A stretch of 64,000 nucleotides of DNA from Burkholderia sp. SRS-46 (GTDB taxonomy: Bacteria; Pseudomonadota; Gammaproteobacteria; Burkholderiales; Burkholderiaceae), in the NCBI RefSeq assembly GCF_004343775.1, contig NZ_PTXL01000001.1, positions 496,001 to 560,000 on the forward strand, written 5' to 3'. A program made the position numbers and the translations under genes. The first letter of the stretch is position 1; the number at the start of each line of letters is the position of its first letter. The notes under the pieces were generated by a model. That model searched no databases. It was not told the origin of the DNA and saw nothing but the letters and a program-made list of their open reading frames with translations. This document shows positions 1 through 64,000 of the stretch, in pieces.

Positions 1-942
1 CAGGCGATGTCCGCGATCGTCGTCACGTGGTTCGTGTCATGGCTTGTGTGGATCATCGTCGATACGGCGATCCAGGAGGCGCTCAACTCGGCCGCCGCGC
101 GGCGCGGCCGCAATCCGAGCGTGCGCGCGCGTACGATGCTGCCGCTCGTGCGCAACGTCGTGTTCGTCACGATCATCACGGTCGCGGCGATCGTCACCGC
201 GGCGAACCTCGGCATCAACGTGACGCCGCTGCTCGCCGGCGCCGGCGTGATCGGCCTCGCGGTCGGCTTCGGCGCGCAGTCGCTCGTGTCCGACCTGATC
301 ACGGGGCTGTTCATCATCGTCGAGGACACGATCTCGGTGGGCGACTGGATCGACGTCGACGGCGGCCACGCGGGCACCGTCGAGCACCTGTCGATCCGCA
401 CCGTCCGGCTGCGGGACGGGCAGGGCGCGCTGCACGCGATTCCGTTCTCGCAGATCAAGATCGTCAAGAACCTGTCGCGCGACTTCGGCTGCGCGGTGTT
501 CGAAGTGCGCGCGCCGCTGTCCGCCGACGTCGACGCGCTCACGCGGCTGATCCATGATGCGGGCTCCGACCTGTGGAGCGACTTCGCGGTGCGGCGCCAG
601 ATGCTCGGCGGCGTCGAGGTGTGGGGGCTCGACCGTTTCGAGCCGAACTGGCTGATCGTCAAGGGCCAGATTCGCACGCAGCCGCTGCAGCAGGCGACCG
701 TGATGCGCGCGTTCAATGCGTGCGTGAAGGCGAGGATGGAAGCGGCGGGCATCGAGATCCCGGTGCCGCAGATGCAGGTGGTGTCGCCGCCGGAGCACGG
801 CGCGGCGGAAGGGCAGGTGACGGCGGCCGGCGAGAACGGCGCGGCCAATGAGGCGACGGTGGTGCCGGTCAAGCCGGCGGCCGGGGTGCAGGCGGCTCCG
901 GCGTCGTCTTCGGCCGCGCGCGACGGTCGCGGCGCGACTTGA
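1..942 (+). CDS. MscS-family mechanosensitive channel, C-terminal part
   Basis: The reading frame is open from the left edge of the window, so the gene starts upstream and only its 3' part is present; the ATG at 7 is probably internal. The product is an inner-membrane small-conductance mechanosensitive channel. The Gly/Ala-rich pore helix of the family is visible in the first third (GAGVIGLAVGFGAQSLVSD), followed by the beta-domain segment with VGDWIDVDG and a cytoplasmic alpha/beta domain. The last ~50 residues are a low-complexity Ala/Val/Pro tail that the family does not require. The family assignment is firm, but which MscS paralogue this is cannot be told from the fragment. Confidence 0.9.
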   Translation, partial: QAMSAIVVTWFVSWLVWIIVDTAIQEALNSAAARRGRNPSVRARTMLPLVRNVVFVTIITVAAIVTAANLGINVTPLLAGAGVIGLAVGFGAQSLVSDLITGLFIIVEDTISVGDWIDVDGGHAGTVEHLSIRTVRLRDGQGALHAIPFSQIKIVKNLSRDFGCAVFEVRAPLSADVDALTRLIHDAGSDLWSDFAVRRQMLGGVEVWGLDRFEPNWLIVKGQIRTQPLQQATVMRAFNACVKARMEAAGIEIPVPQMQVVSPPEHGAAEGQVTAAGENGAANEATVVPVKPAAGVQAAPASSSAARDGRGAT

Positions 943-1027
943 GCCCGGCGCGGCCGCGCATGTCGGTATTTATCCCGGTCGACGCGCGCTGACGGTTTCC
1001 ATATTGTTCCCCTGGATGCTATGTGCA

Positions 1028-1042
1028 TAGAATAAATTTCTA
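1028..1042. promoter_or_regulatory. Lrp/AsnC-type operator
   Basis: TAGAATAAATTTCTA matches the published Lrp consensus YAGHAWATTWTDCTR at 13 of 15 positions, and its arms TAGAA/TTCTA are a perfect inverted repeat. It lies just upstream of the regulator starting at 1062, so autoregulation is the simplest reading. A similar box precedes the second Lrp-family gene of the window (37692-37706). Confidence 0.6.
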
Positions 1043-1061
1043 TCGAGAAAGGGCCGGGGAA

Positions 1062-1532
1062 ATGGATGCCATCGATCGCAAGCTGCTGGAGCTGTTGCAG
1101 GCGGATGCCACGCTGCCGATTGCGGAGCTCGCGCAACGCGTGAACCTGTCGCAGACGCCGTGCTGGAAGCGCGTGCAGCGGCTCAAGGAGACGGGCGCGA
1201 TTCGCGCGCAGGTCGCACTGTGCGACCCGCGCAAGCTGGGCGTCGGCACGACGGTGTTCGTCGCCGTGCGCACCAACCAGCACACCGAGGAGTGGGCGCA
1301 GCGCTTCACGCTGGCGGTGCGCGACATGCCCGAAGTCGTCGAGGTGTACCGGATGAGCGGCGAGACCGATTACCTGCTGCGCGTCGTGGTCGCGGGCATC
1401 GACGACTACGATCGTGTCTACAAGCAGCTGATCCGCGCGGTGCCGCTGTTCGACGTCAGCTCGTCGTTCGCGATGGAGCAGATCAAGTACTCGACCGCGC
1501 TGCCCGTGCGCGACGTCGCCGAGCCGGCGTAA
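1062..1532 (+). CDS. Lrp/AsnC-family transcriptional regulator
   Basis: A 156-residue protein of usual family length. An N-terminal winged helix-turn-helix (MDAIDRKLLELLQADATL, then LSQTPCWKRVQRL as the recognition region) is followed by a RAM ligand-binding domain (VEVYRMSGETDYLLRVVV). The ATG at 1062 is preferred over the in-frame ATG at 1023 because it begins with the canonical MD-IDRKLL start and has a purine-rich ribosome site (GGCCGGGGA). It is convergent with the iron-transporter ATPase gene, 27 bp away. Effector and targets are unknown; a palindromic Lrp box 20 bp upstream suggests autoregulation. Confidence 0.92.
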   Translation: MDAIDRKLLELLQADATLPIAELAQRVNLSQTPCWKRVQRLKETGAIRAQVALCDPRKLGVGTTVFVAVRTNQHTEEWAQRFTLAVRDMPEVVEVYRMSGETDYLLRVVVAGIDDYDRVYKQLIRAVPLFDVSSSFAMEQIKYSTALPVRDVAEPA

Positions 1533-1559
1533 CGCGCCGGTGCGACGCGCGCCGCCGGC

Positions 1560-2333
1560 TCAGCGGCCGCGCGCGAGTGCGCGGGCGCGTTCGTCGGCGA
1601 GCGCGTCGCGGCGCACGAAATCGGCGACGAATGCGCTGGCCGGCGCGTGGTGCAGCGCGTACGGCGTATCCCATTGCGCGAGCCGCCCCTGCTGCATCAC
1701 GCCGATGCGGTCGGCGATCGCGAACGCTTCCGCCTGGTTGTGCGTGACGAGGATCGCCGTGTGGCCGGTGCGCTTCAGGATGTCGCGCAGCTCGAACGCG
1801 AGGCGCTCGCGCGTATCGACGTCGAGGTTCGAGAACGGTTCGTCGAGCAGCAGCAGTTCCGGCGACGGCGCGAGCGCGCGGGCGAGCGCGACGCGCTGCT
1901 GCTGGCCGCCGGACAGCTCGTGCGGATAGGCACCGGCGGCATCCGCGAGGCCGACGAGCGCGAGCAGCTCGGCCACCCGCGCGCGCCGTTCGGCCGCCGG
2001 CCGCCGCCGCAGGCCGAACGCGACGTTGTCCGCGGCGCTCAGGTGCGGGAACAGCGCGTAATCCTGGAACATCATGCCGATGCGCCGCCGCTCGGGCGGC
2101 ACGTCGACCGACGGCGACGCGACACTTGCGCCGTCCAGCACGATGCGGCCCGCGCGCACCGGCTCGAAGCCGGCGATCGCGCGCAGCACGGTGGTCTTGC
2201 CGCAGCCGGACGCGCCGAGCAGGCAGCCGATGTCGCCACGGGGCAGCGCGAGGCTGAGCCCGTCGACCACCGTGCGGCGGCCCTGCGGCGTGTCGTAGGC
2301 GAGGGTGAGGGCGTCGAGTTCGAGCAGGTTCAC
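1560..2333 (-). CDS. Ferric-iron ABC transporter, ATP-binding protein (FbpC/AfuC type)
   Basis: A 257-residue ATPase that energises ferric-iron uptake across the inner membrane. Visible motifs are Walker A (GASGCGKTT), the signature LSGGQQQRVALARAL, Walker B (LLLLDEPF) and the switch His in LVTHNQAEA. It lacks the long C-terminal regulatory domain of larger FbpC proteins. It is the last gene of a three-gene leftward operon, 4 bp after the fused permease. The family is clear; the iron substrate is inferred from the partner binding protein and the Fur box at 5157-5171. Confidence 0.9.
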   Translation of the reverse strand: MNLLELDALTLAYDTPQGRRTVVDGLSLALPRGDIGCLLGASGCGKTTVLRAIAGFEPVRAGRIVLDGASVASPSVDVPPERRRIGMMFQDYALFPHLSAADNVAFGLRRRPAAERRARVAELLALVGLADAAGAYPHELSGGQQQRVALARALAPSPELLLLDEPFSNLDVDTRERLAFELRDILKRTGHTAILVTHNQAEAFAIADRIGVMQQGRLAQWDTPYALHHAPASAFVADFVRRDALADERARALARGR

Positions 2334-2337
2334 AGTG

Positions 2338-4017
2338 TCAGGCTCCGATCTTGTGGCGGGTGCGGGCGAGCAGGATCACGGGCACGAGCCCGGCGAGCAC
2401 GATCGCGAGCGCGGCGACCGCGCCTTCCTCGTAGGTGCCGCGCGCGGCTTCCGCATACAGCCAGGTCGCGAGCGTGTCGAAGTTCAGCGGGCGCAGCAGC
2501 AGCGTCGCCGGCAATTCCTTCATCGCGTCGACGAACACCAGCAGCGCGCTCGTGGTCAGCGCAGGCCGCAGCAGCGGCAGGTGCACGCGCCGCAGCGTGC
2601 CGCCGGCGGTTTCGCCGAGCGAGCGGGCCGCCTGCTCGAGCGACGGCGGGATGTGCGCGAGGCCGGCCTCGATGCTGCCGGCCGAGATCGCGAGGAAGCG
2701 CACCGTGTACGCGATCACGAGCGCGACCGCCGAGCCCATCAGGATGAGCCCGTCACGGCCGAGCGCCGCGCCGATCACGCGATCGGCGGCCGCGAGCGGG
2801 ATCAGCAGGCCGATCGCGAGCACGGTGCCCGGCACCGCGTAGCCGAGGCTCGCGATCCGCGCGCAGATGCGCGCCGGGCCCGCGCCGGCGCTGTCGCGCT
2901 GCGCGCGCGCGGCCCAGGCGACGACCAGCCCGCACACGAGCGTGGCCGCGGTCGCGGCGAGCGCGATCGTCAGCGTGTTGACGAGCCCCGTCAGCAACTG
3001 CGCGGACACGCCGCCGACGAGATGCAGCCGCTTGCCCGTTTCGACCGCGAGATACGCGGCCGGCGCGCCGAAGCCGAGCAGCACCGGCAGCCAGCCGAGC
3101 GCCGCGGCGCTCCACGCGGCCGGGCCGCGCAGCCGGCGCGGCGCGATCGGGCGCATGCGCCGGCCGTGCGCATAGCGCTGGCGGCGGCGCCCGTAGCGCT
3201 CGAGCACGATCATGCCGACGACGATCGCGAGCATCGCGAGCGCGATCTGCGCGGCGCCGGCGAGGTCGGAGCGGGTGATCCAGGTGGTGTAGACCGACAC
3301 GGTCAGCGTCTGCACGCCGAGAAATTCCGATGCGCCGATGTCGTTGAGCGTTTCGAGCAGCGCGAGGCTGACGCCGACCGCGATCGCCGGCCGCGCGAGC
3401 GGCACCACCACCCGCCAGAACGTCGCGATGCGCCCGGCGCCGAGCGTGCGCGCGGCTTCGAGCAGGCTCGCGGACTGCGTGACGAACATCGCGCGGGTGC
3501 TCAGGTAGACATACGGGTACAGCACGAAGCCGAGCACGAAGATCGCGCCGGGCAGCGAGCGCAGGTCGGGCAGGCGGAACTGGCGCGGGCTGTCGAAGCC
3601 GAGCAGCCAGCGGATCGCGCCCTGCACGGGGCCGATCGGGTGCAGCAGGTCGAGATACGCGAACGCGACGATGTAGGTAGGCACCGCGAGCGGCAGCAGC
3701 AGTGCCCAGGTCAGCGCGCGGCGCCCGGGAAAGTCGTACGCGGTGACGAGCCACGCGCTGCCGGTGCCGACGATCGTGACGATCGCGCCGACGCCCGCGA
3801 GCAGCAGCAGCGTGTTTGCGAGCGCCTGCGGCAGCACGAATTCGGCGAGATGGCGCCAGTGCGCGACATCGGCGCCGAACGCGGCGCCGACCAGCACGGC
3901 AAGCGGCGCCGCGACCAGCGCGGCGATCGCGAGCGACGCGGCGAGCCACACGCCGCCCTTCAGGCGCGGCGCCCGCCGCGGGCGGCGGGCGGGCGCGAAC
4001 GAGGCATCAGTTGTCAA
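2338..4017 (-). CDS. Ferric-iron ABC transporter, fused permease (FbpB type)
   Basis: A 559-residue inner-membrane permease with two BPD-transport modules in tandem, the usual FbpB arrangement, giving about 12 membrane segments. Each half carries an EAA-type cytoplasmic loop (LLEAARTLGAGRIATFWRVVVP in the first half, LEQAARSLGETAGGTLRRVHLP in the second). The start is a TTG at 4017 that overlaps the end of the binding-protein gene by 11 bp, implying translational coupling; there is no in-frame ATG nearby. It forms the membrane channel with the neighbouring ATPase and binding protein. Confidence 0.9.
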   Translation of the reverse strand: MTTDASFAPARRPRRAPRLKGGVWLAASLAIAALVAAPLAVLVGAAFGADVAHWRHLAEFVLPQALANTLLLLAGVGAIVTIVGTGSAWLVTAYDFPGRRALTWALLLPLAVPTYIVAFAYLDLLHPIGPVQGAIRWLLGFDSPRQFRLPDLRSLPGAIFVLGFVLYPYVYLSTRAMFVTQSASLLEAARTLGAGRIATFWRVVVPLARPAIAVGVSLALLETLNDIGASEFLGVQTLTVSVYTTWITRSDLAGAAQIALAMLAIVVGMIVLERYGRRRQRYAHGRRMRPIAPRRLRGPAAWSAAALGWLPVLLGFGAPAAYLAVETGKRLHLVGGVSAQLLTGLVNTLTIALAATAATLVCGLVVAWAARAQRDSAGAGPARICARIASLGYAVPGTVLAIGLLIPLAAADRVIGAALGRDGLILMGSAVALVIAYTVRFLAISAGSIEAGLAHIPPSLEQAARSLGETAGGTLRRVHLPLLRPALTTSALLVFVDAMKELPATLLLRPLNFDTLATWLYAEAARGTYEEGAVAALAIVLAGLVPVILLARTRHKIGA

Positions 4018-5050
4018 AGCCGACCTTGTCGACGAGCTGGCTCGCCTGCTTGCGGTATTTCGCGATTTCCGCGAGCGGCAGCGGGTCGACCTTCAGCGGG
4101 CCGAAGCTCGCGACGACCGGGTCCAGCTTCACGTTCGCGCGCACCGGATACTCGTAGTTCGCCTGCGCGTACAGCGTCTGTGCGTCCGGCGACACGAGGT
4201 ATTCGAGCAGCTTGACCGCGTTGGCCTTGTGCGGCGCGTGCTTCGCGACCGCCGCGCCGCTGATGTTCACGTGCGTGCCGCCGCTTTTCGCGTTCGCGAA
4301 GGTCGGCCGCACGACCTTGATCGCATCGCCCCACTTGCGCGCGTCGGTGCCCGGTTCCGAGTTCTTCATGTGGCCGACGTAGTACGCGTTCGCGAGGCCG
4401 ACGTCGCAGATCCCGCCGAGGATGTCGCGCGCGACGTCGCGGTCGCCGCCCGTCGCCTTGCGCGCGAGGTTCGCCTTCACGCCGCGCAGCCACTTCTCGG
4501 TCGCGGCCTCGCCGTCGTGCGCGATCATCGACGCGACCAGCGCGGTGTTGTACGGATGCTGGCCGGAGCGGATGCACACCTTGCCTTTCCACTTCGGATC
4601 GGCGAGGTCTTCGTAGCGGAACGCGTCGACCTTCAGGTCCTTCTCGACGTACAGCACGCGGTCGCGCAGCGACAGCGCGTACCAGTCGCCCTGCGCGCCG
4701 CGCAGGTTCGCGGGAATCGCGTCGTCGAGCGCCTTCGAGCGGATCGGCTGGGTGACGCCGCCGTCGACCAGGTCGAGCAGGTTGCCGATGTCGACCGTCA
4801 TCAGCACGTCGGCCGGCGACTGGCCGCCTTCCGCCTTCACGCGCTCGAGCAGGCCGTCCTTCACGAACACGGTGTTGACCTTGACGCCGCTCTGTTTCGT
4901 GAACGCGTCGATCAGCGGCTGGATCAGCTTCGGCTCGCGGGTGGTGTACAGGCTGACTTCCTCGGCCGCGTGGGCGAGCGGCGCGAAGGCGGCCGCGGTG
5001 ACGGCGAGGGCGCCGACGAGCGGCAGCAGGCGGGTGCGCGGGTGCGACAT
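4007..5050 (-). CDS. Ferric-iron ABC transporter, periplasmic binding protein (FbpA/AfuA type)
   Basis: A 347-residue protein with a Sec signal peptide (basic MSHPRTR, then a hydrophobic stretch, likely cleaved after AHA near residue 28). The mature start AEEVSLYTTREP and the C-terminal ANYEYPVR segment are typical of transferrin-like FbpA proteins, where paired tyrosines in that region bind Fe(III). The ATG at 5050 is chosen because it begins the signal peptide and has GGGAGC upstream; frames reaching further upstream run through the promoter. It is the first gene of the leftward iron-uptake operon, about 105 bp downstream of a Fur box. Confidence 0.92.
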   Translation of the reverse strand: MSHPRTRLLPLVGALAVTAAAFAPLAHAAEEVSLYTTREPKLIQPLIDAFTKQSGVKVNTVFVKDGLLERVKAEGGQSPADVLMTVDIGNLLDLVDGGVTQPIRSKALDDAIPANLRGAQGDWYALSLRDRVLYVEKDLKVDAFRYEDLADPKWKGKVCIRSGQHPYNTALVASMIAHDGEAATEKWLRGVKANLARKATGGDRDVARDILGGICDVGLANAYYVGHMKNSEPGTDARKWGDAIKVVRPTFANAKSGGTHVNISGAAVAKHAPHKANAVKLLEYLVSPDAQTLYAQANYEYPVRANVKLDPVVASFGPLKVDPLPLAEIAKYRKQASQLVDKVGFDN

Positions 5051-5156
5051 GGGAGCTCCGGGAGGCAGGTGGACGAAGAAGACGTTCCGGGCCGCGCCTG
5101 CCGCTCGAATGACCTGGAACATTACATAATGGAAGACTTGGGATTCTAGATCGGAA

Positions 5157-5171
5157 TGGGAATGATTATCA
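5157..5171. promoter_or_regulatory. Fur box upstream of the iron ABC operon
   Basis: TGGGAATGATTATCA matches the 7-1-7 Fur inverted repeat TGATAATnATTATCA at 13 of the 14 defined positions or better, depending on how the centre is counted. The reverse strand reads TGATAATCATT, a perfect Fur core. It lies in the promoter region of the FbpABC-type operon, so iron-dependent repression is expected. Confidence 0.75.
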
Positions 5172-5301
5172 AATGAAAGCTTGCGTCGGGCCTGGGAAAG
5201 GTCGCGCGGCGGGGGGGCGGGGCGGCAGGGAATTGCGCGGCAACGCGCGCGCATGCGCGTAGAATGCCCGCTTCGATGAATTTGACGGAGCAGGCCCGAC
5301 C

Positions 5302-5466
5302 ATGAACGATCAGCGCAAGAAGAATCCGGTACGCAACGTGGGCATCCTGATCGTCGTGGCCGTCGCGCTCGTGATCGGCACGATCCTCTACAACGCGATC
5401 TCGCAGAAGCGCGCGTACGACGAAGCGCATCCGGCGGTGGCATCGAGCGCGTCGGCGGCGCACTGA
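5302..5466 (+). CDS. Small single-span membrane protein (54 aa)
   Basis: A 54-residue open frame starting MNDQRKKNPVRN. It has a basic N-terminus, one strongly hydrophobic segment (about residues 14-30, ILIVVAVALVIGTIL) and an Ala/Ser-rich C-terminus ending in His. The layout suggests an inner-membrane protein with its N-terminus in the cytoplasm. A purine-rich GGAG lies about 10 bp before the ATG. It is divergent from the iron-transport operon and convergent with the amino-acid permease. No family is recognised and no function is proposed. Confidence 0.65.
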   Translation: MNDQRKKNPVRNVGILIVVAVALVIGTILYNAISQKRAYDEAHPAVASSASAAH

Positions 5467-5509
5467 CGCGTCGCGGCGCCGGGCGTGCCGGCCGCCGGAC
5501 GGTCGGGAA

Positions 5510-5526
5510 GGCGGTTCGGAACCGCC
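5510..5526. terminator. Small hairpin between convergent genes
   Basis: GGCGGTT and AACCGCC form a perfect 7-bp stem around a CGG loop between the convergent 54-residue gene and the permease gene. There is no T-tract on either side, so terminator function is only suggested by position. Confidence 0.3.
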
Positions 5527-5575
5527 GGGCAGAGGAGCGACGCGGGCGCCGGAGCCGGCGCGCCGCGTGCGTGCG

Positions 5576-6943
5576 TCAACGTGACGCGGGCGCGAATTTC
5601 GGGCGGACCCGGATGAAGAAGACCGCCGCGAGCAGCACCATCCAGGCGGCGCCGACGTACAGCGCGATGCGGGTGTCCTCGAACCAGCCGAGCATCGCGA
5701 TCACGAAGCCCATGAACGCGATCGTCAGCGCCGGCGCGACCGGCCACAGCGGCACCTTGAACTTCAGCGCCGCGACTTCCGCGGCCGACAGGCGGCGCCG
5801 CATCGCGACCTGCGACAGCAGGATCATCAGCCACACCCACACCGTCGCGAACGTCGCGATCGCCGCGACCATCAGGAACACGTCCTTCGGCATCAGGTAG
5901 TTGAGCAGCACGCCGAACAGCAGCGCGCCGGCCATCACGAGCACCGTGACCCACGGCACCCCGTGGCGCGACGTTGTCGTCAGCACGCGCGGCGCCTGGC
6001 CCTGTTGCGCCATCCCGAACATCATGCGGCCCGCGCCGAAGATGTCGCTGTTGATCGCGGAGATCGCCGCGCTGATCACGACGAGGTTCAGGATCGTCGC
6101 GGCCGATTTCACGCCGAGCGCCGAGAAGATCTGCACGAACGGGCTGCCGCTGCTGCCGACGCCCGTCCACGGGCTGATCGACATCAGCACGACCATCGTC
6201 AGCACGTAGAACAGCAGGATGCGCGCCGGCACCGCGTTGATCGCGCGCGGGATCACGCGCTCCGGATCCTTCGCCTCGCCGGCGCTCATCCCGATCACCT
6301 CGATGCCGCCGTACGCGAAGATCACGACCGACAGCGACGCGATCAGCCCGCCGATGCCGTTCGGCAGGAAGCCGCCGTGGCTCCACAGGTTCGCGAACGA
6401 CGGCGCATCGGCCGCGTGGCCGAGATGCATGCCGGTCAGCAGGAGCGCGACGCCGCCGCCGATCATCGCGACGATCGCGCCGACCTTGATGATCGACAGC
6501 CAGAACTCGAGCTCGCCGAACACCTTCACGTGGCACAGGTTGAGCCCGCAGATGATCGTCACGACCGCGAGCACCCAGATCCACTGCGGCACGCCCGGAA
6601 ACCAGAAGCCCATGTAGATGCCGAACGCGGTGATGTCCGCGATCGCGACGATCACCATCTCGAGCGTGTAGGTCCAGCCGGTGACGAAGCCCGCGAACGG
6701 GCCGAGGTTCTCGGTCGCGTAATGGCCGAACGAGCCGGCGACCGGCTCGCGCACGGCCATTTCGCCGAGCGCGCGCATCACCATGTAGACGGCCGCGCCG
6801 CCGAGGATGTAGGCCAGGATCACCGCCGGGCCCGCGAGCTGGATCGCGGACGCCGAGCCGTAGAACAGGCCGGTGCCGATCGCCGAGCCCAGCGCGAGAA
6901 AGCGGATGTGCCGCGCGCTCAGGTGGCGCTGCAAGTTCTTCAT
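5576..6943 (-). CDS. Amino-acid permease, APC family (ProY/HutT-like)
   Basis: A 455-residue inner-membrane transporter with about 12 hydrophobic segments and the APC/AAT signature near the N-terminus ([17 protein letters not shown]), followed by [15 protein letters not shown]. The ATG at 6943 gives the standard family N-terminus [15 protein letters not shown] and has GGAGAC upstream. Overall it resembles ProY/GabP/HutT-type proton symporters for proline, GABA or histidine. A perfect palindrome containing the HutC-type core TTGTCTATACAA lies 57 bp upstream of the start, which favours histidine or urocanate control. That substrate is an inference. Confidence 0.88.
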
Positions 6944-6999
6944 TGAGTCTCCGATATCGTTATGCGACGGACCGGGCGAGCGGGACCGGTCCGATTGGC

Positions 7000-7021
7000 T
7001 CAAGTTGTCTATACAACTTGA
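7000..7021. promoter_or_regulatory. HutC/GntR-type palindromic operator
   Basis: Perfect 9-bp arms TCAAGTTGT and ACAACTTGA flank the spacer CTAT. The centre TTGTCTATACAA equals the reverse complement of TTGTATAGACAA, the core of the enteric hut operator bound by the GntR-family repressor HutC. It lies 57 bp upstream of the amino-acid permease start. No GntR gene is present in the window. Confidence 0.6.
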
Positions 7022-7179
7022 ATGTGAACGAATGATAACAAGCCGGGATGGGTGACCGGAATCGGGTATTCCCTGACTGGCGCGACGAGCGAAACAGGGT
7101 GTGGGGCGGTCGCGCAAGGGGCGCGCGGGCCGCATGGAGCGGGTGGGGCATGCTTCGGGGGAGCGCTGAATCGGGAGCG

Positions 7180-7218
7180 CCGGTGGCCGATCCGCGACAG
7201 GCGCGGACCGGCCACCGG
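7180..7218 (-). terminator. Long hairpin after the FUSC gene
   Basis: A 9-bp stem (CCGGTGGCC with GGCCACCGG) and a 6-bp inner stem (TCCGCG with CGCGGA) are separated by a 2x2 internal loop and capped by ACAGG. It begins 17 bp after the stop codon of the leftward FUSC gene. There is no T-tract, so it may be a transcript-end hairpin rather than a canonical terminator. Confidence 0.4.
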
Positions 7219-7234
7219 CGGGGTAAAGCCGCGC

Positions 7235-9541
7235 TCAGGCGGGCAGGCGGATCACGCTGGCATCCTTGCGGATCAGCAGCGATGACGCGAGCATCTGCTT
7301 GCATTGGTGCGCGAGCACCTTCAGGTCGTGCGTGAGTTCGGCGCCGACCGCGTCGGACCGTTCGGCGGCCACCACCATCGCGTCGAGCTCGCGCGTGATC
7401 TGCTTGCTGGCCTCGAGCTGGTGCGCGGGCGGCGGCTCGCCGGCTTCGGCCTTCTCGAGGTTGTCGAGCACGGCGGCGAGCCCGCGCTGCAGCGCGCCGC
7501 CGTGGACGGCCGCGGCCTCGGTGGGGCCGCCGTCGGGCGCGCATGCGTTGCGGATCAGCGGCGCGGCCGCCGTGATCTGCGCGCCGAGCACGTGCGTCTG
7601 CACGAGCAGGTCGTTCAGCTCGGGCACGAAGCGCTGGTGCGCCTTCGGCTCGATCATCATCCGCTGGAACGCCTGGCCGAGGTTCGCGAACGCAATGTGC
7701 ACGTTCTTGCGCGCGAGACGGTACTGGTAATCGTCGTCGAGGCCGCCGGACTGGGTCTCGACCGCCGCGGCGACCACTGGCACCACGGCCGCGCCGTCGG
7801 CCTCCGGGACGACCGGCGCGCGCGCGCCGCGCCCGGCGCGCCACGCGGCCTGGAAATGCTTGCGGGTGGCCGTCAGCATGTCGGCGACCTGCTTGCCCAT
7901 CAGCCGGTATTCCCAGTACGGGAACAGCCGGCTCGCGGCGATCGCGATCATGCAGCCGACCACGGTGTCGATCGCCCGCTCGCCGATGATCGCCATGTTG
8001 CCCGGCGCGAGCAGGTGGAACATCAGCAGCACGTACGCGGACGTGAACACGACGCTCGCCGCGTAATTGAACAGCAGCAGGCTGTAGCTCATCACCATCG
8101 AGCCGAACATGATCGCGATCAGCAGGTGCGTATCCTTGACCGTGTAGATCAGCGCGACGCTCGCCGCGCAGCCGATCAGCGTGCCGACGATACGCGCCGC
8201 GTTGCGCTGCTTGGTCAGCGAATAGCCGGGCTTCAGGATGATGATGGTGGTCATCACGATCCAGTACGCGTTGGTGAGCGGCAGCAGCCGCCCGAGCCAG
8301 AAGCCGACCGCCACCGCGATCGTCACGCGCAGCGCATGCCGGAAGCTCGGCGAGCGCATGTTCAGGTTCGAGAAGACCAGCAGCGGCGACACGCTGCGGC
8401 GCTGCAGGAAGCGAGTGAGCGCCTTGTCGATCTTCAGTTCGGTTTGCTGCGGATCGGCGCTGCCCGACAGGTTGCGGCGCATCCGCTCGATCAGGCGCGT
8501 CGCGCTCCAGATGCGCCGGAACGTCGCGAGCACGGCCGCATACGCTTCCGCGTTGGTGGCCGGGAAGTTCTTCTTGCGCATCAGCTCGATCTCGTACTCG
8601 ATCGCGCGCAATTCGGCCTTCACGCTGATCCGAGAATGCGGCGTGCGGTTCTCGAGCACCGCGAGGCCGATCTCCTCGAGATCGGCGGCGGCCTTGCGGA
8701 TCAGGTCGCGGTAGAAGATGATCAGGTCCGAGCCGCCGAACGTGTTGCGCACGAGCGGGTAGTCGGTGTGCGCGCCGACGAACAGCTCGTGCAGGTCGAC
8801 GCTGTTGATGAACAGGTTGTACATCGCCACGCGGCCCGGGTCGAGCTTGCCGCGCCGCAGCTTCGGCAGGTTGCGCAGCACGATGTCGCGCGCGGTTTCC
8901 TGCGTCTCGACCGCGGTGATCTGCTTGGCGACCAGGTTGCGGTAGCACTCGTCGAGATCGGCGTCGAGGTCGTAGAACGCCGCGCGGGCAAGCAGGTAGT
9001 CGGCGCACGCGAACAGGCTCTCGGCGAGCGCCTGCTGCTCGATCCGGCGCGCCTGCCATTGCGACACGACGGTGGCCCAGTACGTGTACCAGAGGCCGCC
9101 CGCGAGAATCCAGCCGGCGTTGATGAACGCCTGCAGCGGCGTGAGCTTCTCCTCGAGCGTCATCACCATCATGAACAGCGTCGCGAAGCTGATCTGCGGC
9201 CAGCGGTTGCCGTAGACGACGATCAGCGACAGCACGAACGTGAGCGGCACGATCGTCAGCCACAGCGCGAAGATGTTCGGCGTCGCGAGCCCGGTCGCGA
9301 GCGCGGCGAGAAAGCCGATCACGCTGCACGCGAGCATTTCGTTGTGCTTGTACTTGAGCGGGCCGGGCATGTCGACGACGCACGCGCCGAGCGCGCCCGT
9401 CGCGATCGTGAAGCCGAGCTCGCGGTTGTCGAACACGATCAGGCACAGCACGGCCGGCAGCGATACGCCGATCGCGATCCGCAGGCCACCGAAAAAATAC
9501 TGGCTGTAAAGAAACTTTCTGATTTCGACGGAATAGCGCAT
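7235..9541 (-). CDS. FUSC-family inner-membrane protein (YccS/YhfK-like)
   Basis: A 768-residue membrane protein with two blocks of hydrophobic helices (about residues 15-165 and 400-530), each followed by a soluble region. This is the duplicated layout of the fusaric-acid-resistance/aromatic-acid-exporter family. The N-terminal MRYSVEIRKFLYSQYFFGGLR is typical of YccS-like members. These proteins are thought to act in efflux of aromatic acids or in envelope homeostasis, but there is no membrane-fusion partner gene here, so the cargo is unknown. It is transcribed alone and is divergent from recC. Confidence 0.85.
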   Translation of the reverse strand: MRYSVEIRKFLYSQYFFGGLRIAIGVSLPAVLCLIVFDNRELGFTIATGALGACVVDMPGPLKYKHNEMLACSVIGFLAALATGLATPNIFALWLTIVPLTFVLSLIVVYGNRWPQISFATLFMMVMTLEEKLTPLQAFINAGWILAGGLWYTYWATVVSQWQARRIEQQALAESLFACADYLLARAAFYDLDADLDECYRNLVAKQITAVETQETARDIVLRNLPKLRRGKLDPGRVAMYNLFINSVDLHELFVGAHTDYPLVRNTFGGSDLIIFYRDLIRKAAADLEEIGLAVLENRTPHSRISVKAELRAIEYEIELMRKKNFPATNAEAYAAVLATFRRIWSATRLIERMRRNLSGSADPQQTELKIDKALTRFLQRRSVSPLLVFSNLNMRSPSFRHALRVTIAVAVGFWLGRLLPLTNAYWIVMTTIIILKPGYSLTKQRNAARIVGTLIGCAASVALIYTVKDTHLLIAIMFGSMVMSYSLLLFNYAASVVFTSAYVLLMFHLLAPGNMAIIGERAIDTVVGCMIAIAASRLFPYWEYRLMGKQVADMLTATRKHFQAAWRAGRGARAPVVPEADGAAVVPVVAAAVETQSGGLDDDYQYRLARKNVHIAFANLGQAFQRMMIEPKAHQRFVPELNDLLVQTHVLGAQITAAAPLIRNACAPDGGPTEAAAVHGGALQRGLAAVLDNLEKAEAGEPPPAHQLEASKQITRELDAMVVAAERSDAVGAELTHDLKVLAHQCKQMLASSLLIRKDASVIRLPA

Positions 9542-9721
9542 CGATGGGCGGTAGGGCTGACGGCGACGCCAGGGGGGCGTCCGGACTGGCGACGAGTCTA
9601 TCGTATTTCGCGCTGCTCAAGACCTCGGTCGTTCGGTGGATACGCGCGGCGGCGCCCCTTTGCTATCCTTGGTGCTTTCGATCGCCCGGCCTGGCCGGCG
9701 CGACGCTCCGACGCCCGCTTC

Positions 9722-12700
9722 ATGCTCCATCTCTTCTATTCGAACCGCCACGAAACACTGGCCGACGCGCTGCTCGACGATCTCGCCGCATTCCCGGCCC
9801 GCAACGGGCCGTGGGCGCAGCAGCAGATCATCGTGCCGAGCGCGGCGCTGCGCCGCCGGCTCGAACTCGACATCGCCGAGCGCCACGGCGTGTGCGCGAA
9901 CGTCGAATTCACCTATCTCGCGCAGTGGCTGTGGGCGCAGATCGGCCGCGTGCTGACGGTGCCCGCGCGTTCGCCGTTCGCGCCCGACCGCCTCGTCTGG
10001 CGCTGCTACCGGCTGCTCGCCGAAGCGGCGGGCGACGCGCCGTGGCGCGCGTCGCCGCGGCTCGCCGCGTATCTCGCCGCGTCCGACGACGCGATGCGCT
10101 ACGAGCTCGCGCACCGGATCGCGACGGTCCTCGATCATTACCTGACCTATCGCCCGGAGTGGCTTGCCGCGTGGCAGGCCGGCGAGTCGGTGCTCGCGGG
10201 CGACGGTGCGCCGCGCGGAGCGGACGAGGCCGCGCGCGACGACGAGCGCTGGCAGGCGGCGCTGTGGCGTGCGCTGCTCGCGGAGCTGAGCGACAGCGGC
10301 ACGCCGCCCGCGCACCGCTTCCTCGGCGAGGCGCGCCATCTCGACCTGGACACCGTCGCGCGCGCGGACTGGCCGGAATCGGTCAGCGTGTTCGCGCTGC
10401 CGACGATGCCGCCGCTGCACGTCGCGCTGCTGCGCGAGCTGTCGCGCTGGATCGACGTGCGCATCTACGCGCTCAACCCGTGCCGCGAATTCTGGTTCGA
10501 CATCGTCACCGCCGCGCGCGCCGAGGCGCTCGACGCGGCGGGGCGGCTCGACTACCAGGAAGTCGGGCACCCGCTGCTCGCCGAATGGGGCCGCCAGACG
10601 CAGGCGCAGCTGCACATGCTGCACGAGCTGACCGAAAGCGCGGCGTCGAGCGACGCGACGCGCTACGCCGAGAATCCCGCGCCGACCTGGCTCGCGCGCA
10701 TCCAGAACGCGATCCTCGACCTGCAGCCCGAAGCGGCGCTCGGCGCGCCGCCGGCGGAGCACGGCATCGAGGTGCATGTCTGCCACAGCCTCGCGCGCCA
10801 GCTCGAGGTGCTGCACGACCGCCTGCTCGCGTGGTTCGATGCCGACGCCGGCCTGCGGCCGTCCGACGTGCTCGTCGCGGTGGCCGACCTCGCCGCGGCG
10901 GGGCCGCTGATCGACGCGGTGTTCGGCACGGCCGGCACCGGCAGCGCACGCATTCCTTACCGGGTCTCCGGCCTGCCGCCGTCGCAGGCGAACCCGGTCG
11001 CGCGCGTGCTGCTCGACTGGCTCGCGCTGCCCGAGCGGCAGGTCGGCGCGCCGGAGCTGATCGAGTGGCTGCGCGTCGATGCGGTGGCCGCGCGCTACGG
11101 CATCGACGCAGCCGCGCTCGAAACGGTGCAGACCTGGCTCGCGGCCGCCGGCGCGCGGCGCGGGCTCGCGCCGCAAGCGAGCGACGGCGCGGGGGTGCCG
11201 TCGCCGCGCCATACGTTCTCGGATGCGCTGGCCCGCCTGTTCCTCGGCTATGCGATGCCGGACGGCGCCGCGCCGGTCGGCGCGTGGCTGCCGGTCGAGG
11301 CGGCTACCGGCAGCGAAGCCGAGCTGCTCGGCCGTCTCGCGCGCTTCACCGACGATCTCGACGGTTTTGCACGGCGGGTGGCGGAGTCGCACACGCCGCG
11401 CGCATGGAGCGAGCTGTTCGCCGACACGCTCGCGCGCTTCTTCGATTCCGGCGCCGCGTATGCCGATGCGCTGTCGGGCGTGCGCGACGCGCTCGACGCG
11501 ATGCTGGCCGCGATGACGGAGGGCGCGCCCGAGCAGGTGCTGCCTGCCGCCGTCGTGCGCGCGGGGCTGGCTGCCGCGCTCGACGATCCCGCCCGTGGCG
11601 GGGTGCCGTGGGGCGGCGTGACGTTCTCGTCGCTGACGAGCCTGCGCGGGCTGCCGTACCGCATCGTGTGCCTGCTCGGCATGGACGACGGCGTGCTGCC
11701 GAGCCTCGCGCGCGCGGACGAATTCGACCTGATGGCGGTGCTGCCGAAGCTCGGCGACCGGCAGCGGCGCGACGACGAGCGCAATCTGTTCCTCGACCTG
11801 GTGCTCGCCGCGCGCGACCGGTTGCTGATCGCCTATACGGGGCGCAGCATCCGCGACAACGCGCCGTTGCCGCCCGCCGCGCTCGTCGACGAATTGCTCG
11901 ACCATCTCGCGCTGGTCGCCGCCGGCCCCGACGCCGCGCCGGACGCGGTCGACGCCGCGCGCAGCGGGTTCGTCGTCGAGCATCCGCTGCAGCCGTTCGC
12001 GGCCGCGTATTTCCAGCCGGCGGGGCCGCTGTTTTCGTACGACGCGGAGCGGGCATCGCTCGCGACGCTGCTGAGCGCCGATGCGTCCCGCGACGGCGCG
12101 CGCGGCGCGGCGTTCTTCGCGCAGCCGTTGCCGGCCGAGCCCGTCGAGCCGGTCGCGTTTACCGATTTCGAGCGGTTCTGGCGCCACCCGGCGCGCGCGC
12201 TGCTGCGCGAGCGCCTCGGCATCGTGTTGAAGGACGCGCAGGCCGAGCTGCTCGATACCGAGCCGTTCGCGCTCGACTTCACGGGCAGCGACGCGCTGGC
12301 CGGGCGCGTGCTGCCGCTGCTGATCGAATCGGGCGACGCGCGCGTGCAGGATCACGCGCTGCGCATCGCGGACGCGAGCCCGGAACTGCCGGGCGGCGCG
12401 ACCGGCGCCGTGTGGCGCGACCAGGCGCTCGGCTCGCTGGCACAACTGGCCGCGAACGTGCGCGGCGCGCTGGCCGACGGCGCCGAGCGCCGGCCGTTTT
12501 CGATCGAGGTCGCGCCGGCGTGGCCCGAAGCGGAGCACGCCTGGTTCGGGCCTTATGACGCCGCGCTGTCGCGCGACGCGGTGGCCGCGCCGCTCGTGCT
12601 GCACGGCACGCTGAACCGGCTGACGGCTGCCGGGCAGGTGATCTATCGCTATGCACGGCCGAGCGCGCGGGATTATCTGTCCGCGTGGCTCGCGCATCTC

Positions 12701-13060
12701 GCCTACTGCGCGGCGGTGCCGGACGGGCCGCGCCGCACGCTGTGGTTCGGCAGCGGCGGCGCGTTCGAGCTGACGCCCGTCGCGGCGCCGCTCGCGCGTC
12801 TCGCGCCGCTCGCCGCGCTGTTCCGCGCGGGCCGGCGCATGCCGCTGCGATTCTTTCCGCGCAGCGCGTGGGCCTGGGTGAGCGAAAGCGAAGCGAAGGC
12901 GGCGAGCGTCTGGATCAACGACCGGGTCGTGAGCGAAGCCGACGATCCCGCGCTCGCGATCGCGTGGCGCGGCGCGAACCCGTCGCTCGACGAGCCGTTC
13001 GGCGCGCTCGCGCGGCTCGTGTTCGAGCCGCTCGTCGAACACCTGAAGGAGGTCGCATGA
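9722..13060 (+). CDS. recC: RecBCD enzyme, gamma subunit RecC
   Basis: A 1112-residue RecC, similar in length to E. coli RecC. It begins MLHLFYSNRHETLADAL, the conserved N-terminus, which fixes the ATG at 9722. RecC is the inactive helicase-like subunit that splits the strands and scans for Chi within RecBCD in the cytoplasm. The segment FSSLTSLRGLPYRIVCLLGMDDGVLP is characteristic. Its stop overlaps the recB start (ATGA at 13057), so the genes are translationally coupled. The complex processes double-strand breaks for RecA-dependent repair and degrades foreign linear DNA. Confidence 0.95.
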   Translation: MLHLFYSNRHETLADALLDDLAAFPARNGPWAQQQIIVPSAALRRRLELDIAERHGVCANVEFTYLAQWLWAQIGRVLTVPARSPFAPDRLVWRCYRLLAEAAGDAPWRASPRLAAYLAASDDAMRYELAHRIATVLDHYLTYRPEWLAAWQAGESVLAGDGAPRGADEAARDDERWQAALWRALLAELSDSGTPPAHRFLGEARHLDLDTVARADWPESVSVFALPTMPPLHVALLRELSRWIDVRIYALNPCREFWFDIVTAARAEALDAAGRLDYQEVGHPLLAEWGRQTQAQLHMLHELTESAASSDATRYAENPAPTWLARIQNAILDLQPEAALGAPPAEHGIEVHVCHSLARQLEVLHDRLLAWFDADAGLRPSDVLVAVADLAAAGPLIDAVFGTAGTGSARIPYRVSGLPPSQANPVARVLLDWLALPERQVGAPELIEWLRVDAVAARYGIDAAALETVQTWLAAAGARRGLAPQASDGAGVPSPRHTFSDALARLFLGYAMPDGAAPVGAWLPVEAATGSEAELLGRLARFTDDLDGFARRVAESHTPRAWSELFADTLARFFDSGAAYADALSGVRDALDAMLAAMTEGAPEQVLPAAVVRAGLAAALDDPARGGVPWGGVTFSSLTSLRGLPYRIVCLLGMDDGVLPSLARADEFDLMAVLPKLGDRQRRDDERNLFLDLVLAARDRLLIAYTGRSIRDNAPLPPAALVDELLDHLALVAAGPDAAPDAVDAARSGFVVEHPLQPFAAAYFQPAGPLFSYDAERASLATLLSADASRDGARGAAFFAQPLPAEPVEPVAFTDFERFWRHPARALLRERLGIVLKDAQAELLDTEPFALDFTGSDALAGRVLPLLIESGDARVQDHALRIADASPELPGGATGAVWRDQALGSLAQLAANVRGALADGAERRPFSIEVAPAWPEAEHAWFGPYDAALSRDAVAAPLVLHGTLNRLTAAGQVIYRYARPSARDYLSAWLAHLAYCAAVPDGPRRTLWFGSGGAFELTPVAAPLARLAPLAALFRAGRRMPLRFFPRSAWAWVSESEAKAASVWINDRVVSEADDPALAIAWRGANPSLDEPFGALARLVFEPLVEHLKEVA

Positions 13061-16000
13061 GCGGCGCATCGCATCCGCTGGCGGCGCTCGAGCTCGACGT
13101 GTTCGCGTGTCCGCTCGACGGCGTCAACCAGATCGAGGCGTCGGCGGGCACCGGCAAGACCTGGAACATCTGCGCGCTGTACGTGCGGCTGCTGCTCGAG
13201 AAGGATCTCGGCGCGGACCAGATCCTGGTCGTGACCTTCACCAAGGCCGCGACGGCGGAACTGCACGAACGCATCCGCGGCCGGCTCGCGCAGCTTGCGC
13301 ATGCGCTCGACACCGGCGACGACGGCGGCGATCCGTTCATCACACGCCTCGTCGACACGACGCTCGGCGCCGACGGCGTGCTCGATGCGCCGACGGCCGC
13401 GAAGCGGATCCGGCGCGCGCTGCGCGCGTTCGACCAGGCGGCGATCCACACGATCCACGCGTTCTGCCAGCGCGCGCTGCAGGAGGCGCCGTTCGCCGCC
13501 GCGATGCCGTTCGCGTTCGAGATGCAGGCCGACGACGCGGCATTGCGCTTCGAGCTGGCGGCCGATTTCTGGCGCACCCGCGTCGAGCCGATCGCGGCGC
13601 GCTGGCCGGGCTTCGCCGCGTGGCTCGTCGAATCGGGCGCGGGCCCGGCCGCGCTCGACGCGCAGCTCGCGCGCCGGCTGAAGAAGCCGCTCGCCGCCTT
13701 GCGCTGGGATGGGGTTGGCGAACCTGACGAAGCGGTGGAAGCGGCCGCGGCCGAATGCTTCGCGGAGGCGGCGCGGATCTGGGCGGCCGAGCGCGACGCG
13801 ATCGACGCATTGCTGCGCGTCGCGCAGCCGGCGCTGAACCAGCGCTCGCACAAGCCGGAGGCGATCGCCGACGCGCTCGACGCGTGGTCCGCGCATTTCG
13901 CGCATGCCGACGCGACGGCCGGGTTGCCGAAGGCCGCGCTGCGACTGACGCGCGCGGCGCTCGTCAAGGCGACCAAGAAGGGCGGCGCGACGCCGGACCA
14001 TCCGTTCTTCGACGTCGCGGATGCGCTCGACGCCGCGGTGGCCGCCGCCGAGGCCGCGCAGCGCGCGCGCTGGCTCGCGCTCGTCGCCGTGTGGCTCGAC
14101 GAGGCACCGCGCGCACTGGCGGAGCGCAAGCGCACGCGGCGCGTCGTGTCGTTCGACGATCTGCTCGCGAACCTGTACGACGCGCTGCATACGCATCCGT
14201 GGCTCGCGCAGACGCTGCGCGCACGCTATCCGGCCGCGCTGATCGACGAATTCCAGGATACCGACCCGCTGCAGTTCGCGATCTTCGACCGGATCTTCGC
14301 ACCCGGCGGGCCGCTGTTCCTCGTCGGCGATCCGAAGCAGGCGATCTACAGCTTTCGCGCGGCGGACCTGCACACGTACCTGGCGGCACGCGCGCGGGCG
14401 AGCGCGTGCTACACGCTGGCGGTCAACCAGCGTTCGACGCCCGCGGTCGTCGATGCGTGCAACCGCTTCTTCATGTCGAACCCGCGTGCGTTCGTGCTCG
14501 ACGGCCTCGACTATTACCCGGTGCGGGCCGGCACGCGCGTGCGCGCGCCGCTTGCCGACGAGACGGATGCCGGCCCGGCGGGCGACTTCCGGATCTGGAC
14601 GCTGCCGGGCGGCGACGACGTGTGGCTCAAGCGCGACGCGCAAGCGCACGCCGCGCAGGCCTGCGCGGCGGAGATCGCGCGGCTGATGCAGGGCGCGCGC
14701 GACGGGCGCGTGCGGCTCGGCGACACGCCGCTGTCGCCGGGCGACATCGCGGTGCTCGTGCAGACGCACAAGCAGGGCAGCCTCGTGAAGCGGGTGCTGG
14801 CGACCTGGGGCATCGGCAGCGTCGAGCTTGCGCAGGCGTCGGTGTTCTCGACCGGCGATGCCGAGCAGCTCGAACGCGTGCTGGCGGCGATCGACGCGCC
14901 GGGCGACCTGCGGCGCCTGCGCGCGGCGCTGGCGTCGGACTGGTTCGGCCTCGATGCCGGCGCGCTGTGGCGGATGGAGCAGGGCGACGGCGACGCGCGC
15001 GGCGCGGCGCTGCAGGATGCCGACGGCGCCGATGCGATGAGCTGGGTCGAACGCTTCTCGCGGTATCGCCTGCTGTGGCGCGAACGCGGCTTCGCGGTGA
15101 TGTGGCGCACGTTCACGCGCGAGCTGCGGATCGCCGAGCGGCTGATGGCGGCCGCCGACGGCGAGCGCCGCGTGACGGACGTGAATCATCTCGCCGAGCT
15201 CACGCAGGCGCGCGCGTCCGCGCAGCCGGGCATCGCGCCGACACTGCGCTGGCTCGCCGCGCAGCGGCTCGACGGCGGCGGCGAGGAGGCGCAGCTGCGC
15301 CTCGAATCCGATCGCAACCTCGTGCAGATCGTGACCGTGCACAAATCGAAGGGCCTCGAATACGCGATCGTGTTCTGCCCGTTCCTGAACGACGGCGCGC
15401 TGCGCGAGCCGTTCGCGTCCGCGTTGCCCGATGCGCGCGAGTATCACGACGAAGCGGGCGATGCGGTGCTGCACTACGGCTGCGACGAGGAGGCCGCCGA
15501 GCATGCGGCGCGCCAGGCGATGCGCGAGCAGGCGGCGGAGCGCGCGCGGCTCGTCTACGTGGCGCTCACGCGCGCGGTCTATCGCTGCTACCTCGTCGCG
15601 GGGCCTTACCTGTCGTCGCGCTCGACGCGCGAATCGCGGCGCAGCGTGCTGAACTGGCTCGTGGCCGGCGGCGGCCAGTCGTTCGACGCGTGGCTCGACG
15701 AGCCGCCCGACGAGGCCGCGCTCGAACAGGCATGGCGCGCGCTCGCGGGCGGCCCGGTGAGCGTCGCGCCGCTGCCGGCGCCCGCGCGCCGCGAGCGGCT
15801 GGCCGCCGGGCACGACGCGTCGCAGGCGCTGGCCGCGCGCCATGCGTCGCGTCTGCTGCGGGATGCGTGGCGGATCGCGAGCTTCAGTTCGCTGACCGCA
15901 TCGGCGGCGCGCGAGGAGGCGGGCGTCGCGGCCGTGCCGGACGACGCGCTGCGGCCCGACCACGACGCGCTGGCCGAGCTTGCGCCGGACGGCGATCAGG

Positions 16001-16767
16001 ACGACGCGCCGCCGGCGGCCGCGCCGTCCGACGACGACATCCTCGTGTTTCCGCGCGGCGCGGCGGCCGGCGAGTGCCTGCACCGCCTGTTCGAACTGAG
16101 CGATTTCACCGATCCGGCGTCGTGGCATGCGGCCGCGCTGGGCGCGCTGCACGATCGGCCGGTCGAGGCGGAGCCCGAGCAGGGCCCGCGGCTTCCGGCG
16201 ATGATGGCGCGGCTCGTCGACGACGTGGTGCGCACGGAGCTGGTGCCGGGCATGCGGCTCGCCGATCTCGATCCCGCGAAGCGGCTGAACGAGATGGGCT
16301 TCCTGTTTCCGGCGCCGTCGCTGGAGCTTTCGGCGCTGCGCCGGATGCTGATCGCGCACGGCTATCCGGACGTCGCGCTGGAGGCGGGCATGCTCGCCGG
16401 TTTCATCAAGGGTTTCATCGACATGATCGTCGAACATGACGGCCGGTTCTGGATCGTCGACTGGAAGTCGAACCATCTCGGCAATACGCCGGACGCCTAC
16501 GGCCCGCGCGCGCTCGACGCGGCGATGGCCGATCACGCGTATCACCTGCAGGCGCTGCTCTACACGGTCGCGCTGCATCGCTACCTGCGCGGCCGGCTGC
16601 GCGACTACGACTACGACACGCACATCGCGGGCTACCTGTACCTGTTCGTGCGCGGCGTGCGGCCGGGCTGGCGCAGCGGCGGCGAGCCGGCCGGCGTGCA
16701 CGCGCGGCGGCCCGCCCGCGAGCTCGTCGACGCGCTCGACCTGCTGATGGAAGGAGGCCGCGCATGA
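13057..16767 (+). CDS. recB: RecBCD enzyme, beta subunit RecB (helicase-nuclease)
   Basis: A 1236-residue RecB. An N-terminal UvrD-type helicase carries Walker A ASAGTGKT (Lys34), [13 protein letters not shown] (motif II) and [11 protein letters not shown] (motif V). A C-terminal RecB nuclease domain carries the Mg2+ ligands in [19 protein letters not shown] (Asp1122, Asp1135, Lys1137). All catalytic residues are present. It moves 3' to 5' and cuts both strands, with Chi-dependent attenuation and RecA loading. It overlaps recC upstream and recD downstream by ATGA junctions. Confidence 0.96.
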
Positions 16768-18971
16768 GCACGCCCGACGATCTGCTCGAATTCACCGGCG
16801 GCCTCGTCGCGCGGCTGCCCGAGCCCGCGGATTTCGGCATCGCGCTCGCGGAAGGATTCGCACGCCGGATCGGCGAACTCGCGCGCCGCGCCGGTGCGCC
16901 GGCCACGGCGTCGCGCTGGGCGGCGCGGGCCGCGTTCGCGGCCAGCCGGGCGACCGCGGGCGGCCACGTGTGCGTGTCGCTCGGCGCGCTCGCGCAGCGC
17001 TACGACGAACCGCTCGCCGACGTGCGCGCGGCGCTCGCGGCAAGCGGCATCGCCGCGTTCGGCGCGCTCGCGCGCGGCGACGAGCGGCCGCTGATCGTGG
17101 ACCGTCACGACCGTCTCTATCTCGCGCGCTATTTCGACTACGAGCGGCAGCTCGCCGACGCGCTGGTCGCCCCGGCCGGCGAAGGCATTGCCGCCGACGC
17201 GCTGGCGCCGGACGTGCTGCGCGAGCGCCTCGCGCGCTACTTCGGCCCGGCGGCCGGTGGCGTCGACTGGCAGCGCGTCGCGGCGATCGTCGCGTTGACG
17301 GGCCGCGTGACGATCGTCAGCGGCGGCCCCGGCACCGGCAAGACGACCACGGTCGTCGGCGTGCTCGCGTGCCTGCTCGACGCGCATCCGGACCTGCGCG
17401 TCGCGCTGGCCGCGCCGACCGGCAAGGCGGCGCAGCGGATGCAGGAAGCGCTGCACACGCGCGCCGGCGACCTGCCGCCCGAGCTCGCCGCGCGGCTGCC
17501 GAACACGTCGTACACGCTGCACCGCCTGCTCGGCGGCGGCGGGGCGGCAGGCTTCCGCCATCATCGCGACAACCCGCTGCCGTACGACCTGATCGTCGTC
17601 GACGAGGCGTCGATGATCGACGTCGCGCTGGCCGCGCATCTGCTCGACGCGCTCGCGCCGGGCGCGCGGCTCGTGCTGCTCGGCGACAAGGACCAGCTCG
17701 CCGCGGTCGAGGCGGGCGCGGTGTTCGCCGAATTGAGCGCGCGGCCGTCGTTCAGCGTGGCGGCCCGCGCGCGCATCGCGCAGGCGCTCGGTATCGACGA
17801 AGCGGCCTTCGTCGCGGCACTGCCGGTGCCGGACGACGTCGCGTCGGCGGCGGCCGCCGCGCCTGTCGCGGCAACGCCCGACCGCCGGCCCGCCGCACCG
17901 GCGAAGCTCGACACCCGGCAGGCGTCGCTGTTCGACGACGAGCCGCCGGTGGAGGCGGCCGTCACGATCGATGTACCGACCGGCGACGCCGACGATGCGC
18001 CCGCGTGGATCGAGGCCGACGAGCTGCGGTGGCTCGATGCGGTGACGCTGCCGCCGCTCGATGCGGACGCCGCGCCAAGTGTCGCCGCGACGGCCGGGGC
18101 GATCGCCGGGGCGGCGGAAATGTCGTCGCCCGCGCCGCTCGCGGACTGCGTCGTCTGGCTCGAGCGCAATTACCGCTTTGGGCTCGACTCGCCGATCGGC
18201 CGCCTGTCGCTGGCGATTCGCCGCGGCGCGGTGCAGGACGCGCTCGACGCGCTGCCCGCGAGCGACGCGGCCGCCGCGTCGCTTTACGAAGATGCCGGCG
18301 ACATGCTGGCCACGCCGACCATCGAGCGCCTCGCGCAGCGTTTCTCGGCCTACCTGGATGCCTTGCGCGACGCGCTCGCGGATGCCGCGCCGGAGCCGTT
18401 GCCGCTGTTCGACGCGCTCAACCGTTTCCGGATCCTGTGCGCGACGCGCGGCGGGTCGCGCGGCGCCGAGCACGTCAATGCACTGGTCGCGGCGCACGTG
18501 CGCCGCGCCGCGCGCGTGCCGCTCGCCGTCGGCGCGCACTGGTTCACCGGGCGGCCGGTGATGGTGACGCGCAACGATTACGCGCTCGGGCTGTTCAACG
18601 GCGACATCGGCATCGCGCTGCCCGATGCGCAGGGCGTGCTGCGCGTGTGGTTCAGGCGCGCCGACGGCACGGCGCGCGCGGTATCGCCGGCGGCGCTGCC
18701 GCCGCACGAGACGGCTTTCGCGCTGACCGTCCACAAGTCGCAGGGCTCGGAGTTCGACGAGGCCGCGCTCGTGCTGCCGGCAACCTTCGGCCGCGTGCTG
18801 ACGCGCGAGCTGGTCTACACCGCGGTGACGCGGGCACGCACGCGCGTGCAGGTGATCGGCGGCCGTCGCGTGCTCGCGCAGGCGATCGCGACGCGCACGC
18901 AGCGCGATTCGGGCCTGTCGGCGCGCATCGACGAAGCGCTCGCGCGGCGCTGCGCGGAGGTGTCGCGATGA
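16764..18971 (+). CDS. recD: RecBCD enzyme, alpha subunit RecD (5'-3' helicase)
   Basis: A 735-residue RecD, about 125 residues longer than E. coli RecD. Walker A is [10 protein letters not shown] (Lys193), Walker B is [10 protein letters not shown], and the C-terminal UvrD-like motif is [15 protein letters not shown], so helicase function looks intact. The extra length is an Ala/Pro/Asp-rich insertion at about residues 345-455, between the [16 protein letters not shown] motif and LERNYRFG. It contains QASLF at 386-390, which resembles a sliding-clamp-binding motif. It overlaps recB and arfB by 4 and 4 bp. Confidence 0.95.
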
Positions 18972-19372
18972 TGATCCGCTACACGCTCGATCCGGCCGAG
19001 ATCGAATGGACCGCGGTGCGCGCGCAGGGGGCGGGCGGGCAGAACGTCAACAAGGTGTCGAGCGCGATTCACCTGCGCTTCGACATCCGTGCGTCGTCGC
19101 TGCCGCCGCTGCTCAAGGAGCGCCTGCTCGCGCTGTCGGACCAGCGCATCACGCGCGACGGCGTCGTCGTGATCAAGTCGCAGGAACACCGGACGCAGGA
19201 GCGCAATCGCGAAGCGGCGCTCGCGCGGCTCGACGCGCTGATCCGTGGCGTTGCCGTCACGCCGCGCGCCCGCGTCGCGACGCGCCCGACGCGGGCGTCG
19301 AAGGAGCGGCGGCTCGAGCACAAGGCGCGCCGCAGCGACGTGAAATCCGGACGCGGGAAGGTCGTGGATTGA
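18968..19372 (+). CDS. arfB: Alternative ribosome-rescue factor ArfB (YaeJ, GGQ hydrolase)
   Basis: A 134-residue protein with the catalytic GGQ of class-I release factors (residues 23-25, in [15 protein letters not shown]) and a basic Lys/Arg-rich C-terminal tail of ~35 residues. ArfB inserts that tail into the empty mRNA channel of stalled ribosomes and hydrolyses peptidyl-tRNA. It starts at the ATG overlapping the recD stop (ATGATGA), so it is read as the fourth gene of the recCBD unit. The fusion of transcription is visible; a functional link to DNA repair is speculation. Confidence 0.93.
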
Positions 19373-19410
19373 GGCAGGCGTGCGGCGCGGTGCCGCCGTC
19401 GCGTGGTGCG

Positions 19411-20691
19411 TCAGCGCATCACCGTGCCCGCGCTGTCGAGCACGAAGTCGACGCAGAACACGACGAGCCGGTCGCGTGCGTGCGTCGCGACGGCGGCCGT
19501 ATAGCAATCGCGGCCCTCCGTCAGCGAAAAGTGCGGGCCCATCAGCGCGACGCGGCCCGGTGCGGCGATCGCGCGCTGGAAGTACGGGCGGCGCGACCAG
19601 TTGCTGTGGGTTTCCGGAAAGAGCGGTGCGAGGCGCGTCGTCGCCGGATTGCGATCGTCGGGCTGGGCGCCGATCGACGGCAGGAACTGTTCGCCGATCT
19701 CGTTCGTGACGAACACGCGGCGCGCCGACGGCACGACGAACACGCACTGCGCGGCTTCCTGCAGGCTGTCGCTCGCGGCGAAGGTGGCCGCGCCGGCGAG
19801 CACGAGCCGTTCGATCGCGTCGAAGCCCGGCTGCTCGGCGCTCGTCTGCGCGCGGCGGCGCGCGATGAAGCGCTCCCACGCGGCGTCGAGCATCGCGGGC
19901 GCCGCGGCGCTCGCGCGCGCGATCGACGGGTCCGGCTGGCCGAACTGGAAGCCCTGCACGAAGTCGATGTCCGACTCCATCAGCGCCTGCAGCGCGTCGT
20001 CGCTTTCGACGCCTTCGGCCAGCACCATCGCGCCGGCCTGATGCAGCATCGATACGAGGTGATGCATGATGCGGCGGTCCTCGGTCGACCACGTCGCGCG
20101 CTCGACGAGCGAGCGGTCGAGCTTGACGATGTCGGGCTTCGCGCGCCACACGCGGTCGAAGTTCGAAAAACCGGTGCCGAAATCGTCGATCGCGATCAGG
20201 AAGTCGCGGTGCTGGATCATGTCGATCGTGCGGGCGAGCGCGGCTTCGTCGCGCGACGGCTGCTCGACGACTTCGAGCACGATGCGGTTCGGCGGCAACA
20301 CGAAATGCTTGCACAGCGATTCGACGAACTCGCGTTGCACGAGCCCCGAGTCGAGCACGCGCGGCGTCACGTTCAGGAACAGCCAGCCGTCGCCGATGCC
20401 TTGCGCGACGAAATTGGCGGTATGCAGGCAGCGGGCGAGGCGATCGAGCAGCAGCGCGTCGGCGATACTGCGCGTCTTGTCGAACATCGTGCCGGGCGAG
20501 ATCGTCGCGCCGGACGCGTCGACGATGCGCAGCAGCGCTTCGTAGCCGACGACGCGCTTGTGCGTGATCGACAGCACCGGCTGGAACACGCTGCGCAGCG
20601 TCACGCCGCGATAGTCGGTCAACCAGCCGCTGGGCGTCGGCGTAAGGCGTTCGAGCAGGGTTTCGAGGGAGAGATCGCGGATCTGCGTCAT
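19411..20691 (-). CDS. EAL-domain cyclic-di-GMP phosphodiesterase with C-terminal sensor domain
   Basis: A 426-residue protein. The EAL domain is N-terminal, with the signature YEALLRI (Glu51), IDDFGTGFSNFD and LAEGVES, so the metal and catalytic residues for hydrolysing c-di-GMP to pGpG appear complete. The C-terminal third (WSRRPYFQRAIAAPGRVAL ... CYTAAVATHARDRLVVF) looks like the YkuI-C/PDC-type sensor domain, an unusual order with the enzyme first. There is no membrane segment, so it is cytoplasmic. The ATG at 20691 begins MTQIRDLSLETLL and is preferred over an upstream in-frame ATG in GC-rich leader sequence. Confidence 0.9.
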   Translation of the reverse strand: MTQIRDLSLETLLERLTPTPSGWLTDYRGVTLRSVFQPVLSITHKRVVGYEALLRIVDASGATISPGTMFDKTRSIADALLLDRLARCLHTANFVAQGIGDGWLFLNVTPRVLDSGLVQREFVESLCKHFVLPPNRIVLEVVEQPSRDEAALARTIDMIQHRDFLIAIDDFGTGFSNFDRVWRAKPDIVKLDRSLVERATWSTEDRRIMHHLVSMLHQAGAMVLAEGVESDDALQALMESDIDFVQGFQFGQPDPSIARASAAAPAMLDAAWERFIARRRAQTSAEQPGFDAIERLVLAGAATFAASDSLQEAAQCVFVVPSARRVFVTNEIGEQFLPSIGAQPDDRNPATTRLAPLFPETHSNWSRRPYFQRAIAAPGRVALMGPHFSLTEGRDCYTAAVATHARDRLVVFCVDFVLDSAGTVMR

Positions 20692-20954
20692 GTCAGCGGC
20701 GCGCGAGGACGGACGGCCGGCCGGTGGCACGGTGCGTCGCCGAAGCGGCCACACGCGCAGGCAGGCGCGGTAGAACGAGGTCCATCTTGACCGCCTCCTG
20801 CGGATGATTGTTCGGAGTGTAGCGAGAACAGGCCGGTTCGCGCATCAGGGTAACTCCACACGCACGCCGCAGACAACCCGGCGGGCCGGGGAACATGCAC
20901 GAACGTCGACGCAGATCAAATTTGCGCGGCGCAGCGCCGAGCTCACGCCATCCG

Positions 20955-21881
20955 TCAGGCCGCTTCGCCGCCGCGCGGCCGGATGCCCGGGATCCGCCGG
21001 ATCACGCCGGTCGCGAGCGCGGTGCCGACGAGCACGATCGCGCAGCCTTCCAGCATGACGGCCGACACGCGTTCGCTCAGGAACAGCGCGCCCCACAGCA
21101 GGCCGAACACCGGGATCACGAAGGTCACGGTGATCGCGCGGGCCGGCCCGACGTGCGCGATCAGGTAGAAGTAGATGAAATACGCGACGCCCGTGCACGC
21201 GATGCCGAGGCTGAGCACCGAGCCCCATGCGTGCGCGCTGACCGGCGCGGCCGGCCACGTCGCGATCGCGAACGGCAGCAGCAGCACCGTCGAGCCGATC
21301 ATGCTGCCGGTCGCGTTGACGATCGGGTCGACGCCGCTGAGCTTGCGCTTCGTATAGTTGGCCGCGATGCCGTACAGCAGCGTCGCGCCGAGCGCCGCGG
21401 CGGCGGCGAGCATCGTCGCGCCGGCGCCCGCACCGCCGTGCGCGCTCGCCACCTGGTCCCAGACGAGCGTCAGCACGCCGGCGAAGCCGATCACGAGGCC
21501 GAGCGCGCGCGGCAGCGACAGCTTGTCCTTCAGCCACAGATAGGCGACGAGCGCGCCCCACAGCGGGGTGGTCGCGTTGATCACCGACGTCACGCCGGCG
21601 GACAGCGTCAGCTCGGCGAACGCGAACAGGCAGAACGGTGCGCCGGAGTTGAGCGCGCCGACGACGAACAGCGGCCACGCGCGCTGGCGCAGTTGCGCAC
21701 CGAGATCGGCGGGTTTCATGCGGGTGAGCGCGAGGCCGATCAGGAACAGCGCGCCGATGCCGACGCGCAGCGCCATCAGCGGGGCGACGCCGAGCTCGGC
21801 GACGCCGATCCGGATGAACAGGAACGACGCGCCCCACAGGGCGGCGAGGATGGTCAGCAGGACAGCGTTTTTGGGGGACAT
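20955..21881 (-). CDS. EamA-family (DMT) transporter
   Basis: A 308-residue inner-membrane protein with ten hydrophobic helices arranged as two EamA repeats. The first starts LLTILAALWGASFLFIRIG. The second holds the typical GERVSAVMLEGCAIVLVGTAL-like ending after FVIPVFGLLWGALFLSE. Such proteins export or import small metabolites; the substrate cannot be read from the sequence. The ATG at 21881 begins MSPKNAVLL and avoids an improbable hydrophilic extension. It is transcribed alone in the same direction as the EAL gene. Confidence 0.88.
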   Translation of the reverse strand: MSPKNAVLLTILAALWGASFLFIRIGVAELGVAPLMALRVGIGALFLIGLALTRMKPADLGAQLRQRAWPLFVVGALNSGAPFCLFAFAELTLSAGVTSVINATTPLWGALVAYLWLKDKLSLPRALGLVIGFAGVLTLVWDQVASAHGGAGAGATMLAAAAALGATLLYGIAANYTKRKLSGVDPIVNATGSMIGSTVLLLPFAIATWPAAPVSAHAWGSVLSLGIACTGVAYFIYFYLIAHVGPARAITVTFVIPVFGLLWGALFLSERVSAVMLEGCAIVLVGTALATGVIRRIPGIRPRGGEAA

Positions 21882-22009
21882 CGTCGTGGGCCGGGCGCAG
21901 GGGAGGGATGCGGTGAATCTTACACCGCGCGACCCGGCCGACGTTTCACGATCGGATGAAATGGCAAGAAGCGGCAGGAGGCGGCAGGAAGCCCCCCGGC
22001 AGGCGGCAA

Positions 22010-22261
22010 TCAGTGATGACGCCAGCCGCCGCGGCCGCCGCCGAAGCCGAAATTGAGCGACACCGCCGGGCCCCACCAGCCGCCGTAGGCCGGCGCGTAA
22101 GCCGGCGCCGGATAGTAGTAGGCGGGCGCGGGTTCGACGTACACCGGCGCGGTCGGCACCGGCGCCGCCGCGTAATAGCCGGACGGATAGTAGCCGTACG
22201 GGTAGTAACAGCCGGCGAGGGACGCGCACGCAAGCGCTGCTGCGACGAGAGTCCTGGTCAT
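22010..22261 (-). CDS. Small Tyr/Pro/Ala-rich lipoprotein
   Basis: An 83-residue protein with a lipoprotein signal peptide (MTRTLVAAALACASLAGC, lipobox LAGC, predicted lipidated Cys18). The mature part is low complexity, rich in YYP, PAPAY and Gly, and ends GGGRGGWRHH. Such Tyr/Pro-rich lipoproteins are common in Burkholderia envelopes, but their function is not known. It is oriented like its neighbour at 22610, another small lipoprotein, but the two do not look co-transcribed because a repeat-bearing gap separates them. Confidence 0.75.
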   Translation of the reverse strand: MTRTLVAAALACASLAGCYYPYGYYPSGYYAAAPVPTAPVYVEPAPAYYYPAPAYAPAYGGWWGPAVSLNFGFGGGRGGWRHH

Positions 22262-22353
22262 GATGGTTCCCCGGCAAGGCGGGCTGTGCGCCGATGCTTT
22301 AGCTTAGACCGCACGCGTGTGACACGGTGTGCAAAACGGTAACGGATCATTTC

Positions 22354-22377
22354 GGGGACCGCTACGGGGACCGCTAC
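22354..22377. repeat. 12-bp perfect tandem duplication
   Basis: GGGGACCGCTAC occurs twice head to tail, followed by GGGCCCC. This is probably a simple slippage duplication; no role is proposed. Confidence 0.8.
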
Positions 22378-22537
22378 GGGCCCCACTTGGGGGCACTACG
22401 GGTTCGACTGACGAAAACGCGCCCGGCCGGGGCGCCGCTTCAGAGGACGACGGAAGGAAAACCCGCCCGGAAACCCGCCCCGGACGCCGACGCGCACCGC
22501 GTCGGCATCCGCATGGCAAGCCCCCCGGCGTGCATGC

Positions 22538-22570
22538 GAAAACGGCGCTTCCGCGCTGCGAAAACGCCGT
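22538..22570 (-). terminator. Possible terminator after the glycine-zipper lipoprotein gene
   Basis: On the minus strand ACGGCG pairs with CGCCGT across a 17-nt loop, and TTTTCGC follows. It starts 40 bp after the stop of the gene at 22610-22822. The stem is short and the T-run is only four long. Confidence 0.4.
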
Positions 22571-22609
22571 CAGTCAGGTCATGCCGCGCCCGGTGAGCGA
22601 GGCGCCGGC

Positions 22610-22822
22610 TTACTTGCCGATCTGGTTGCCGATGATGCCGCCGGCGGCCGCGCCGCCGAGGGTCGACAGTGCATTGCCACCGATCGCCGCACCGGCGACG
22701 CCGCCGACGCCTGCGCCAATGGCCGTGTCGCGCTGGCGTCTCGTCATCGAATCGCAGGCCGTCAGGCTGGCCATCGTCGCGACGAGCAGCGCGCATACTC
22801 CAATACGCCTGATCGAGTTCAT
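22610..22822 (-). CDS. Glycine-zipper 2TM-type lipoprotein
   Basis: A 70-residue lipoprotein. The signal peptide MNSIRRIGVCALLVATMASLTAC ends in lipobox LTAC. The remainder is a glycine-zipper segment (GAGVGGVAGAAIGGNAL, GGAAAGGIIGNQIGK), the hallmark of the SlyB/OsmB-like Gly-zipper families that sit in the outer membrane. The ATG at 22822 is chosen because the lipoprotein signal starts there; an in-frame ATG 57 bp upstream would add a charged leader. It is a stress-envelope protein by family resemblance only. Confidence 0.8.
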   Translation of the reverse strand: MNSIRRIGVCALLVATMASLTACDSMTRRQRDTAIGAGVGGVAGAAIGGNALSTLGGAAAGGIIGNQIGK

Positions 22823-22985
22823 GATGGTTGTCCTTGAGGTTGTGAACGGAGAACGCGCGACCGATCGGTGGCCACGCATGAACCCAATCTACGCGCCGCG
22901 CCTGGCGGGTGCTGTAAGGACTTGTTAGAGCGCTCCTGCTTTCGTAATCAATTGTTTCCCGACGCGCCGGCTGGCACGCGCGATG

Positions 22986-23012
22986 CAAAAAGGCCCGCTC
23001 GAAAGCGGGCCT
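22986..23012 (-). terminator. Rho-independent terminator of thiC
   Basis: A perfect 9-bp stem AGGCCCGCT/AGCGGGCCT around a CGAA tetraloop, followed on the minus strand by TTTTT. It lies 55 bp after the thiC stop codon. Confidence 0.88.
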
Positions 23013-23066
23013 CGTGCACGGCGGCGCGATCCGGCGCCGATTGCCGGATCGCGCATGTCGCTGCGC

Positions 23067-25490
<2,424 letters not shown>

Positions 25491-25757
25491 ATGAAAAAAG
25501 CACTGATGGCAGCCTGCGTCGCCGGCCTTGCATTCGCGGTGACGGGCGCTTATGCGCAGAACGATGCGATGTCGAAGGATCAGGCACCGATGTCGAAGGA
25601 CGCGATGGGCCACGACGCGATGTCGAAGGACGAAGGGATGCAGAAGGACGGCATGAAGAAACATACGATGAAAAAAGACGCGATGAAGAAGGGCGCCATG
25701 TCGCACGACGAGATGGGCAAGCCGAAGCAGAACGACAAGATGAGCCCGTCCTACTGA
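25491..25757 (+). CDS. Pentapeptide MXKDX-repeat secreted protein
   Basis: An 88-residue protein with a Sec signal peptide (MKKALMAACVAGLAFAVTGAYA, cleavage after AYA). The mature part is made almost entirely of degenerate Met-x-Lys-Asp/His-x repeats (MSKDQ, MSKDA, MSKDE, MQKDG, MKKHT, MKKDA). Such Met/Lys/His-rich chains are compatible with metal, perhaps copper, binding in the periplasm, but this is inference. The ATG at 25491 starts the signal peptide. It lies 50 bp upstream of a cytochrome b gene and a molybdoenzyme gene in the same direction, suggesting one operon. Confidence 0.85.
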   Translation: MKKALMAACVAGLAFAVTGAYAQNDAMSKDQAPMSKDAMGHDAMSKDEGMQKDGMKKHTMKKDAMKKGAMSHDEMGKPKQNDKMSPSY

Positions 25758-25807
25758 CGGGATGGTTAGCGCGCGGCGGCCGCCGCGCCCCTGGAGGAGC
25801 CGTCATC

Positions 25808-26440
25808 ATGCAAACCGTTCGCGCCACCGGGCCCGCGGCCGCGCCGCCGCCCGCGCGCTCGATCCATCCGCGGTGGGTGCGCGTGAGCCACTGGCTCAAC
25901 GCGCTCGCCGCGATCGTGATGGTGTTGTCCGGCTGGCGCATCTACGATGCGTCGCCGATCTATCCGCCGTTCGCGTTTCCGCACGGCATCACGCTGGGCG
26001 GCTGGCTCGGCGGCGCGCTGCAATGGCATTTCGCGGCGATGTGGCTGCTCGTCGGCAACGGTTTGTTCTACCTGACGATGGCGATCGCGACCGGGCGCAT
26101 CGCGCGCAAGTTCTTCCCGGTCACGCCGGCCGCGGTGCTTCGCGATCTGCGCGCGGCGCTGCGCGGCAAGCTCGCGCACGACGACCTGAGCGTCTACAAC
26201 GCGGTGCAGCGCGCCGCGTATCTGACGGCGATCGTCGACATCGTCGTGCTGGTGCTGTCCGGCCTCGTGATCTGGAAATCGGTGCAGTTTCCGCTGCTGC
26301 GCACGCTGCTCGGCGGCTACGACACCGCGCGCGTCGTGCATTTCTGGGCGATGTCGGTGCTGGTCGCGTTCGTCGGCGTGCACGTCGCGATGGCGCTGCT
26401 GGTGCCGCGCTCGTTCCTCGCGATGCTGCGCGGGCGCTAG
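25808..26440 (+). CDS. Cytochrome b561-type membrane subunit
   Basis: A 210-residue inner-membrane protein with four or five hydrophobic helices and histidines placed as haem ligands (RVSHWLNA, QWHFAAMW, RVVHFWAMS, GVHVAMAL). It belongs to the cytochrome b561/thiosulfate-reductase cytochrome-b group that carries electrons between quinol and a periplasmic partner. The partner is very likely the molybdopterin protein encoded 25 bp downstream. The ATG at 25808 follows GGAGGAGCCG. Confidence 0.88.
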   Translation: MQTVRATGPAAAPPPARSIHPRWVRVSHWLNALAAIVMVLSGWRIYDASPIYPPFAFPHGITLGGWLGGALQWHFAAMWLLVGNGLFYLTMAIATGRIARKFFPVTPAAVLRDLRAALRGKLAHDDLSVYNAVQRAAYLTAIVDIVVLVLSGLVIWKSVQFPLLRTLLGGYDTARVVHFWAMSVLVAFVGVHVAMALLVPRSFLAMLRGR

Positions 26441-26464
26441 GCTTGCGAGTCGAAGGAGATCCTC

Positions 26465-27253
26465 ATGTCCAAACCTGAAGACGCGCGCGGCCGGCCGCGC
26501 TGGACGCTCGACCAGCAGGCGCTGGCACTCGACGTGCGCCGCGAACTGGAGATGCCGTCGCGGCGCCTGTTCAACCGGCGGATCCTGACGCTCGGCGGCC
26601 TGACGATGCTGACCGGCTGCACGCTGCAGGACGATGCGTCCGTGAACACGTTCCTCGAGAAGGTGTCGCGCATGAACGATCGCGTGCAGGCCTGGCTGTT
26701 CAGCCCCCAGCGCCTCGCACCGACCTACACCGAAGCCGACCTGACGCGGCCGTTCCCGTTCAATGCGTTTTACGCGATCGACGAAGTGCCGCATGTGGAC
26801 GCGTCGACCTACAAGCTCGTGCTGTCCGGCCTCGTGACGGGCAAGCGGGTGTGGACGCTGGACGAGTTGTACGCGCTGCCGCACGCGGAGCAGATTACGC
26901 GCCATATCTGCGTGGAAGGGTGGAGCGCGATCGGCCGCTGGGGCGGCACGCCATTCGGCGCGTTCCTGCAGCGCGTCGGCGCGGACACCCGCGCGCAATA
27001 CGTCGGCTTCAAATGCGCGGACGATTACTACGAAAGCATCGACATGCCGACCGCGCTGCATCCGCAGACGCTGCTGACGTTCGAATACGACGGGCAGCGC
27101 CTGCCGCCGGAATTCGGTTTCCCGATGAAGCTGCGGATGCCGACCAAGCTCGGCTACAAGAACCCGAAGCACATCATGGAGATCTTCGTGACCAACACGT
27201 ACCCGGGCGGGTATTGGGTCGACCAGGGGTACAACTGGTTCGGCGGTTCGTGA
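26465..27253 (+). CDS. Molybdopterin-dependent oxidoreductase, sulfite-oxidase fold, Tat lipoprotein
   Basis: A 262-residue protein of the sulfite-oxidase/MsrP-like fold. The presumed Mo-ligand cysteine is Cys149 in RHICVEGW. The N-terminal region carries SRRLFNRR, like a twin-arginine motif, followed by a hydrophobic stretch ending LTGC, a lipobox. It is therefore probably exported folded by Tat and anchored as a lipoprotein. The gene follows the cytochrome b gene with GAAGGAG before its ATG, so the pair forms a membrane-linked redox couple. The substrate is unknown; methionine sulfoxide, sulfite or another S/N-oxide are possibilities. Confidence 0.87.
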   Translation: MSKPEDARGRPRWTLDQQALALDVRRELEMPSRRLFNRRILTLGGLTMLTGCTLQDDASVNTFLEKVSRMNDRVQAWLFSPQRLAPTYTEADLTRPFPFNAFYAIDEVPHVDASTYKLVLSGLVTGKRVWTLDELYALPHAEQITRHICVEGWSAIGRWGGTPFGAFLQRVGADTRAQYVGFKCADDYYESIDMPTALHPQTLLTFEYDGQRLPPEFGFPMKLRMPTKLGYKNPKHIMEIFVTNTYPGGYWVDQGYNWFGGS

Positions 27254-27304
27254 CGCGGCCGCGGCGGGAGCGGGAGCGGGAGCGGGCGGCTCGCGCGCCG
27301 GGCA

Positions 27305-27586
27305 TCATTCCGGTTCCTGCACCCGCATCTCGACGCGCAGGCCGGCCGCCGTCGCCATGTTGACGAGGGTATCGAGCCCGAACAGGGTGATCTTGCCGCG
27401 CATCAGGTCGGATATGCGCGGCTGCGTGATGCCGAGCAGCGTCGCGGCCTGCGCCTGGCTGATCTCCATCCGTGTGATGTGATGCTTGAGCGCGATCATC
27501 AGCTCGGAGCGCAACTTCATGTTTTCGGCTTCCGCCGGCGTGTCTTCGATCGCGTCCCAGACGCTCGGAAAGCGTTGCTTCGTCAT
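27305..27586 (-). CDS. XRE-family antitoxin (HigA-like)
   Basis: A 93-residue protein with an N-terminal segment typical of HigA antitoxins (MTKQRFPSVWDAIEDTPAEAENMKLRSELM) and an XRE helix-turn-helix (ISQAQAATLLGITQPRISDLMRGK), a protein that binds its toxin and represses the operon. It starts at 27586, overlapping the stop of the upstream toxin remnant by ATGA. A perfect 16-bp palindrome (27702-27717) just upstream of the toxin start is the likely operator. The gene is intact although its toxin is not, so it may now act only as an autorepressor or as an anti-addiction module. Confidence 0.85.
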   Translation of the reverse strand: MTKQRFPSVWDAIEDTPAEAENMKLRSELMIALKHHITRMEISQAQAATLLGITQPRISDLMRGKITLFGLDTLVNMATAAGLRVEMRVQEPE

Positions 27587-27696
27587 CGCTTCAACTCCAT
27601 CAATATCTCGCGGTAGCGCCGGGCGGCCAACGGGAAAGCGCGCAGGTCGTCGAGGGCGCTGCCGACGAAGACGACGGGCTGGGGGCAGGCATGCAT
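27583..27696 (-). pseudogene. RelE/ParE (Gp49/HigB-type) toxin remnant with internal deletion
   Basis: A 37-codon frame directly upstream of, and overlapping, the antitoxin. Its first ~24 codons encode PVVFVGSALDDLRAFPLAARR, the N-terminus of DUF891/HigB-like toxins, which normally have about 105-115 residues. The last ~10 codons encode YREILMELKR, the usual C-terminus of the same family. The whole catalytic middle, including the VREIRI and RVIYVAKF regions expected for these toxins, is missing, but the reading frame and the ATGA coupling are kept. An in-frame deletion is the simplest explanation; activity is not expected. Confidence 0.8.
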
Positions 27697-27701
27697 GGGT
27701 T

Positions 27702-27717
27702 ATACAAAATTTTGTAT
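27702..27717. promoter_or_regulatory. Palindromic operator of the toxin-antitoxin locus
   Basis: ATACAAAATTTTGTAT is a perfect 16-bp palindrome and AT-rich in a GC-rich region. It lies immediately upstream of the leftward toxin remnant, as expected for the HigA/XRE operator overlapping the promoter. Confidence 0.7.
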
Positions 27718-27999
27718 GGATGTCGAGCAAGGGGAGGCGCGGGAGATCGCCGGTCCGTTCGGACCCGGCGTCGTCGAACGTGCGGCGCGCGAACGCGCCG
27801 CTTCGTCACGATAGCCGTGCAATCGCCGCCGGCGCGCATTCCTGGCCGAACGGCAGAGGCTTCACGCCCGGCGACGGCGCTGCGCGCAAGTGTCCGCGCC
27901 GCCGCCTCTCTCCTGAAACTGTCGCGCCGAAACGTCAATCGCCCTCCTTTCAGCCAGGTCCGCAGTTCCTTTCGAATCCTTGATGCCATAATGCCAAGC

Positions 28000-28032
28000 G
28001 TGCGCAGCCACAGCGGCTGCGCACCTTTTTTT
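28000..28032 (+). terminator. Terminator-type hairpin with no upstream gene
   Basis: GTGCGCAGCC and GGCTGCGCAC form a perfect 10-bp stem around ACAGC, followed by C and seven T. No plus-strand gene ends here. It lies 160 bp before the EamA gene, so it could end a small RNA, attenuate the EamA leader, or block read-through. Confidence 0.7.
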
Positions 28033-28193
28033 GCCCCTCTGCCGCCGGCCCCGCCGGCTTACTTCGTCGCCGTTCGCACTGTCATGTCGTTCCGCACGTT
28101 TGCCCCCGCCGTCCTGGCCCCGTCCGGGCCGTTTGCCGGTTGTTCCGGCGTCTTTCAGCGGGGCACGCGGCGCGCCGTGCGGGCAGGCTGCCG

Positions 28194-29249
28194 ATGAGCC
28201 CGCTCGACCGACTCCTCGATTTCTTCGCCCGTCATCCGCTCCGCCTGCCGCAAAGCCGCGGCGGGCGCGTCGCGCTGGCGCTCGTGTTCATCTACTTCGT
28301 GTGGGGCTCGACCTATCTCGGGCTGCACGTCGCGCTGCAGTCGTTCCCGCCGCTGCTGCTGTCCGGGCTGCGCAACCTGCTCGGCGGGATCGGGCTGTTC
28401 GTCTTCGCGCTGCGCCGCCGGCCGCAATGGCCGACGCTCCTCGAGATCCGCAATTCGGCGATCGTCGGCACGATGCTCGTCGCCCTGTCGTCCGGGACGA
28501 TCGCGCTCGGGATGCGCTTCGTCAGCAGCGGCTCGGCCGCGGTGATGGTCGCCACCGTGCCGCTGTTCGCGACCGTGATCGCGGCGGTGGCAGGACGGCC
28601 GGTGACGAAGGGCGAGTGGGCGGCGGTCGCGCTCGGGATGGTCGGCATCGTCGTGCTGAACTCGGGCGGCGCGGCCGCCGCGAATTCGGCGCTCGGCACG
28701 ATCTCCGTGCTGGCCGGCGCGCTGTTCTGGGCGGGCGGCGCGCATCTCGCGACGCGGCTCAAGCTGCCGTCGGACCTGTTCCTGTCGACGTCGCTGCAGA
28801 TCGGGCTCGGCGGCCTGATGTCGACGTTCGCCGCGTTCATGCTCGGCGAGCGCATCGAGCAATTCTCGATGCTGCCGGTGTTCGCGTTCGTGTACCTGAT
28901 GGTGTTCTGCACGATGGCCGCGTACGTCGCGTACGGCTACCTGATCCGCCACACGAGCCCGATCATCTCGAGCAGCTGCATGTACGTGAACCCGATCGTC
29001 GCGGTCGCCCTCGGCGCGCTGTTCCTCGGCGAGCCGGTGACGATGGCGACCGTGATCGCGACGCTCGCGATCCTCGGCAGCGTCGGGCTGTCGTTCGTGT
29101 TCGATCCGGCCCGCAAGCGGGCGTCGCAGGCGGCTGCCGCGAGCGTGTCGACGTCCGCGAGCGCATCGGCACCGGCATCCGCCCCCGCGCCGACGCCGGG
29201 ACCGGCGCCCGCGTCAGCCCCTGCCTCTCCGGCCTCCGACGACGTGTAA
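28194..29249 (+). CDS. EamA-family (DMT) exporter, YedA-like
   Basis: A 351-residue inner-membrane protein with ten hydrophobic helices in two EamA repeats. Family landmarks are FIYFVWGSTYLGLHVALQ at the first helix and YVNPIVAVALGALFLGEPV near the end. It is related to the YedA/RhtA-type drug and metabolite exporters. The last ~45 residues are a Ser/Ala/Pro low-complexity tail, absent from most relatives. The ATG at 28194 is used; an in-frame start at 28140 would add 18 basic residues. Substrate unknown. Confidence 0.88.
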   Translation: MSPLDRLLDFFARHPLRLPQSRGGRVALALVFIYFVWGSTYLGLHVALQSFPPLLLSGLRNLLGGIGLFVFALRRRPQWPTLLEIRNSAIVGTMLVALSSGTIALGMRFVSSGSAAVMVATVPLFATVIAAVAGRPVTKGEWAAVALGMVGIVVLNSGGAAAANSALGTISVLAGALFWAGGAHLATRLKLPSDLFLSTSLQIGLGGLMSTFAAFMLGERIEQFSMLPVFAFVYLMVFCTMAAYVAYGYLIRHTSPIISSSCMYVNPIVAVALGALFLGEPVTMATVIATLAILGSVGLSFVFDPARKRASQAAAASVSTSASASAPASAPAPTPGPAPASAPASPASDDV

Positions 29250-29270
29250 CGCCGGCCGCGCGCGGCGCGT

Positions 29271-30476
29271 TCAGCCGTGGTGCCGGCCGCCGCGGTGGTG
29301 GAACACGCCGGCGAGCGCGGCGAACAGCAGCCCCGCCGCGCACATGCCGGTCCAGCCGAACGCGCGCCACGCGACGACGCCGGCCGACGAGCCGAGCGCG
29401 CCGCCGATGAAATAGCACACCATGTACACCGTGTTGACGCGGCTGCGCGCGTCGGGCTTCAGCGCGTAGATGCGCGACTGGTTCGAGATCTGCGCGGCCT
29501 GCACGCCGACGTCGAGCACGATCACGCCGATCACGAGCCCGACGAGGCTCGCGCCCGACAGCGCGAAAATCACGAACGACGCCGCGACCAGCGCGATCGC
29601 GAGCGAGATGATCGCGCGCGGCCCGCGCGCGTCGGCGAAGCGCCCCGCGTACGGCGCGGCGAGCGCGCCGGCCGCGCCGACGATACCGAACAGGCCGGCC
29701 GCCTGCGGCCCGAGATGGAACGGCGCGCCGGCGAGCAGCAGCGTCAGCACCGGCCAGAACGCGCTGAACGCCGCGAAGATCGCCGCACCCGTCAGCGACG
29801 CGTCGCGCAGGCCGCGCAACTCCACCGCGAGATGCCACATCGAGCCGAGCAGCTTGCCGTACGGCAGCGTCGACGTCGGCGAGCTGCGCGGCAGGCGCAG
29901 CACGATCACCGCGGCGAGCGCGACGAGCGCCGCGACCGACGCGCCGAACACCGCGCGCCAGCCGAAGTATTCGGCGACGAAGCCGGCCGCCGTGCGCGCG
30001 AGCAGGATGCCGATCAGCAGGCCGCTCATCACGGTGCCGACCGCCTGCCCGCGCGCGGCGGGCGGCGCGATCTCGGCGGCGAACGGCACCGCCTGCTGCG
30101 CGATGGTCGCGAGCACGCCGATCGCCAGGCTCGCGGCGGCGAGTACCGCGATCGACGGCGCGGCGGCCGCCGCGATCAGCGCGACCGACAGGCCGGCGAT
30201 CTGCAGCAGGATCAGCATGCGCCGGTCGAAGCGGTCGCCGAGCGGCGCGAGCAGGAACATCCCGGCCGCGTAGCCGAGCTGGGTCGCGGTCGGCACGGCG
30301 CCGATCCACGACGCGTGCTCCGGAAACGTCGCGCGGAAGCTGTCGAGGAGCGGCTGGTTGTAGTAGATGTTCGCGACCGACACGCCCGCGATCATCGCGA
30401 GCAGCAACAGCAGGCTGCGCGAGTAGTGGGGCGAGGCGGCGCCGTCGGTCGGACGATGGGGGGCGATGGAGGACAT
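29271..30476 (-). CDS. MFS transporter (DHA1-type exporter)
   Basis: A 401-residue protein with 12 hydrophobic helices. The loop after helix 2 reads GDRFDRRMLIL, the MFS motif A (GxLaDrxGrr), and the N-terminal ANIYYNQPLLDSF segment is typical of a common proteobacterial efflux subgroup. It probably exports a small molecule by proton antiport. The ATG at 30476 begins MSSIAPHRP. It is convergent with the EamA gene, 21 bp apart, so two unrelated exporters share a terminus. Confidence 0.88.
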   Translation of the reverse strand: MSSIAPHRPTDGAASPHYSRSLLLLLAMIAGVSVANIYYNQPLLDSFRATFPEHASWIGAVPTATQLGYAAGMFLLAPLGDRFDRRMLILLQIAGLSVALIAAAAAPSIAVLAAASLAIGVLATIAQQAVPFAAEIAPPAARGQAVGTVMSGLLIGILLARTAAGFVAEYFGWRAVFGASVAALVALAAVIVLRLPRSSPTSTLPYGKLLGSMWHLAVELRGLRDASLTGAAIFAAFSAFWPVLTLLLAGAPFHLGPQAAGLFGIVGAAGALAAPYAGRFADARGPRAIISLAIALVAASFVIFALSGASLVGLVIGVIVLDVGVQAAQISNQSRIYALKPDARSRVNTVYMVCYFIGGALGSSAGVVAWRAFGWTGMCAAGLLFAALAGVFHHRGGRHHG

Positions 30477-30692
30477 GGCGATACGGAGCGCTCGGGTGTG
30501 ACGTGAACCGTGCGGCCGCTGGCGCAGGCGCGCGCCGGGCATCGGTCGAGGGAGCCGATGATACCGGAGCCATGCGAAACGTGCCGGCGACGGCCTTGCC
30601 CGGCCGGGTGCGGTTGCCGGCCTGGCGGAGCCGTTGCGGCACAAGCCGCGGTATCGGCTTGTGCCGCGCCGGAACGGCCGCGGCGGCGGCGC

Positions 30693-31517
30693 TCAGTCGA
30701 CGAGTTCGCCTGTCGGTTCGTAGAACGGATACGGGCCGTCGCCCTCGTCGACATACACGTGATGCGTGACCACGCCGGTTTCGGGCGTGTAGCGATGCAC
30801 GGCGAACGCGGGCGGCTCCAGCCGGAACGCCGACGGCCCGTCGTCGCGCAGGTCGAACGCGACCTGGTGCGCGGGCGCCGGCACCGCCGACGCGATCGTG
30901 CCGCCGAAGCGCGCGAACATCGTCCGGTGCACGTGGCCGCACAGCACGCGCTCGACATTCGGATGCTTGCGCAGCAGCGCATCGAGCTTTGCCGCGGCGG
31001 CGGGCGCGAGCCGCAGCGCATCCATGTGGCCGATCCCCGACACGAACGGCGGGTGATGCAGCGCGACGATCACGGGCCGCTCGCGCGCGGCGTCGAGCTG
31101 GGCCGCGAGCCACGCGAGGCGCGCGTCGCACAGGTCGCCGGGGCTCGTGCCGGGCACCTGCGAATCGAGCGCGAGCACGCGCATCGCGCCGACATCGAAC
31201 GCGTACTGCACGAACTCGCCGTCCTGCCATTCGGCCCGGTCGGCGAACGCACGGCGCATTGCCGCGCGATCGTCGTGATTGCCGATCATCAGGAAATACG
31301 GAATCTCGAGCGGCGCGAGCAGCGCGCGCAGCTGGCCGTATTCGTCGTCATGGCCGAAATCGGTCAGGTCGCCGGTGACGAGCACCGCGTCGGGGCGCGG
31401 CTCGAGCGCGTTCAGGCGCGCGATGCAGCGCGCGAGCGCTGCGGCGGTGTCGACGCGCCGGTACGCCAGCATGCCCGGCCGCTTGATGTGGAGATCGCTG
31501 ATGTGTGCAAGCAGCAT
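30693..31517 (-). CDS. Class III metallophosphoesterase (CpdA/GpdQ-like)
   Basis: A 274-residue cytoplasmic enzyme with all metal-binding blocks of the class III cyclic-nucleotide phosphodiesterase group: ISDLHIK, GDLTDFG, GNHDDR, HHPPF and GHVHRT. Relatives hydrolyse cAMP, glycerophosphodiesters or other phosphodiesters. It ends a leftward six-gene cluster, 52 bp after an ABC ATPase, so it may hydrolyse the imported compound inside the cell. The ATG at 31517 begins MLLAHISDLH; a start 18 bp earlier is possible. Confidence 0.88.
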   Translation of the reverse strand: MLLAHISDLHIKRPGMLAYRRVDTAAALARCIARLNALEPRPDAVLVTGDLTDFGHDDEYGQLRALLAPLEIPYFLMIGNHDDRAAMRRAFADRAEWQDGEFVQYAFDVGAMRVLALDSQVPGTSPGDLCDARLAWLAAQLDAARERPVIVALHHPPFVSGIGHMDALRLAPAAAAKLDALLRKHPNVERVLCGHVHRTMFARFGGTIASAVPAPAHQVAFDLRDDGPSAFRLEPPAFAVHRYTPETGVVTHHVYVDEGDGPYPFYEPTGELVD

Positions 31518-31569
31518 CGTCGTGCCTCGGATCATCTGGTTATCGTCTGGTTATTGTGGGGGAAGGGCG

Positions 31570-32601
31570 TCACGCCGCGAGCGCGATCAGCCCTTCGGGC
31601 GCGACCGTGATGCCGACCGTCGTGCCGCGCGCGAGTTCGACGCGGCCCGGCACGTCGATCACGAGCGCGTCGGGCGCCGCGTGCTCGATCGTAAGCCGGG
31701 TGCGCTCGCCGAGGAACGCGCACGCGCCGACCGCGCCGCGTAACGGCGCGTGCGCCGGATCGGCGAGCTGCGCATCCTCGGGCCGGAAGAACCATTCGTC
31801 CGCGGCGTGCGGCGTGGCGATCGCGCCGCCCGTCGTCACGAGCGCACCGTCCTTCCATTGTCCCGCAAGGCGGTTCAGCGTGCCGATGAACTGCGCGACC
31901 GCGCGGTTCGCGGGCCGGTAGTAGATGTCGCGCGGCGTGCCGATCTGCTCGATGCGGCCCGCGCTCATCACGACGATCCGGTCGCCGAGCTCCATCGCCT
32001 CGGCCTGGTCGTGCGTCACGTAGACGGTCGTCACGCCCAGTTCGCGCAGCAGCGCGTCCATCTCGCGGCGCAGCGCGTCGCGCAGCTTCGCGTCGAGCGC
32101 GGTGAGCGGCTCGTCGAGCAGCAGCACGCGCGGCCGCACCGCGAGCGCGCGGGCGAGCGCGACCCGCTGGCGCTGGCCGCCGGACAACTGGTCGATCGGC
32201 TTGTCCGCGTGCGCGTCGAGCCGCATCATCGCGAGCAGGTCGTCCACCCGTTCGCGCAGCACGCGCGGCGCGGTCTTGCGGATCTTCAGCCCGTAGCCGA
32301 CGTTGCCGCGCACCGTCAGGTTCGGAAACAGCGCGTAGTTCTGGAACACCATGCCGACCTGGCGGCGCTCGATCGGCAGGGCGGTGACGTCGTCGCCGCC
32401 GAACGCGATCGTGCCGCCGGCGTCCGGCGTGTCGAGGCCCGCGATCAGGCGCAGCGTCGTGGTCTTGCCGCAGCCCGACGGGCCGAGCAGCACGAGTGTC
32501 TCGCCCGCACCGATCGACAGGTCGAGCGGCTCGAGCACGCGGGTGCCGCGGAACGTCTTCGCGCAGCGGGTGAGGGTGATCGGAATGGAATCGAGTTTCA
32601 T
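31570..32601 (-). CDS. ABC importer ATP-binding protein (phosphonate/iron-type)
   Basis: A 343-residue ATPase with Walker A (GPSGCGKTTT), signature LSGGQRQRVALARAL and Walker B (LLLDEPL), and a C-terminal TOBE-like domain of ~100 residues. It belongs to the group serving putrescine, ferric-iron and 2-aminoethylphosphonate importers. It is encoded 11 bp after the second permease, in an operon with a binding protein and a phosphodiesterase. A phosphorus-containing substrate is inferred from those neighbours, not seen. Confidence 0.9.
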   Translation of the reverse strand: MKLDSIPITLTRCAKTFRGTRVLEPLDLSIGAGETLVLLGPSGCGKTTTLRLIAGLDTPDAGGTIAFGGDDVTALPIERRQVGMVFQNYALFPNLTVRGNVGYGLKIRKTAPRVLRERVDDLLAMMRLDAHADKPIDQLSGGQRQRVALARALAVRPRVLLLDEPLTALDAKLRDALRREMDALLRELGVTTVYVTHDQAEAMELGDRIVVMSAGRIEQIGTPRDIYYRPANRAVAQFIGTLNRLAGQWKDGALVTTGGAIATPHAADEWFFRPEDAQLADPAHAPLRGAVGACAFLGERTRLTIEHAAPDALVIDVPGRVELARGTTVGITVAPEGLIALAA

Positions 32602-32612
32602 GTGAGCACCGG

Positions 32613-33518
32613 TCAACGCTTGCCGCGCTGTTTCAGCGCGCGCGTGCCGGACGGATCGACGCCGAGCCACTGCATCGCGACGAGGAGCGGCAGCGTCATC
32701 AGCAGGAACAGGATCGTGTACGCGCTGCCGACTTCGAGACGCAGCGATGCATAGGTATCGGCGAGGCCGACCGGCAGCGTCTTCGTGTCGGGCGTGTGCA
32801 GCATCCACGTGAGGTTGAATTCGCCGATCGACAGCGTGAGCACCGCGAGCGCACCCGCGACGATGCCCGGGCGCAGGTTCGGCAGCACGATCGTCACGAA
32901 GCGCGTGACGAACGACGCGCCGAGGCTCGCCGCGCCTTCCTCGAGCGTGCGCAGATCGGCGCCCGCCGCGACGGCCGCGACCGCGCGCACCATGAACGGC
33001 AGCGTGAACACGGCATGGCCCGCGACGATGAACCACGGGCTCATCCGGAACGCGGTGAAGCCGCCGTAGACGACGAGCAGCGCGAGCGCGGACGCGAGGC
33101 CCGGCAGCGCGATCGGAAGCACGAGCGCTTCCTCGATCAGGCGCGCGGCGCGGCTCTCGCTGCGCGCGAGCGCATAGCCGGCCGGCACGCCGACGACGAG
33201 CACGATCGCGAGCGTCGCGAACGCGACAGTCAGCGACAGCGCGACCGAGCCGTGATACTGCTGCCACACCTGTTCGAGCCAGCGCAGCGTGAGGCCGCTC
33301 GACAGGCCGCGGAAGTAGTTGACGGTCAGGCCGGCCAGCACCGACATCACGACCGGCACGATCAGGAACGCGCACAGCAGCAGCGTGACGCACCATTGCA
33401 GCGCGGCGAGCGCGCGGGCGCCGGTCACGCGCGGCGCGCGCCGGGCGGTGCCGCGTGCGTGCTCGTGCGCGGGGGCGGGGGCGGGGGACGGCGCGGAAGA
33501 ACCGGAAAGCGATTGCAT
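32613..33518 (-). CDS. ABC importer permease (second)
   Basis: A 301-residue inner-membrane permease with six hydrophobic helices and the EAA loop (LRTLEEGAASLGASFVTRFVTIVLPNLRPG). The N-terminus carries a ~30-residue Pro/Ala/His-rich cytoplasmic extension before the first helix. It pairs with the permease encoded 10 bp upstream to form the channel, the arrangement of PhnU/PhnV-type 2-aminoethylphosphonate importers. Confidence 0.88.
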   Translation of the reverse strand: MQSLSGSSAPSPAPAPAHEHARGTARRAPRVTGARALAALQWCVTLLLCAFLIVPVVMSVLAGLTVNYFRGLSSGLTLRWLEQVWQQYHGSVALSLTVAFATLAIVLVVGVPAGYALARSESRAARLIEEALVLPIALPGLASALALLVVYGGFTAFRMSPWFIVAGHAVFTLPFMVRAVAAVAAGADLRTLEEGAASLGASFVTRFVTIVLPNLRPGIVAGALAVLTLSIGEFNLTWMLHTPDTKTLPVGLADTYASLRLEVGSAYTILFLLMTLPLLVAMQWLGVDPSGTRALKQRGKR

Positions 33519-33528
33519 CGGGTGAACC

Positions 33529-34353
33529 TCAGGCGGCGGCTGCCGCGGTGTGGCCGGTGAAGCGGCGCGCGAGCGCGAGCACGGCCCACGTGACGACGCC
33601 GAGCACGATCGACAGGCCGGCGGCCGTCGCGATGTTCGCGTTCAGCGTGAACTCGGTGTAGATCGTCATCGGCAGCACGTTCAGGTCGGTCGCGAGCGTA
33701 AACGCGGTGCCGAACGCGCCCATCGCGGTCGCGAAGCAGATCGCGCCGGCCGCGATCAGGCCCGGCGCGAGCGCGGGCAGCACGATGTCGAGCAGGATGC
33801 GCCACGGCGACGCGCCGAGCGAGCGCGCGGCTTCCTCGAGCGACGGATCGAGCTTCGACGCCGCCGCGATCACGGTGACGATCACGCGCGGAATCGAGAA
33901 ATACAGGTAGCCGACGAACAGGCCCGCCACCGAATACGCGAACACCCACTTGTCGCCGGTGAGCTTCGCGGACAGCATCCCGATCAAGCCCTGCCGCCCC
34001 GCGAGCATGATCACCATGAAGCCGACGACGACGCCCGGAAACGCGAGCGGAAACGTCAGCAGCGCGAGCAGCACGCGCTTGCCGGCGAACTGGCGGCGCG
34101 CGAGCAAGAGGCCTGCGATCGTCGACAGCACGAGGGTTGCGAGCGTGACGGCCGCCGACAGCGCGACCGTCTCGCCCAGGCTCCTCATGTAGCGCGCGTT
34201 GCCGAGCAGCGCCGCATACTGCGCGACGAACCCGCCGTCGGCCGACACCTGCGCAAGCGCGACCATCGGCAGCAGCCAGAACGCGGCGAACACCGCGAGC
34301 GCGGGCGCGACGAGCGCGATGCGCCAGCGTAGCGGGAAAGTCAGGTCGGGCAT
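33529..34353 (-). CDS. ABC importer permease (first)
   Basis: A 274-residue inner-membrane permease, six helices, with the EAA loop LEEAARSLGASPWRILLDIVLPALAPG. It lies 16 bp downstream of the binding-protein gene and 10 bp upstream of its partner permease, all in one leftward operon. Similar in order and size to PhnU/PhnV-type importers. Confidence 0.88.
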   Translation of the reverse strand: MPDLTFPLRWRIALVAPALAVFAAFWLLPMVALAQVSADGGFVAQYAALLGNARYMRSLGETVALSAAVTLATLVLSTIAGLLLARRQFAGKRVLLALLTFPLAFPGVVVGFMVIMLAGRQGLIGMLSAKLTGDKWVFAYSVAGLFVGYLYFSIPRVIVTVIAAASKLDPSLEEAARSLGASPWRILLDIVLPALAPGLIAAGAICFATAMGAFGTAFTLATDLNVLPMTIYTEFTLNANIATAAGLSIVLGVVTWAVLALARRFTGHTAAAAA

Positions 34354-34369
34354 CGGTCGCGTCCTGCCG

Positions 34370-35398
34370 TTACTGCATGATCTGCAGGTATTGCTGGCCG
34401 AACGCCTGCTGGCCGGCGGCCATCTTGCCGAAGTCGACCGGCTTCGCGCGCGCGTAGTCGCTCGCCGGCAGGAACTTCGACGCGACGTCGGCGCTCATCG
34501 CCTGCGCGCGCACCGGGCGCAGGTAGGCGTTCGCCCACAGCTTCTGGCCTTCGTCGGACAGCACGAAGTCGAGCACCTTCCGGCCGTTCGCGTCATGCGG
34601 CGCGCCCTTCACGAGGCTCATCACGTACGGCACCGCGATCGTGCCTTCCTTCGGAATCACGAACTCGACGTTGGCGTTGTCCTTGTACTTCGCGCGGTAG
34701 GCATCGAAGTCGTAGTCGAGCAGGATCGGAATCTCGCCCGACAGCACGCGCGCGTACGCGGTCTGCTTCGGCACGATCGGCGCGTTGGCCTTCAGCTTGT
34801 GGAACCAGTCGAGCGCGGGCTTGAAGTTCTCGAGGGTGCCGCCGAGCGCCTGGTTGACGGCGACCGCGCCCGCGTAGCCGACGAACGCGCTGGACGGATC
34901 GAGGTAGCCGACCATGCCCTTGTATTCGGGCTTCAGCAGGTCCGCCCACGAGCGCGGCACCGGCTTGCCTTCGAGCGCGTCCTTGTTCACGAAGAAGCCG
35001 AGCGTGCCCGAGTGGATCGCGAACCAGTAGCCCTGCGGGTCCTTCAGGTTCGCGGGGATGTCGTTCCAGTGCGCGGGCTTGTACGGCGCGATCACGCCCT
35101 TGTCCTTCGCCTGGAAGGCCGACGACACGCCGAGATAGACGACGTCCGCGACCGGGCTCTTCTGCTCGGCGATCAGCTGCGCGATCGCCTGGCCCGAGTT
35201 CTTGTTGTCGAACGGCACGCGTACGCCGGTCTTCTGCTTGATCGCGGCGATCTGCGCGGCCCAGTCGGCCCATTCGGGCGGGCAGTTGTAGCAGATCGCG
35301 GTGTCTTCCGCGCAGGCGGACGAGGCGCCGGCGAGCAGGGCGGCGCAGGCGAGCGGCGCGGCGAGCGCGCGCAGCAGGGACGACAGTCGAAGTGTCAC
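34370..35398 (-). CDS. ABC importer periplasmic binding protein (type II, FbpA/PhnS-like)
   Basis: A 342-residue protein with a Sec signal peptide (TLRLSSLLRALAAPLACAALLAGASSACA). The mature start EDTAICYNCPPEWADW has two cysteines. It belongs to the cluster of type-II binding proteins that includes ferric-iron, 2-aminoethylphosphonate and sugar-phosphate (AfuA) binders; AAYVGYAGAV-like and YDFDAYRAKY blocks sit where ligand residues are expected. The start is GTG at 35398, with GGAGACC upstream; no ATG is available. It is the first gene after the LacI regulator. Confidence 0.88.
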   Translation of the reverse strand: MTLRLSSLLRALAAPLACAALLAGASSACAEDTAICYNCPPEWADWAAQIAAIKQKTGVRVPFDNKNSGQAIAQLIAEQKSPVADVVYLGVSSAFQAKDKGVIAPYKPAHWNDIPANLKDPQGYWFAIHSGTLGFFVNKDALEGKPVPRSWADLLKPEYKGMVGYLDPSSAFVGYAGAVAVNQALGGTLENFKPALDWFHKLKANAPIVPKQTAYARVLSGEIPILLDYDFDAYRAKYKDNANVEFVIPKEGTIAVPYVMSLVKGAPHDANGRKVLDFVLSDEGQKLWANAYLRPVRAQAMSADVASKFLPASDYARAKPVDFGKMAAGQQAFGQQYLQIMQ

Positions 35399-35451
35399 GG
35401 GGTGGTCTCCGGGTGAGCGGGTGGGGGAGCGGCGGGGTGCGTGCGGTGCGC

Positions 35452-36471
35452 TCAGGCTTCGCGAAGCTGCCGGGCGGCCGGCGCGACCGTCGCGCCGTCG
35501 CGCACCGTGTGCGGCAGGATCCGCGACGCGCGTTCGATCGGCTTGCCGCCGATGGATTCGACGAGGCGTTGCCATGCGTGCCGGCCGATGTCGCGGTTCG
35601 GCGACGCGATGCTCGCGAGCGGCGGCGCGAGCAGCTCGCCGATCGCGATGCCGTCGAAGCCGAGCACCGAGATGTCGTCGGGAATCGAGAAACCCGCGCG
35701 CCGCAGGCCGCGCATCACGACCATCGCCAGCAGGTCGTTGCTGCAGAACAGCGCGGTCGGGCGCGTCGTGCGCGCGGTCAGGTGCGCCAGCACCGCGTCG
35801 GGCAGCTCGGGCGCGTTGAAGTCGACCTCGACCGGCGGCAGCGGCGCGATGCCGCTTTCCTCGAGCGCCTGCGCGTAGCCGAGATGGCGCTGCCGCGCGC
35901 GATCGGACGCGGCGAGCGAGCCGGCGAGCATCAGCACGCGGCGATGGCCGCGCGCGGTCAGCATGCGCACGCCGTCGTACGCGGCGCGGCGGTTGTCGAC
36001 CGACACCGACGGGCGGCGCTGCGTGTCGTTGTGCATCAGCACGTAATGCGGGCCGTCGTGATCGAGCATGTCGAGCAGCGGATGCGTGTCCGCATCGGCG
36101 ACCGTCAGGATCAAGCCCTCGACGCGCTGCTCGCGCAGCGTCTCGATCGCGTGACGCTCGCGCGCCGCGTCGTATTCGGTCGTCATCAGGATCAGCTTGA
36201 AGCCGGCCGCGGTCGCGAGCTCGTCGATCCCTTGCAGGCAGTCGGCGAACACGGGGTTCGCGAGGGTCGGCAGCACGACGCCGACGAGCCGCGTGCGCTC
36301 GCCGCGCAACTGGCGGCCGAGCGGGCTCGGGCGGAATTTCAGCGTGTCGATCGCGGTGCGGATCGCCGCGAGCGTCGACGGGCTGACGGTATGCGGCGCG
36401 TTGATCGCACGCGACACGGTGGCGATCGAGAAGCCGGCAAGCGCGGCGACATCCTTGATGGTCGGGGTCAT
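35452..36471 (-). CDS. LacI-family transcriptional repressor
   Basis: A 339-residue regulator. The N-terminal LacI HTH reads TIKDVAALAGFSIATVSRAIN with the hinge SPSTLAAIRTAIDTLKFRPSPLGRQLRG, followed by a periplasmic-binding-like effector domain. It lies directly upstream of the ABC importer operon in the same direction and is likely co-transcribed with it. A twin operator (36487-36523) just upstream of its start indicates autorepression of the whole cluster. The inducer is unknown. Confidence 0.92.
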   Translation of the reverse strand: MTPTIKDVAALAGFSIATVSRAINAPHTVSPSTLAAIRTAIDTLKFRPSPLGRQLRGERTRLVGVVLPTLANPVFADCLQGIDELATAAGFKLILMTTEYDAARERHAIETLREQRVEGLILTVADADTHPLLDMLDHDGPHYVLMHNDTQRRPSVSVDNRRAAYDGVRMLTARGHRRVLMLAGSLAASDRARQRHLGYAQALEESGIAPLPPVEVDFNAPELPDAVLAHLTARTTRPTALFCSNDLLAMVVMRGLRRAGFSIPDDISVLGFDGIAIGELLAPPLASIASPNRDIGRHAWQRLVESIGGKPIERASRILPHTVRDGATVAPAARQLREA

Positions 36472-36486
36472 GAGGGGAGTGCGATG

Positions 36487-36523
36487 TAAACGTTTTCGGC
36501 GAGGGCATTATCGAAAACGTTTA
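36487..36523. promoter_or_regulatory. Twin LacI-type operator
   Basis: TAAACGTTTTCG (36487-36498) and CGAAAACGTTTA (36512-36523) form a perfect 12-bp inverted repeat around a 13-bp spacer. Each arm by itself contains the AAACGTTT palindrome of LacI/PurR-family operators, so two dimers could bind with centres 27 bp apart. It begins 16 bp upstream of the lacI-type start. Confidence 0.75.
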
Positions 36524-36710
36524 TGACTTTCCGATGACGCGTGAAGGGGGCGAATCGAAGCAGCGCGCGCACGGAATCGTGTGAAGGATGAGGCGGCGAT
36601 GCGTGGCCCATTGTAGCCGTGGACGGGGTGGGCGCTGTCGAATCCGACGGTATTCGACAGGGTCAAACGCGGAACGTGGCGCAAGCAGTGGTAGAATCCC
36701 GTCCGCCCTT

Positions 36711-37053
36711 GCCGGGGTGATGAAATTGGTAAACATAGCGGACTTAAAAGTTTGAGTGCCCAGCCGGAAACGGCCGGTGCAGAACCCTTCAAATTCGGCG
36801 AAACCCCTGATGCGATGCATCGAGGCAACGCCGAGCCAAGCCTGGCGGCGCACGCGCACGCGAGGAAGGTGTAGAGACTAGACGGGGGGCGCCTAAGGCG
36901 CACGGGCGACAGCGTCGGCCCGCACGCGATGGTGAAGGCATAGTCCAGCGCACGAACGGCATCGCCCAGACGACGCCGGCTTCGAAAGAAGCAGTGTGAC
37001 GAAAATCCGCCGCCTTAACTGGCTTGCCGGTTCGAGTCCGGTCCCCGGCACCA
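36711..37053 (+). tRNA. tRNA-Leu (anticodon UAA), interrupted by a group I intron
   Basis: Exons 36711-36745 and 37002-37053 join to an 87-nt class II tRNA. The acceptor stem is GCCGGGG/CCCCGGC with an encoded CCA end. The anticodon stem is GCGGA/TCCGC around loop CTTAAAA, giving anticodon UAA (Leu). A long variable arm and the T-loop TTCGAGT are present. The insertion lies between U34 and A35, the site used by tRNA-Leu(UAA) introns of cyanobacteria. The gene would be non-functional without splicing unless another copy exists. Confidence 0.95.
36746..37001 (+). ncRNA. Group I (IC3-type) self-splicing intron
   Basis: A 256-nt intron in the tRNA-Leu anticodon loop. The 5' splice site follows U, and the guide GAGU (intron nt 9-12) pairs with exon ACUU, leaving the required U-G pair. 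The intron ends in G. Conserved core blocks are present in order: AAATTCGGCGAAACC, GGCAACGCCGAGCCAAGCC, GAAGGTGTAGAGACTAGACG, CCTAAGG and GGTGAAGGCATAGTCCAG. These are nearly identical to the Azoarcus tRNA-Ile intron. There is no homing-endonuclease frame. Confidence 0.93.
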
Positions 37054-37175
37054 GGCCATCCTGTCGTTCATTCAATCCCATCATTCGACGTCGGGCCCGA
37101 TCCACGCGATCACGTCCTTCGCGCGGGAAGCCACCCTGCGCCATGATCCCCCGCCGCGTGCCTTGCCCGCGCCGC

Positions 37176-37655
37176 TCATTTCCCCGCGATCGTTTCGAGC
37201 CCCGGCAGCCGGCTGGTCGACTTCAGTTCGCGCATCGACACGGTGCTGAGCAGTTCCTTGACGCCAGGCAGCGCTCGCAGCCGGTTCAGCACGAAGCTCG
37301 AGAACGAATCGAAATCCCGCGCGAGAATCTGCAGCAGGTAGTCGTGCTGGCCGGTGGTGTTGTGGCACGCGACGACTTCGGGCATCGCGATCACCCCCGC
37401 TTCGAATGCGCGGCAGGTTTTCTCGGTATGGTTGTCGAGCGAGATGCTGACGAACGCGACCACGCTGAAGCCCAGCACGTGCCGGTCGACGATGGCCTGG
37501 TAGCCGGTGATGAAGCCGGCCGCTTCGAGCCGCTTGAGCCGCTTCCAGCACGGCGACGCCGACAACGACACGCGTTCGGCCAGCTCCGCGTTGCTGAGGC
37601 GGCCTTCCTGTTGAAGGATGTTCATGATCCTCAGATCTGTTTCGTCCAGCGTCAT
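37176..37655 (-). CDS. Lrp/AsnC-family regulator divergent from a PLP lyase
   Basis: A 159-residue regulator with an N-terminal winged HTH (LDETDLRIMNILQQEGRLSN, LSASPCWKRLKRLE) and a C-terminal RAM domain (VVACHNTTGQHDYLLQIL). It is transcribed away from the gamma-lyase/synthase gene at 37840, and the shared intergenic region has a palindromic Lrp box. The arrangement recalls MdeR-MdeA of Pseudomonas putida, where an Lrp protein controls methionine gamma-lyase. Control of the neighbour is therefore likely but inferred. Confidence 0.9.
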   Translation of the reverse strand: MTLDETDLRIMNILQQEGRLSNAELAERVSLSASPCWKRLKRLEAAGFITGYQAIVDRHVLGFSVVAFVSISLDNHTEKTCRAFEAGVIAMPEVVACHNTTGQHDYLLQILARDFDSFSSFVLNRLRALPGVKELLSTVSMRELKSTSRLPGLETIAGK

Positions 37656-37691
37656 ACGGATGGCCTTCGCTTTTCCGGGAAACGCTCAGCA

Positions 37692-37706
37692 TAGAAGATT
37701 CTTCTA
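37692..37706. promoter_or_regulatory. Lrp-type operator in the divergent promoter
   Basis: TAGAAGATTCTTCTA is a perfect 7-1-7 palindrome that fits the Lrp consensus YAGHAWATTWTDCTR at 13 of 15 positions. It lies 36 bp upstream of the Lrp gene start and 134 bp upstream of the PLP-enzyme start. Confidence 0.65.
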
Positions 37707-37839
37707 ATCCATAGGGCGAAGCAGAATGAAATGGAAAGCCTATTTCCTCGCTGCTTCTCTACACTGATTGGCCCGACAGCCGCCCGGCAGCCCGCCGGCC
37801 CGGCACCTGCTAGCCGTTTCCTGGCAAAGGAGCCACCGC

Positions 37840-39141
37840 ATGACGTATTCCAACTATCACAAGAAGGACATCAACGGCCATCCACTGCATGCGGAAACGC
37901 AGATGATGTCGTACGGATTCGACCCGTTCCTGTCCGAGGGCGCGGTCAAGCCGCCCGTGTTCCTCACGTCGACCTTCGCGTTCCGCTCGGCGGAGGATGG
38001 CGCCGATTTCTTCGACGTCGTGTCGGGGCGCAAGGCGCTGCCGCAGGGCGAGGCGGCCGGGCTCGTATACAGCCGCTTCAATCACCCGAATCTCGAGATC
38101 GTCGAGGACCGCCTCGCGCTGCTCGACGGCTCGGATGCCGCGGTCGTCACGTCGAGCGGGATGTCGGCGATCAGCGCGGTGTTTCTCGCGTTTCTGCGGC
38201 CCGGTGATCAAATGGTGCAGTCGGTGCCGCTCTACGGCGGCACCGAGACGCTGATCGCGAAGATCTTCAAGGAGTGGGGCGTGACGGCCCATGCGATCGA
38301 GAACGGGCTGTCGCCGGAGTCGATCGGCGCGGCGCTCGAGGCTGCCGCGCAACATGGGCCGGTGCGGATCTGCTACGTCGAGACGCCGGCCAATCCCACC
38401 AACTCGCTGATCGATCTCGACGGAATGCGCCGCGAACTCGACGCATTCGAAGCGCGCCACGGCTATCGCCCGATTTCGGTATGCGACAACACGATGCTCG
38501 GGCCGATCTTCCAGAAACCGGCCGAGCATGGCGTCGACCTGTCGGTCTATTCGCTGACGAAATACGTCGGCGGCCACAGCGATCTCGTCGCGGGGGGCGT
38601 GACCGGCCGCAAGGATCTGATCGCGAAGATCCGGCTGATGCGCGGCGCGTTCGGCTCCCAGCTCGATCCGCATTCGTCGTGGATGCTGACCCGCTCGATG
38701 GAAACCGTCGTACTGCGAATGAAGCAGGCCGAGCGGGCTGCCCGCAAGGTCGCGAACTGGCTCGCGACGAATCCGCACCAGAAGGTCGACGTCTACCATC
38801 CGGACCTGATCCGGGACGACGCCTATCGGGCGGTGTATGCACGCCAATGCCAGGGCGCGGGCTCGACGTTCGCGTTCGTGCTGGAGGGGGGACGGGCCGA
38901 GTCGTTTCGCTTGATCAACGCGTTGCATCTGTTCAGGTCGGCAGTCAGCCTGGGCGGCACCGAGTCGCTGATTTGCCATCCCGCGTCGACCACCCATTCG
39001 GGCGTACCGGAGGCCGCGCGAAAGGCCGCGGGTGTCTCCGAAGGACTGATCCGGATCTCGATCGGGCTCGAGCATGAGGATGATCTGATCGCGGATCTGG
39101 ATAATGCGTTCCGGCAGGCGGGGCTCTCCGCGCAGGCTTGA
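37840..39141 (+). CDS. Cys/Met-metabolism PLP enzyme (cystathionine gamma-synthase/methionine gamma-lyase family)
   Basis: A 433-residue PLP-dependent enzyme of the gamma-family, somewhat longer than typical MetB/MdeA (~390-400). The PLP lysine is Lys241 in SLTKYVGGHSDLV. Substrate-region blocks YSRFNHPNLEIVEDRLALLDG, ETPANPTNSLIDLD and ISIGLEHEDDLIADL are typical. It cleaves or forms C-S bonds at the gamma carbon of sulfur amino acids. The ATG at 37840 follows AAAGGAG. The divergent Lrp regulator points to amino-acid catabolism, e.g. methionine gamma-lyase, but the exact reaction cannot be fixed from the sequence. Confidence 0.9.
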   Translation: MTYSNYHKKDINGHPLHAETQMMSYGFDPFLSEGAVKPPVFLTSTFAFRSAEDGADFFDVVSGRKALPQGEAAGLVYSRFNHPNLEIVEDRLALLDGSDAAVVTSSGMSAISAVFLAFLRPGDQMVQSVPLYGGTETLIAKIFKEWGVTAHAIENGLSPESIGAALEAAAQHGPVRICYVETPANPTNSLIDLDGMRRELDAFEARHGYRPISVCDNTMLGPIFQKPAEHGVDLSVYSLTKYVGGHSDLVAGGVTGRKDLIAKIRLMRGAFGSQLDPHSSWMLTRSMETVVLRMKQAERAARKVANWLATNPHQKVDVYHPDLIRDDAYRAVYARQCQGAGSTFAFVLEGGRAESFRLINALHLFRSAVSLGGTESLICHPASTTHSGVPEAARKAAGVSEGLIRISIGLEHEDDLIADLDNAFRQAGLSAQA

Positions 39142-39726
39142 CCGCTGCTTCGTCGCCGGCTTGACGCTGCCTGTGGGCCTCGTCAGGCGCGGCGCGTTCG
39201 GATGACGAGAGCGCGAGGCGGCGGCGTCACGCCGCCGCCTTCGCGGCCTCCTGCGCCACATGATCTGGCCGGTTCCCGATTTCGGCAGCGTCCGCGCGCC
39301 GGCTTGCTCGGGCGCCGAGCCCAAAGTGCACGCCACGGTGACCGAGCCGGGCGGAACGCGTATCGAACTCAGCTTCGACCCGCGGCAGTGCGAGGGGCAG
39401 CCGGCGAGGTTTTCCGGTCTTCGCAAATCACTTTGCACTGCAAAGCACGCCGGCGTTCACGCCCCTGACGACCAACCTGACAACGTATCGACCGGACCGC
39501 CCATTGCACCGATGGGCCACCCATGTTCAATTGGCGAGTTTCAAACAATTTGAAATATTTATGTTTTGAAATCGGCGAGTTTGTTTGAACGGTCGTCGGA
39601 GCGATCATCGAGTCGTTCAAGGTGGCCGGTTCGTGAATGCGCCGCCATTTGGCAATTTCTGACACAGTGCCGGGTCGTGTTCTGGTAAATGTATCTGTCA
39701 GGGTTGTGGGGCGTTACGAGGAAGCA
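39142..39726. other. Gene-poor, partly AT-rich intergenic region
   Basis: Of 585 bp, the first part includes an 11-bp perfect hairpin (39216-39240) after the PLP-enzyme gene. The middle has an open frame at 39260-39553 whose translation (for example VTEPGGTRIELSFDPRQCEG) looks gene-like for ~45 codons and then degenerates. The stretch from about 39540 to 39730 is clearly richer in A+T than its surroundings. No family is recognised; it may be a decayed gene. Confidence 0.4.
39216..39240 (+). terminator. GC-rich hairpin after the PLP-enzyme gene
   Basis: AGGCGGCGGCG and CGCCGCCGCCT form a perfect 11-bp stem with a TCA loop. There is no T-tract, so it may act as a weak or Rho-assisted terminator. 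Confidence 0.4.
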
Positions 39727-40587
39727 ATGAAAAAGAAAATGTTTCTGACGGGGTTGATGAGTACGGCTGTGTTGCTGGCAGCGTGTGGCGGGGGCGACGG
39801 CGGGGTTGTCGATGCGGGCAGCAGTGCATCGAACGGCAATGGAACCGGGGCGTCGACCAACCCGTCGCCGGTGGCGCCGCCTGCGGCCCAGGCGGCATGC
39901 CGGCCGAACGGCAGCTTTACTTATTCGGGTTCCGCCTCTCAGGTAGCGGCGAACAATGGCCAGCTGGCCGTGGTAGTCGTACCGAGTTTGCCGCCGGAGT
40001 ATCAGAAGAACAGAAACTTCACGGCGCCGAACGCGCCGGCGTCGAGTCTGGTTCAACAGGCGAGCGGCGCATATACGACGCTTGCTTCATCGGCTGCGGC
40101 GACCGACTGTCTTGGGCTCGACCACGGGGCGGTGACCGAGATCCAGAGTGTCGGCAGCGATGTGGCGATCGGCCGGTGGAATCGGGCGATGGACACGGAC
40201 GGCAATACCTATAACAGCGAGCAAGGCGTTCACTACGCGGTCGGTACGCCGCTGTCGTTGTCCGCGACGAGCGGCACGCTGGCGTGTACGCAATTGATCG
40301 CCGACGCGGTGTCGACCAATGACGGTACCCCGGGCGGGTCGCTCGGAACGAGCTCGGCCACGCTGGATCTCGCGGCGCGCTCGCTCAACAACCTGAGCTT
40401 GTCGATCAATCGAGCCAATACCCCATATACGCTGACGAACGCACAGGCCCCGTTGAATGGCGTTTCGACGACGGGACAGCTGTCGGTCCAGTCGGTGGTC
40501 GTGGGGCACGATGCGACGCAGCCGTTGGTCGCCGTCGGTTACTCGGGTCAAGGGATGGCGGGTGTCGTGGTGTTGTCGTGTCATTGA
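39727..40587 (+). CDS. Hypothetical lipoprotein
   Basis: A 286-residue protein with a lipoprotein signal peptide (MKKKMFLTGLMSTAVLLAAC, lipobox LAAC), then a Gly/Ser/Asn linker and an Ala/Ser/Thr/Val-rich body with few charged residues. This is compatible with a beta-rich extracellular or periplasmic domain. No catalytic motif or family is recognised. The ATG at 39727 follows CGAGGAAG. The upstream sequence is AT-rich and the codon use is less GC-extreme than that of neighbours, which hints at separate acquisition, but no mobile element is visible. Confidence 0.75.
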   Translation: MKKKMFLTGLMSTAVLLAACGGGDGGVVDAGSSASNGNGTGASTNPSPVAPPAAQAACRPNGSFTYSGSASQVAANNGQLAVVVVPSLPPEYQKNRNFTAPNAPASSLVQQASGAYTTLASSAAATDCLGLDHGAVTEIQSVGSDVAIGRWNRAMDTDGNTYNSEQGVHYAVGTPLSLSATSGTLACTQLIADAVSTNDGTPGGSLGTSSATLDLAARSLNNLSLSINRANTPYTLTNAQAPLNGVSTTGQLSVQSVVVGHDATQPLVAVGYSGQGMAGVVVLSCH

Positions 40588-40760
40588 CGTACGCGGGCGC
40601 GTGACGTCATGACCGTCGAGCGCATCGCGTCGGGCCGAGACGGCAGGGCGGACACGAAGCGAACGGTCCATGACAGTATTTGACCGTCCGGACACGGAGG
40701 CTGGGTGTACGCTGAGCGATGGACTGCCATGCTCAATTTCCGCTACCGGGGAAACGCCGA

Positions 40761-41012
40761 ATGAAACGCTTGCTCCTGCTCTGGAAAACCGCCCGACGCG
40801 ATGTGCGCGTCTTGTGGCGCGCACTCGGCCATCCGGACCGCCCCGGCTGGCTCATCCCGGCGCTCGGCCTCGTCGCGTTGTACGCGATCGAGCCGTTCAA
40901 TTTCGCGATGCCGATACTGGGCTTGGTCGACGACGGGGTGCTCGTGCCGCTTGCGCTGCATCTGATCGTCCTCTGGCTGCCGGTTTCGCTTCGCGGCATG
41001 GCTACACGCTGA
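40761..41012 (+). CDS. DUF1232/YkvA-like small membrane protein
   Basis: An 83-residue protein. It has a basic N-terminal helix (MKRLLLLWKTARRDVRVLWRAL) and a hydrophobic hairpin, LIPALGLVALYAIEPFNFAM followed by LGLVDDGVLVPLALHLIVL. The pattern of a first helix, a short Pro-containing turn and then G-x-x-DD is that of DUF1232 (YkvA) proteins, whose function is unknown. The ATG at 40761 is used because it begins the conserved part. It is probably co-transcribed with the next gene, 16 bp away. Confidence 0.75.
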   Translation: MKRLLLLWKTARRDVRVLWRALGHPDRPGWLIPALGLVALYAIEPFNFAMPILGLVDDGVLVPLALHLIVLWLPVSLRGMATR

Positions 41013-41028
41013 ACGGTAGAGGAACGCA

Positions 41029-41289
41029 ATGGGTCTTCTGGATAGATTGCTCGACAACGCACATGTGTCGGGTGCCGGGCCGCGCAAGGCAATATTCCGC
41101 GTGCTGCTGGATGACGAAGGCCGGGTTCAGGATGTCGTGCTGAAGCAAAGCAGCGGGAACCCGGAAATCGATCGACAAGGTCGATCGAAATTCATGACCA
41201 TGCGATTCCCGCCCGGGCGCTTGGGACCGACTTCCAAGAAGGCCCGGCGCTGGCATGAATTTGCCTACTCGGGCGAGGACGGCGAGTAG
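41029..41289 (+). CDS. Small hypothetical protein, TonB-C-terminal-like
   Basis: An 86-residue soluble protein. The segment IFRVLLDDEGRVQDVVLKQSSGNPEIDRQGRSK resembles the beta-strand/helix pattern of TonB C-terminal domains (V.DV.L..SSG...LD..A), and MRFPPGRLGP fits the following strand, but there is no membrane anchor or Pro-rich spacer. A real TonB role is thus unlikely; it could be a stand-alone relative. It follows the DUF1232 gene by 16 bp. Confidence 0.6.
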   Translation: MGLLDRLLDNAHVSGAGPRKAIFRVLLDDEGRVQDVVLKQSSGNPEIDRQGRSKFMTMRFPPGRLGPTSKKARRWHEFAYSGEDGE

Positions 41290-41328
41290 CGGTCGTACGG
41301 GCGGCGATCGATGCTTCCGAAGTGCCGC

Positions 41329-42207
41329 TCACTCCGGCAAATCCCGCTGGTTCGTGTCCTGTTCGACGCCCCCCGTGTTCAGGTATTCGATCTTCTCCAT
41401 CCGCTGTCGCGCCAGCTCGGGATGCCGGTTCGTCACGCCGATCACGAGGGCCTCGGCCAGCGCCAGTGCCGGGACGTTGGTCTGCAGCATCGCGAACGGG
41501 CGCCCCTGGATGCGCAGCACGATCTCGGCCACCTCGCTGATCGGCGAGATCCATTCGTCGGTGATCAGCAGGATCCGCGTGCCGAGCCGGTGCGCGGACC
41601 GGGCGAACCGGATGCTGTCCTTCTGGTAGCGGCGAAAATCGAAGATGACGAGGACGTCGTCGGGCCCCATGTCCGTCAGCGCGACCGACGCCAGGTTCAC
41701 GTTCGGTTCGACATACTGAACATGCGGGCGCGCGTAGGCCAGGGTAAAGGAGAACAGCGAGGCGAGCGGCGCCGTGTAACGCCCGCCGCCGCAGAACACG
41801 CGGACGCCGGGGGCGGCCAGCAGCGTCACGGCCGCGTCGAAGGCCGCCGCGTCGAGCCCTTCGATGGTGGTCGCCAGCGATTGCGAGAGCCGCTGAAAGA
41901 TCGCCGCATGACTGTCGCGCATGCCTGCTTCCGAATGGAACGCATCCATCCGGGCGAGCGGCGAATTCATCGCGGTGTCGATCTCGTCATACAGCGCCTG
42001 CTGGAACGACGAGTAGTTCGGAAACCCCATCCTGACGACGAAGCGAAAGACGGTCGGGTCGCTGACCTCGGCCTGCTTGGCGAAGTTTGCAATGGGCCCC
42101 AGGCCGAGGCTGGGATAGCGATCCAGCAGCGCGTGCGCGACCTTCTGTTCCGACGGCGTGAAGCTGTCCATTTGCGATAACAGCAACGCCCTGATGCTTG
42201 TCCCCAT
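41329..42207 (-). CDS. RpiR/MurR-family regulator with SIS domain
   Basis: A 292-residue regulator. An N-terminal HTH_6 domain (FTPSEQKVAHALLDRYP, then AEVSDPTVFRFVVRMGFPNYSSFQQAL) is followed by a SIS domain (RVFCGGGRYTAPLASLFSFTLA ... DDVLVIFDFRRYQKDS) that normally senses a phosphosugar or similar ligand. The ATG at 42207 has TTGGAG upstream and is preferred over a TTG 12 bp earlier. It is divergent from the gamma-glutamyltranspeptidase gene, which it probably controls. The effector is unknown. Confidence 0.9.
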   Translation of the reverse strand: MGTSIRALLLSQMDSFTPSEQKVAHALLDRYPSLGLGPIANFAKQAEVSDPTVFRFVVRMGFPNYSSFQQALYDEIDTAMNSPLARMDAFHSEAGMRDSHAAIFQRLSQSLATTIEGLDAAAFDAAVTLLAAPGVRVFCGGGRYTAPLASLFSFTLAYARPHVQYVEPNVNLASVALTDMGPDDVLVIFDFRRYQKDSIRFARSAHRLGTRILLITDEWISPISEVAEIVLRIQGRPFAMLQTNVPALALAEALVIGVTNRHPELARQRMEKIEYLNTGGVEQDTNQRDLPE

Positions 42208-42531
42208 CGGGCACTCCAACTCTCATGTTTGAACGACACGTCGCAGGCGTTCGTCTGCCGGCGACCTCATGCATGTTAGCCCATCGGCGTGCGGCGATCG
42301 GCTGGCGCCCGACTCATGAGGGGCGCATCGCAGGGGGATTCGTCTGCGTTGGCGTGTAATAAAACAAACATCTGGATAGCTGTCAACCGCCTGTCGTTCG
42401 CCATTATTCGGTGATAACCCTAGGTTTTCCGCACAAAAACCTGAGTGCTATGATCGCGGCCTTGCCGGGATGTATTAAACATTACGGCGTGCATCCCGGT
42501 CTGGCCCAGTTTTCGTTTGGAGGATTCCGTC
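42208..42531. other. Divergent promoter region, RpiR regulator / ggt
   Basis: 324 bp without a gene, AT-richer towards ggt. It contains the inverted repeat at 42422-42442 and a possible -10 box TATGAT at 42449-42454, 78 bp before the ggt start. Confidence 0.6.
42422..42442. promoter_or_regulatory. Candidate operator upstream of ggt
   Basis: AGGTTTT and AAAACCT are perfect inverted 7-bp arms around CCGCACA. They overlap the expected -35 region of a promoter whose -10 would be TATGAT at 42449. This is a suitable place for repression by the divergent RpiR-family protein. Confidence 0.4.
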
Positions 42532-44283
42532 ATGAGGCGGCTCGTTGTACTCACCCTGTTGTCGGCACTGCATTTGAGCGCGTTCGCCGCTTCGGAACCC
42601 GCGGTTGAAGCGAAGAACGGCATGGTCGTCTCGTCGCAGCACCTCGCATCGGCGATCGGCATCGAGATGCTGAAGCAGGGCGGCAACGCGGTGGACGCCG
42701 CCGTGGCGGTCGGTTACGCGCAAGCCGTGACGAATCCGTGCTGCGGCAACATCGGCGGCGGCGGTTTCATGACCGTTCACCTCGCCGACGGTCGCGACCG
42801 GTTCATCAATTTCCGCGAGACCGCGCCGGCCGCGGCATCCGCGAACATGTATCTCGACGGTGCGGGGAACGTGCGTCCGGACGACAGCCTCTACGGCTAT
42901 CGCGCCGTCGGCGTGCCGGGCACGGTCGCGGGCCTCGATCTCGCGCAGCGCAAGTACGGGAAGCTGACGCGGCAGCAGGTGATGGCGCCCGCGATCCGCC
43001 TCGCGCGCGACGGGTTCATCCTGACCCGCGGCGATACGGACATCCTCGACACGACGATCGAGCGCTTCAAGAAGGACCCGGAAGCGGCGCGCATCTTCCT
43101 GCGCCCCGACGGCACGCCGCTGCAGCCGGGCGATCGCCTGGTGCAGAAGGACCTGGCGCGCACGCTCGAGCGCATCGCGCAGCACGGGCCCGACGCGTTC
43201 TATCACGGCGAGATTCCGAAGATCGTCGAGGCGGCGTCGAAACGCGCCGGCGGACTGATCACGGCGAGCGATTTCGCGTCGTATCGCGCGGAAGACATGG
43301 CGCCGCTGACGTGCACGTATCGCGGCTACGCGTTCGTGTCGGCGCCGCCCCCGAGCTCCGGCGGCGTGACGATGTGCGAGACGCTGAACATCCTCGAAGG
43401 GTATGACCTGCGCAAGCTCGGCTACCATTCGGCGGCATCGGTGCACTACATGACCGAGGCGATGCGGCACGCATATGAGGATCGCAACACGCTGCTCGGC
43501 GATCCGAACTTCATCGACAATCCGGTCGCGAAGCTGACGAGCAAGGAATACGCGGCGGAAATCCGCAAGCGCATCCACTCGGACACGGCCACGGCGTCGG
43601 TCGACGTGCAGCCCGGTGTCGGCGTGCACGAGAAGCCGGAGACGACGCACTATTCGATCATCGACCGCGACGGCAACGCGGTGTCGACCACCTACACGGT
43701 CAACGGCCGCTTCGGCGCCGTGGTGATCGCGCCGGGCACGGGCTTCTTCCTGAACGACGAGATGGACGACTTCACCGTGAAGGTCGGCGCGCAGAACCTG
43801 TTCGGCCTCGTGCAGGGCACCCGCAATTCGATCGCGCCGGGCAAGCGTCCGCTGTCGTCGATGGCGCCGACGATCGTGACGAAGGACGGCAAGGTGTTCA
43901 TGGTGGTCGGTTCGCCGGGCGGGTCGCGCATCATCACGATCACGCTGCAGACCGTGCTGAACGTGATCGACTACGGGATGTCGCCGCAGGATGCGGTCGA
44001 CGCGCCGCGCATCCACCATCAATGGCTGCCCGACGAGGTCTATTACGAAACCTACGGCCTGTCGCCCGACACGCTCGCGATCCTGCGCAACATGGGCTAC
44101 AAGATGGTCGAGCGGACGCCGTGGGGCGCCGCCGAGCTGATCATGGTCGGCTTGCCCGGCACCGAGGCCGCGAGCCGGCAGAGTTCCGGGAACGACTCGT
44201 CGGTGTCCGGCAATGTCCGGGTCGGCTTGATCTACGGCTTCAACGATCCGCGCCGCCCGGCCGGTTCGGCGATCGGTTACTGA
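42532..44283 (+). CDS. ggt: Gamma-glutamyltranspeptidase
   Basis: A 583-residue periplasmic enzyme that removes the gamma-glutamyl group of glutathione and related peptides. A signal peptide (MRRLVVLTLLSALHLSAFA) is followed by a single precursor chain that self-cleaves. The small subunit should start at Thr371 (TTHYSIIDRDGNAVSTTYT), the nucleophile. Later blocks SSMAPTIVTKDGKVFMVVGSPGGSRI are typical of the oxyanion region. The ATG at 42532 follows TTTGGAGGA. With the downstream dicarboxylate/amino-acid symporter it could form a glutathione-scavenging unit. Confidence 0.95.
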   Translation: MRRLVVLTLLSALHLSAFAASEPAVEAKNGMVVSSQHLASAIGIEMLKQGGNAVDAAVAVGYAQAVTNPCCGNIGGGGFMTVHLADGRDRFINFRETAPAAASANMYLDGAGNVRPDDSLYGYRAVGVPGTVAGLDLAQRKYGKLTRQQVMAPAIRLARDGFILTRGDTDILDTTIERFKKDPEAARIFLRPDGTPLQPGDRLVQKDLARTLERIAQHGPDAFYHGEIPKIVEAASKRAGGLITASDFASYRAEDMAPLTCTYRGYAFVSAPPPSSGGVTMCETLNILEGYDLRKLGYHSAASVHYMTEAMRHAYEDRNTLLGDPNFIDNPVAKLTSKEYAAEIRKRIHSDTATASVDVQPGVGVHEKPETTHYSIIDRDGNAVSTTYTVNGRFGAVVIAPGTGFFLNDEMDDFTVKVGAQNLFGLVQGTRNSIAPGKRPLSSMAPTIVTKDGKVFMVVGSPGGSRIITITLQTVLNVIDYGMSPQDAVDAPRIHHQWLPDEVYYETYGLSPDTLAILRNMGYKMVERTPWGAAELIMVGLPGTEAASRQSSGNDSSVSGNVRVGLIYGFNDPRRPAGSAIGY

Positions 44284-44294
44284 GCCGAGCGCCC

Positions 44295-44320
44295 GGCGCC
44301 GAATCGCCCGATTCGGCGCC
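44295..44320. other. Stable hairpin between ggt and the symporter gene
   Basis: GGCGCCGAATC and GATTCGGCGCC form a perfect 11-bp stem with a 4-nt GCCC loop 11 bp after ggt. There is no T-tract, so it is more likely an RNA-processing or stability element than a terminator. Confidence 0.4.
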
Positions 44321-44401
44321 TGCCACGCGCATCCCGTCGCACCGCGCGGGATGCGCCGTTTTCATGCTTTCCGTACCGGCGCCACGCGCCGCATCCCCGC
44401 T

Positions 44402-45703
44402 ATGAACAAACGCATGTCCGCGGCAGGCTGGATCCTGCTCGCGATGGTGGCCGGCATCCTGATCGGCTACATGATCTATACGCAGCTTCCGGACAAGCGC
44501 TCCGCCGTGGAGATTGCCGGCTACATCTCGCTCGTCTCCGACGTGTTCCTGCGGCTGATCAAGATGGTGATCGGCCCGCTGGTGTTCTCGACGCTCGTGG
44601 TCGGCATCGCGCACATGGGCGACGCGTCGTCGGTCGGGCGCGTGTTCGTGAAGGCGCTCGGCTGGTTCTTCACCGCGTCGCTGATCTCGCTGCTGCTCGG
44701 GTTGCTGATGGCCAACCTGCTGCGGCCCGGCGAGAACCTCGGCCTGCCGCTGCCGGACATCGGTGCGACGGCGAGCCTCGCGACCTCCAAGTTCACGCTG
44801 AAGGATTTCGTGGGTCACATGGTGCCGAAGTCGTTCGCCGAGGCGATGGCGAACAACGAGATCCTGCAGATCGTGGTGTTCTCGATGTTCTTCGGCGTCG
44901 CGCTGGCATCGCTCGGCGAGCGCGCGAAGATCCTGGTCGCCGCGATCGAGCAGTTGTCGCACGTGATGCTGAAGATCACCGGCTATGTGATGAAGCTGGC
45001 GCCGCTCGCGGTGCTGGCGGCGATGGCGTCGACGGTCGCGATCAACGGCCTGTCGATCCTGCTGAAGTTCGCGGTGTTCATGGGCGACTTCTACGTGAGC
45101 CTGTTCCTGCTGTGGGGCACGCTCGTCGCGGCCGGGCTGCTGTTCCTCGGGCGCCGGGTGTTCAAGCTGCTCGTGCTGATCAAGGAAGCGTTCATGCTGT
45201 CGTTCGCGACGGCGAGCTCCGAAGCCGCGTACCCGAAGATCCTCGATGCGCTCGACCGCTTCGGCGTGCGCCGCAAGATCTCGAGCTTCGTGATGCCGAT
45301 GGGCTATTCGTTCAACCTCGACGGCTCGATGATGTACTGCACGTTCGCGTCGCTGTTCATCGCGCAGGCCTACGGCATGCATCTGTCGCTGGGCACGCAG
45401 GTCACGATGCTGCTGGTCCTGATGCTGACGTCGAAAGGGATGGCGGGCGTGCCACGCGCGTCGCTCGTCGTCATCGCGGCGACCCTCCATCAGTTCAACA
45501 TTCCGGAAGCCGGGCTGCTGCTGATTCTCGGCGTCGACACGTTCCTCGACATGGGCCGCTCGGCGACCAACGCGGTGGGCAACTCGATCGCCAGCGCGGT
45601 GGTCGCGAAGTGGGAAGGCGAGTTGATGTCGGAATCCGAGGCCGAAGCGAATGCCGCGCGCCTGGATGCCGAGCTGGAATTGCGCATCAAGGAGCGCGCC
45701 TGA
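44402..45703 (+). CDS. Dicarboxylate/amino acid:cation symporter (DAACS, GltP/DctA family)
   Basis: A 433-residue inner-membrane symporter. Family landmarks are the Ser-rich motif in ATASSEAAYPKIL, the helix SFNLDGSMMYCTFASLFIAQ and the segment LLILGVDTFLDMGRSATNAVGNSIAS. It takes up glutamate, aspartate or C4-dicarboxylates with protons or sodium. It lies 118 bp after ggt in the same direction, so glutamate released from gamma-glutamyl peptides is an attractive but unproven substrate. A strong terminator follows at 45831. Confidence 0.93.
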   Translation: MNKRMSAAGWILLAMVAGILIGYMIYTQLPDKRSAVEIAGYISLVSDVFLRLIKMVIGPLVFSTLVVGIAHMGDASSVGRVFVKALGWFFTASLISLLLGLLMANLLRPGENLGLPLPDIGATASLATSKFTLKDFVGHMVPKSFAEAMANNEILQIVVFSMFFGVALASLGERAKILVAAIEQLSHVMLKITGYVMKLAPLAVLAAMASTVAINGLSILLKFAVFMGDFYVSLFLLWGTLVAAGLLFLGRRVFKLLVLIKEAFMLSFATASSEAAYPKILDALDRFGVRRKISSFVMPMGYSFNLDGSMMYCTFASLFIAQAYGMHLSLGTQVTMLLVLMLTSKGMAGVPRASLVVIAATLHQFNIPEAGLLLILGVDTFLDMGRSATNAVGNSIASAVVAKWEGELMSESEAEANAARLDAELELRIKERA

Positions 45704-46071
45704 GGCGCCGGCCCGCTACCTGAGTCATGCGTGATGCCAAGTGCGTGGCATCGCGTCGTCGCAAGCCGCGGCCGGGGCGACGATCCGCACCGCTGCGTGT
45801 TGCGCGACAAGCGTTTCCGGCGGAATGATGAAACCCGCGAGAAGTCATGTTCTCGCGGGTTTTTTGCATTTGCGTCCCCCGATCCGACATGCCGAATCTC
45901 GCCGACGAAATGCGTGTCGATCTGCTAACGTAGCGGCCGTCGGCAGCGTCATGCCGGCGCGAGATCGTGCGCAGGTCCGCGCGCCGCCAGGCGGGCACTC
46001 GGCGGCAGGCACCGGCGCCGGGCGCATTCGGGCCGACGTACGAGGCGTCGTCGACAAGTCTTGGAGTGACA
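45704..46071. other. Intergenic region with terminator upstream of the orphan kinase
   Basis: 368 bp. The terminator at 45831-45865 closes the ggt-symporter region. The remainder should hold the promoter of the sensor kinase at 46072. No further gene is seen. Confidence 0.6.
45831..45865 (+). terminator. Rho-independent terminator
   Basis: AAACCCGCGAGAA pairs perfectly with TTCTCGCGGGTTT across the loop GTCATG, and the 3' arm runs into a T-tract ending at 45865. The A-run at the 5' foot makes it potentially active in both directions. Confidence 0.88.
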
Positions 46072-47136
46072 ATGAAGCTGGAGGGATTGAGCCGCCAGAT
46101 CGCGCTGACGATGGCGGCGATGGCGCTGGGCATGTCGATACTGGTCGTGGCGTCTGCCTATGCGTTCTACAACTTGCTGATCAGGTACTGGCCCGGCCAA
46201 ACGGATGTGGGCGGCTGGACACCGACGGTACCGGAGTGGGTGTGGCTGGCGTCGACCACGCTGGGCGGGCTGGCGCTCGCGACGATCGTCGGGGTCAACC
46301 TGTCGCGGCGCATCCTGGTGCCGCTGAATTCGGTGGCGGACAGCATCCGCCGCGTCGCGCAGGGCGATCTCGGCGCGCGCGCGGTGGCCGGCGACCGCTC
46401 GCTGCACGAAGCCGCGCTGCTCGCCGACGACTTCAACGCGCTCGCGGATCAGTTGCAGCGCGCGACCGAAGAGCAGACGTTCTGGAATGCCGCGATCGCG
46501 CACGAGCTGCGCACACCGGTCACGGTGCTGCGCGGCAGGCTGCAGGGGCTGGCCGAAGGCGTGTTCCCCCCCGACGCCGGGCTGTTCCGCAGCCTGCTGG
46601 CCCAGGTCGAGGGCCTCGCGCGGCTGATCGAGGATCTGCGCGTGATCAGCCTCGCGGAGAGCGGCCATCTGGATCTGCAGGTGCAGGACACCGATCTCGC
46701 CGCCGACGTCAGGGCCGTCGTCGAGGTGTTCGGCGATGCGCTGCAGGCCGCGGGCCAGCAGCCGGTGCTGGACCTGGACGACCGCCACATGCGCTGCGAT
46801 CCGATGCGGATCCGGCAGGCGCTGCTCGCGTTGCTGGAAAACGCCCGCCGGCACGCGGTGCCCGGCACGATCCGGATCCAGACGCGGCTGGAACACGGCA
46901 CGTGCCGTTTGCGGGTCGAGGACGAAGGCCCGGGCATCCCAACGGAGCTCGCGCCGCACGTATTCGAGGCGTTCCGGCGCTTCAACGAGACGCCGGGGCA
47001 AAGCCGGGGCAGCGGCCTGGGCCTCGCCGTGGTGGCGGCGATCGCGCACGCGCACGGCGGGCAGGCGCTGTGCCGCCGCGCCGGCAGCGGCACGCGCTTC
47101 GAGCTGTGCTGGCCCGACGATCTCGCCGTGGCATGA
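46072..47136 (+). CDS. Orphan sensor histidine kinase (HK1)
   Basis: A 354-residue membrane kinase. Two hydrophobic helices (about residues 10-36 and 58-78) flank a short periplasmic loop, followed by HAMP and the H-box AIAHELRTPVTVLRGR (phospho-acceptor His144). The ATPase boxes include LLENARRHAVPG, DEGPGIP and RGSGLGLAVV. No response-regulator gene is next to it. From residue ~79 to near the end it is almost identical to the pump-linked kinase at 49420-50586, differing mainly in the periplasmic loop. The ATG at 46072 follows TTGGAG. Confidence 0.92.
   Translation: MKLEGLSRQIALTMAAMALGMSILVVASAYAFYNLLIRYWPGQTDVGGWTPTVPEWVWLASTTLGGLALATIVGVNLSRRILVPLNSVADSIRRVAQGDLGARAVAGDRSLHEAALLADDFNALADQLQRATEEQTFWNAAIAHELRTPVTVLRGRLQGLAEGVFPPDAGLFRSLLAQVEGLARLIEDLRVISLAESGHLDLQVQDTDLAADVRAVVEVFGDALQAAGQQPVLDLDDRHMRCDPMRIRQALLALLENARRHAVPGTIRIQTRLEHGTCRLRVEDEGPGIPTELAPHVFEAFRRFNETPGQSRGSGLGLAVVAAIAHAHGGQALCRRAGSGTRFELCWPDDLAVA
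46306..47073 (+). repeat. Inverted repeat arm, kinase HK1 copy
   Basis: 768 bp (256 codons, HAMP to ATPase domain) that align without gaps to the oppositely oriented 49585-50352. Translated identity is very high (by eye roughly nine in ten residues). The intervening 2.5 kb carries the deacetylase and glycosyltransferase genes. Confidence 0.85.
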
Positions 47137-47157
47137 ACGGCGTAACTGCCCGGGCGC

Positions 47158-47931
47158 TCAGCCGCGGCGGCGGGCGCGCCCTCGCAGGCACTTGAACCAG
47201 AGCCGGGCGGCGCCGACGCCGCCCGCGACCGTCATGCGCGGCAGCGCGAACGGATCGTCGTGGCGGTCCGCGCATCCGCGCCGCGTGGTGGTCGCGTTGC
47301 GGTATCCCGCCGCCTCGACCTGGTCGCGTACCGCCGCGTTCAGGTCGCCATACGGATAGCAGAACGATTCGATGCGCCGCTCGCTCAACGCCTCGAGCCG
47401 GCGTCGCGATTCGACCAGCTGCAGCCAGGCTTCCTCGGCCGGCACGCGCGACAGCGGCACGTGATCGAGCGTGTGCGAGCCGATCTCGTGGCCGTGATCG
47501 CGCCATGCGAGCATGTTGTCGATCGACATCAGCGGGGAACGCTCGGTGTCGTCGCCGGCGTCCCACGCGTTCGTGCCGCCGAAGCGGTCGGCGACGAAAT
47601 AGCAGGTCGCGGTGAAGCCGACCTCGTCGAGCACGGGCATCGCATGCGTCAGCACGTTGAGAAAGCCGTCGTCGAACGAGATCCCGAACACCTTGCCGCG
47701 CCGCTCGCCGCGCAGATACGGCTGCATTTCGGCGACGCTCAGGCCACGGTAGCCGAGCCGCTTGAACCAGCGCATCTGGCGGCGGAATGCGTCGGGATCG
47801 ACGCTCAGCCCGCGCAACCGGTCGGTGGGCGGCGGCAGCGGGCGAATCTGGTGGTACATCAGGATCGGGTAGCGCAGCGCGGGCAGGAACGTGCGCGCAT
47901 GCGGCGGGGCGGCGTCCGGCGTCATCGCCAT
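47158..47931 (-). CDS. Polysaccharide deacetylase family protein (NodB-type)
   Basis: A 257-residue carbohydrate esterase (CE4/NodB). The metal/catalytic motif 1 is FGISFDDGF and motif 2 is HEIGSHTLDH; motif 3 (ESFCYPYGDLN) is also clear. No signal peptide is evident, and the N-terminus ALRYPILMYHQI is the typical start. It removes acetyl groups from GlcNAc-type sugars in polysaccharides. Its start overlaps the end of the glycosyltransferase gene (a second ATG at 47925 gives an ATGA overlap), so the two are coupled and probably act on the same glycan. Confidence 0.9.
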   Translation of the reverse strand: MAMTPDAAPPHARTFLPALRYPILMYHQIRPLPPPTDRLRGLSVDPDAFRRQMRWFKRLGYRGLSVAEMQPYLRGERRGKVFGISFDDGFLNVLTHAMPVLDEVGFTATCYFVADRFGGTNAWDAGDDTERSPLMSIDNMLAWRDHGHEIGSHTLDHVPLSRVPAEEAWLQLVESRRRLEALSERRIESFCYPYGDLNAAVRDQVEAAGYRNATTTRRGCADRHDDPFALPRMTVAGGVGAARLWFKCLRGRARRRG

Positions 47932-49079
47932 TGCATCGCTCCCGTCGACGGCACGCGATGGCTGCGATGCCGGCCGAGCGCGCTTTCGTATACCGACATC
48001 GTCGCGTCGACGAACTTCTCGAAGCTGAACTCTTGGCGGCCTTTCAGCCATGCGTTGCGGCTCATCGACTCGACGATCCGGGGCTGGGCCGCGATCTCGC
48101 TCAGGATCGGCGCGACGGCCTCCGGCGCGCGCGGCGGAACGATCCAGCCGTCGACGCCGTGCTCGATGTTCTCGGGCAGGCCGCCCACGCGGCTGACGAT
48201 CGTCGGGCAGCCCATTGTTATCGCTTCGCGGCACGCATACGACAGGCTTTCCTGGTACGACAGCACGAACGACACGTCGGTGATCGAGAACAGGTCGCGC
48301 CCGCAGTCGAGCATCCCGGTGAACACGGTGCGGTGCGCCATGCCGTGCTGCTTCACGAGCGCGCGCTGTTCGTCCGACGGCGCCTCGCCTGCCAGCAGCA
48401 CGCGGAAGCGCTCGCGCTGGTCGTCGGGCAGGCGGCCCAGCGCGGCGATCAGGTCCATCCAGCCCTTCGCGGGCGTCGTGCCGGCCGTGCTGCCCAGCAC
48501 GATCGCATCCGCGCCGGCCGGCCCGAAGCACGCGGCCTTGCGGTGGCGGATCTCGTCGCGGTGCAGCCGGCTCGCCGCCGCCGGGCCGCGCACGCCGTGC
48601 CTGATCACGGTGATGTTCTGGTACGGCGATTCCTGCTCCAGCATGACCCGGACGTAGTCGCTCACCGCGATGGTGCGGGTCGTCGCGAGTCGTGCGCGGA
48701 ACCGGTTGCCGAAGCTGTCGGCGCGATAGGTATTGTGTTTCGTGAACACGACCGCCGGCCGGTTGCGGCAGCCGAGCAGCGCCAGCATCACCAGCCGGTG
48801 ATCGGCCGAGCCGTTCACGTGGACGACGTCGATGCGGGCGGTGTCGATCAACTGACGCAGCCGGCACACTTCGCCGAACAACCCGGTCCAGCGCGGCTTG
48901 AACTGCATGTCGACCACCGAGATCGCGGGGTTCTCCGCAACCAGGCGCGACAGGCGGCTGCCTTGCGGCGATGCGACGGTCACCCGGTGGCGCCGGCTCA
49001 TCTCGGTGGCGAGGTCGTACACATAGGTGTCGTGGCCGCCACCGAAGTTGCCATGGAAGTTGGTATAGAGAAGGTTCAT
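47922..49079 (-). CDS. Family-4 glycosyltransferase
   Basis: A 385-residue GT-B glycosyltransferase. The N-terminal domain begins MNLLYTNFHGNFGGGHDTYVYDLA with the Gly-rich acceptor loop. The C-terminal domain has GSTAGTTPAKGWMDLIAAL and the ESLSYACREAITMGCPTIVSRVGGLPE signature with the E-x7-E pattern of GT4 donors. It is cytoplasmic and probably builds a surface glycan. The ATG at 49079 is used; a GTG codon lies directly before it. It is co-transcribed with the deacetylase. Confidence 0.9.
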   Translation of the reverse strand: MNLLYTNFHGNFGGGHDTYVYDLATEMSRRHRVTVASPQGSRLSRLVAENPAISVVDMQFKPRWTGLFGEVCRLRQLIDTARIDVVHVNGSADHRLVMLALLGCRNRPAVVFTKHNTYRADSFGNRFRARLATTRTIAVSDYVRVMLEQESPYQNITVIRHGVRGPAAASRLHRDEIRHRKAACFGPAGADAIVLGSTAGTTPAKGWMDLIAALGRLPDDQRERFRVLLAGEAPSDEQRALVKQHGMAHRTVFTGMLDCGRDLFSITDVSFVLSYQESLSYACREAITMGCPTIVSRVGGLPENIEHGVDGWIVPPRAPEAVAPILSEIAAQPRIVESMSRNAWLKGRQEFSFEKFVDATMSVYESALGRHRSHRVPSTGAMQWR

Positions 49080-49419
49080 CACGATGCATCGCTCAGCTTC
49101 GAACGCGCGTCGTCAGTCTTCCTGAATGGACGGACGCGTGTTTCGGGATCCGTGGCAGCGTGCCGCGTGTCGGCAGACCTTCGGCTTTGCCTGGATGGGT
49201 GCCTGAATATTACGGATGTATTACATCGAGTGCTGTCGATGCCTGTGACGATTTGTGTAGATTCGTCCGGTCAGGCGATCCGGATGCGGGCACGGGCGGG
49301 GATGAAGCGGTATGTCGTGACGGCGGCGCGCGTTCAAGGCGCCGCGACGCATGCCGTATCGGGAAGGGAAGACGCCGTGCCGTCGCGCGAGGCGAAGGCC
49401 GGGTGCGGACTCGGTGCCG
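49080..49419. other. Intergenic region between glycosyltransferase and kinase HK2
   Basis: 340 bp that should contain the glycosyltransferase promoter, including an AT-rich stretch near 49205-49230, and the transcript end of the leftward HK2 gene. No gene or clear terminator is seen. Confidence 0.5.
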
Positions 49420-50586
49420 TCAGGCCCGGCCGTCGGCGCCGCTGCCATCCGCGCGGAAGGGGGCGCGTTCGACGCAAGGGCGCGGCAAGTCCGGGCGCGG
49501 CTCGGGCTGCCGGCCGGCGTGAGGCGCCGGTGCGAGATCGGCGGGCCAGCGCAACTCGAAACGCGTGCCACTGCCGGACGGGATGCACAGTGCCTGCCCG
49601 CCGTGCGCGTGCGCGATCGCCGCCACCACGGCGAGGCCCAGGCCGCTGCCCCGGCTTTTCCCCGGCGTCTCGTTGAAGCGCCGGAAGGCCTCGAATACGT
49701 GCGGCGCGAGCTCCGTGGGGATGCCCGGGCCTTCATCCTCGACCCGCAAATGGCACGTGCCGTGTTCCAGCCGCGTCTGGATCCGGATCGTGCCGGGCAC
49801 CGCGTGCCGGCGGGCGTTTTCCAGCAGGGCCAGCAGCGCTTGCCGGATCCGGACCGGGTCGCAGCGCACCGGCCGGTGGTCCAGGTCCAGCACCGGCTGC
49901 TGGCCCGCGGCCTGCAGCGCATCGCCGAACACCTCGACGACGGCCCTGACGTCGGCGGCGAGATCGGTGTCCTGCACCTGCAGATCCAGATGGCCGCTCT
50001 CCGCGAGGCTGATCACGCGCAGATCCTCGATCAGCCGCGCGAGGCCCTCGACCTGGGCCAGCAGGCTGCGGAACTGCGCGGCATCGGGGGCGAACACGCC
50101 TTCGGCCAGGCCTTGCAGCCTGCCGCGCAGCACCGTGACCGGCGTGCGCAGCTCGTGCGCGATCGCGGCGTTCCAGAAGGTTTGCTCGTCGGTCACGCGT
50201 TGCAACTGATCCGCGAGCGCGTTGAAGTCGTCGGCCAGCAGCGCGGCTTCGCGCGGCGAACGGTCGCCGGCCACGGCGCGCGCGCCGAGATCGCCCTGGG
50301 CGACGCGCCGGATGCTGTCGTCGACCGAGTTCAGCGGCACCAGGATGCGGCGCGCCAGCCGGATCGACGCGGCCAGCGCAAACGCGAGGCCGACCAGCGT
50401 GGTGGCGATCAGCCACGCCCACTCCGGCCCGCTCGGAATCCAGCCCAACTGGTTGCAGAACTCGGTCCAGTACCGGAACACCACGTAATAGAACGCGTAG
50501 GAGGTCGCCACGACGAGCAGCGTCACGCCGAGCGCCATCGCCGTCATCGACAGCGCGATCTGGCGGCTCAGCCCCTCCAGCTTCAT
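49420..50586 (-). CDS. Sensor histidine kinase (HK2) of the pump-linked two-component system
   Basis: A 388-residue membrane kinase. It has two hydrophobic helices around a periplasmic loop, HAMP, H-box AIAHELRTPVTVLRGR with His144, and ATPase boxes LLENARRHAVPG and RGSGLGLAVV. It shares nearly the whole cytoplasmic part with HK1 but has its own sensing loop and a longer, Arg/Pro-rich C-terminal tail (about 35 residues). The ATG overlaps the stop of its response-regulator gene (ATGA at 50583-50586). Confidence 0.93.
   Translation of the reverse strand: MKLEGLSRQIALSMTAMALGVTLLVVATSYAFYYVVFRYWTEFCNQLGWIPSGPEWAWLIATTLVGLAFALAASIRLARRILVPLNSVDDSIRRVAQGDLGARAVAGDRSPREAALLADDFNALADQLQRVTDEQTFWNAAIAHELRTPVTVLRGRLQGLAEGVFAPDAAQFRSLLAQVEGLARLIEDLRVISLAESGHLDLQVQDTDLAADVRAVVEVFGDALQAAGQQPVLDLDHRPVRCDPVRIRQALLALLENARRHAVPGTIRIQTRLEHGTCHLRVEDEGPGIPTELAPHVFEAFRRFNETPGKSRGSGLGLAVVAAIAHAHGGQALCIPSGSGTRFELRWPADLAPAPHAGRQPEPRPDLPRPCVERAPFRADGSGADGRA
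49585..50352 (-). repeat. Inverted repeat arm, kinase HK2 copy
   Basis: Counterpart of 46306-47073 in the opposite orientation and of the same length, 768 bp. The arrangement could support recombination (inversion of 47074-49584) or gene conversion between the two kinases. Confidence 0.85.
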
Positions 50587-51320
50587 TCGCCGCTCCACAG
50601 CTTGTAGCCGACGCCGCGCACCCCGACCGGAATGCCTTTGACGCCGAGATCCTCCAGCTTCTTGCGCAGCTTGCTGATGTGGCTGTCCACCGTGCGCTCG
50701 AGCGCGTCGCGCTCGGGCAGGCAGGTCGCCATCAGTTCGGCGCGGCTGAACACCCGCCGCGGCGCGCGCGCCAACTGCACGAGCAGCTTGAACTCGGTCA
50801 GCGTCAGCGTCAGCGCGTGGCTCTGCTCGCCGATCTGCACCGTGGCTTCGTGATTGTCGAGGTCGATCTGGAAGGGCGCGGCGCGCAACACGCGCTGCTC
50901 CGCCTGGCCGGCGCCCGACATCGACCGGCGCAGGACCGCCAGCGTGCGCGCGACGACTTCCGCCGGGTTGAACGGCTTGACCACGTAGTCGTCGGCTCCG
51001 ATGCGCAGCCCCGTCAGCTTGTCGATGTCCTGGTCGAGCGCGGTCAGCATGATGACGGGCGTGTTGCCGCGATGGCGGATCTCGGTCAGCACCTTCCAGC
51101 CGTCGACGTGGGGCATCTGCACATCCAGCAGCACGAGGTCGGGCTTGATGGACAGGTGCAGCTCCAGCGCCTTGCGGCCGTCGGCGGCATGCACGGTGCG
51201 CAGGCCGCTGCGCGTCAGATAGGCGGCGAGGATCTCGGCGATCTCGGGTTCGTCCTCGGCAACGAGGATCAGGGCCTGGGCTCCCTGGGCAGTGCTGGTC
51301 GGTTGATTGGTATCGGGCAT
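50583..51320 (-). CDS. OmpR/PhoB-family response regulator (RR1)
   Basis: A 245-residue regulator. The receiver domain has AEDEPE acidic pocket residues and phospho-acceptor Asp66 in LVLLDVQMP, then the switch region LTALDQDI and KPFNPAEV. The C-terminal winged helix carries LTLTLTEFKLLVQLARAPRRVF and RTVDSHISKLRKKL. It forms an operon with HK2 and diverges from the RND pump genes, whose promoter region carries direct repeats with 11-bp spacing. It is paralogous to RR2 at 57377. Confidence 0.94.
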   Translation of the reverse strand: MPDTNQPTSTAQGAQALILVAEDEPEIAEILAAYLTRSGLRTVHAADGRKALELHLSIKPDLVLLDVQMPHVDGWKVLTEIRHRGNTPVIMLTALDQDIDKLTGLRIGADDYVVKPFNPAEVVARTLAVLRRSMSGAGQAEQRVLRAAPFQIDLDNHEATVQIGEQSHALTLTLTEFKLLVQLARAPRRVFSRAELMATCLPERDALERTVDSHISKLRKKLEDLGVKGIPVGVRGVGYKLWSGE

Positions 51321-51369
51321 GGCGGTGATTTTGCGGCGCTTACTTCACGTTACTCAACATTCGTCGGAC

Positions 51370-51389
51370 ATCTCCATCCAATCTCCATC
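51370..51389. promoter_or_regulatory. Direct-repeat site for an OmpR-type regulator
   Basis: ATCTCCATC occurs twice with an 11-bp period (51370 and 51381) in the divergent RR1/RND promoter region. OmpR-family dimers bind such head-to-tail repeats, and TCTCCA resembles the BaeR box TCTNCANAA. A weaker pair TTACTTCACG/TTACTCAACA lies at 51340-51359. Confidence 0.55.
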
Positions 51390-51475
51390 GTACCGCAGAA
51401 GAAACGCCATTCGGTGAACGCACACTTCGGGCTGTCCTTGCCGGCAGGTGGCTGCCTGCATTTCACGGAGTCCAT

Positions 51476-52633
51476 ATGAAGATTGATCGACGGTGCCGCT
51501 ACGGCGGCCTATGCGCCCTGACGGTGGCGATGCTGGCGGGTTGCGGGCAGTCCGAACAGCCGAGCGCGCTGCCCGCGACCCCGGTTGCCGCCATGACCGT
51601 GGCGGCTGCGCCCCTGAAGGTGACCGAGGACCTGCCGGGCCGGATCTCGGCGGTGCGGATCGCCGAGATCCGGCCGCAGGTCAGCGGCATCGTGCAGCGC
51701 CGCCTGTTCGAGCAGGGCACGGAGGTGCGCGCCGGCGTGCCGCTGTTCCAGATCAACCCCGCGCCGTTCAAGGCCGACATGGATACGGCCGCCGCCGCGC
51801 TGCAGCGGGCCGACGCGGCGCTCGAGCGCGCCAAGGTGCAGACCGCTCGACTCAAGCCGCTGGTCGAAGTGGACGCGATCAGCCGGCAGGTCTATGACGA
51901 TTCCGTGTCACAGCGCGACCAGGCCGCGGCGGATGTCGCGCAGGCGCGCGCGACGCTGGCGCGCCGGCAGCTCGACCTGAAGTTCGCCACGGTGGAGGCG
52001 CCGATCACGGGCCGCATCGACCAGGCGCTCGTGACCGAAGGCGCGCTCGTCAGCAGCGCCGACACCGTGCCGATGGCGCGCATCCAGCAGATCGACCAGG
52101 TCTATGTCGACGTGCGCCAGCCGGCGTCGTCGCTGCAGCACCTGCGCGACACGCTGGCGTCGCAGGACGGCAATTCCGGCGCAGGCCTGCCGGTCGAGGT
52201 GCTGCGCGACGACGGCACGCCGTACGACGTGAAAGGCCGGATGCTGTTCTCCGGCGTGAACGTCGATGCCGGCACCGGCGACGTGCTGGTGCGCGTACTG
52301 GTGGACAACTCGAAGCGGCTGCTGCTGCCGGGCATGTACGTGCGCGCCCGGATTCCGCGCGCGAACTACGCGAGCGCGCTGACGGTGCCGCAGCAGGCGG
52401 TGGTGCGCGCCGAGGGCAAGCCGCAGGTCTGGGTGCTCGACGCGAAGAACCAGGCCCACATCAAGCCGGTCGAGCTGGGCGAGCTGACGAACCGCCGCTA
52501 CCTGGTCCGTACGGGCCTGCAGGCCGGCCAGAAGGTCGTGGTGGAAGGGATGGAGCGCCTGACCGAAGGTGCCGCGGTTGCCGCGAGCGACTGGAAGTCG
52601 CCTGATGCCGCCGCCGCCACGGCCGCGCGCTGA
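51476..52633 (+). CDS. RND efflux periplasmic adaptor (AcrA/MexX/AmrA-like)
   Basis: A 385-residue membrane-fusion protein with a lipoprotein signal (MLAGCGQSEQ, lipobox LAGC). The order is barrel-sandwich (RISAVRIAEIRPQVSGIVQRR), coiled-coil hairpin (about residues 100-170, Ala/Glu/Arg-rich), second lipoyl half (APITGRIDQALVTEGALV) and beta-barrel region. It links the inner-membrane pump to the outer-membrane channel. It is the first gene of a three-gene operon, 20 bp before the pump. Its closest resemblance by eye is to AmrA/MexX adaptors. Confidence 0.93.
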   Translation: MKIDRRCRYGGLCALTVAMLAGCGQSEQPSALPATPVAAMTVAAAPLKVTEDLPGRISAVRIAEIRPQVSGIVQRRLFEQGTEVRAGVPLFQINPAPFKADMDTAAAALQRADAALERAKVQTARLKPLVEVDAISRQVYDDSVSQRDQAAADVAQARATLARRQLDLKFATVEAPITGRIDQALVTEGALVSSADTVPMARIQQIDQVYVDVRQPASSLQHLRDTLASQDGNSGAGLPVEVLRDDGTPYDVKGRMLFSGVNVDAGTGDVLVRVLVDNSKRLLLPGMYVRARIPRANYASALTVPQQAVVRAEGKPQVWVLDAKNQAHIKPVELGELTNRRYLVRTGLQAGQKVVVEGMERLTEGAAVAASDWKSPDAAAATAAR

Positions 52634-52653
52634 GTCACCGGGAGCGTCCTGCC

Positions 52654-55600
52654 ATGTCTCAATTCTTCATTCGCCGCCCGGTCTTTGCGTGGGTTGTCGC
52701 GCTGTTCATCATCCTGATGGGTGTGATCGCGATCCCGCAGCTGCCGATCGCGCGCTACCCGTCGGTCGCGCCGCCGACCGTCACCATCAACGCGACGTAC
52801 CCCGGCGCCACGCCGCAAACCATGAGCGACGGGGTGCTGAGCCTCATCGAGCGTGAGCTGTCCGGCGTCAAGAACCTGCTCTACTACGAGTCGTCGGCCG
52901 ACACGTCCGGCACCGCGAAGATCACCGTCACGTTCAAGCCCGGCACGGATCCGGCGCTCGCGCAGGTCGACGTGCAGAACAAGCTGAAGGCCGTCGAGCC
53001 GCGCCTGCCCGCGGTCGTGCGGCAGAACGGCGTGATCGTGGAGTCGGCGTCGTCGGGCTTCCTGCTGTTCGTTGCCCTCAAGTCCGATAGCGGCCGCTTC
53101 GACGAAGGCGCGCTGTCCGACTACATGGCGCGCAACATCGTCGAGGAGCTGCGGCGCGTCGACGGCGTGGGCCGCGTGCAGATGTTCGGGTCCGAGCAGG
53201 CGATGCGCATCTGGGTCGATCCGTCCAAGCTGATCACCTACGGCCTGTCGATGAGCGACCTGACGACCGCCGTCAGCCAGCAGAACGTGCAGATCGCGCC
53301 GGGCAGCGTCGGTGCGCTGCCGGCCGTGTCGGGCCAGCGGGTCATCGTGCCGCTGACCGTGCAGGGTCAGCTCACGTCGCCGGAGCAGTTCGCCGCGATC
53401 GTGCTGCGCGCCAATGCCAATGGCTCGAAGGTCGTGCTCGGCGATGTCGCGCGGGTCGAACTCGGCTCGCAGTCCTACAACTTCGTCAACACCGAGAGCG
53501 GCAAGCCTGCCACGATCGCCGGCGTGCAGCTTTCGCCGGGCGGCAATGCGGTCAAGACCGCGGAAGCCGTGCGGGAACGGCTGGCGGATTTGAGCAAGTC
53601 GATGCCGTCCGGCATGAGCTATTCGATTCCGTTCGATACCGCGCCGTTCGTCAAGCTCTCCATCGAGAAGGTCATCCATACGCTGATCGAGGCGATGGTG
53701 CTGGTGTTCCTGGTGATGTACCTGTTCCTGCAGAACGTGCGGTACACGCTGATCCCGGCCATCGTCGCGCCGATCGCGATGCTCGGCACCTTCACGGTCA
53801 TGCTGGCCACGGGCTTCTCGATCAACGTGCTGACCATGTTCGGCATGGTGCTCGCGATCGGCATCATCGTCGACGACGCGATCGTCGTGGTGGAGAACGT
53901 CGAGCGCCTGATGGCGGAGGAGGGGCTGTCGCCGAAGGACGCGACGGTCAAGGCCATGAAGGAAATCACGGGCGCGATCATCGGCGTCACGCTGGTCCTG
54001 ACGGCCGTGTTCCTGCCGATGGCGATGTCCAGCGGCTCTGTCGGCGTGATCTACCAGCAGTTCACGATGTCGATGGCGGTGTCCATCATGTTCTCGGCGC
54101 TCCTCGCGCTGACGCTGACGCCCGCGCTGTGCGCGACGATGCTCAAGCCGATTCCGCACGGGCACCACGAGAAGCGCGGCTTCTTCGGCTGGTTCAACCG
54201 CCGCTTCGACCGCATGACGCAGTCGTACGCGACGCGCGTCGGCGGGCTGATCGGCCGCGCGGGACGGGTGATGCTGCTGTTCGTCGTGATCTGCGGCGTG
54301 CTGGTGGCCGGCTTCCGGGTGCTGCCGTCGGCGTTCCTGCCCGAAGAGGATCAGGGCTACTTCATGACCGGCTTCCTGCTGCCGGCGGATTCGACCGCCG
54401 GACGCACGCGAGACGTGGTCAAGCAGCTCGAGCGCCATATCGCTACGCGCCCCGCGATCGAATCGAGCATCTCCATCGTCGGCTACGGCTTCTCCGGCCT
54501 GGGCCCGAACGCCGCGCTGAATTACGCGGTGCTCAAGGACTGGAGCAAGCGCGAGGGCTCGTCGACGCTGGCCGAAGCGACGCTGGCCCAGCAAGCGATG
54601 AGCGGTGTGACCGAAGGCACGGTGATGAGCCTGCTGCCGCCGGCGATCGATGAGCTGGGCACCAGCTCGGGCTTCTCGATGCGCCTGCAGGATCGCGCGA
54701 ATCAGGGCAATGCGGCGCTCAAGGCCGCCGAGGCCAAGCTGCTCGAGCTCGCGGCGCAAAGCAAGGTGGTGGTCGGCGTCTATCCGGACAGCCTGCCGGC
54801 CGGCGCCAGCGTGCGCCTGGACATCGACCGGCAGAAGGCCGAGGCGCTCGGCGTGTCGTTCACGAGCATCAGCGACACGCTGTCCGGCGCGATGGGGTCG
54901 ACCTACGTCAACGACTTCCCGAATGCGGGGCGCATGCAGCAGGTGATCATCCAGGCCGATGCGCCGGCGCGGATGCAGATCGACAACGTGATGAAGCTCT
55001 ACGTGCGCAACGTGAGCGGCGGCATGGTGCCGATGTCGGAAGTGGTCCGGCCCGTCTGGTCCGATACCCCGCTGCAGATGGTGCGCTATCAGGGCTACCC
55101 GGCCGCGCGCATCTCGGGCAGCGCGGCGCCCGGCTTCTCGAGCGGCGCGGCGATGGACGAGATGGAGCGTCTGGCCAAGCAGCTGCCGCCGGGCTTCTCG
55201 GTCAAGTGGACCGGCCAGTCGCTGCAGGAGCGCGAGTCCGCGTCGCAGGCGCCGATGCTGATGGCGCTGTCGATGGTGGTGGTGTTCCTGGTGCTGGCCG
55301 CGCTCTACGAGAGCTGGTCGATCCCGCTGTCGGTGATGCTGGTGGTGCCGCTGGGCCTCGTCGGCGCGCTCGGCGCGGTGTTGCTGCGCGGCTTGCCGAA
55401 CGACGTGTACTTCAAGGTCGGGATGATCACCGTGATCGGCCTGTCCGCGAAGAACGCGATCCTGATCGTCGAATTCGCGAAGCAGTTGCGCGAAGAAGGC
55501 AAGGGGCTCGTCGAGGCGGCCGTGGAAGCGTCGCGGCTGCGCCTGCGCCCGATCCTGATGACGTCGCTGGCGTTCGGCCTGGGCGTGGTGCCGCTGATGA

Positions 55601-55797
55601 TCGCGACGGGCGCGAGCTCCGAGACGCAGCACGCGATCGGCACCGGCGTGTTCGGCGGGATGGTGACCGCGACGGTGCTGGCGATCTTCTTCGTGCCGGT
55701 GTTCTTCGTGTTCGTGCTGGGTTTCCAGGAGCGCGTCGGGGCATGGCTGGGGTCCCGCAGGAAAGTCGTCGCTGTCAGTCAAGAAACGGAAGGTTAA
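52654..55797 (+). CDS. RND efflux pump, HAE1 family (AcrB/MexY/AmrB-like)
   Basis: A 1047-residue proton-driven multidrug transporter with 12 membrane helices and two large periplasmic loops, the usual AcrB length. The N-terminus MSQFFIRRPVFAWVVALFI is diagnostic. TM4 carries the proton-relay pair in GIIVDDAIVVVENVERLM and TM10 carries a lysine in GLSAKNAILIVEFAKQL. All relay residues appear intact. Substrates are probably hydrophobic drugs or aminoglycosides/macrolides by analogy with AmrB/MexY, which is inference. The outer-membrane factor follows after 4 bp. Confidence 0.95.
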   Translation: MSQFFIRRPVFAWVVALFIILMGVIAIPQLPIARYPSVAPPTVTINATYPGATPQTMSDGVLSLIERELSGVKNLLYYESSADTSGTAKITVTFKPGTDPALAQVDVQNKLKAVEPRLPAVVRQNGVIVESASSGFLLFVALKSDSGRFDEGALSDYMARNIVEELRRVDGVGRVQMFGSEQAMRIWVDPSKLITYGLSMSDLTTAVSQQNVQIAPGSVGALPAVSGQRVIVPLTVQGQLTSPEQFAAIVLRANANGSKVVLGDVARVELGSQSYNFVNTESGKPATIAGVQLSPGGNAVKTAEAVRERLADLSKSMPSGMSYSIPFDTAPFVKLSIEKVIHTLIEAMVLVFLVMYLFLQNVRYTLIPAIVAPIAMLGTFTVMLATGFSINVLTMFGMVLAIGIIVDDAIVVVENVERLMAEEGLSPKDATVKAMKEITGAIIGVTLVLTAVFLPMAMSSGSVGVIYQQFTMSMAVSIMFSALLALTLTPALCATMLKPIPHGHHEKRGFFGWFNRRFDRMTQSYATRVGGLIGRAGRVMLLFVVICGVLVAGFRVLPSAFLPEEDQGYFMTGFLLPADSTAGRTRDVVKQLERHIATRPAIESSISIVGYGFSGLGPNAALNYAVLKDWSKREGSSTLAEATLAQQAMSGVTEGTVMSLLPPAIDELGTSSGFSMRLQDRANQGNAALKAAEAKLLELAAQSKVVVGVYPDSLPAGASVRLDIDRQKAEALGVSFTSISDTLSGAMGSTYVNDFPNAGRMQQVIIQADAPARMQIDNVMKLYVRNVSGGMVPMSEVVRPVWSDTPLQMVRYQGYPAARISGSAAPGFSSGAAMDEMERLAKQLPPGFSVKWTGQSLQERESASQAPMLMALSMVVVFLVLAALYESWSIPLSVMLVVPLGLVGALGAVLLRGLPNDVYFKVGMITVIGLSAKNAILIVEFAKQLREEGKGLVEAAVEASRLRLRPILMTSLAFGLGVVPLMIATGASSETQHAIGTGVFGGMVTATVLAIFFVPVFFVFVLGFQERVGAWLGSRRKVVAVSQETEG

Positions 55798-55801
55798 TGT
55801 C

Positions 55802-57241
55802 ATGCGATTGCTCGTTCTTCCCCTTGCCGTTGCGCTGGCCCTGTCGGCCTGCTCGATGGCGCCCAGGCTGGTGAAGCCGGAACTGCCGGTGCCGACCGCC
55901 TACACGACGGGCGCCCAGCCCGAGTCGGGCGCGAACGCGGCCGACCTCGGCTGGCGCACGATGTTCGGCGATGCGCGCCTGCAGCGCCTGATCGAACTGG
56001 CGCTGGACAACAACCGCGACCTGCGGATCGCGGTGCTCAACGTGCAGGCGGCCGAGGCGCAGTACGGCATCCAGCGCGCCGAGCGGCTGCCGTCGATCAA
56101 TGCGACCGGCAGCTTCACGCGCCAGCGCTCGCCGGCCAACGCCGACATGGCGCCGCCCGTGCCCGAGTCGATGCAGAAGCTGTACGGCGTCAACGTCGGG
56201 ATCAGCTCGTTCGAGATCGACCTGTTCGGCCGCGTGAAGTCGCTGTCGGATGCCGCGTTCGCGCGCTACCTGGCGACCGACGAAGGGCGCCGGGCCGCGC
56301 AGATCTCGCTGGTCGGCGCGGTGGCGGACGCGTACTTCGCCGAGCGCCTCGCCGACGAGCAGCGCGCGCTGTCCGAGCGCACGCTGGGCGACTGGCAGCA
56401 GTCGCTCGATCTCGCGCGCAAGCTCAAGGAGGCGCGCCAGGCGAGCGGCGTGGACATCGCGCAGGCCGAAGGCCAGGTCGCCAGCGCGGCCGCGGACCTC
56501 GAGGCGCGCGCGCGCACCGTGTCGCAGGCCCGCAACGCGCTGCGCCTGCTGGTCGGCACCGAGCTGCCGAAGGATCTGCCCGCGCCGCTGCCGCTGGAAA
56601 AGCAGCCGATCGTGACCCGGCTGCCGGCCGGCCTGCCGTCCGAGCTGCTGGTGCGCCGTCCGGACATCCAGCAGGCCGAGCAGAACCTGGTGGCCGCCAA
56701 CGCCGACATCGGCGCGGCGCGCGCCGCGTTCTTCCCGCGGCTGTCGCTGACCACGACGCTCGGCTTCATCAGCCCGGGGTTCAGCAGCCTGTTCAACAGC
56801 GACCATCGTGCGTGGAACTTCGCGCCGCAGGTCACGCTGCCGATCTTCCAGGGCGGCAGGCTGCGCTCCGAGCTGCGGCTGGCCGAAGTGCGCAAGTCCA
56901 GCGCCGTCGCCGAGTACGAACGGGCGATCCAGGTCGCGTTCCGGGAAGTCGCGGACGGCCTGGCCGGACGCGAAACCTTCGATCGCCAGATCGAAGCGCA
57001 GACGCGGGTGGTCAGCAGCGCGGAGCGCCGCACCAACCTGTCGAACCTGCGCTATCGCGCCGGTATCGAAGGGCGGCTGGAACTGCTCGACTCGCAGCGG
57101 CAGCTCTATGCGGCGCGGCAGTCGCTGCTGGACCTGCGGCGCGCCGAGTTCGGCAACGCCGTCGCGCTCTACAAGGCGCTCGGCGGCGGCCTGACGGACA
57201 AGGACGTGCCGCCGCCCGCGGGCAGCGTGGCGCAAAACTGA
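55802..57241 (+). CDS. RND efflux outer-membrane factor (OprM-type lipoprotein)
   Basis: A 479-residue TolC/OprM-family channel with a lipoprotein signal (LALSACSMAP, lipobox LSAC). Repeated features are GWRTMFGDARLQRLIELALDNNRDLRIAV and its C-terminal-half counterpart, each an outer-membrane-efflux helical hairpin. VRRPDIQQAEQNLVAANADIGAARAAFFP is the usual signature. It forms the trimeric exit duct for the adjacent pump and completes the tripartite system encoded in one operon. Confidence 0.94.
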   Translation: MRLLVLPLAVALALSACSMAPRLVKPELPVPTAYTTGAQPESGANAADLGWRTMFGDARLQRLIELALDNNRDLRIAVLNVQAAEAQYGIQRAERLPSINATGSFTRQRSPANADMAPPVPESMQKLYGVNVGISSFEIDLFGRVKSLSDAAFARYLATDEGRRAAQISLVGAVADAYFAERLADEQRALSERTLGDWQQSLDLARKLKEARQASGVDIAQAEGQVASAAADLEARARTVSQARNALRLLVGTELPKDLPAPLPLEKQPIVTRLPAGLPSELLVRRPDIQQAEQNLVAANADIGAARAAFFPRLSLTTTLGFISPGFSSLFNSDHRAWNFAPQVTLPIFQGGRLRSELRLAEVRKSSAVAEYERAIQVAFREVADGLAGRETFDRQIEAQTRVVSSAERRTNLSNLRYRAGIEGRLELLDSQRQLYAARQSLLDLRRAEFGNAVALYKALGGGLTDKDVPPPAGSVAQN

Positions 57242-57376
57242 GCGACACCGGGTGGCGCGGTCATGCGAGGACGGGCATGCGCCCGGACATGAGCGCCACC
57301 CGACGGACGGCGTGCCGCGTCGGATCCGACGCCGCGCCGACATGATTTTTTGTGTGGCCAAACTTCAGCTCGAACA

Positions 57377-58066
57377 ATGAACGCGTTGATATTGATTGCC
57401 GAAGACGAGCCGGAAATTGCGGAGATACTCGACGCCTACCTGACTCGCGAGGGATTTCGCACCTACCGCGTCGACAACGGGCAAGCCGCGCTCGACGTGC
57501 AGCCGCTGCTGAAGCCCGATCTCGTTCTGCTCGACATCAAGATGCCGCAGAAGAGCGGCTGGGAAGTGCTCATCGAGCTGCGCCGGCGCGGCGACACGCC
57601 GGTCGTCGTCATCACGGCGCTCGACCAGGACATCGACCGGCTGCAGGGCTTGCGGATCGGCGCCGACGACTACATCGCCAAGCCGTTCAATCCGGTCGAG
57701 GTGGTGGTTCGCATCCGCACCGTCCTGCGGCGCTCGGGCCGGTCCGTTGCCGAGGGCGTGATCCGGGTCGGCAGCCTCGAGATCGATACCGAAAGCTATC
57801 TGGCGAGGGTGCGGTCCGCCGCCGGGGAAGCCCCGGTATCGCTGACGCTGACCGAATTCCGGCTGCTCGCGCACATGGCGAGAGCGCCGAGCCGCGTCTT
57901 CACGCGCGGCGAACTGGTCGATGCCTGCCTGGCCGGCGGCGGCGCGATGGAGCGCACCGTCGACAGCCACGTCAGCCGGCTGCGCAAGAAACTCGAATGC
58001 GCCGGCGCGCCCGGCATGCCCGAGGTGATGCGCGGCGTCGGCTATCGGCTGCAGGGATTCCAGTGA
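57377..58066 (+). CDS. OmpR/PhoB-family response regulator (RR2)
   Basis: A 229-residue regulator with phospho-acceptor Asp53 in LVLLDIKMP, the switch block ITALDQDIDRLQGLRIGADDYIAKPFNP, and a C-terminal winged helix (SLTLTEFRLLAHMARAPSRVF, RTVDSHVSRLRKKLE). It is clearly paralogous to RR1, including the same ALDQDID and LRIGADDY blocks. It is encoded 135 bp after the outer-membrane factor, in the same direction, and its stop overlaps the start of HK3 (GTGA). It may share targets with RR1. Confidence 0.94.
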   Translation: MNALILIAEDEPEIAEILDAYLTREGFRTYRVDNGQAALDVQPLLKPDLVLLDIKMPQKSGWEVLIELRRRGDTPVVVITALDQDIDRLQGLRIGADDYIAKPFNPVEVVVRIRTVLRRSGRSVAEGVIRVGSLEIDTESYLARVRSAAGEAPVSLTLTEFRLLAHMARAPSRVFTRGELVDACLAGGGAMERTVDSHVSRLRKKLECAGAPGMPEVMRGVGYRLQGFQ

Positions 58067-59133
58067 GCGCGCACAACCGCCTGAGCCGGCAGATCGTGCT
58101 GTCGATGGGGCTCGCGTCCGTCACCACGACGCTGATCGTCGTCGCCGGGGCGTTCATCGCGTACGGTTTGCTGTTTACCGTGTCGCCGCCGCCGCCGTCG
58201 TCGGGCAGGGCCATCGACCTGCTGATCCCGAATACGTCGGACTATCTGATCTTCGTGGCGCTGCTGATGACCGGGCTGCTGGTCGCGGTCGTGGTGGCGA
58301 CCCGGCTGGCCCGGCGCATTCTCAAGCCGCTCAACTCGCTGGCGGAGAGCGCCCGGCGCATCGCCGCGGGCGACCTCGCGGCGCGGGCGATACCCGGCGA
58401 TCGCTCGCTGGGCGAGACGGCGCTGCTGGTCGACGACTTCAACGCGATGGCGAAGCGGCTGCAGGGCATGACCGCCGAGATGACGGCATGGAACGCGGCG
58501 ATCGTCCATGAATTGCGCACGCCGCTGACGATCCTGCGGGGCCGGCTGCAGGGCCTGAAGGACGGGGTGTTCACGCCGGACGAAGCGTTGTTCCGGGGGC
58601 TGCTGCATCACGTCGAGGGCTTGTCCCGGCTGGTCGACGACCTGCACATCGTGACGCTGCAGGACATCGGCCGGCTGGAGATGAACATCCAGCCGACCGA
58701 TATCGCGCTCGAGGTCCAGAGCGCGGTCGATTCGGTCGGCGACGCGCTTCACGAAGCCGGTTTTTCCGTCGAGCTGGCGACCGTCCCGGTCGTGCTGCAA
58801 TGCGACGGCGCGCGCATCAGGCAGGCGCTGCATGCGCTGCTCGACAACGCGCGCCGCTACGCGGTGCCCGGCAAGCTGCGCATCGAGCTGGCGGTGCTGG
58901 CGTCGAGTGTCGCGCTGCGCGTGGAGGACGAGGGCCCCGGGCTCAGCCCCGAATTCGCCCGTCATGCGTTCGACCCTTTCACGCGCGCGGATGTGTCGCG
59001 TTCCCGCCAGTTCGGCGGCTCCGGTCTCGGGTTGTCCGTCGTCCGCGCGATCGCCCAGGCGCACAATGGCCACGCGCGCTATCGCCCGTCGGGCACCGGC
59101 GGCTCCGTTTTCGAGCTGGACATCCCGCATTGA
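58063..59133 (+). CDS. Sensor histidine kinase (HK3), partner of RR2
   Basis: A 356-residue membrane kinase: two hydrophobic helices (about residues 13-36 and 60-80) around a short loop, HAMP, H-box AIVHELRTPLTILRGR with His149, and ATPase boxes LLDNARRYAVPG and FGGSGLGLSVVRAIA. The start is the GTG at 58063, overlapping the RR2 stop; no ATG fits. It is a more distant paralogue of HK1 and HK2. A hairpin with T-tract follows at 59161. Confidence 0.92.
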   Translation: MSAHNRLSRQIVLSMGLASVTTTLIVVAGAFIAYGLLFTVSPPPPSSGRAIDLLIPNTSDYLIFVALLMTGLLVAVVVATRLARRILKPLNSLAESARRIAAGDLAARAIPGDRSLGETALLVDDFNAMAKRLQGMTAEMTAWNAAIVHELRTPLTILRGRLQGLKDGVFTPDEALFRGLLHHVEGLSRLVDDLHIVTLQDIGRLEMNIQPTDIALEVQSAVDSVGDALHEAGFSVELATVPVVLQCDGARIRQALHALLDNARRYAVPGKLRIELAVLASSVALRVEDEGPGLSPEFARHAFDPFTRADVSRSRQFGGSGLGLSVVRAIAQAHNGHARYRPSGTGGSVFELDIPH

Positions 59134-59160
59134 TGCCCGTGAACGCGCCGGCAGTCCGAA

Positions 59161-59188
59161 GACAGGGGAATACCCTGTCTTTTTTTTT
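59161..59188 (+). terminator. Hairpin with T-tract after HK3 (element A)
   Basis: GACAGGGGAATACCCTGTC folds into a perfect 7-bp stem with a GAATA loop and is followed directly by nine T. It works as a terminator by structure. The sequence recurs, slightly changed, at 62959. Confidence 0.75.
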
Positions 59189-59236
59189 CATTTCGTTGTT
59201 ATGTATCATGACCTATCTTTTGCAGCATTTACAAAC
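59161..59236 (+). promoter_or_regulatory. Shared upstream element, copy A
   Basis: Hairpin GACAGGG...CCCTGTC, T-tract, then 45 bp from the start the block TCATGACCTA and a further similar stretch (CTTTTGCAGCATTTAC). The same order and spacing occur at 62959-63029, ahead of the second transcription unit of this cluster. It lies upstream of the flavin oxidoreductase gene. The palindrome could also be a TetR operator. Confidence 0.55.
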
Positions 59237-59315
59237 AATGCAAGCGGGACAGGTCAGCGCATGCCGTCTCGTCTGATCGTCAACGCGTGACTTTCATCGC
59301 GGTAATACGGACACC

Positions 59316-60800
59316 ATGGCAAAGAAGCCTCCCCCCCACGACTCGGCCAACCAGCAGCGCAGGCAGCTGCTCAAATATGCGGGCGCGTCGGCCGCCGCCG
59401 TGGGCAGCCTGGCGATCGGCGCGCGGCCGGCCAACGCCGGCGCGGCCGCGGCGGGCAACCCGGGCGACGTGCTCGACGTGGTCATCGTCGGCGCGGGGCT
59501 GGCCGGGTTGACCGCCGCGCGCGACCTGCATCTGGCCGGCTGCGAATCGTTCCTGGTGCTCGAAGCGCGCGACCGGGTCGGCGGGCGCACGCTCAACTAC
59601 AACGTGGGCGGCGGCTACGTGACCGAAGTCGGCGGGCAGTGGATCGGCCCGGGCCAGACCGCCGTGGCGGATCTCGCGCGCGAGCTGGAAGTCGACACGT
59701 TCCCGACCTATTACGAAGGCAAGACCGTCGTCCTGGGCGGCCCCGGCCGCGTGGAGATCGACCTGAAGGGCACTTTCGGCACGGACGAGACCGTGTCCGG
59801 GAAGCTCGGCACGCTGTCGCGCAACGTGCCGTCGGGCGCGCCGTGGACGTCGGCGAAAGTGGCCGAGTTCGACAAGCTGTCGGTGGGCGACTGGCTCGCG
59901 AAACAGGACATCAAGCCCGAGGATCGCACCGGCTGGAACGCGTCGATCGCGCTGTCCGGCGGCGCGATGCCGGCGAAGATGGGGCTCCTGCATTTCCTGT
60001 CGATGATCAACTCGGCCGCGTGCGACTACACGCAGCTCGACTCGATCAAGCACAGTGCGCAGGAAACCCGCTTCGTCGGCGGCTCGCAGGTGCTCAGCAT
60101 CAGGATGGCCAGGCAACTGGGCGACCGGGTGCGCCTGTCGTCGCCGGTTCGCCGGATTGCCGACTGGGATCGCGAGATCGTCACGCTGCATACCGACCAC
60201 GGCGCGATCCGCGCGCGCAAGGTCATCGTGGCGATCCATCCGGCCCTGTGCAACCAGGTGCAGTTCGACCCGCCGCTGCCGGCCAGGCGCGCGGCGCTGC
60301 AGCGCGCATGGCCCGGCCATTCGCCGGCGCGCAAGACGGCGATGGTCTATCGCCGCCCGTTCTGGCGCGACAAGGGGCTGAACGGCCATATCTTCCAGAT
60401 CGACGGGCCGATCTTCTGGGCGTGGGACAACTCGCCGCCGGGCGGCGAGATCGGCATCATCAACGCGTTCGTGAAGAACGCGATGCTGCCGTCGGACCCG
60501 CAGGCCGCCAAGCGCGCGCTGACGGAACTTTATGCGCAGGCCTGGGGCGCGGAAGCGCTGTCGCCCGTGTCGTATCACGACCATGACTGGGGGCGGGCCG
60601 ACCCGTGGTCGATCACCTGCGTATCCGCGATTCCGCCGGGTTTCTGGAGCGCGCACGGCGACGCGCTGCACCCGCCGTGCGGCAACCTGATCTGGTCGGG
60701 CACCGAGACCGCGAACATCTGGGCCGGCTACATGGATGGCGCGGTGCGCTCGGGGCATCAGGGCGCGCTGCAGGCGCTGAACGGACTGCGTCGGGCATAG
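59316..60800 (+). CDS. Tat-exported flavin monoamine oxidoreductase
   Basis: A 494-residue FAD enzyme of the monoamine-oxidase fold. A Tat-type signal (QQRRQLLKYAG, likely cleaved after ANA at residue 41) is followed by the dinucleotide-binding motif VVIVGAGLAGLTAA (Gly59, Gly61, Gly64), LEARDRVGGRTLN and a C-terminal FAD segment near GNLIWSGTETANIWAGYMDGA. The fold oxidises amines to imines. Export by Tat and the adjacent cytochrome c gene suggest electrons go to cytochrome c rather than to oxygen, as for NicA2. Substrate unknown. Confidence 0.9.
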   Translation: MAKKPPPHDSANQQRRQLLKYAGASAAAVGSLAIGARPANAGAAAAGNPGDVLDVVIVGAGLAGLTAARDLHLAGCESFLVLEARDRVGGRTLNYNVGGGYVTEVGGQWIGPGQTAVADLARELEVDTFPTYYEGKTVVLGGPGRVEIDLKGTFGTDETVSGKLGTLSRNVPSGAPWTSAKVAEFDKLSVGDWLAKQDIKPEDRTGWNASIALSGGAMPAKMGLLHFLSMINSAACDYTQLDSIKHSAQETRFVGGSQVLSIRMARQLGDRVRLSSPVRRIADWDREIVTLHTDHGAIRARKVIVAIHPALCNQVQFDPPLPARRAALQRAWPGHSPARKTAMVYRRPFWRDKGLNGHIFQIDGPIFWAWDNSPPGGEIGIINAFVKNAMLPSDPQAAKRALTELYAQAWGAEALSPVSYHDHDWGRADPWSITCVSAIPPGFWSAHGDALHPPCGNLIWSGTETANIWAGYMDGAVRSGHQGALQALNGLRRA

Positions 60801-60810
60801 GAGAGCGACG

Positions 60811-61467
60811 ATGAAGAAAATCATTCTGCTCGCCATGGCGGGGATCGTGGCGGTGCTGCTCGTCATGTTCGGCCCGGACCTGCTTGGCCTCTATCGCCTT
60901 CAGCGGTTCGTGTCGACGTCGGCCGAGGCCTACGAGGCCGACGGCGGTGCATGGCCGCACCTGACCGACGTGTGCATCGGCTGTCACGGCGTGAAGGGCA
61001 CGTCGCTGCATCAGGGTTATCCGAGTCTTGCCGGGCAGCCGGCGCCTTACGCGGAGGCCCAGCTTCGCCACTTCGCGAACGGGCAGCGCGCGAACCCGAA
61101 CATGAGCCCGCTCGCGATGAGCCTGAGCGACGCCGACATCAAGCATCTGTCGGACTACTACGCAAGGCAGCCGGCCCGCACGAATCGCTTCTTCGCGCCG
61201 GAGCCCCGGTTGCGCGCGCGCGGCGAGCAACTGGTGACGGGCGGCGCGTGCGCGGCATGCCACGGCGCGCGGCTGCTGGGCCGGGGGGCGTTTCCGCGCC
61301 TCGCGGGCCAGGGGCGCGACTACCTGCTGATACAGCTCGATGCATTTGCCGCCGGCACGCGCGTCGAGCCGACCGGGACGATGCAGCGCCTCGCCGCGGC
61401 GATGTCCCCGCAAGACCGCGACGCCGTCGCCAGCTATCTGGCGAGCGTCGACCCGGAGCACAAGTAA
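60811..61467 (+). CDS. Membrane-anchored dihaem cytochrome c (c4-like)
   Basis: A 218-residue protein. An uncleaved N-terminal anchor (MKKIILLAMAGIVAVLLVMF) is followed by two cytochrome c domains with haem motifs CIGCH (55-59) and CAACH (147-151). Candidate axial methionines lie in NPNMSPLAMS and in the Met-containing segments TMQRLAAAMS. The dihaem c4-like layout suits electron transfer in the periplasm. It is encoded 10 bp after the flavin enzyme and is its probable electron acceptor. Confidence 0.9.
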   Translation: MKKIILLAMAGIVAVLLVMFGPDLLGLYRLQRFVSTSAEAYEADGGAWPHLTDVCIGCHGVKGTSLHQGYPSLAGQPAPYAEAQLRHFANGQRANPNMSPLAMSLSDADIKHLSDYYARQPARTNRFFAPEPRLRARGEQLVTGGACAACHGARLLGRGAFPRLAGQGRDYLLIQLDAFAAGTRVEPTGTMQRLAAAMSPQDRDAVASYLASVDPEHK

Positions 61468-61501
61468 AGGATCAATTGCATTCGACATCAGGAGCGTAGT
61501 C

Positions 61502-62134
61502 ATGGATCTCAGGGCAGTCAGTCTTTGTTTCTCCAGTGCCGTGCTGGCATCGACCACCGGCGTCTACGGCGTGAAGTTCCTCAGGAAGCGCAACTTCCTG
61601 CTCGGCATCGAATGGCTGATCGTGACGTTCTCCGCCTCGAACGCGCTGATCTTCTTCGTGACGGGTTCGCCGTTCTCGTACGGCATCTCGCACTTCCTCG
61701 ATGCGTTTTCCCGGGCGTTCGGCATGCCGGTCGTCGCGGTGGCCGGCCTGATGGCCGTCACGCACGACTACAAGCCGTCGGTGCGCCAGGACGTGATGCT
61801 GTTCGGGATCGCCGTCGTGGGCACGATCGCCTTGGTGACGACCGATTTCATGGAGGAGATCCTGCCGTACTTCTACGTGGTGATGTGGACGTTGCTGGCG
61901 CTCTATCTCGCGTACTTCGTGAAGCGGCTGCTGGACGCGGGGCTCAAGTTCCATGCGATGACCACGTTCGTCGCGCTGGTGTGTACGCTGGCCATTGCGT
62001 ACATCTACGACTTCTACAAGATTCCGGGCGAAGAGCAGAACGTCGTGTTCAACTTCTTCGTGCTCGCGCTGCTCACGTGGTCATACTTCGTGGTGTCGAT
62101 CTATCACGCGTATTGCGCGCTGGAGCGTGCCTGA
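61502..62134 (+). CDS. Seven-helix integral membrane protein of unknown family
   Basis: A 210-residue protein that is almost entirely hydrophobic, with about seven membrane segments (residues ~4-22, 33-52, 68-87, 96-115, 120-140, 150-170, 182-205). Conserved-looking polar features are few: Lys/Arg near the first loop, HDYKPS in the middle and IYHAY near the C-terminus. No known family is recognised. The ATG at 61502 follows AGGAGCG. It is the third gene of the amine-oxidoreductase operon, 34 bp after the cytochrome, and may be a transporter or a membrane redox or sensor component. Confidence 0.75.
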   Translation: MDLRAVSLCFSSAVLASTTGVYGVKFLRKRNFLLGIEWLIVTFSASNALIFFVTGSPFSYGISHFLDAFSRAFGMPVVAVAGLMAVTHDYKPSVRQDVMLFGIAVVGTIALVTTDFMEEILPYFYVVMWTLLALYLAYFVKRLLDAGLKFHAMTTFVALVCTLAIAYIYDFYKIPGEEQNVVFNFFVLALLTWSYFVVSIYHAYCALERA

Positions 62135-62265
62135 GGGGGAAGTGCTTCGTTTCGGCGGATGCCGGCGTATTGCACATGAGTAGCTTTCCTAATTGAATGA
62201 ACGGAGGGCTGGACCGCGCTTCACCGCACGGATCACCTTCGTCGACGGCAGTCGAGGTTACGCCC

Positions 62266-62886
62266 ATGACACCGACACGCATGACCCGGGAGGCGCGCCG
62301 GAACCAGACGCGTGAGCGGCTGCTGAGCGCCGCACGGACGAGCTTTCTGACGAAGGGGTGTGCGGCCACGAGCGTCGAGGACATCGCGACGGCGGCCGGC
62401 TACACGCGCGGCGCGTTCTACGCGAACTTCCGCAGCAAGACGGCATTGCTGCTCGAGCTGCTCGACCACGATCACGCTGAAATCGAGGCGGAACTGCAGC
62501 GGATCTTCGAGGCCGGTGGCGCGCGCGAGGCGCTGGAGCGACGGGTGCTCACGTACTATCGCCAGCTCTATCGCGAGCGCGAGTCGTTCCTGATCTGGAT
62601 GGAAGCGAAGCTGCAGGCGGTGCGTGATGCGCGCTTCCGCGTGCATTTCAATGCGTTCATGGGAAAGCGGCAGGCACGCATGACGGCCTGCATCCGGGCG
62701 TTTGCCGAGCGCACCGGCGCGTCGCCGCCGCTGCCCGCCGACGTGCTGGCGATCGGCTTGATGGGGCTGTGCGACGGCGTGCAGCTCTGCTACGCGGCCG
62801 ATCCGCAGCGCGTGACGGACGAGCTGGCCGATGCGGTGCTGGCCGGCTTTTTCGCGCGCACGATGTTCGATCGTCCGTCCGACTGA
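62266..62886 (+). CDS. TetR-family regulator
   Basis: A 206-residue regulator. The N-terminal HTH reads RERLLSAARTSFLTKGCAATSVEDIATAAGYTRGAFYANFRSK, with a helical ligand domain after it. The ATG at 62266 is used because the conserved part starts close by; an in-frame ATG at 62197 would add a 23-residue leader. It lies between the two transcription units of the cluster, each preceded by the same palindrome-bearing element, and is the natural candidate for controlling both. Confidence 0.9.
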   Translation: MTPTRMTREARRNQTRERLLSAARTSFLTKGCAATSVEDIATAAGYTRGAFYANFRSKTALLLELLDHDHAEIEAELQRIFEAGGAREALERRVLTYYRQLYRERESFLIWMEAKLQAVRDARFRVHFNAFMGKRQARMTACIRAFAERTGASPPLPADVLAIGLMGLCDGVQLCYAADPQRVTDELADAVLAGFFARTMFDRPSD

Positions 62887-62958
62887 TTGCGCGGTAACGC
62901 CCTTCGATCCCGGTGAAGCGATGCGGGTTTTCCCGCGCGAGATTCGCAGCATGGACAG

Positions 62959-62985
62959 GACAGGGAATACCCGGTCTTTTTCTTT
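62959..62985 (+). terminator. Hairpin with T-tract after the TetR gene (element B)
   Basis: GACAGGG and CCCGGTC form a 7-bp stem with one mismatch around AATA, followed by a T-rich tract (TTTTTCTTTTTT). Near-copy of 59161-59188. Confidence 0.65.
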
Positions 62986-63029
62986 TTTATATTTTTGTCA
63001 TCATGACCTAACATTAGCAACATGTTCTA
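62959..63029 (+). promoter_or_regulatory. Shared upstream element, copy B
   Basis: Hairpin, T-tract and, 42 bp from the start, TCATGACCTA followed by a stretch similar to copy A (CATTAGCAACATGTTC). It lies just upstream of the PhyH-type dioxygenase gene at 63092. Confidence 0.55.
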
Positions 63030-63091
63030 CTAAGGGCGTGGCCGGACGCATCGGTGGCCGGGCTGCCATTTGATTAATCAGGAGATGACCG

Positions 63092-63925
63092 ATGGATGAA
63101 GCTAAACGCAAGGCATTCGCAGAGGATGGGGCGGTTCTGATCGAAGGCCTTCTCAACGAAGAACAGCTGGCGATGTGCCGCGCGGCATACGACTGGGGTA
63201 TCGAAAACCCCGGGCCGATGGCCTCCACGCTCTTGAACGGATCCGAGTCCAGATCGCACGTCGACAACGCGAATCCGTATGCAAAGGAACGGCTCGACGA
63301 ACTGGTCAGCCAACTGCCGCTCGGCAAACTGTATGCAGAACTGTGGGGCTCCACGAACGTCTGGTATTTCGCCGAGGAACTCTTTCTCAAGCGGGGAGGC
63401 AAGGGTGCGCGCTCGCTGTGGCACCAGGACACGTCGTACCTGCCGTGGCAAGGGATGCACTTCGGCAACGCGTGGATCAGCTTCGAGGCCGTCCCGAAGC
63501 GCAACGCGCTGGAGATCATCCGGGGCTCGCATCGCGGCGTGCGCCATGACGGCACCACGTTCCAGAATGCCGAGGATCCCACCGAGCCGCTGCATGGCGG
63601 CGGCGTGTGGCCGCGGATGCCGGACATCGAAGCCGAGCGTCGCGCCGACCCGAATGCGTACGACGTCATGTCGTGGGCGACGAAGCCGGGCGACGTGTTG
63701 CTGCTGCATCCCGGCGTGCTGCATGGCGGCGGGATGGTCGATCGCGACTTCCCGGACCGCAACACGCTCGTGCTGCGCTTCTTCGGCGACGACGCGACCT
63801 TCAGCCCGCTTCCGGAGAACAGCGCGTCGGGCTTCACGCCGGCGGGCATCCTGTTCGTCGAGGAGCTGATGTCGCTGAAGGCCGGCGAGCCGTTCCGCGC
63901 CCCCTGTTTCCGTCAACTCGTCTGA
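63092..63925 (+). CDS. PhyH-family Fe(II)/2-oxoglutarate dioxygenase
   Basis: A 277-residue non-haem iron oxygenase of the phytanoyl-CoA dioxygenase family. The facial triad is visible: His111 and Asp113 in WHQDTSY, and His211 in LHGGG. An arginine in NTLVLRFFGDD is suited to binding 2-oxoglutarate. These enzymes hydroxylate or otherwise oxidise small molecules, including natural-product intermediates. The ATG at 63092 has AGGAGATGA upstream. It begins the second transcription unit of the amine-oxidoreductase cluster. Confidence 0.92.
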   Translation: MDEAKRKAFAEDGAVLIEGLLNEEQLAMCRAAYDWGIENPGPMASTLLNGSESRSHVDNANPYAKERLDELVSQLPLGKLYAELWGSTNVWYFAEELFLKRGGKGARSLWHQDTSYLPWQGMHFGNAWISFEAVPKRNALEIIRGSHRGVRHDGTTFQNAEDPTEPLHGGGVWPRMPDIEAERRADPNAYDVMSWATKPGDVLLLHPGVLHGGGMVDRDFPDRNTLVLRFFGDDATFSPLPENSASGFTPAGILFVEELMSLKAGEPFRAPCFRQLV

Positions 63926-63943
63926 ACAAGGAGAATCAACGTC

Positions 63944-64000
63944 ATGGCAACGACCCACAAGCGGCAATCGATCATTCCGGCCGCGTTCCAGCCGTGGTAC
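63944..64000 (+). CDS. Start of a further gene, cut by the window edge
   Basis: An ATG at 63944 with a good AAGGAGA site 18 bp after the PhyH gene begins MATTHKRQSIIPAAFQPWY, open to the edge. The KRQSIIP..FQP.Y pattern is reminiscent of RidA/YjgF-type imine deaminases, which would suit an amine-oxidation pathway, but 19 residues are too few to be sure. Confidence 0.45.
   Translation, partial: MATTHKRQSIIPAAFQPWY

Follow-up and report, generated by a model that had tools for sequence, protein, structure and literature searches.

A very probably self-splicing group I intron in the tRNA-Leu(UAA) gene of Burkholderia

Does a short segment of the Burkholderia sp. SRS-46 genome encode a leucine tRNA interrupted by a ribozyme and, if so, where does the intron come from and what depends on it? 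We addressed this question in a window of 64,000 nt, by which we mean the whole stretch of DNA analyzed. The original prediction had placed a tRNA-Leu(UAA) gene at 36711–37053, with U34 and A35 separated by a group I intron of 256 nt. Plain ARAGORN called no tRNA anywhere in the 64,000 nt. With introns allowed, it returned tRNA-Leu(taa) with a 256-nt intron and the split between gactt and aaaat, reproducing all predicted coordinates. The exons, once joined, were typed as the same tRNA, the outcome that had been anticipated for the spliced sequence. The locus comprises the following features:

35452–36489, minus strand: divergent gene for a LacI-family regulator, which marks the locus (Pfam).
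36689–36697, plus strand: TGGTAGAAT, an extended −10-like promoter element with a GC-rich stretch after it, located 13 nt 5′ of the tRNA (comparison of upstream regions).
36711–36745, plus strand: 5′ exon of tRNA-Leu(UAA), whose last base is U34 (called by ARAGORN in intron mode and from the joined exons).
36746–37001, plus strand: group I intron of 256 nt, with the terminal omega-G at 37001 (ARAGORN, RF00028 and pair counts).
37002–37053, plus strand: tRNA-Leu(UAA) 3′ exon, with CCA encoded (ARAGORN).

The TGGTAGAAT element was common to 14 of the 15 upstream regions compared, being absent in Niveibacterium; a generic sigma-70 promoter and terminator scan of the region found nothing, this element included.

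The earlier expectation that standard annotation may miss the gene applied to Rfam as well as to plain ARAGORN. With the cut-off lifted, the group I covariance model RF00028 was covered in full by 36736–36969 (43.8 bits, E 6.6e-10). This score backs the proposed intron class, though it lies under the curated cut-off of 50 bits, which is a library threshold rather than a structural trait and is passed by 20 of the 96 matching genomes in our family sample. At curated cut-offs, the only Rfam match listed in the window was a TPP riboswitch (25126–25243, minus strand, 63.5 bits). At E 0.001, the window intron was the sole RF00028 match in the 8,587,419-base genome. Because a plain tRNA search and the Rfam cut-off both miss the gene, the tRNA sets of genomes like this one may be recorded as incomplete. 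The folding energy of the gene alone was uninformative (z −1.37, with 11 of 100 shuffles at least as good).

Helices P1–P9 were placed on the window sequence, and their pairs were counted over an alignment of 35 hand-chosen rows, the window included. These represent intron-bearing tRNA-Leu genes from Burkholderiales, other proteobacteria and Spirosoma. We take the intron to be IC3-like in subgroup, with these elements:

36751–36757, plus strand: internal guide UUUGAGU (P1 pairs counted, P10 drawn only).
36758–36780, plus strand: P2 with a GAAA loop (L2), GAAA in 35 of 35 rows.
36785–36790, plus strand: 5′ strand of P3, partner 36884–36889; five of six pairs change on both sides.
36794–36835, plus strand: P4 (36794–36799 with 36830–36835), enclosing P5 and P5a (alignment and pair counts).
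36836–36869, plus strand: P6 and P6a (alignment and pair counts).
36876–36880, plus strand: 5′ strand of P7, partner 36941–36945; three of five pairs change on both sides.
36890–36934, plus strand: P8 with CCUAAG...GAUGG (alignment and pair counts).
36949–36998, plus strand: P9 with the P9b GAAA hairpin (L9), GAAA loop in 30 of 35 rows.

The full group I core that had been proposed, P1 through P9, was present. Across the 35 sequences, 95.8% of 1953 cells were paired and two-sided changes affected 34 of 56 pairs, while none of 500 shuffles matched the real alignment on any of five measures. As a control, sliding the partner by 1–3 columns gave a pairing of 30–42%; since the helices were modeled on the window itself, they have a built-in advantage over the slid versions, and more weight attaches to the two-sided changes. 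P3, P7 and P8 were paired in 100% of the counted cells, so the P3–P7 pairings on which the prediction had been staked were intact, with P3 and P7 additionally backed by paired changes. In two rows, two adjacent pairs of P7, the guanosine-binding helix, were altered together, from GACUA/UAGUC to GAGCA/UGCUC. The weakest helices were P5a (85.8%), P2 (90.0%), P6a (90.5%) and the P8 extension (90.5%). The CCUAAG...GAUGG segment of P8 appears, on our reading, to resemble the 11-nt GAAA receptor, with the GAUGG strand departing from the classical motif; these tetraloop and receptor elements were recognized by sequence only, and the P8 receptor strands are variable.

At the 5′ splice site, the guide GAGU (36754–36757) pairs with exon ACUU (36742–36745), with the anticipated U·G at the junction in all 35 rows. 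The word UUGAG is present in 49 of 51 tRNA-Leu introns. On the 3′ side, the guide UUU can pair with AAA of the 3′ exon to form P10, which was drawn on the window and lies outside the pair counts. According to the ARAGORN split, the window intron ends in G at 37001; all 51 tRNA-Leu introns likewise have G as their last base, but a script had cut their ends at GAAAATC, so that these are not independent of that rule.

Because the guide UUUGAGU pairs with both exons, two-step self-splicing started by guanosine, as established for group I introns, would be expected. The intron portion of the transcript would fold into P1–P9, with the P3/P7 core backed by covariation. Free guanosine bound in P7 would then attack after U34, at the U·G pair of P1, and the released exon would attack at the junction following omega-G, with P10 as its guide, to yield an intact tRNA-Leu(UAA). 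We infer this chemistry, its occurrence in vivo and its independence from an obligatory protein helper. With high confidence, we interpret the locus as a precursor tRNA-Leu(UAA) with a group I ribozyme of the bacterial-tRNA (IC3) type in its anticodon loop, and the 256-nt intron is, judging from its sequence, very probably self-excising. An endonuclease frame, said from the outset to be missing, was not found: the ORFs contained entirely in the intron reach at most 57 aa and are not endonuclease-like, and none of five ORFs in or across the intron had a Pfam match at E 1. As no endonuclease is encoded, the intron would not be self-mobile by homing. In relatives, introns contain open frames of up to 100 aa; the Pfam result covers the window ORFs only.

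For information about the distribution of such introns, RF00028 was applied at E 0.001 to genome samples of increasing taxonomic breadth. Matches occurred in 96 of 299 genomes of the family sample (20 of them above the cut-off), in 32 of 300 genomes at the order level and in 56 of 369 at the class level. All 41 same-genus genomes had a match. Among the matches listed for the joined-exon query, 40 of these 41 showed an exon-2-only match; best E values per same-genus genome (n = 41) ranged from 1.1e-20 to 9.6e-16, compared to 4e-25 to 1e-34 for contiguous copies elsewhere. In the 41st genome, a 270-nt intron was read at the locus (L344), and the sequence was inspected base by base at 17 loci of the genus, not counting the window. 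The intron is present in every sampled genome of the genus and is, thus, genus-wide in our sample and no single-genome rarity. An intron-pattern search identified 68 stretches, assigned by record title: 37 from Burkholderia, 14 from Paraburkholderia, two from Trinickia and 15 from others, including Candidatus Glomeribacter, a Pandoraea MAG, Niveibacterium, a Gallionellaceae MAG, Kiloniella, a Rhodospirillales MAG, Sphingomonas and Spirosoma. Of these loci, 65 resolved as split tRNAs, comprising 64 Leu(UAA) and one Phe (Sphingomonas), which is probably mis-split; in the other three (L132, L159 and L185), the match lay near the locus end. BLAST searches against plasmids returned 14 records; 13 of them belong to Mycetohabitans or Candidatus Vallotia, and the remaining one to Cupriavidus (22% query coverage).

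Related introns also reside in other tRNA genes. ARAGORN typed 29 family loci (L069–L097) as Leu(UAA) (15), Met/Ile(CAU) (12) and Gln(CUG) (2). From the class sample, three of 30 fetched loci (L384–L413) were typed as tRNA-Leu(UAA) and 16 as tRNA-Gln(CUG), the latter with the split between GGGGACTC and ATC...TGAATCCC, possibly a mis-split of another tRNA. Introns of similar type interrupt tRNA-Leu(CAA) in L353, L359 and L363 between GGGGACTC and AAAATCCC, where C-G instead of U·G would be expected at the 5′ splice site. Introns in tRNA-Thr(UGU) follow a CUU(G) exon end in L357 (same genus, genome G240), L348 and viral L278 and close with GGUAAG, like many Leu introns, so a jump between tRNAs is possible; a further tRNA-Thr(UGU) intron (L202) has a different end. 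Another class (L213, L217, L218, L219, L221, L222, L223, L351, L352 and L354), with the 3′ exon CATAATCC and without the AGAGACT core word, apparently inserts between U33 and C34 of CAU tRNAs, some of its loci being typed otherwise by ARAGORN.

We built two trees, using 25 hand-chosen loci of the 68 from the pattern search and dropping two (tree 1) or three (tree 2) non-Leu rows. Tree 1 comprised 92 introns and 181 columns, including 25 viral tRNA-Leu rows that were script-cut at GACTT and GAAAATC and retained after removal of near-copies. The window intron and 32 other tRNA-Leu introns from Burkholderiaceae/Burkholderiales formed one group (99/99). Several subgroups followed host genera, and the deeper root split was weak (59/15). 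Compared to the window, Burkholderia stagnalis has an intron that is 98% identical in core columns and a LacI neighbor with 99% identity, so we take the host to lie close to this species.

Intronless counterparts were examined in the 30 best joined-exon matches from the family sample, a non-random set that is full-length by selection. All 30, from related genera, were contiguous at the exact junction and read GCGGACTTAAAATCCGC. In four of them (L115, L121, L124 and L127), a LacI-family gene is divergent from the tRNA, encoding proteins with 72–77% identity to the window neighbor. On the LacI side, these four loci share 76–78% DNA identity with the window over ~240 bases; on the side away from LacI, they showed no similarity to it. 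The flanking DNA examined for the other 26 contained no such LacI match. The shared neighbor indicates that, at least in these four cases, intron-containing and intronless versions of one locus occur. We suggest that the intron is an old component of tRNA-Leu(UAA), inherited mainly vertically within Burkholderiaceae and fixed in the Burkholderia sample, and that many relatives would be intronless through precise loss or because it was never gained there.

An alternative is that several Burkholderiaceae lineages gained the intron separately through horizontal transfer, with phage tRNA arrays as one conceivable source. The patchy presence within the family and the occurrence in distant hosts (Spirosoma and Kiloniella, for example) would fit this scenario, as would related introns in tRNA-Leu genes on phage contigs. 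A search of IMG/VR with the core pattern AAGGTGNAGAGACTNGACGG yielded at least 120 stretches, of which 80 were fetched (L224–L303). Split tRNAs could be resolved in 58 and not in 22; those resolved included 28 Leu(UAA), 12 Tyr(AUA), six Arg-UCU, one CAU and one Thr-UGU. The Tyr(AUA) calls are probably mis-split Leu. At least five other tRNAs occurred in the same stretch in 19 of the 48 viral loci typed Leu, Tyr, Arg, Thr or Met. IC3-type introns in phage-contig tRNA genes are seen, for example, in L232, L239, L282, L284 and L298. Among ten large proteins from six intron contigs, nine had matches to PHROGs families, baseplate hub, tail, RIIA and tail fiber among them. BLAST against annotated phages gave seven records, all partial: five with tRNA-Leu-like exon ends and two, both from one cyanophage, corresponding to a psbA intron. 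In tree 1, 15 of the 25 viral tRNA-Leu introns formed a group (98/93) beside the Leu introns of proteobacteria, the two making up 63 rows (96/98); six fell on the tRNA-Ile side, including four that share a starred branch (99/92) with Ile rows, and the remaining four lay elsewhere. Nevertheless, the grouping of Burkholderiaceae Leu introns (33 rows, 99/99), with several subgroups following host genera, and the LacI neighbor common to intron-containing loci and four of the 30 intronless ones speak against repeated acquisition, which we consider unlikely. A 2014 review describes the phage introns observed to that date as all residing in protein-coding genes (PMC3984707). Introns of the same type in phage-contig tRNA genes bear on the question of how tRNA introns move without an endonuclease. 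As a broader speculation, which is improbable in our estimation, bacterial tRNA-Leu(UAA) introns might constitute one large lineage, moved between bacterial groups by phages within their tRNA arrays, of which Burkholderia fixed a copy. UUA decoding and, with it, the few UUA-containing genes would then hinge on a metal-sensitive and GTP-sensitive ribozyme, for the effects of which bldA in Streptomyces provides a comparison.

The original prediction described the core as almost word for word that of the Azoarcus tRNA-Ile intron. This likeness stood for the core motifs only and did not extend to the whole intron, where 115 of 183 shared columns were identical to the Azoarcus reference sequence, compared to 145 of 188 for the tRNA-Leu intron of Niveibacterium. 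In tree 1, 15 tRNA-Ile introns occupied one branch (100/100, branch length 0.97). Tree 2, in which viral rows were left out and Azoarcus and Anabaena reference introns added, had all 52 Leu rows on one side of a 100/100 branch and 16 Ile rows on the other. It placed Azoarcus among the Ile introns with 89% identity to L207, which supports the Azoarcus sequence used; no starred set comprising half of the rows or fewer included the window, and the program issued a warning that long branches met. The separation of Leu and Ile introns in the trees suggests that the Azoarcus likeness reflects core motifs and not close descent. A recent jump of an Azoarcus-type tRNA-Ile(CAU) intron into tRNA-Leu, for example, by reverse splicing, finds some support in the near-identical P4, P6 and P7 motifs, by the occurrence of Azoarcus-type CAU-tRNA introns in the same family and by the six viral Leu introns on the Ile side, with which Leu and Ile are not cleanly apart. 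It is, however, very improbable, given the column identities, the grouping of the window with tRNA-Leu introns from the same genus and family and, without viral rows, the location of all 52 Leu rows on one side. On these sequence comparisons, the window intron belongs to the tRNA-Leu lineage and is no displaced tRNA-Ile intron.

What depends on the intron was assessed through the tRNA complement of the genome, a 23-contig draft with 99.93% completeness. RF00005 had 60 matches, 59 above the cut-off. All 59 were typed by ARAGORN and included seven tRNA-Leu genes, with the anticodons CAA (1), CAG (3), GAG (2) and UAG (1) but none with UAA; the 60th match received no tRNA call. Beyond the locus itself, the joined-exon query detected only tRNA-Leu(CAA) at 80% and weak partial matches in the genome, and CTTAAAATCC recurred at two other genomic places where no tRNA was present. 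The search for another tRNA-Leu(UAA), raised with the prediction, therefore came back empty, and the split gene is the sole UUA-reading tRNA gene found in the draft genome, in which a second copy could lie in a gap between its 23 contigs. UUA accounted for three of 15,949 codons and three of 1,743 leucine codons in 34 window ORFs, which were picked by length and GC3 and are unconfirmed as genes. With UUA this rare, the demand on the gene is small and poor splicing might be tolerated. Decay of the split tRNA to a point where its intron has stopped splicing, with UUA read otherwise or hardly needed, would accord with this rarity and the RF00028 score below the cut-off but is hardly credible in view of compensatory changes that preserve the structure across 35 sequences, exons intact by ARAGORN, a promoter-like element conserved in all but one of the 15 upstream regions and a split gene in all 41 same-genus genomes as well as in three genomes of 1.1–1.2 Mb in the family (L077, L087 and L095).

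With a functional intron, production of the UUA-reading tRNA would appear to depend on a ribozyme throughout the genus. The family also provides close loci with and without the intron for studying intron loss. Among known systems, the tRNA-Leu intron of cyanobacteria inserts after U34, as in the window gene. Group I introns in cyanobacterial and plastid tRNA-Leu(UAA) genes are cited and summarized in PMC4033280 (Paquin 1997 and others). They resemble the window intron in gene, IC3-type core and a P1 with U·G but differ in that the host here is proteobacterial; 96 of 177 shared columns are identical to the Anabaena intron used for comparison, which sits on a very long branch (2.28) and is uninformative about descent. 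The Azoarcus tRNA-Ile(CAU) intron is alike in core motifs and size class and, as predicted from sequence, in its GAAA-loop/receptor design. It interrupts tRNA-Ile, however, and falls on a separate branch, with related CAU introns inserting after the anticodon. The nearest published splicing experiment known to us concerns the alphaproteobacterial tRNA-Arg(CCU) intron BbgpI of Bartonella bacilliformis, which splices in vivo and in vitro (PMC7717549); both it and the window intron are group I introns that hide an unannotated tRNA gene, but tRNA and insertion site differ, and splicing is demonstrated for BbgpI while predicted here. The tRNAscan-SE 2.0 report notes group I introns in tRNA-Ile2 of Acidovorax and Burkholderia (PMC8450103), which share the broad host group and were likewise missed by a standard program but reside in a different tRNA. 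For tRNA-Leu(UAA) introns in Burkholderia, we found no report in the open-access papers searched, and an earlier one in subscription journals is possible. The window intron is of a known type and widespread in the sampled Burkholderia.
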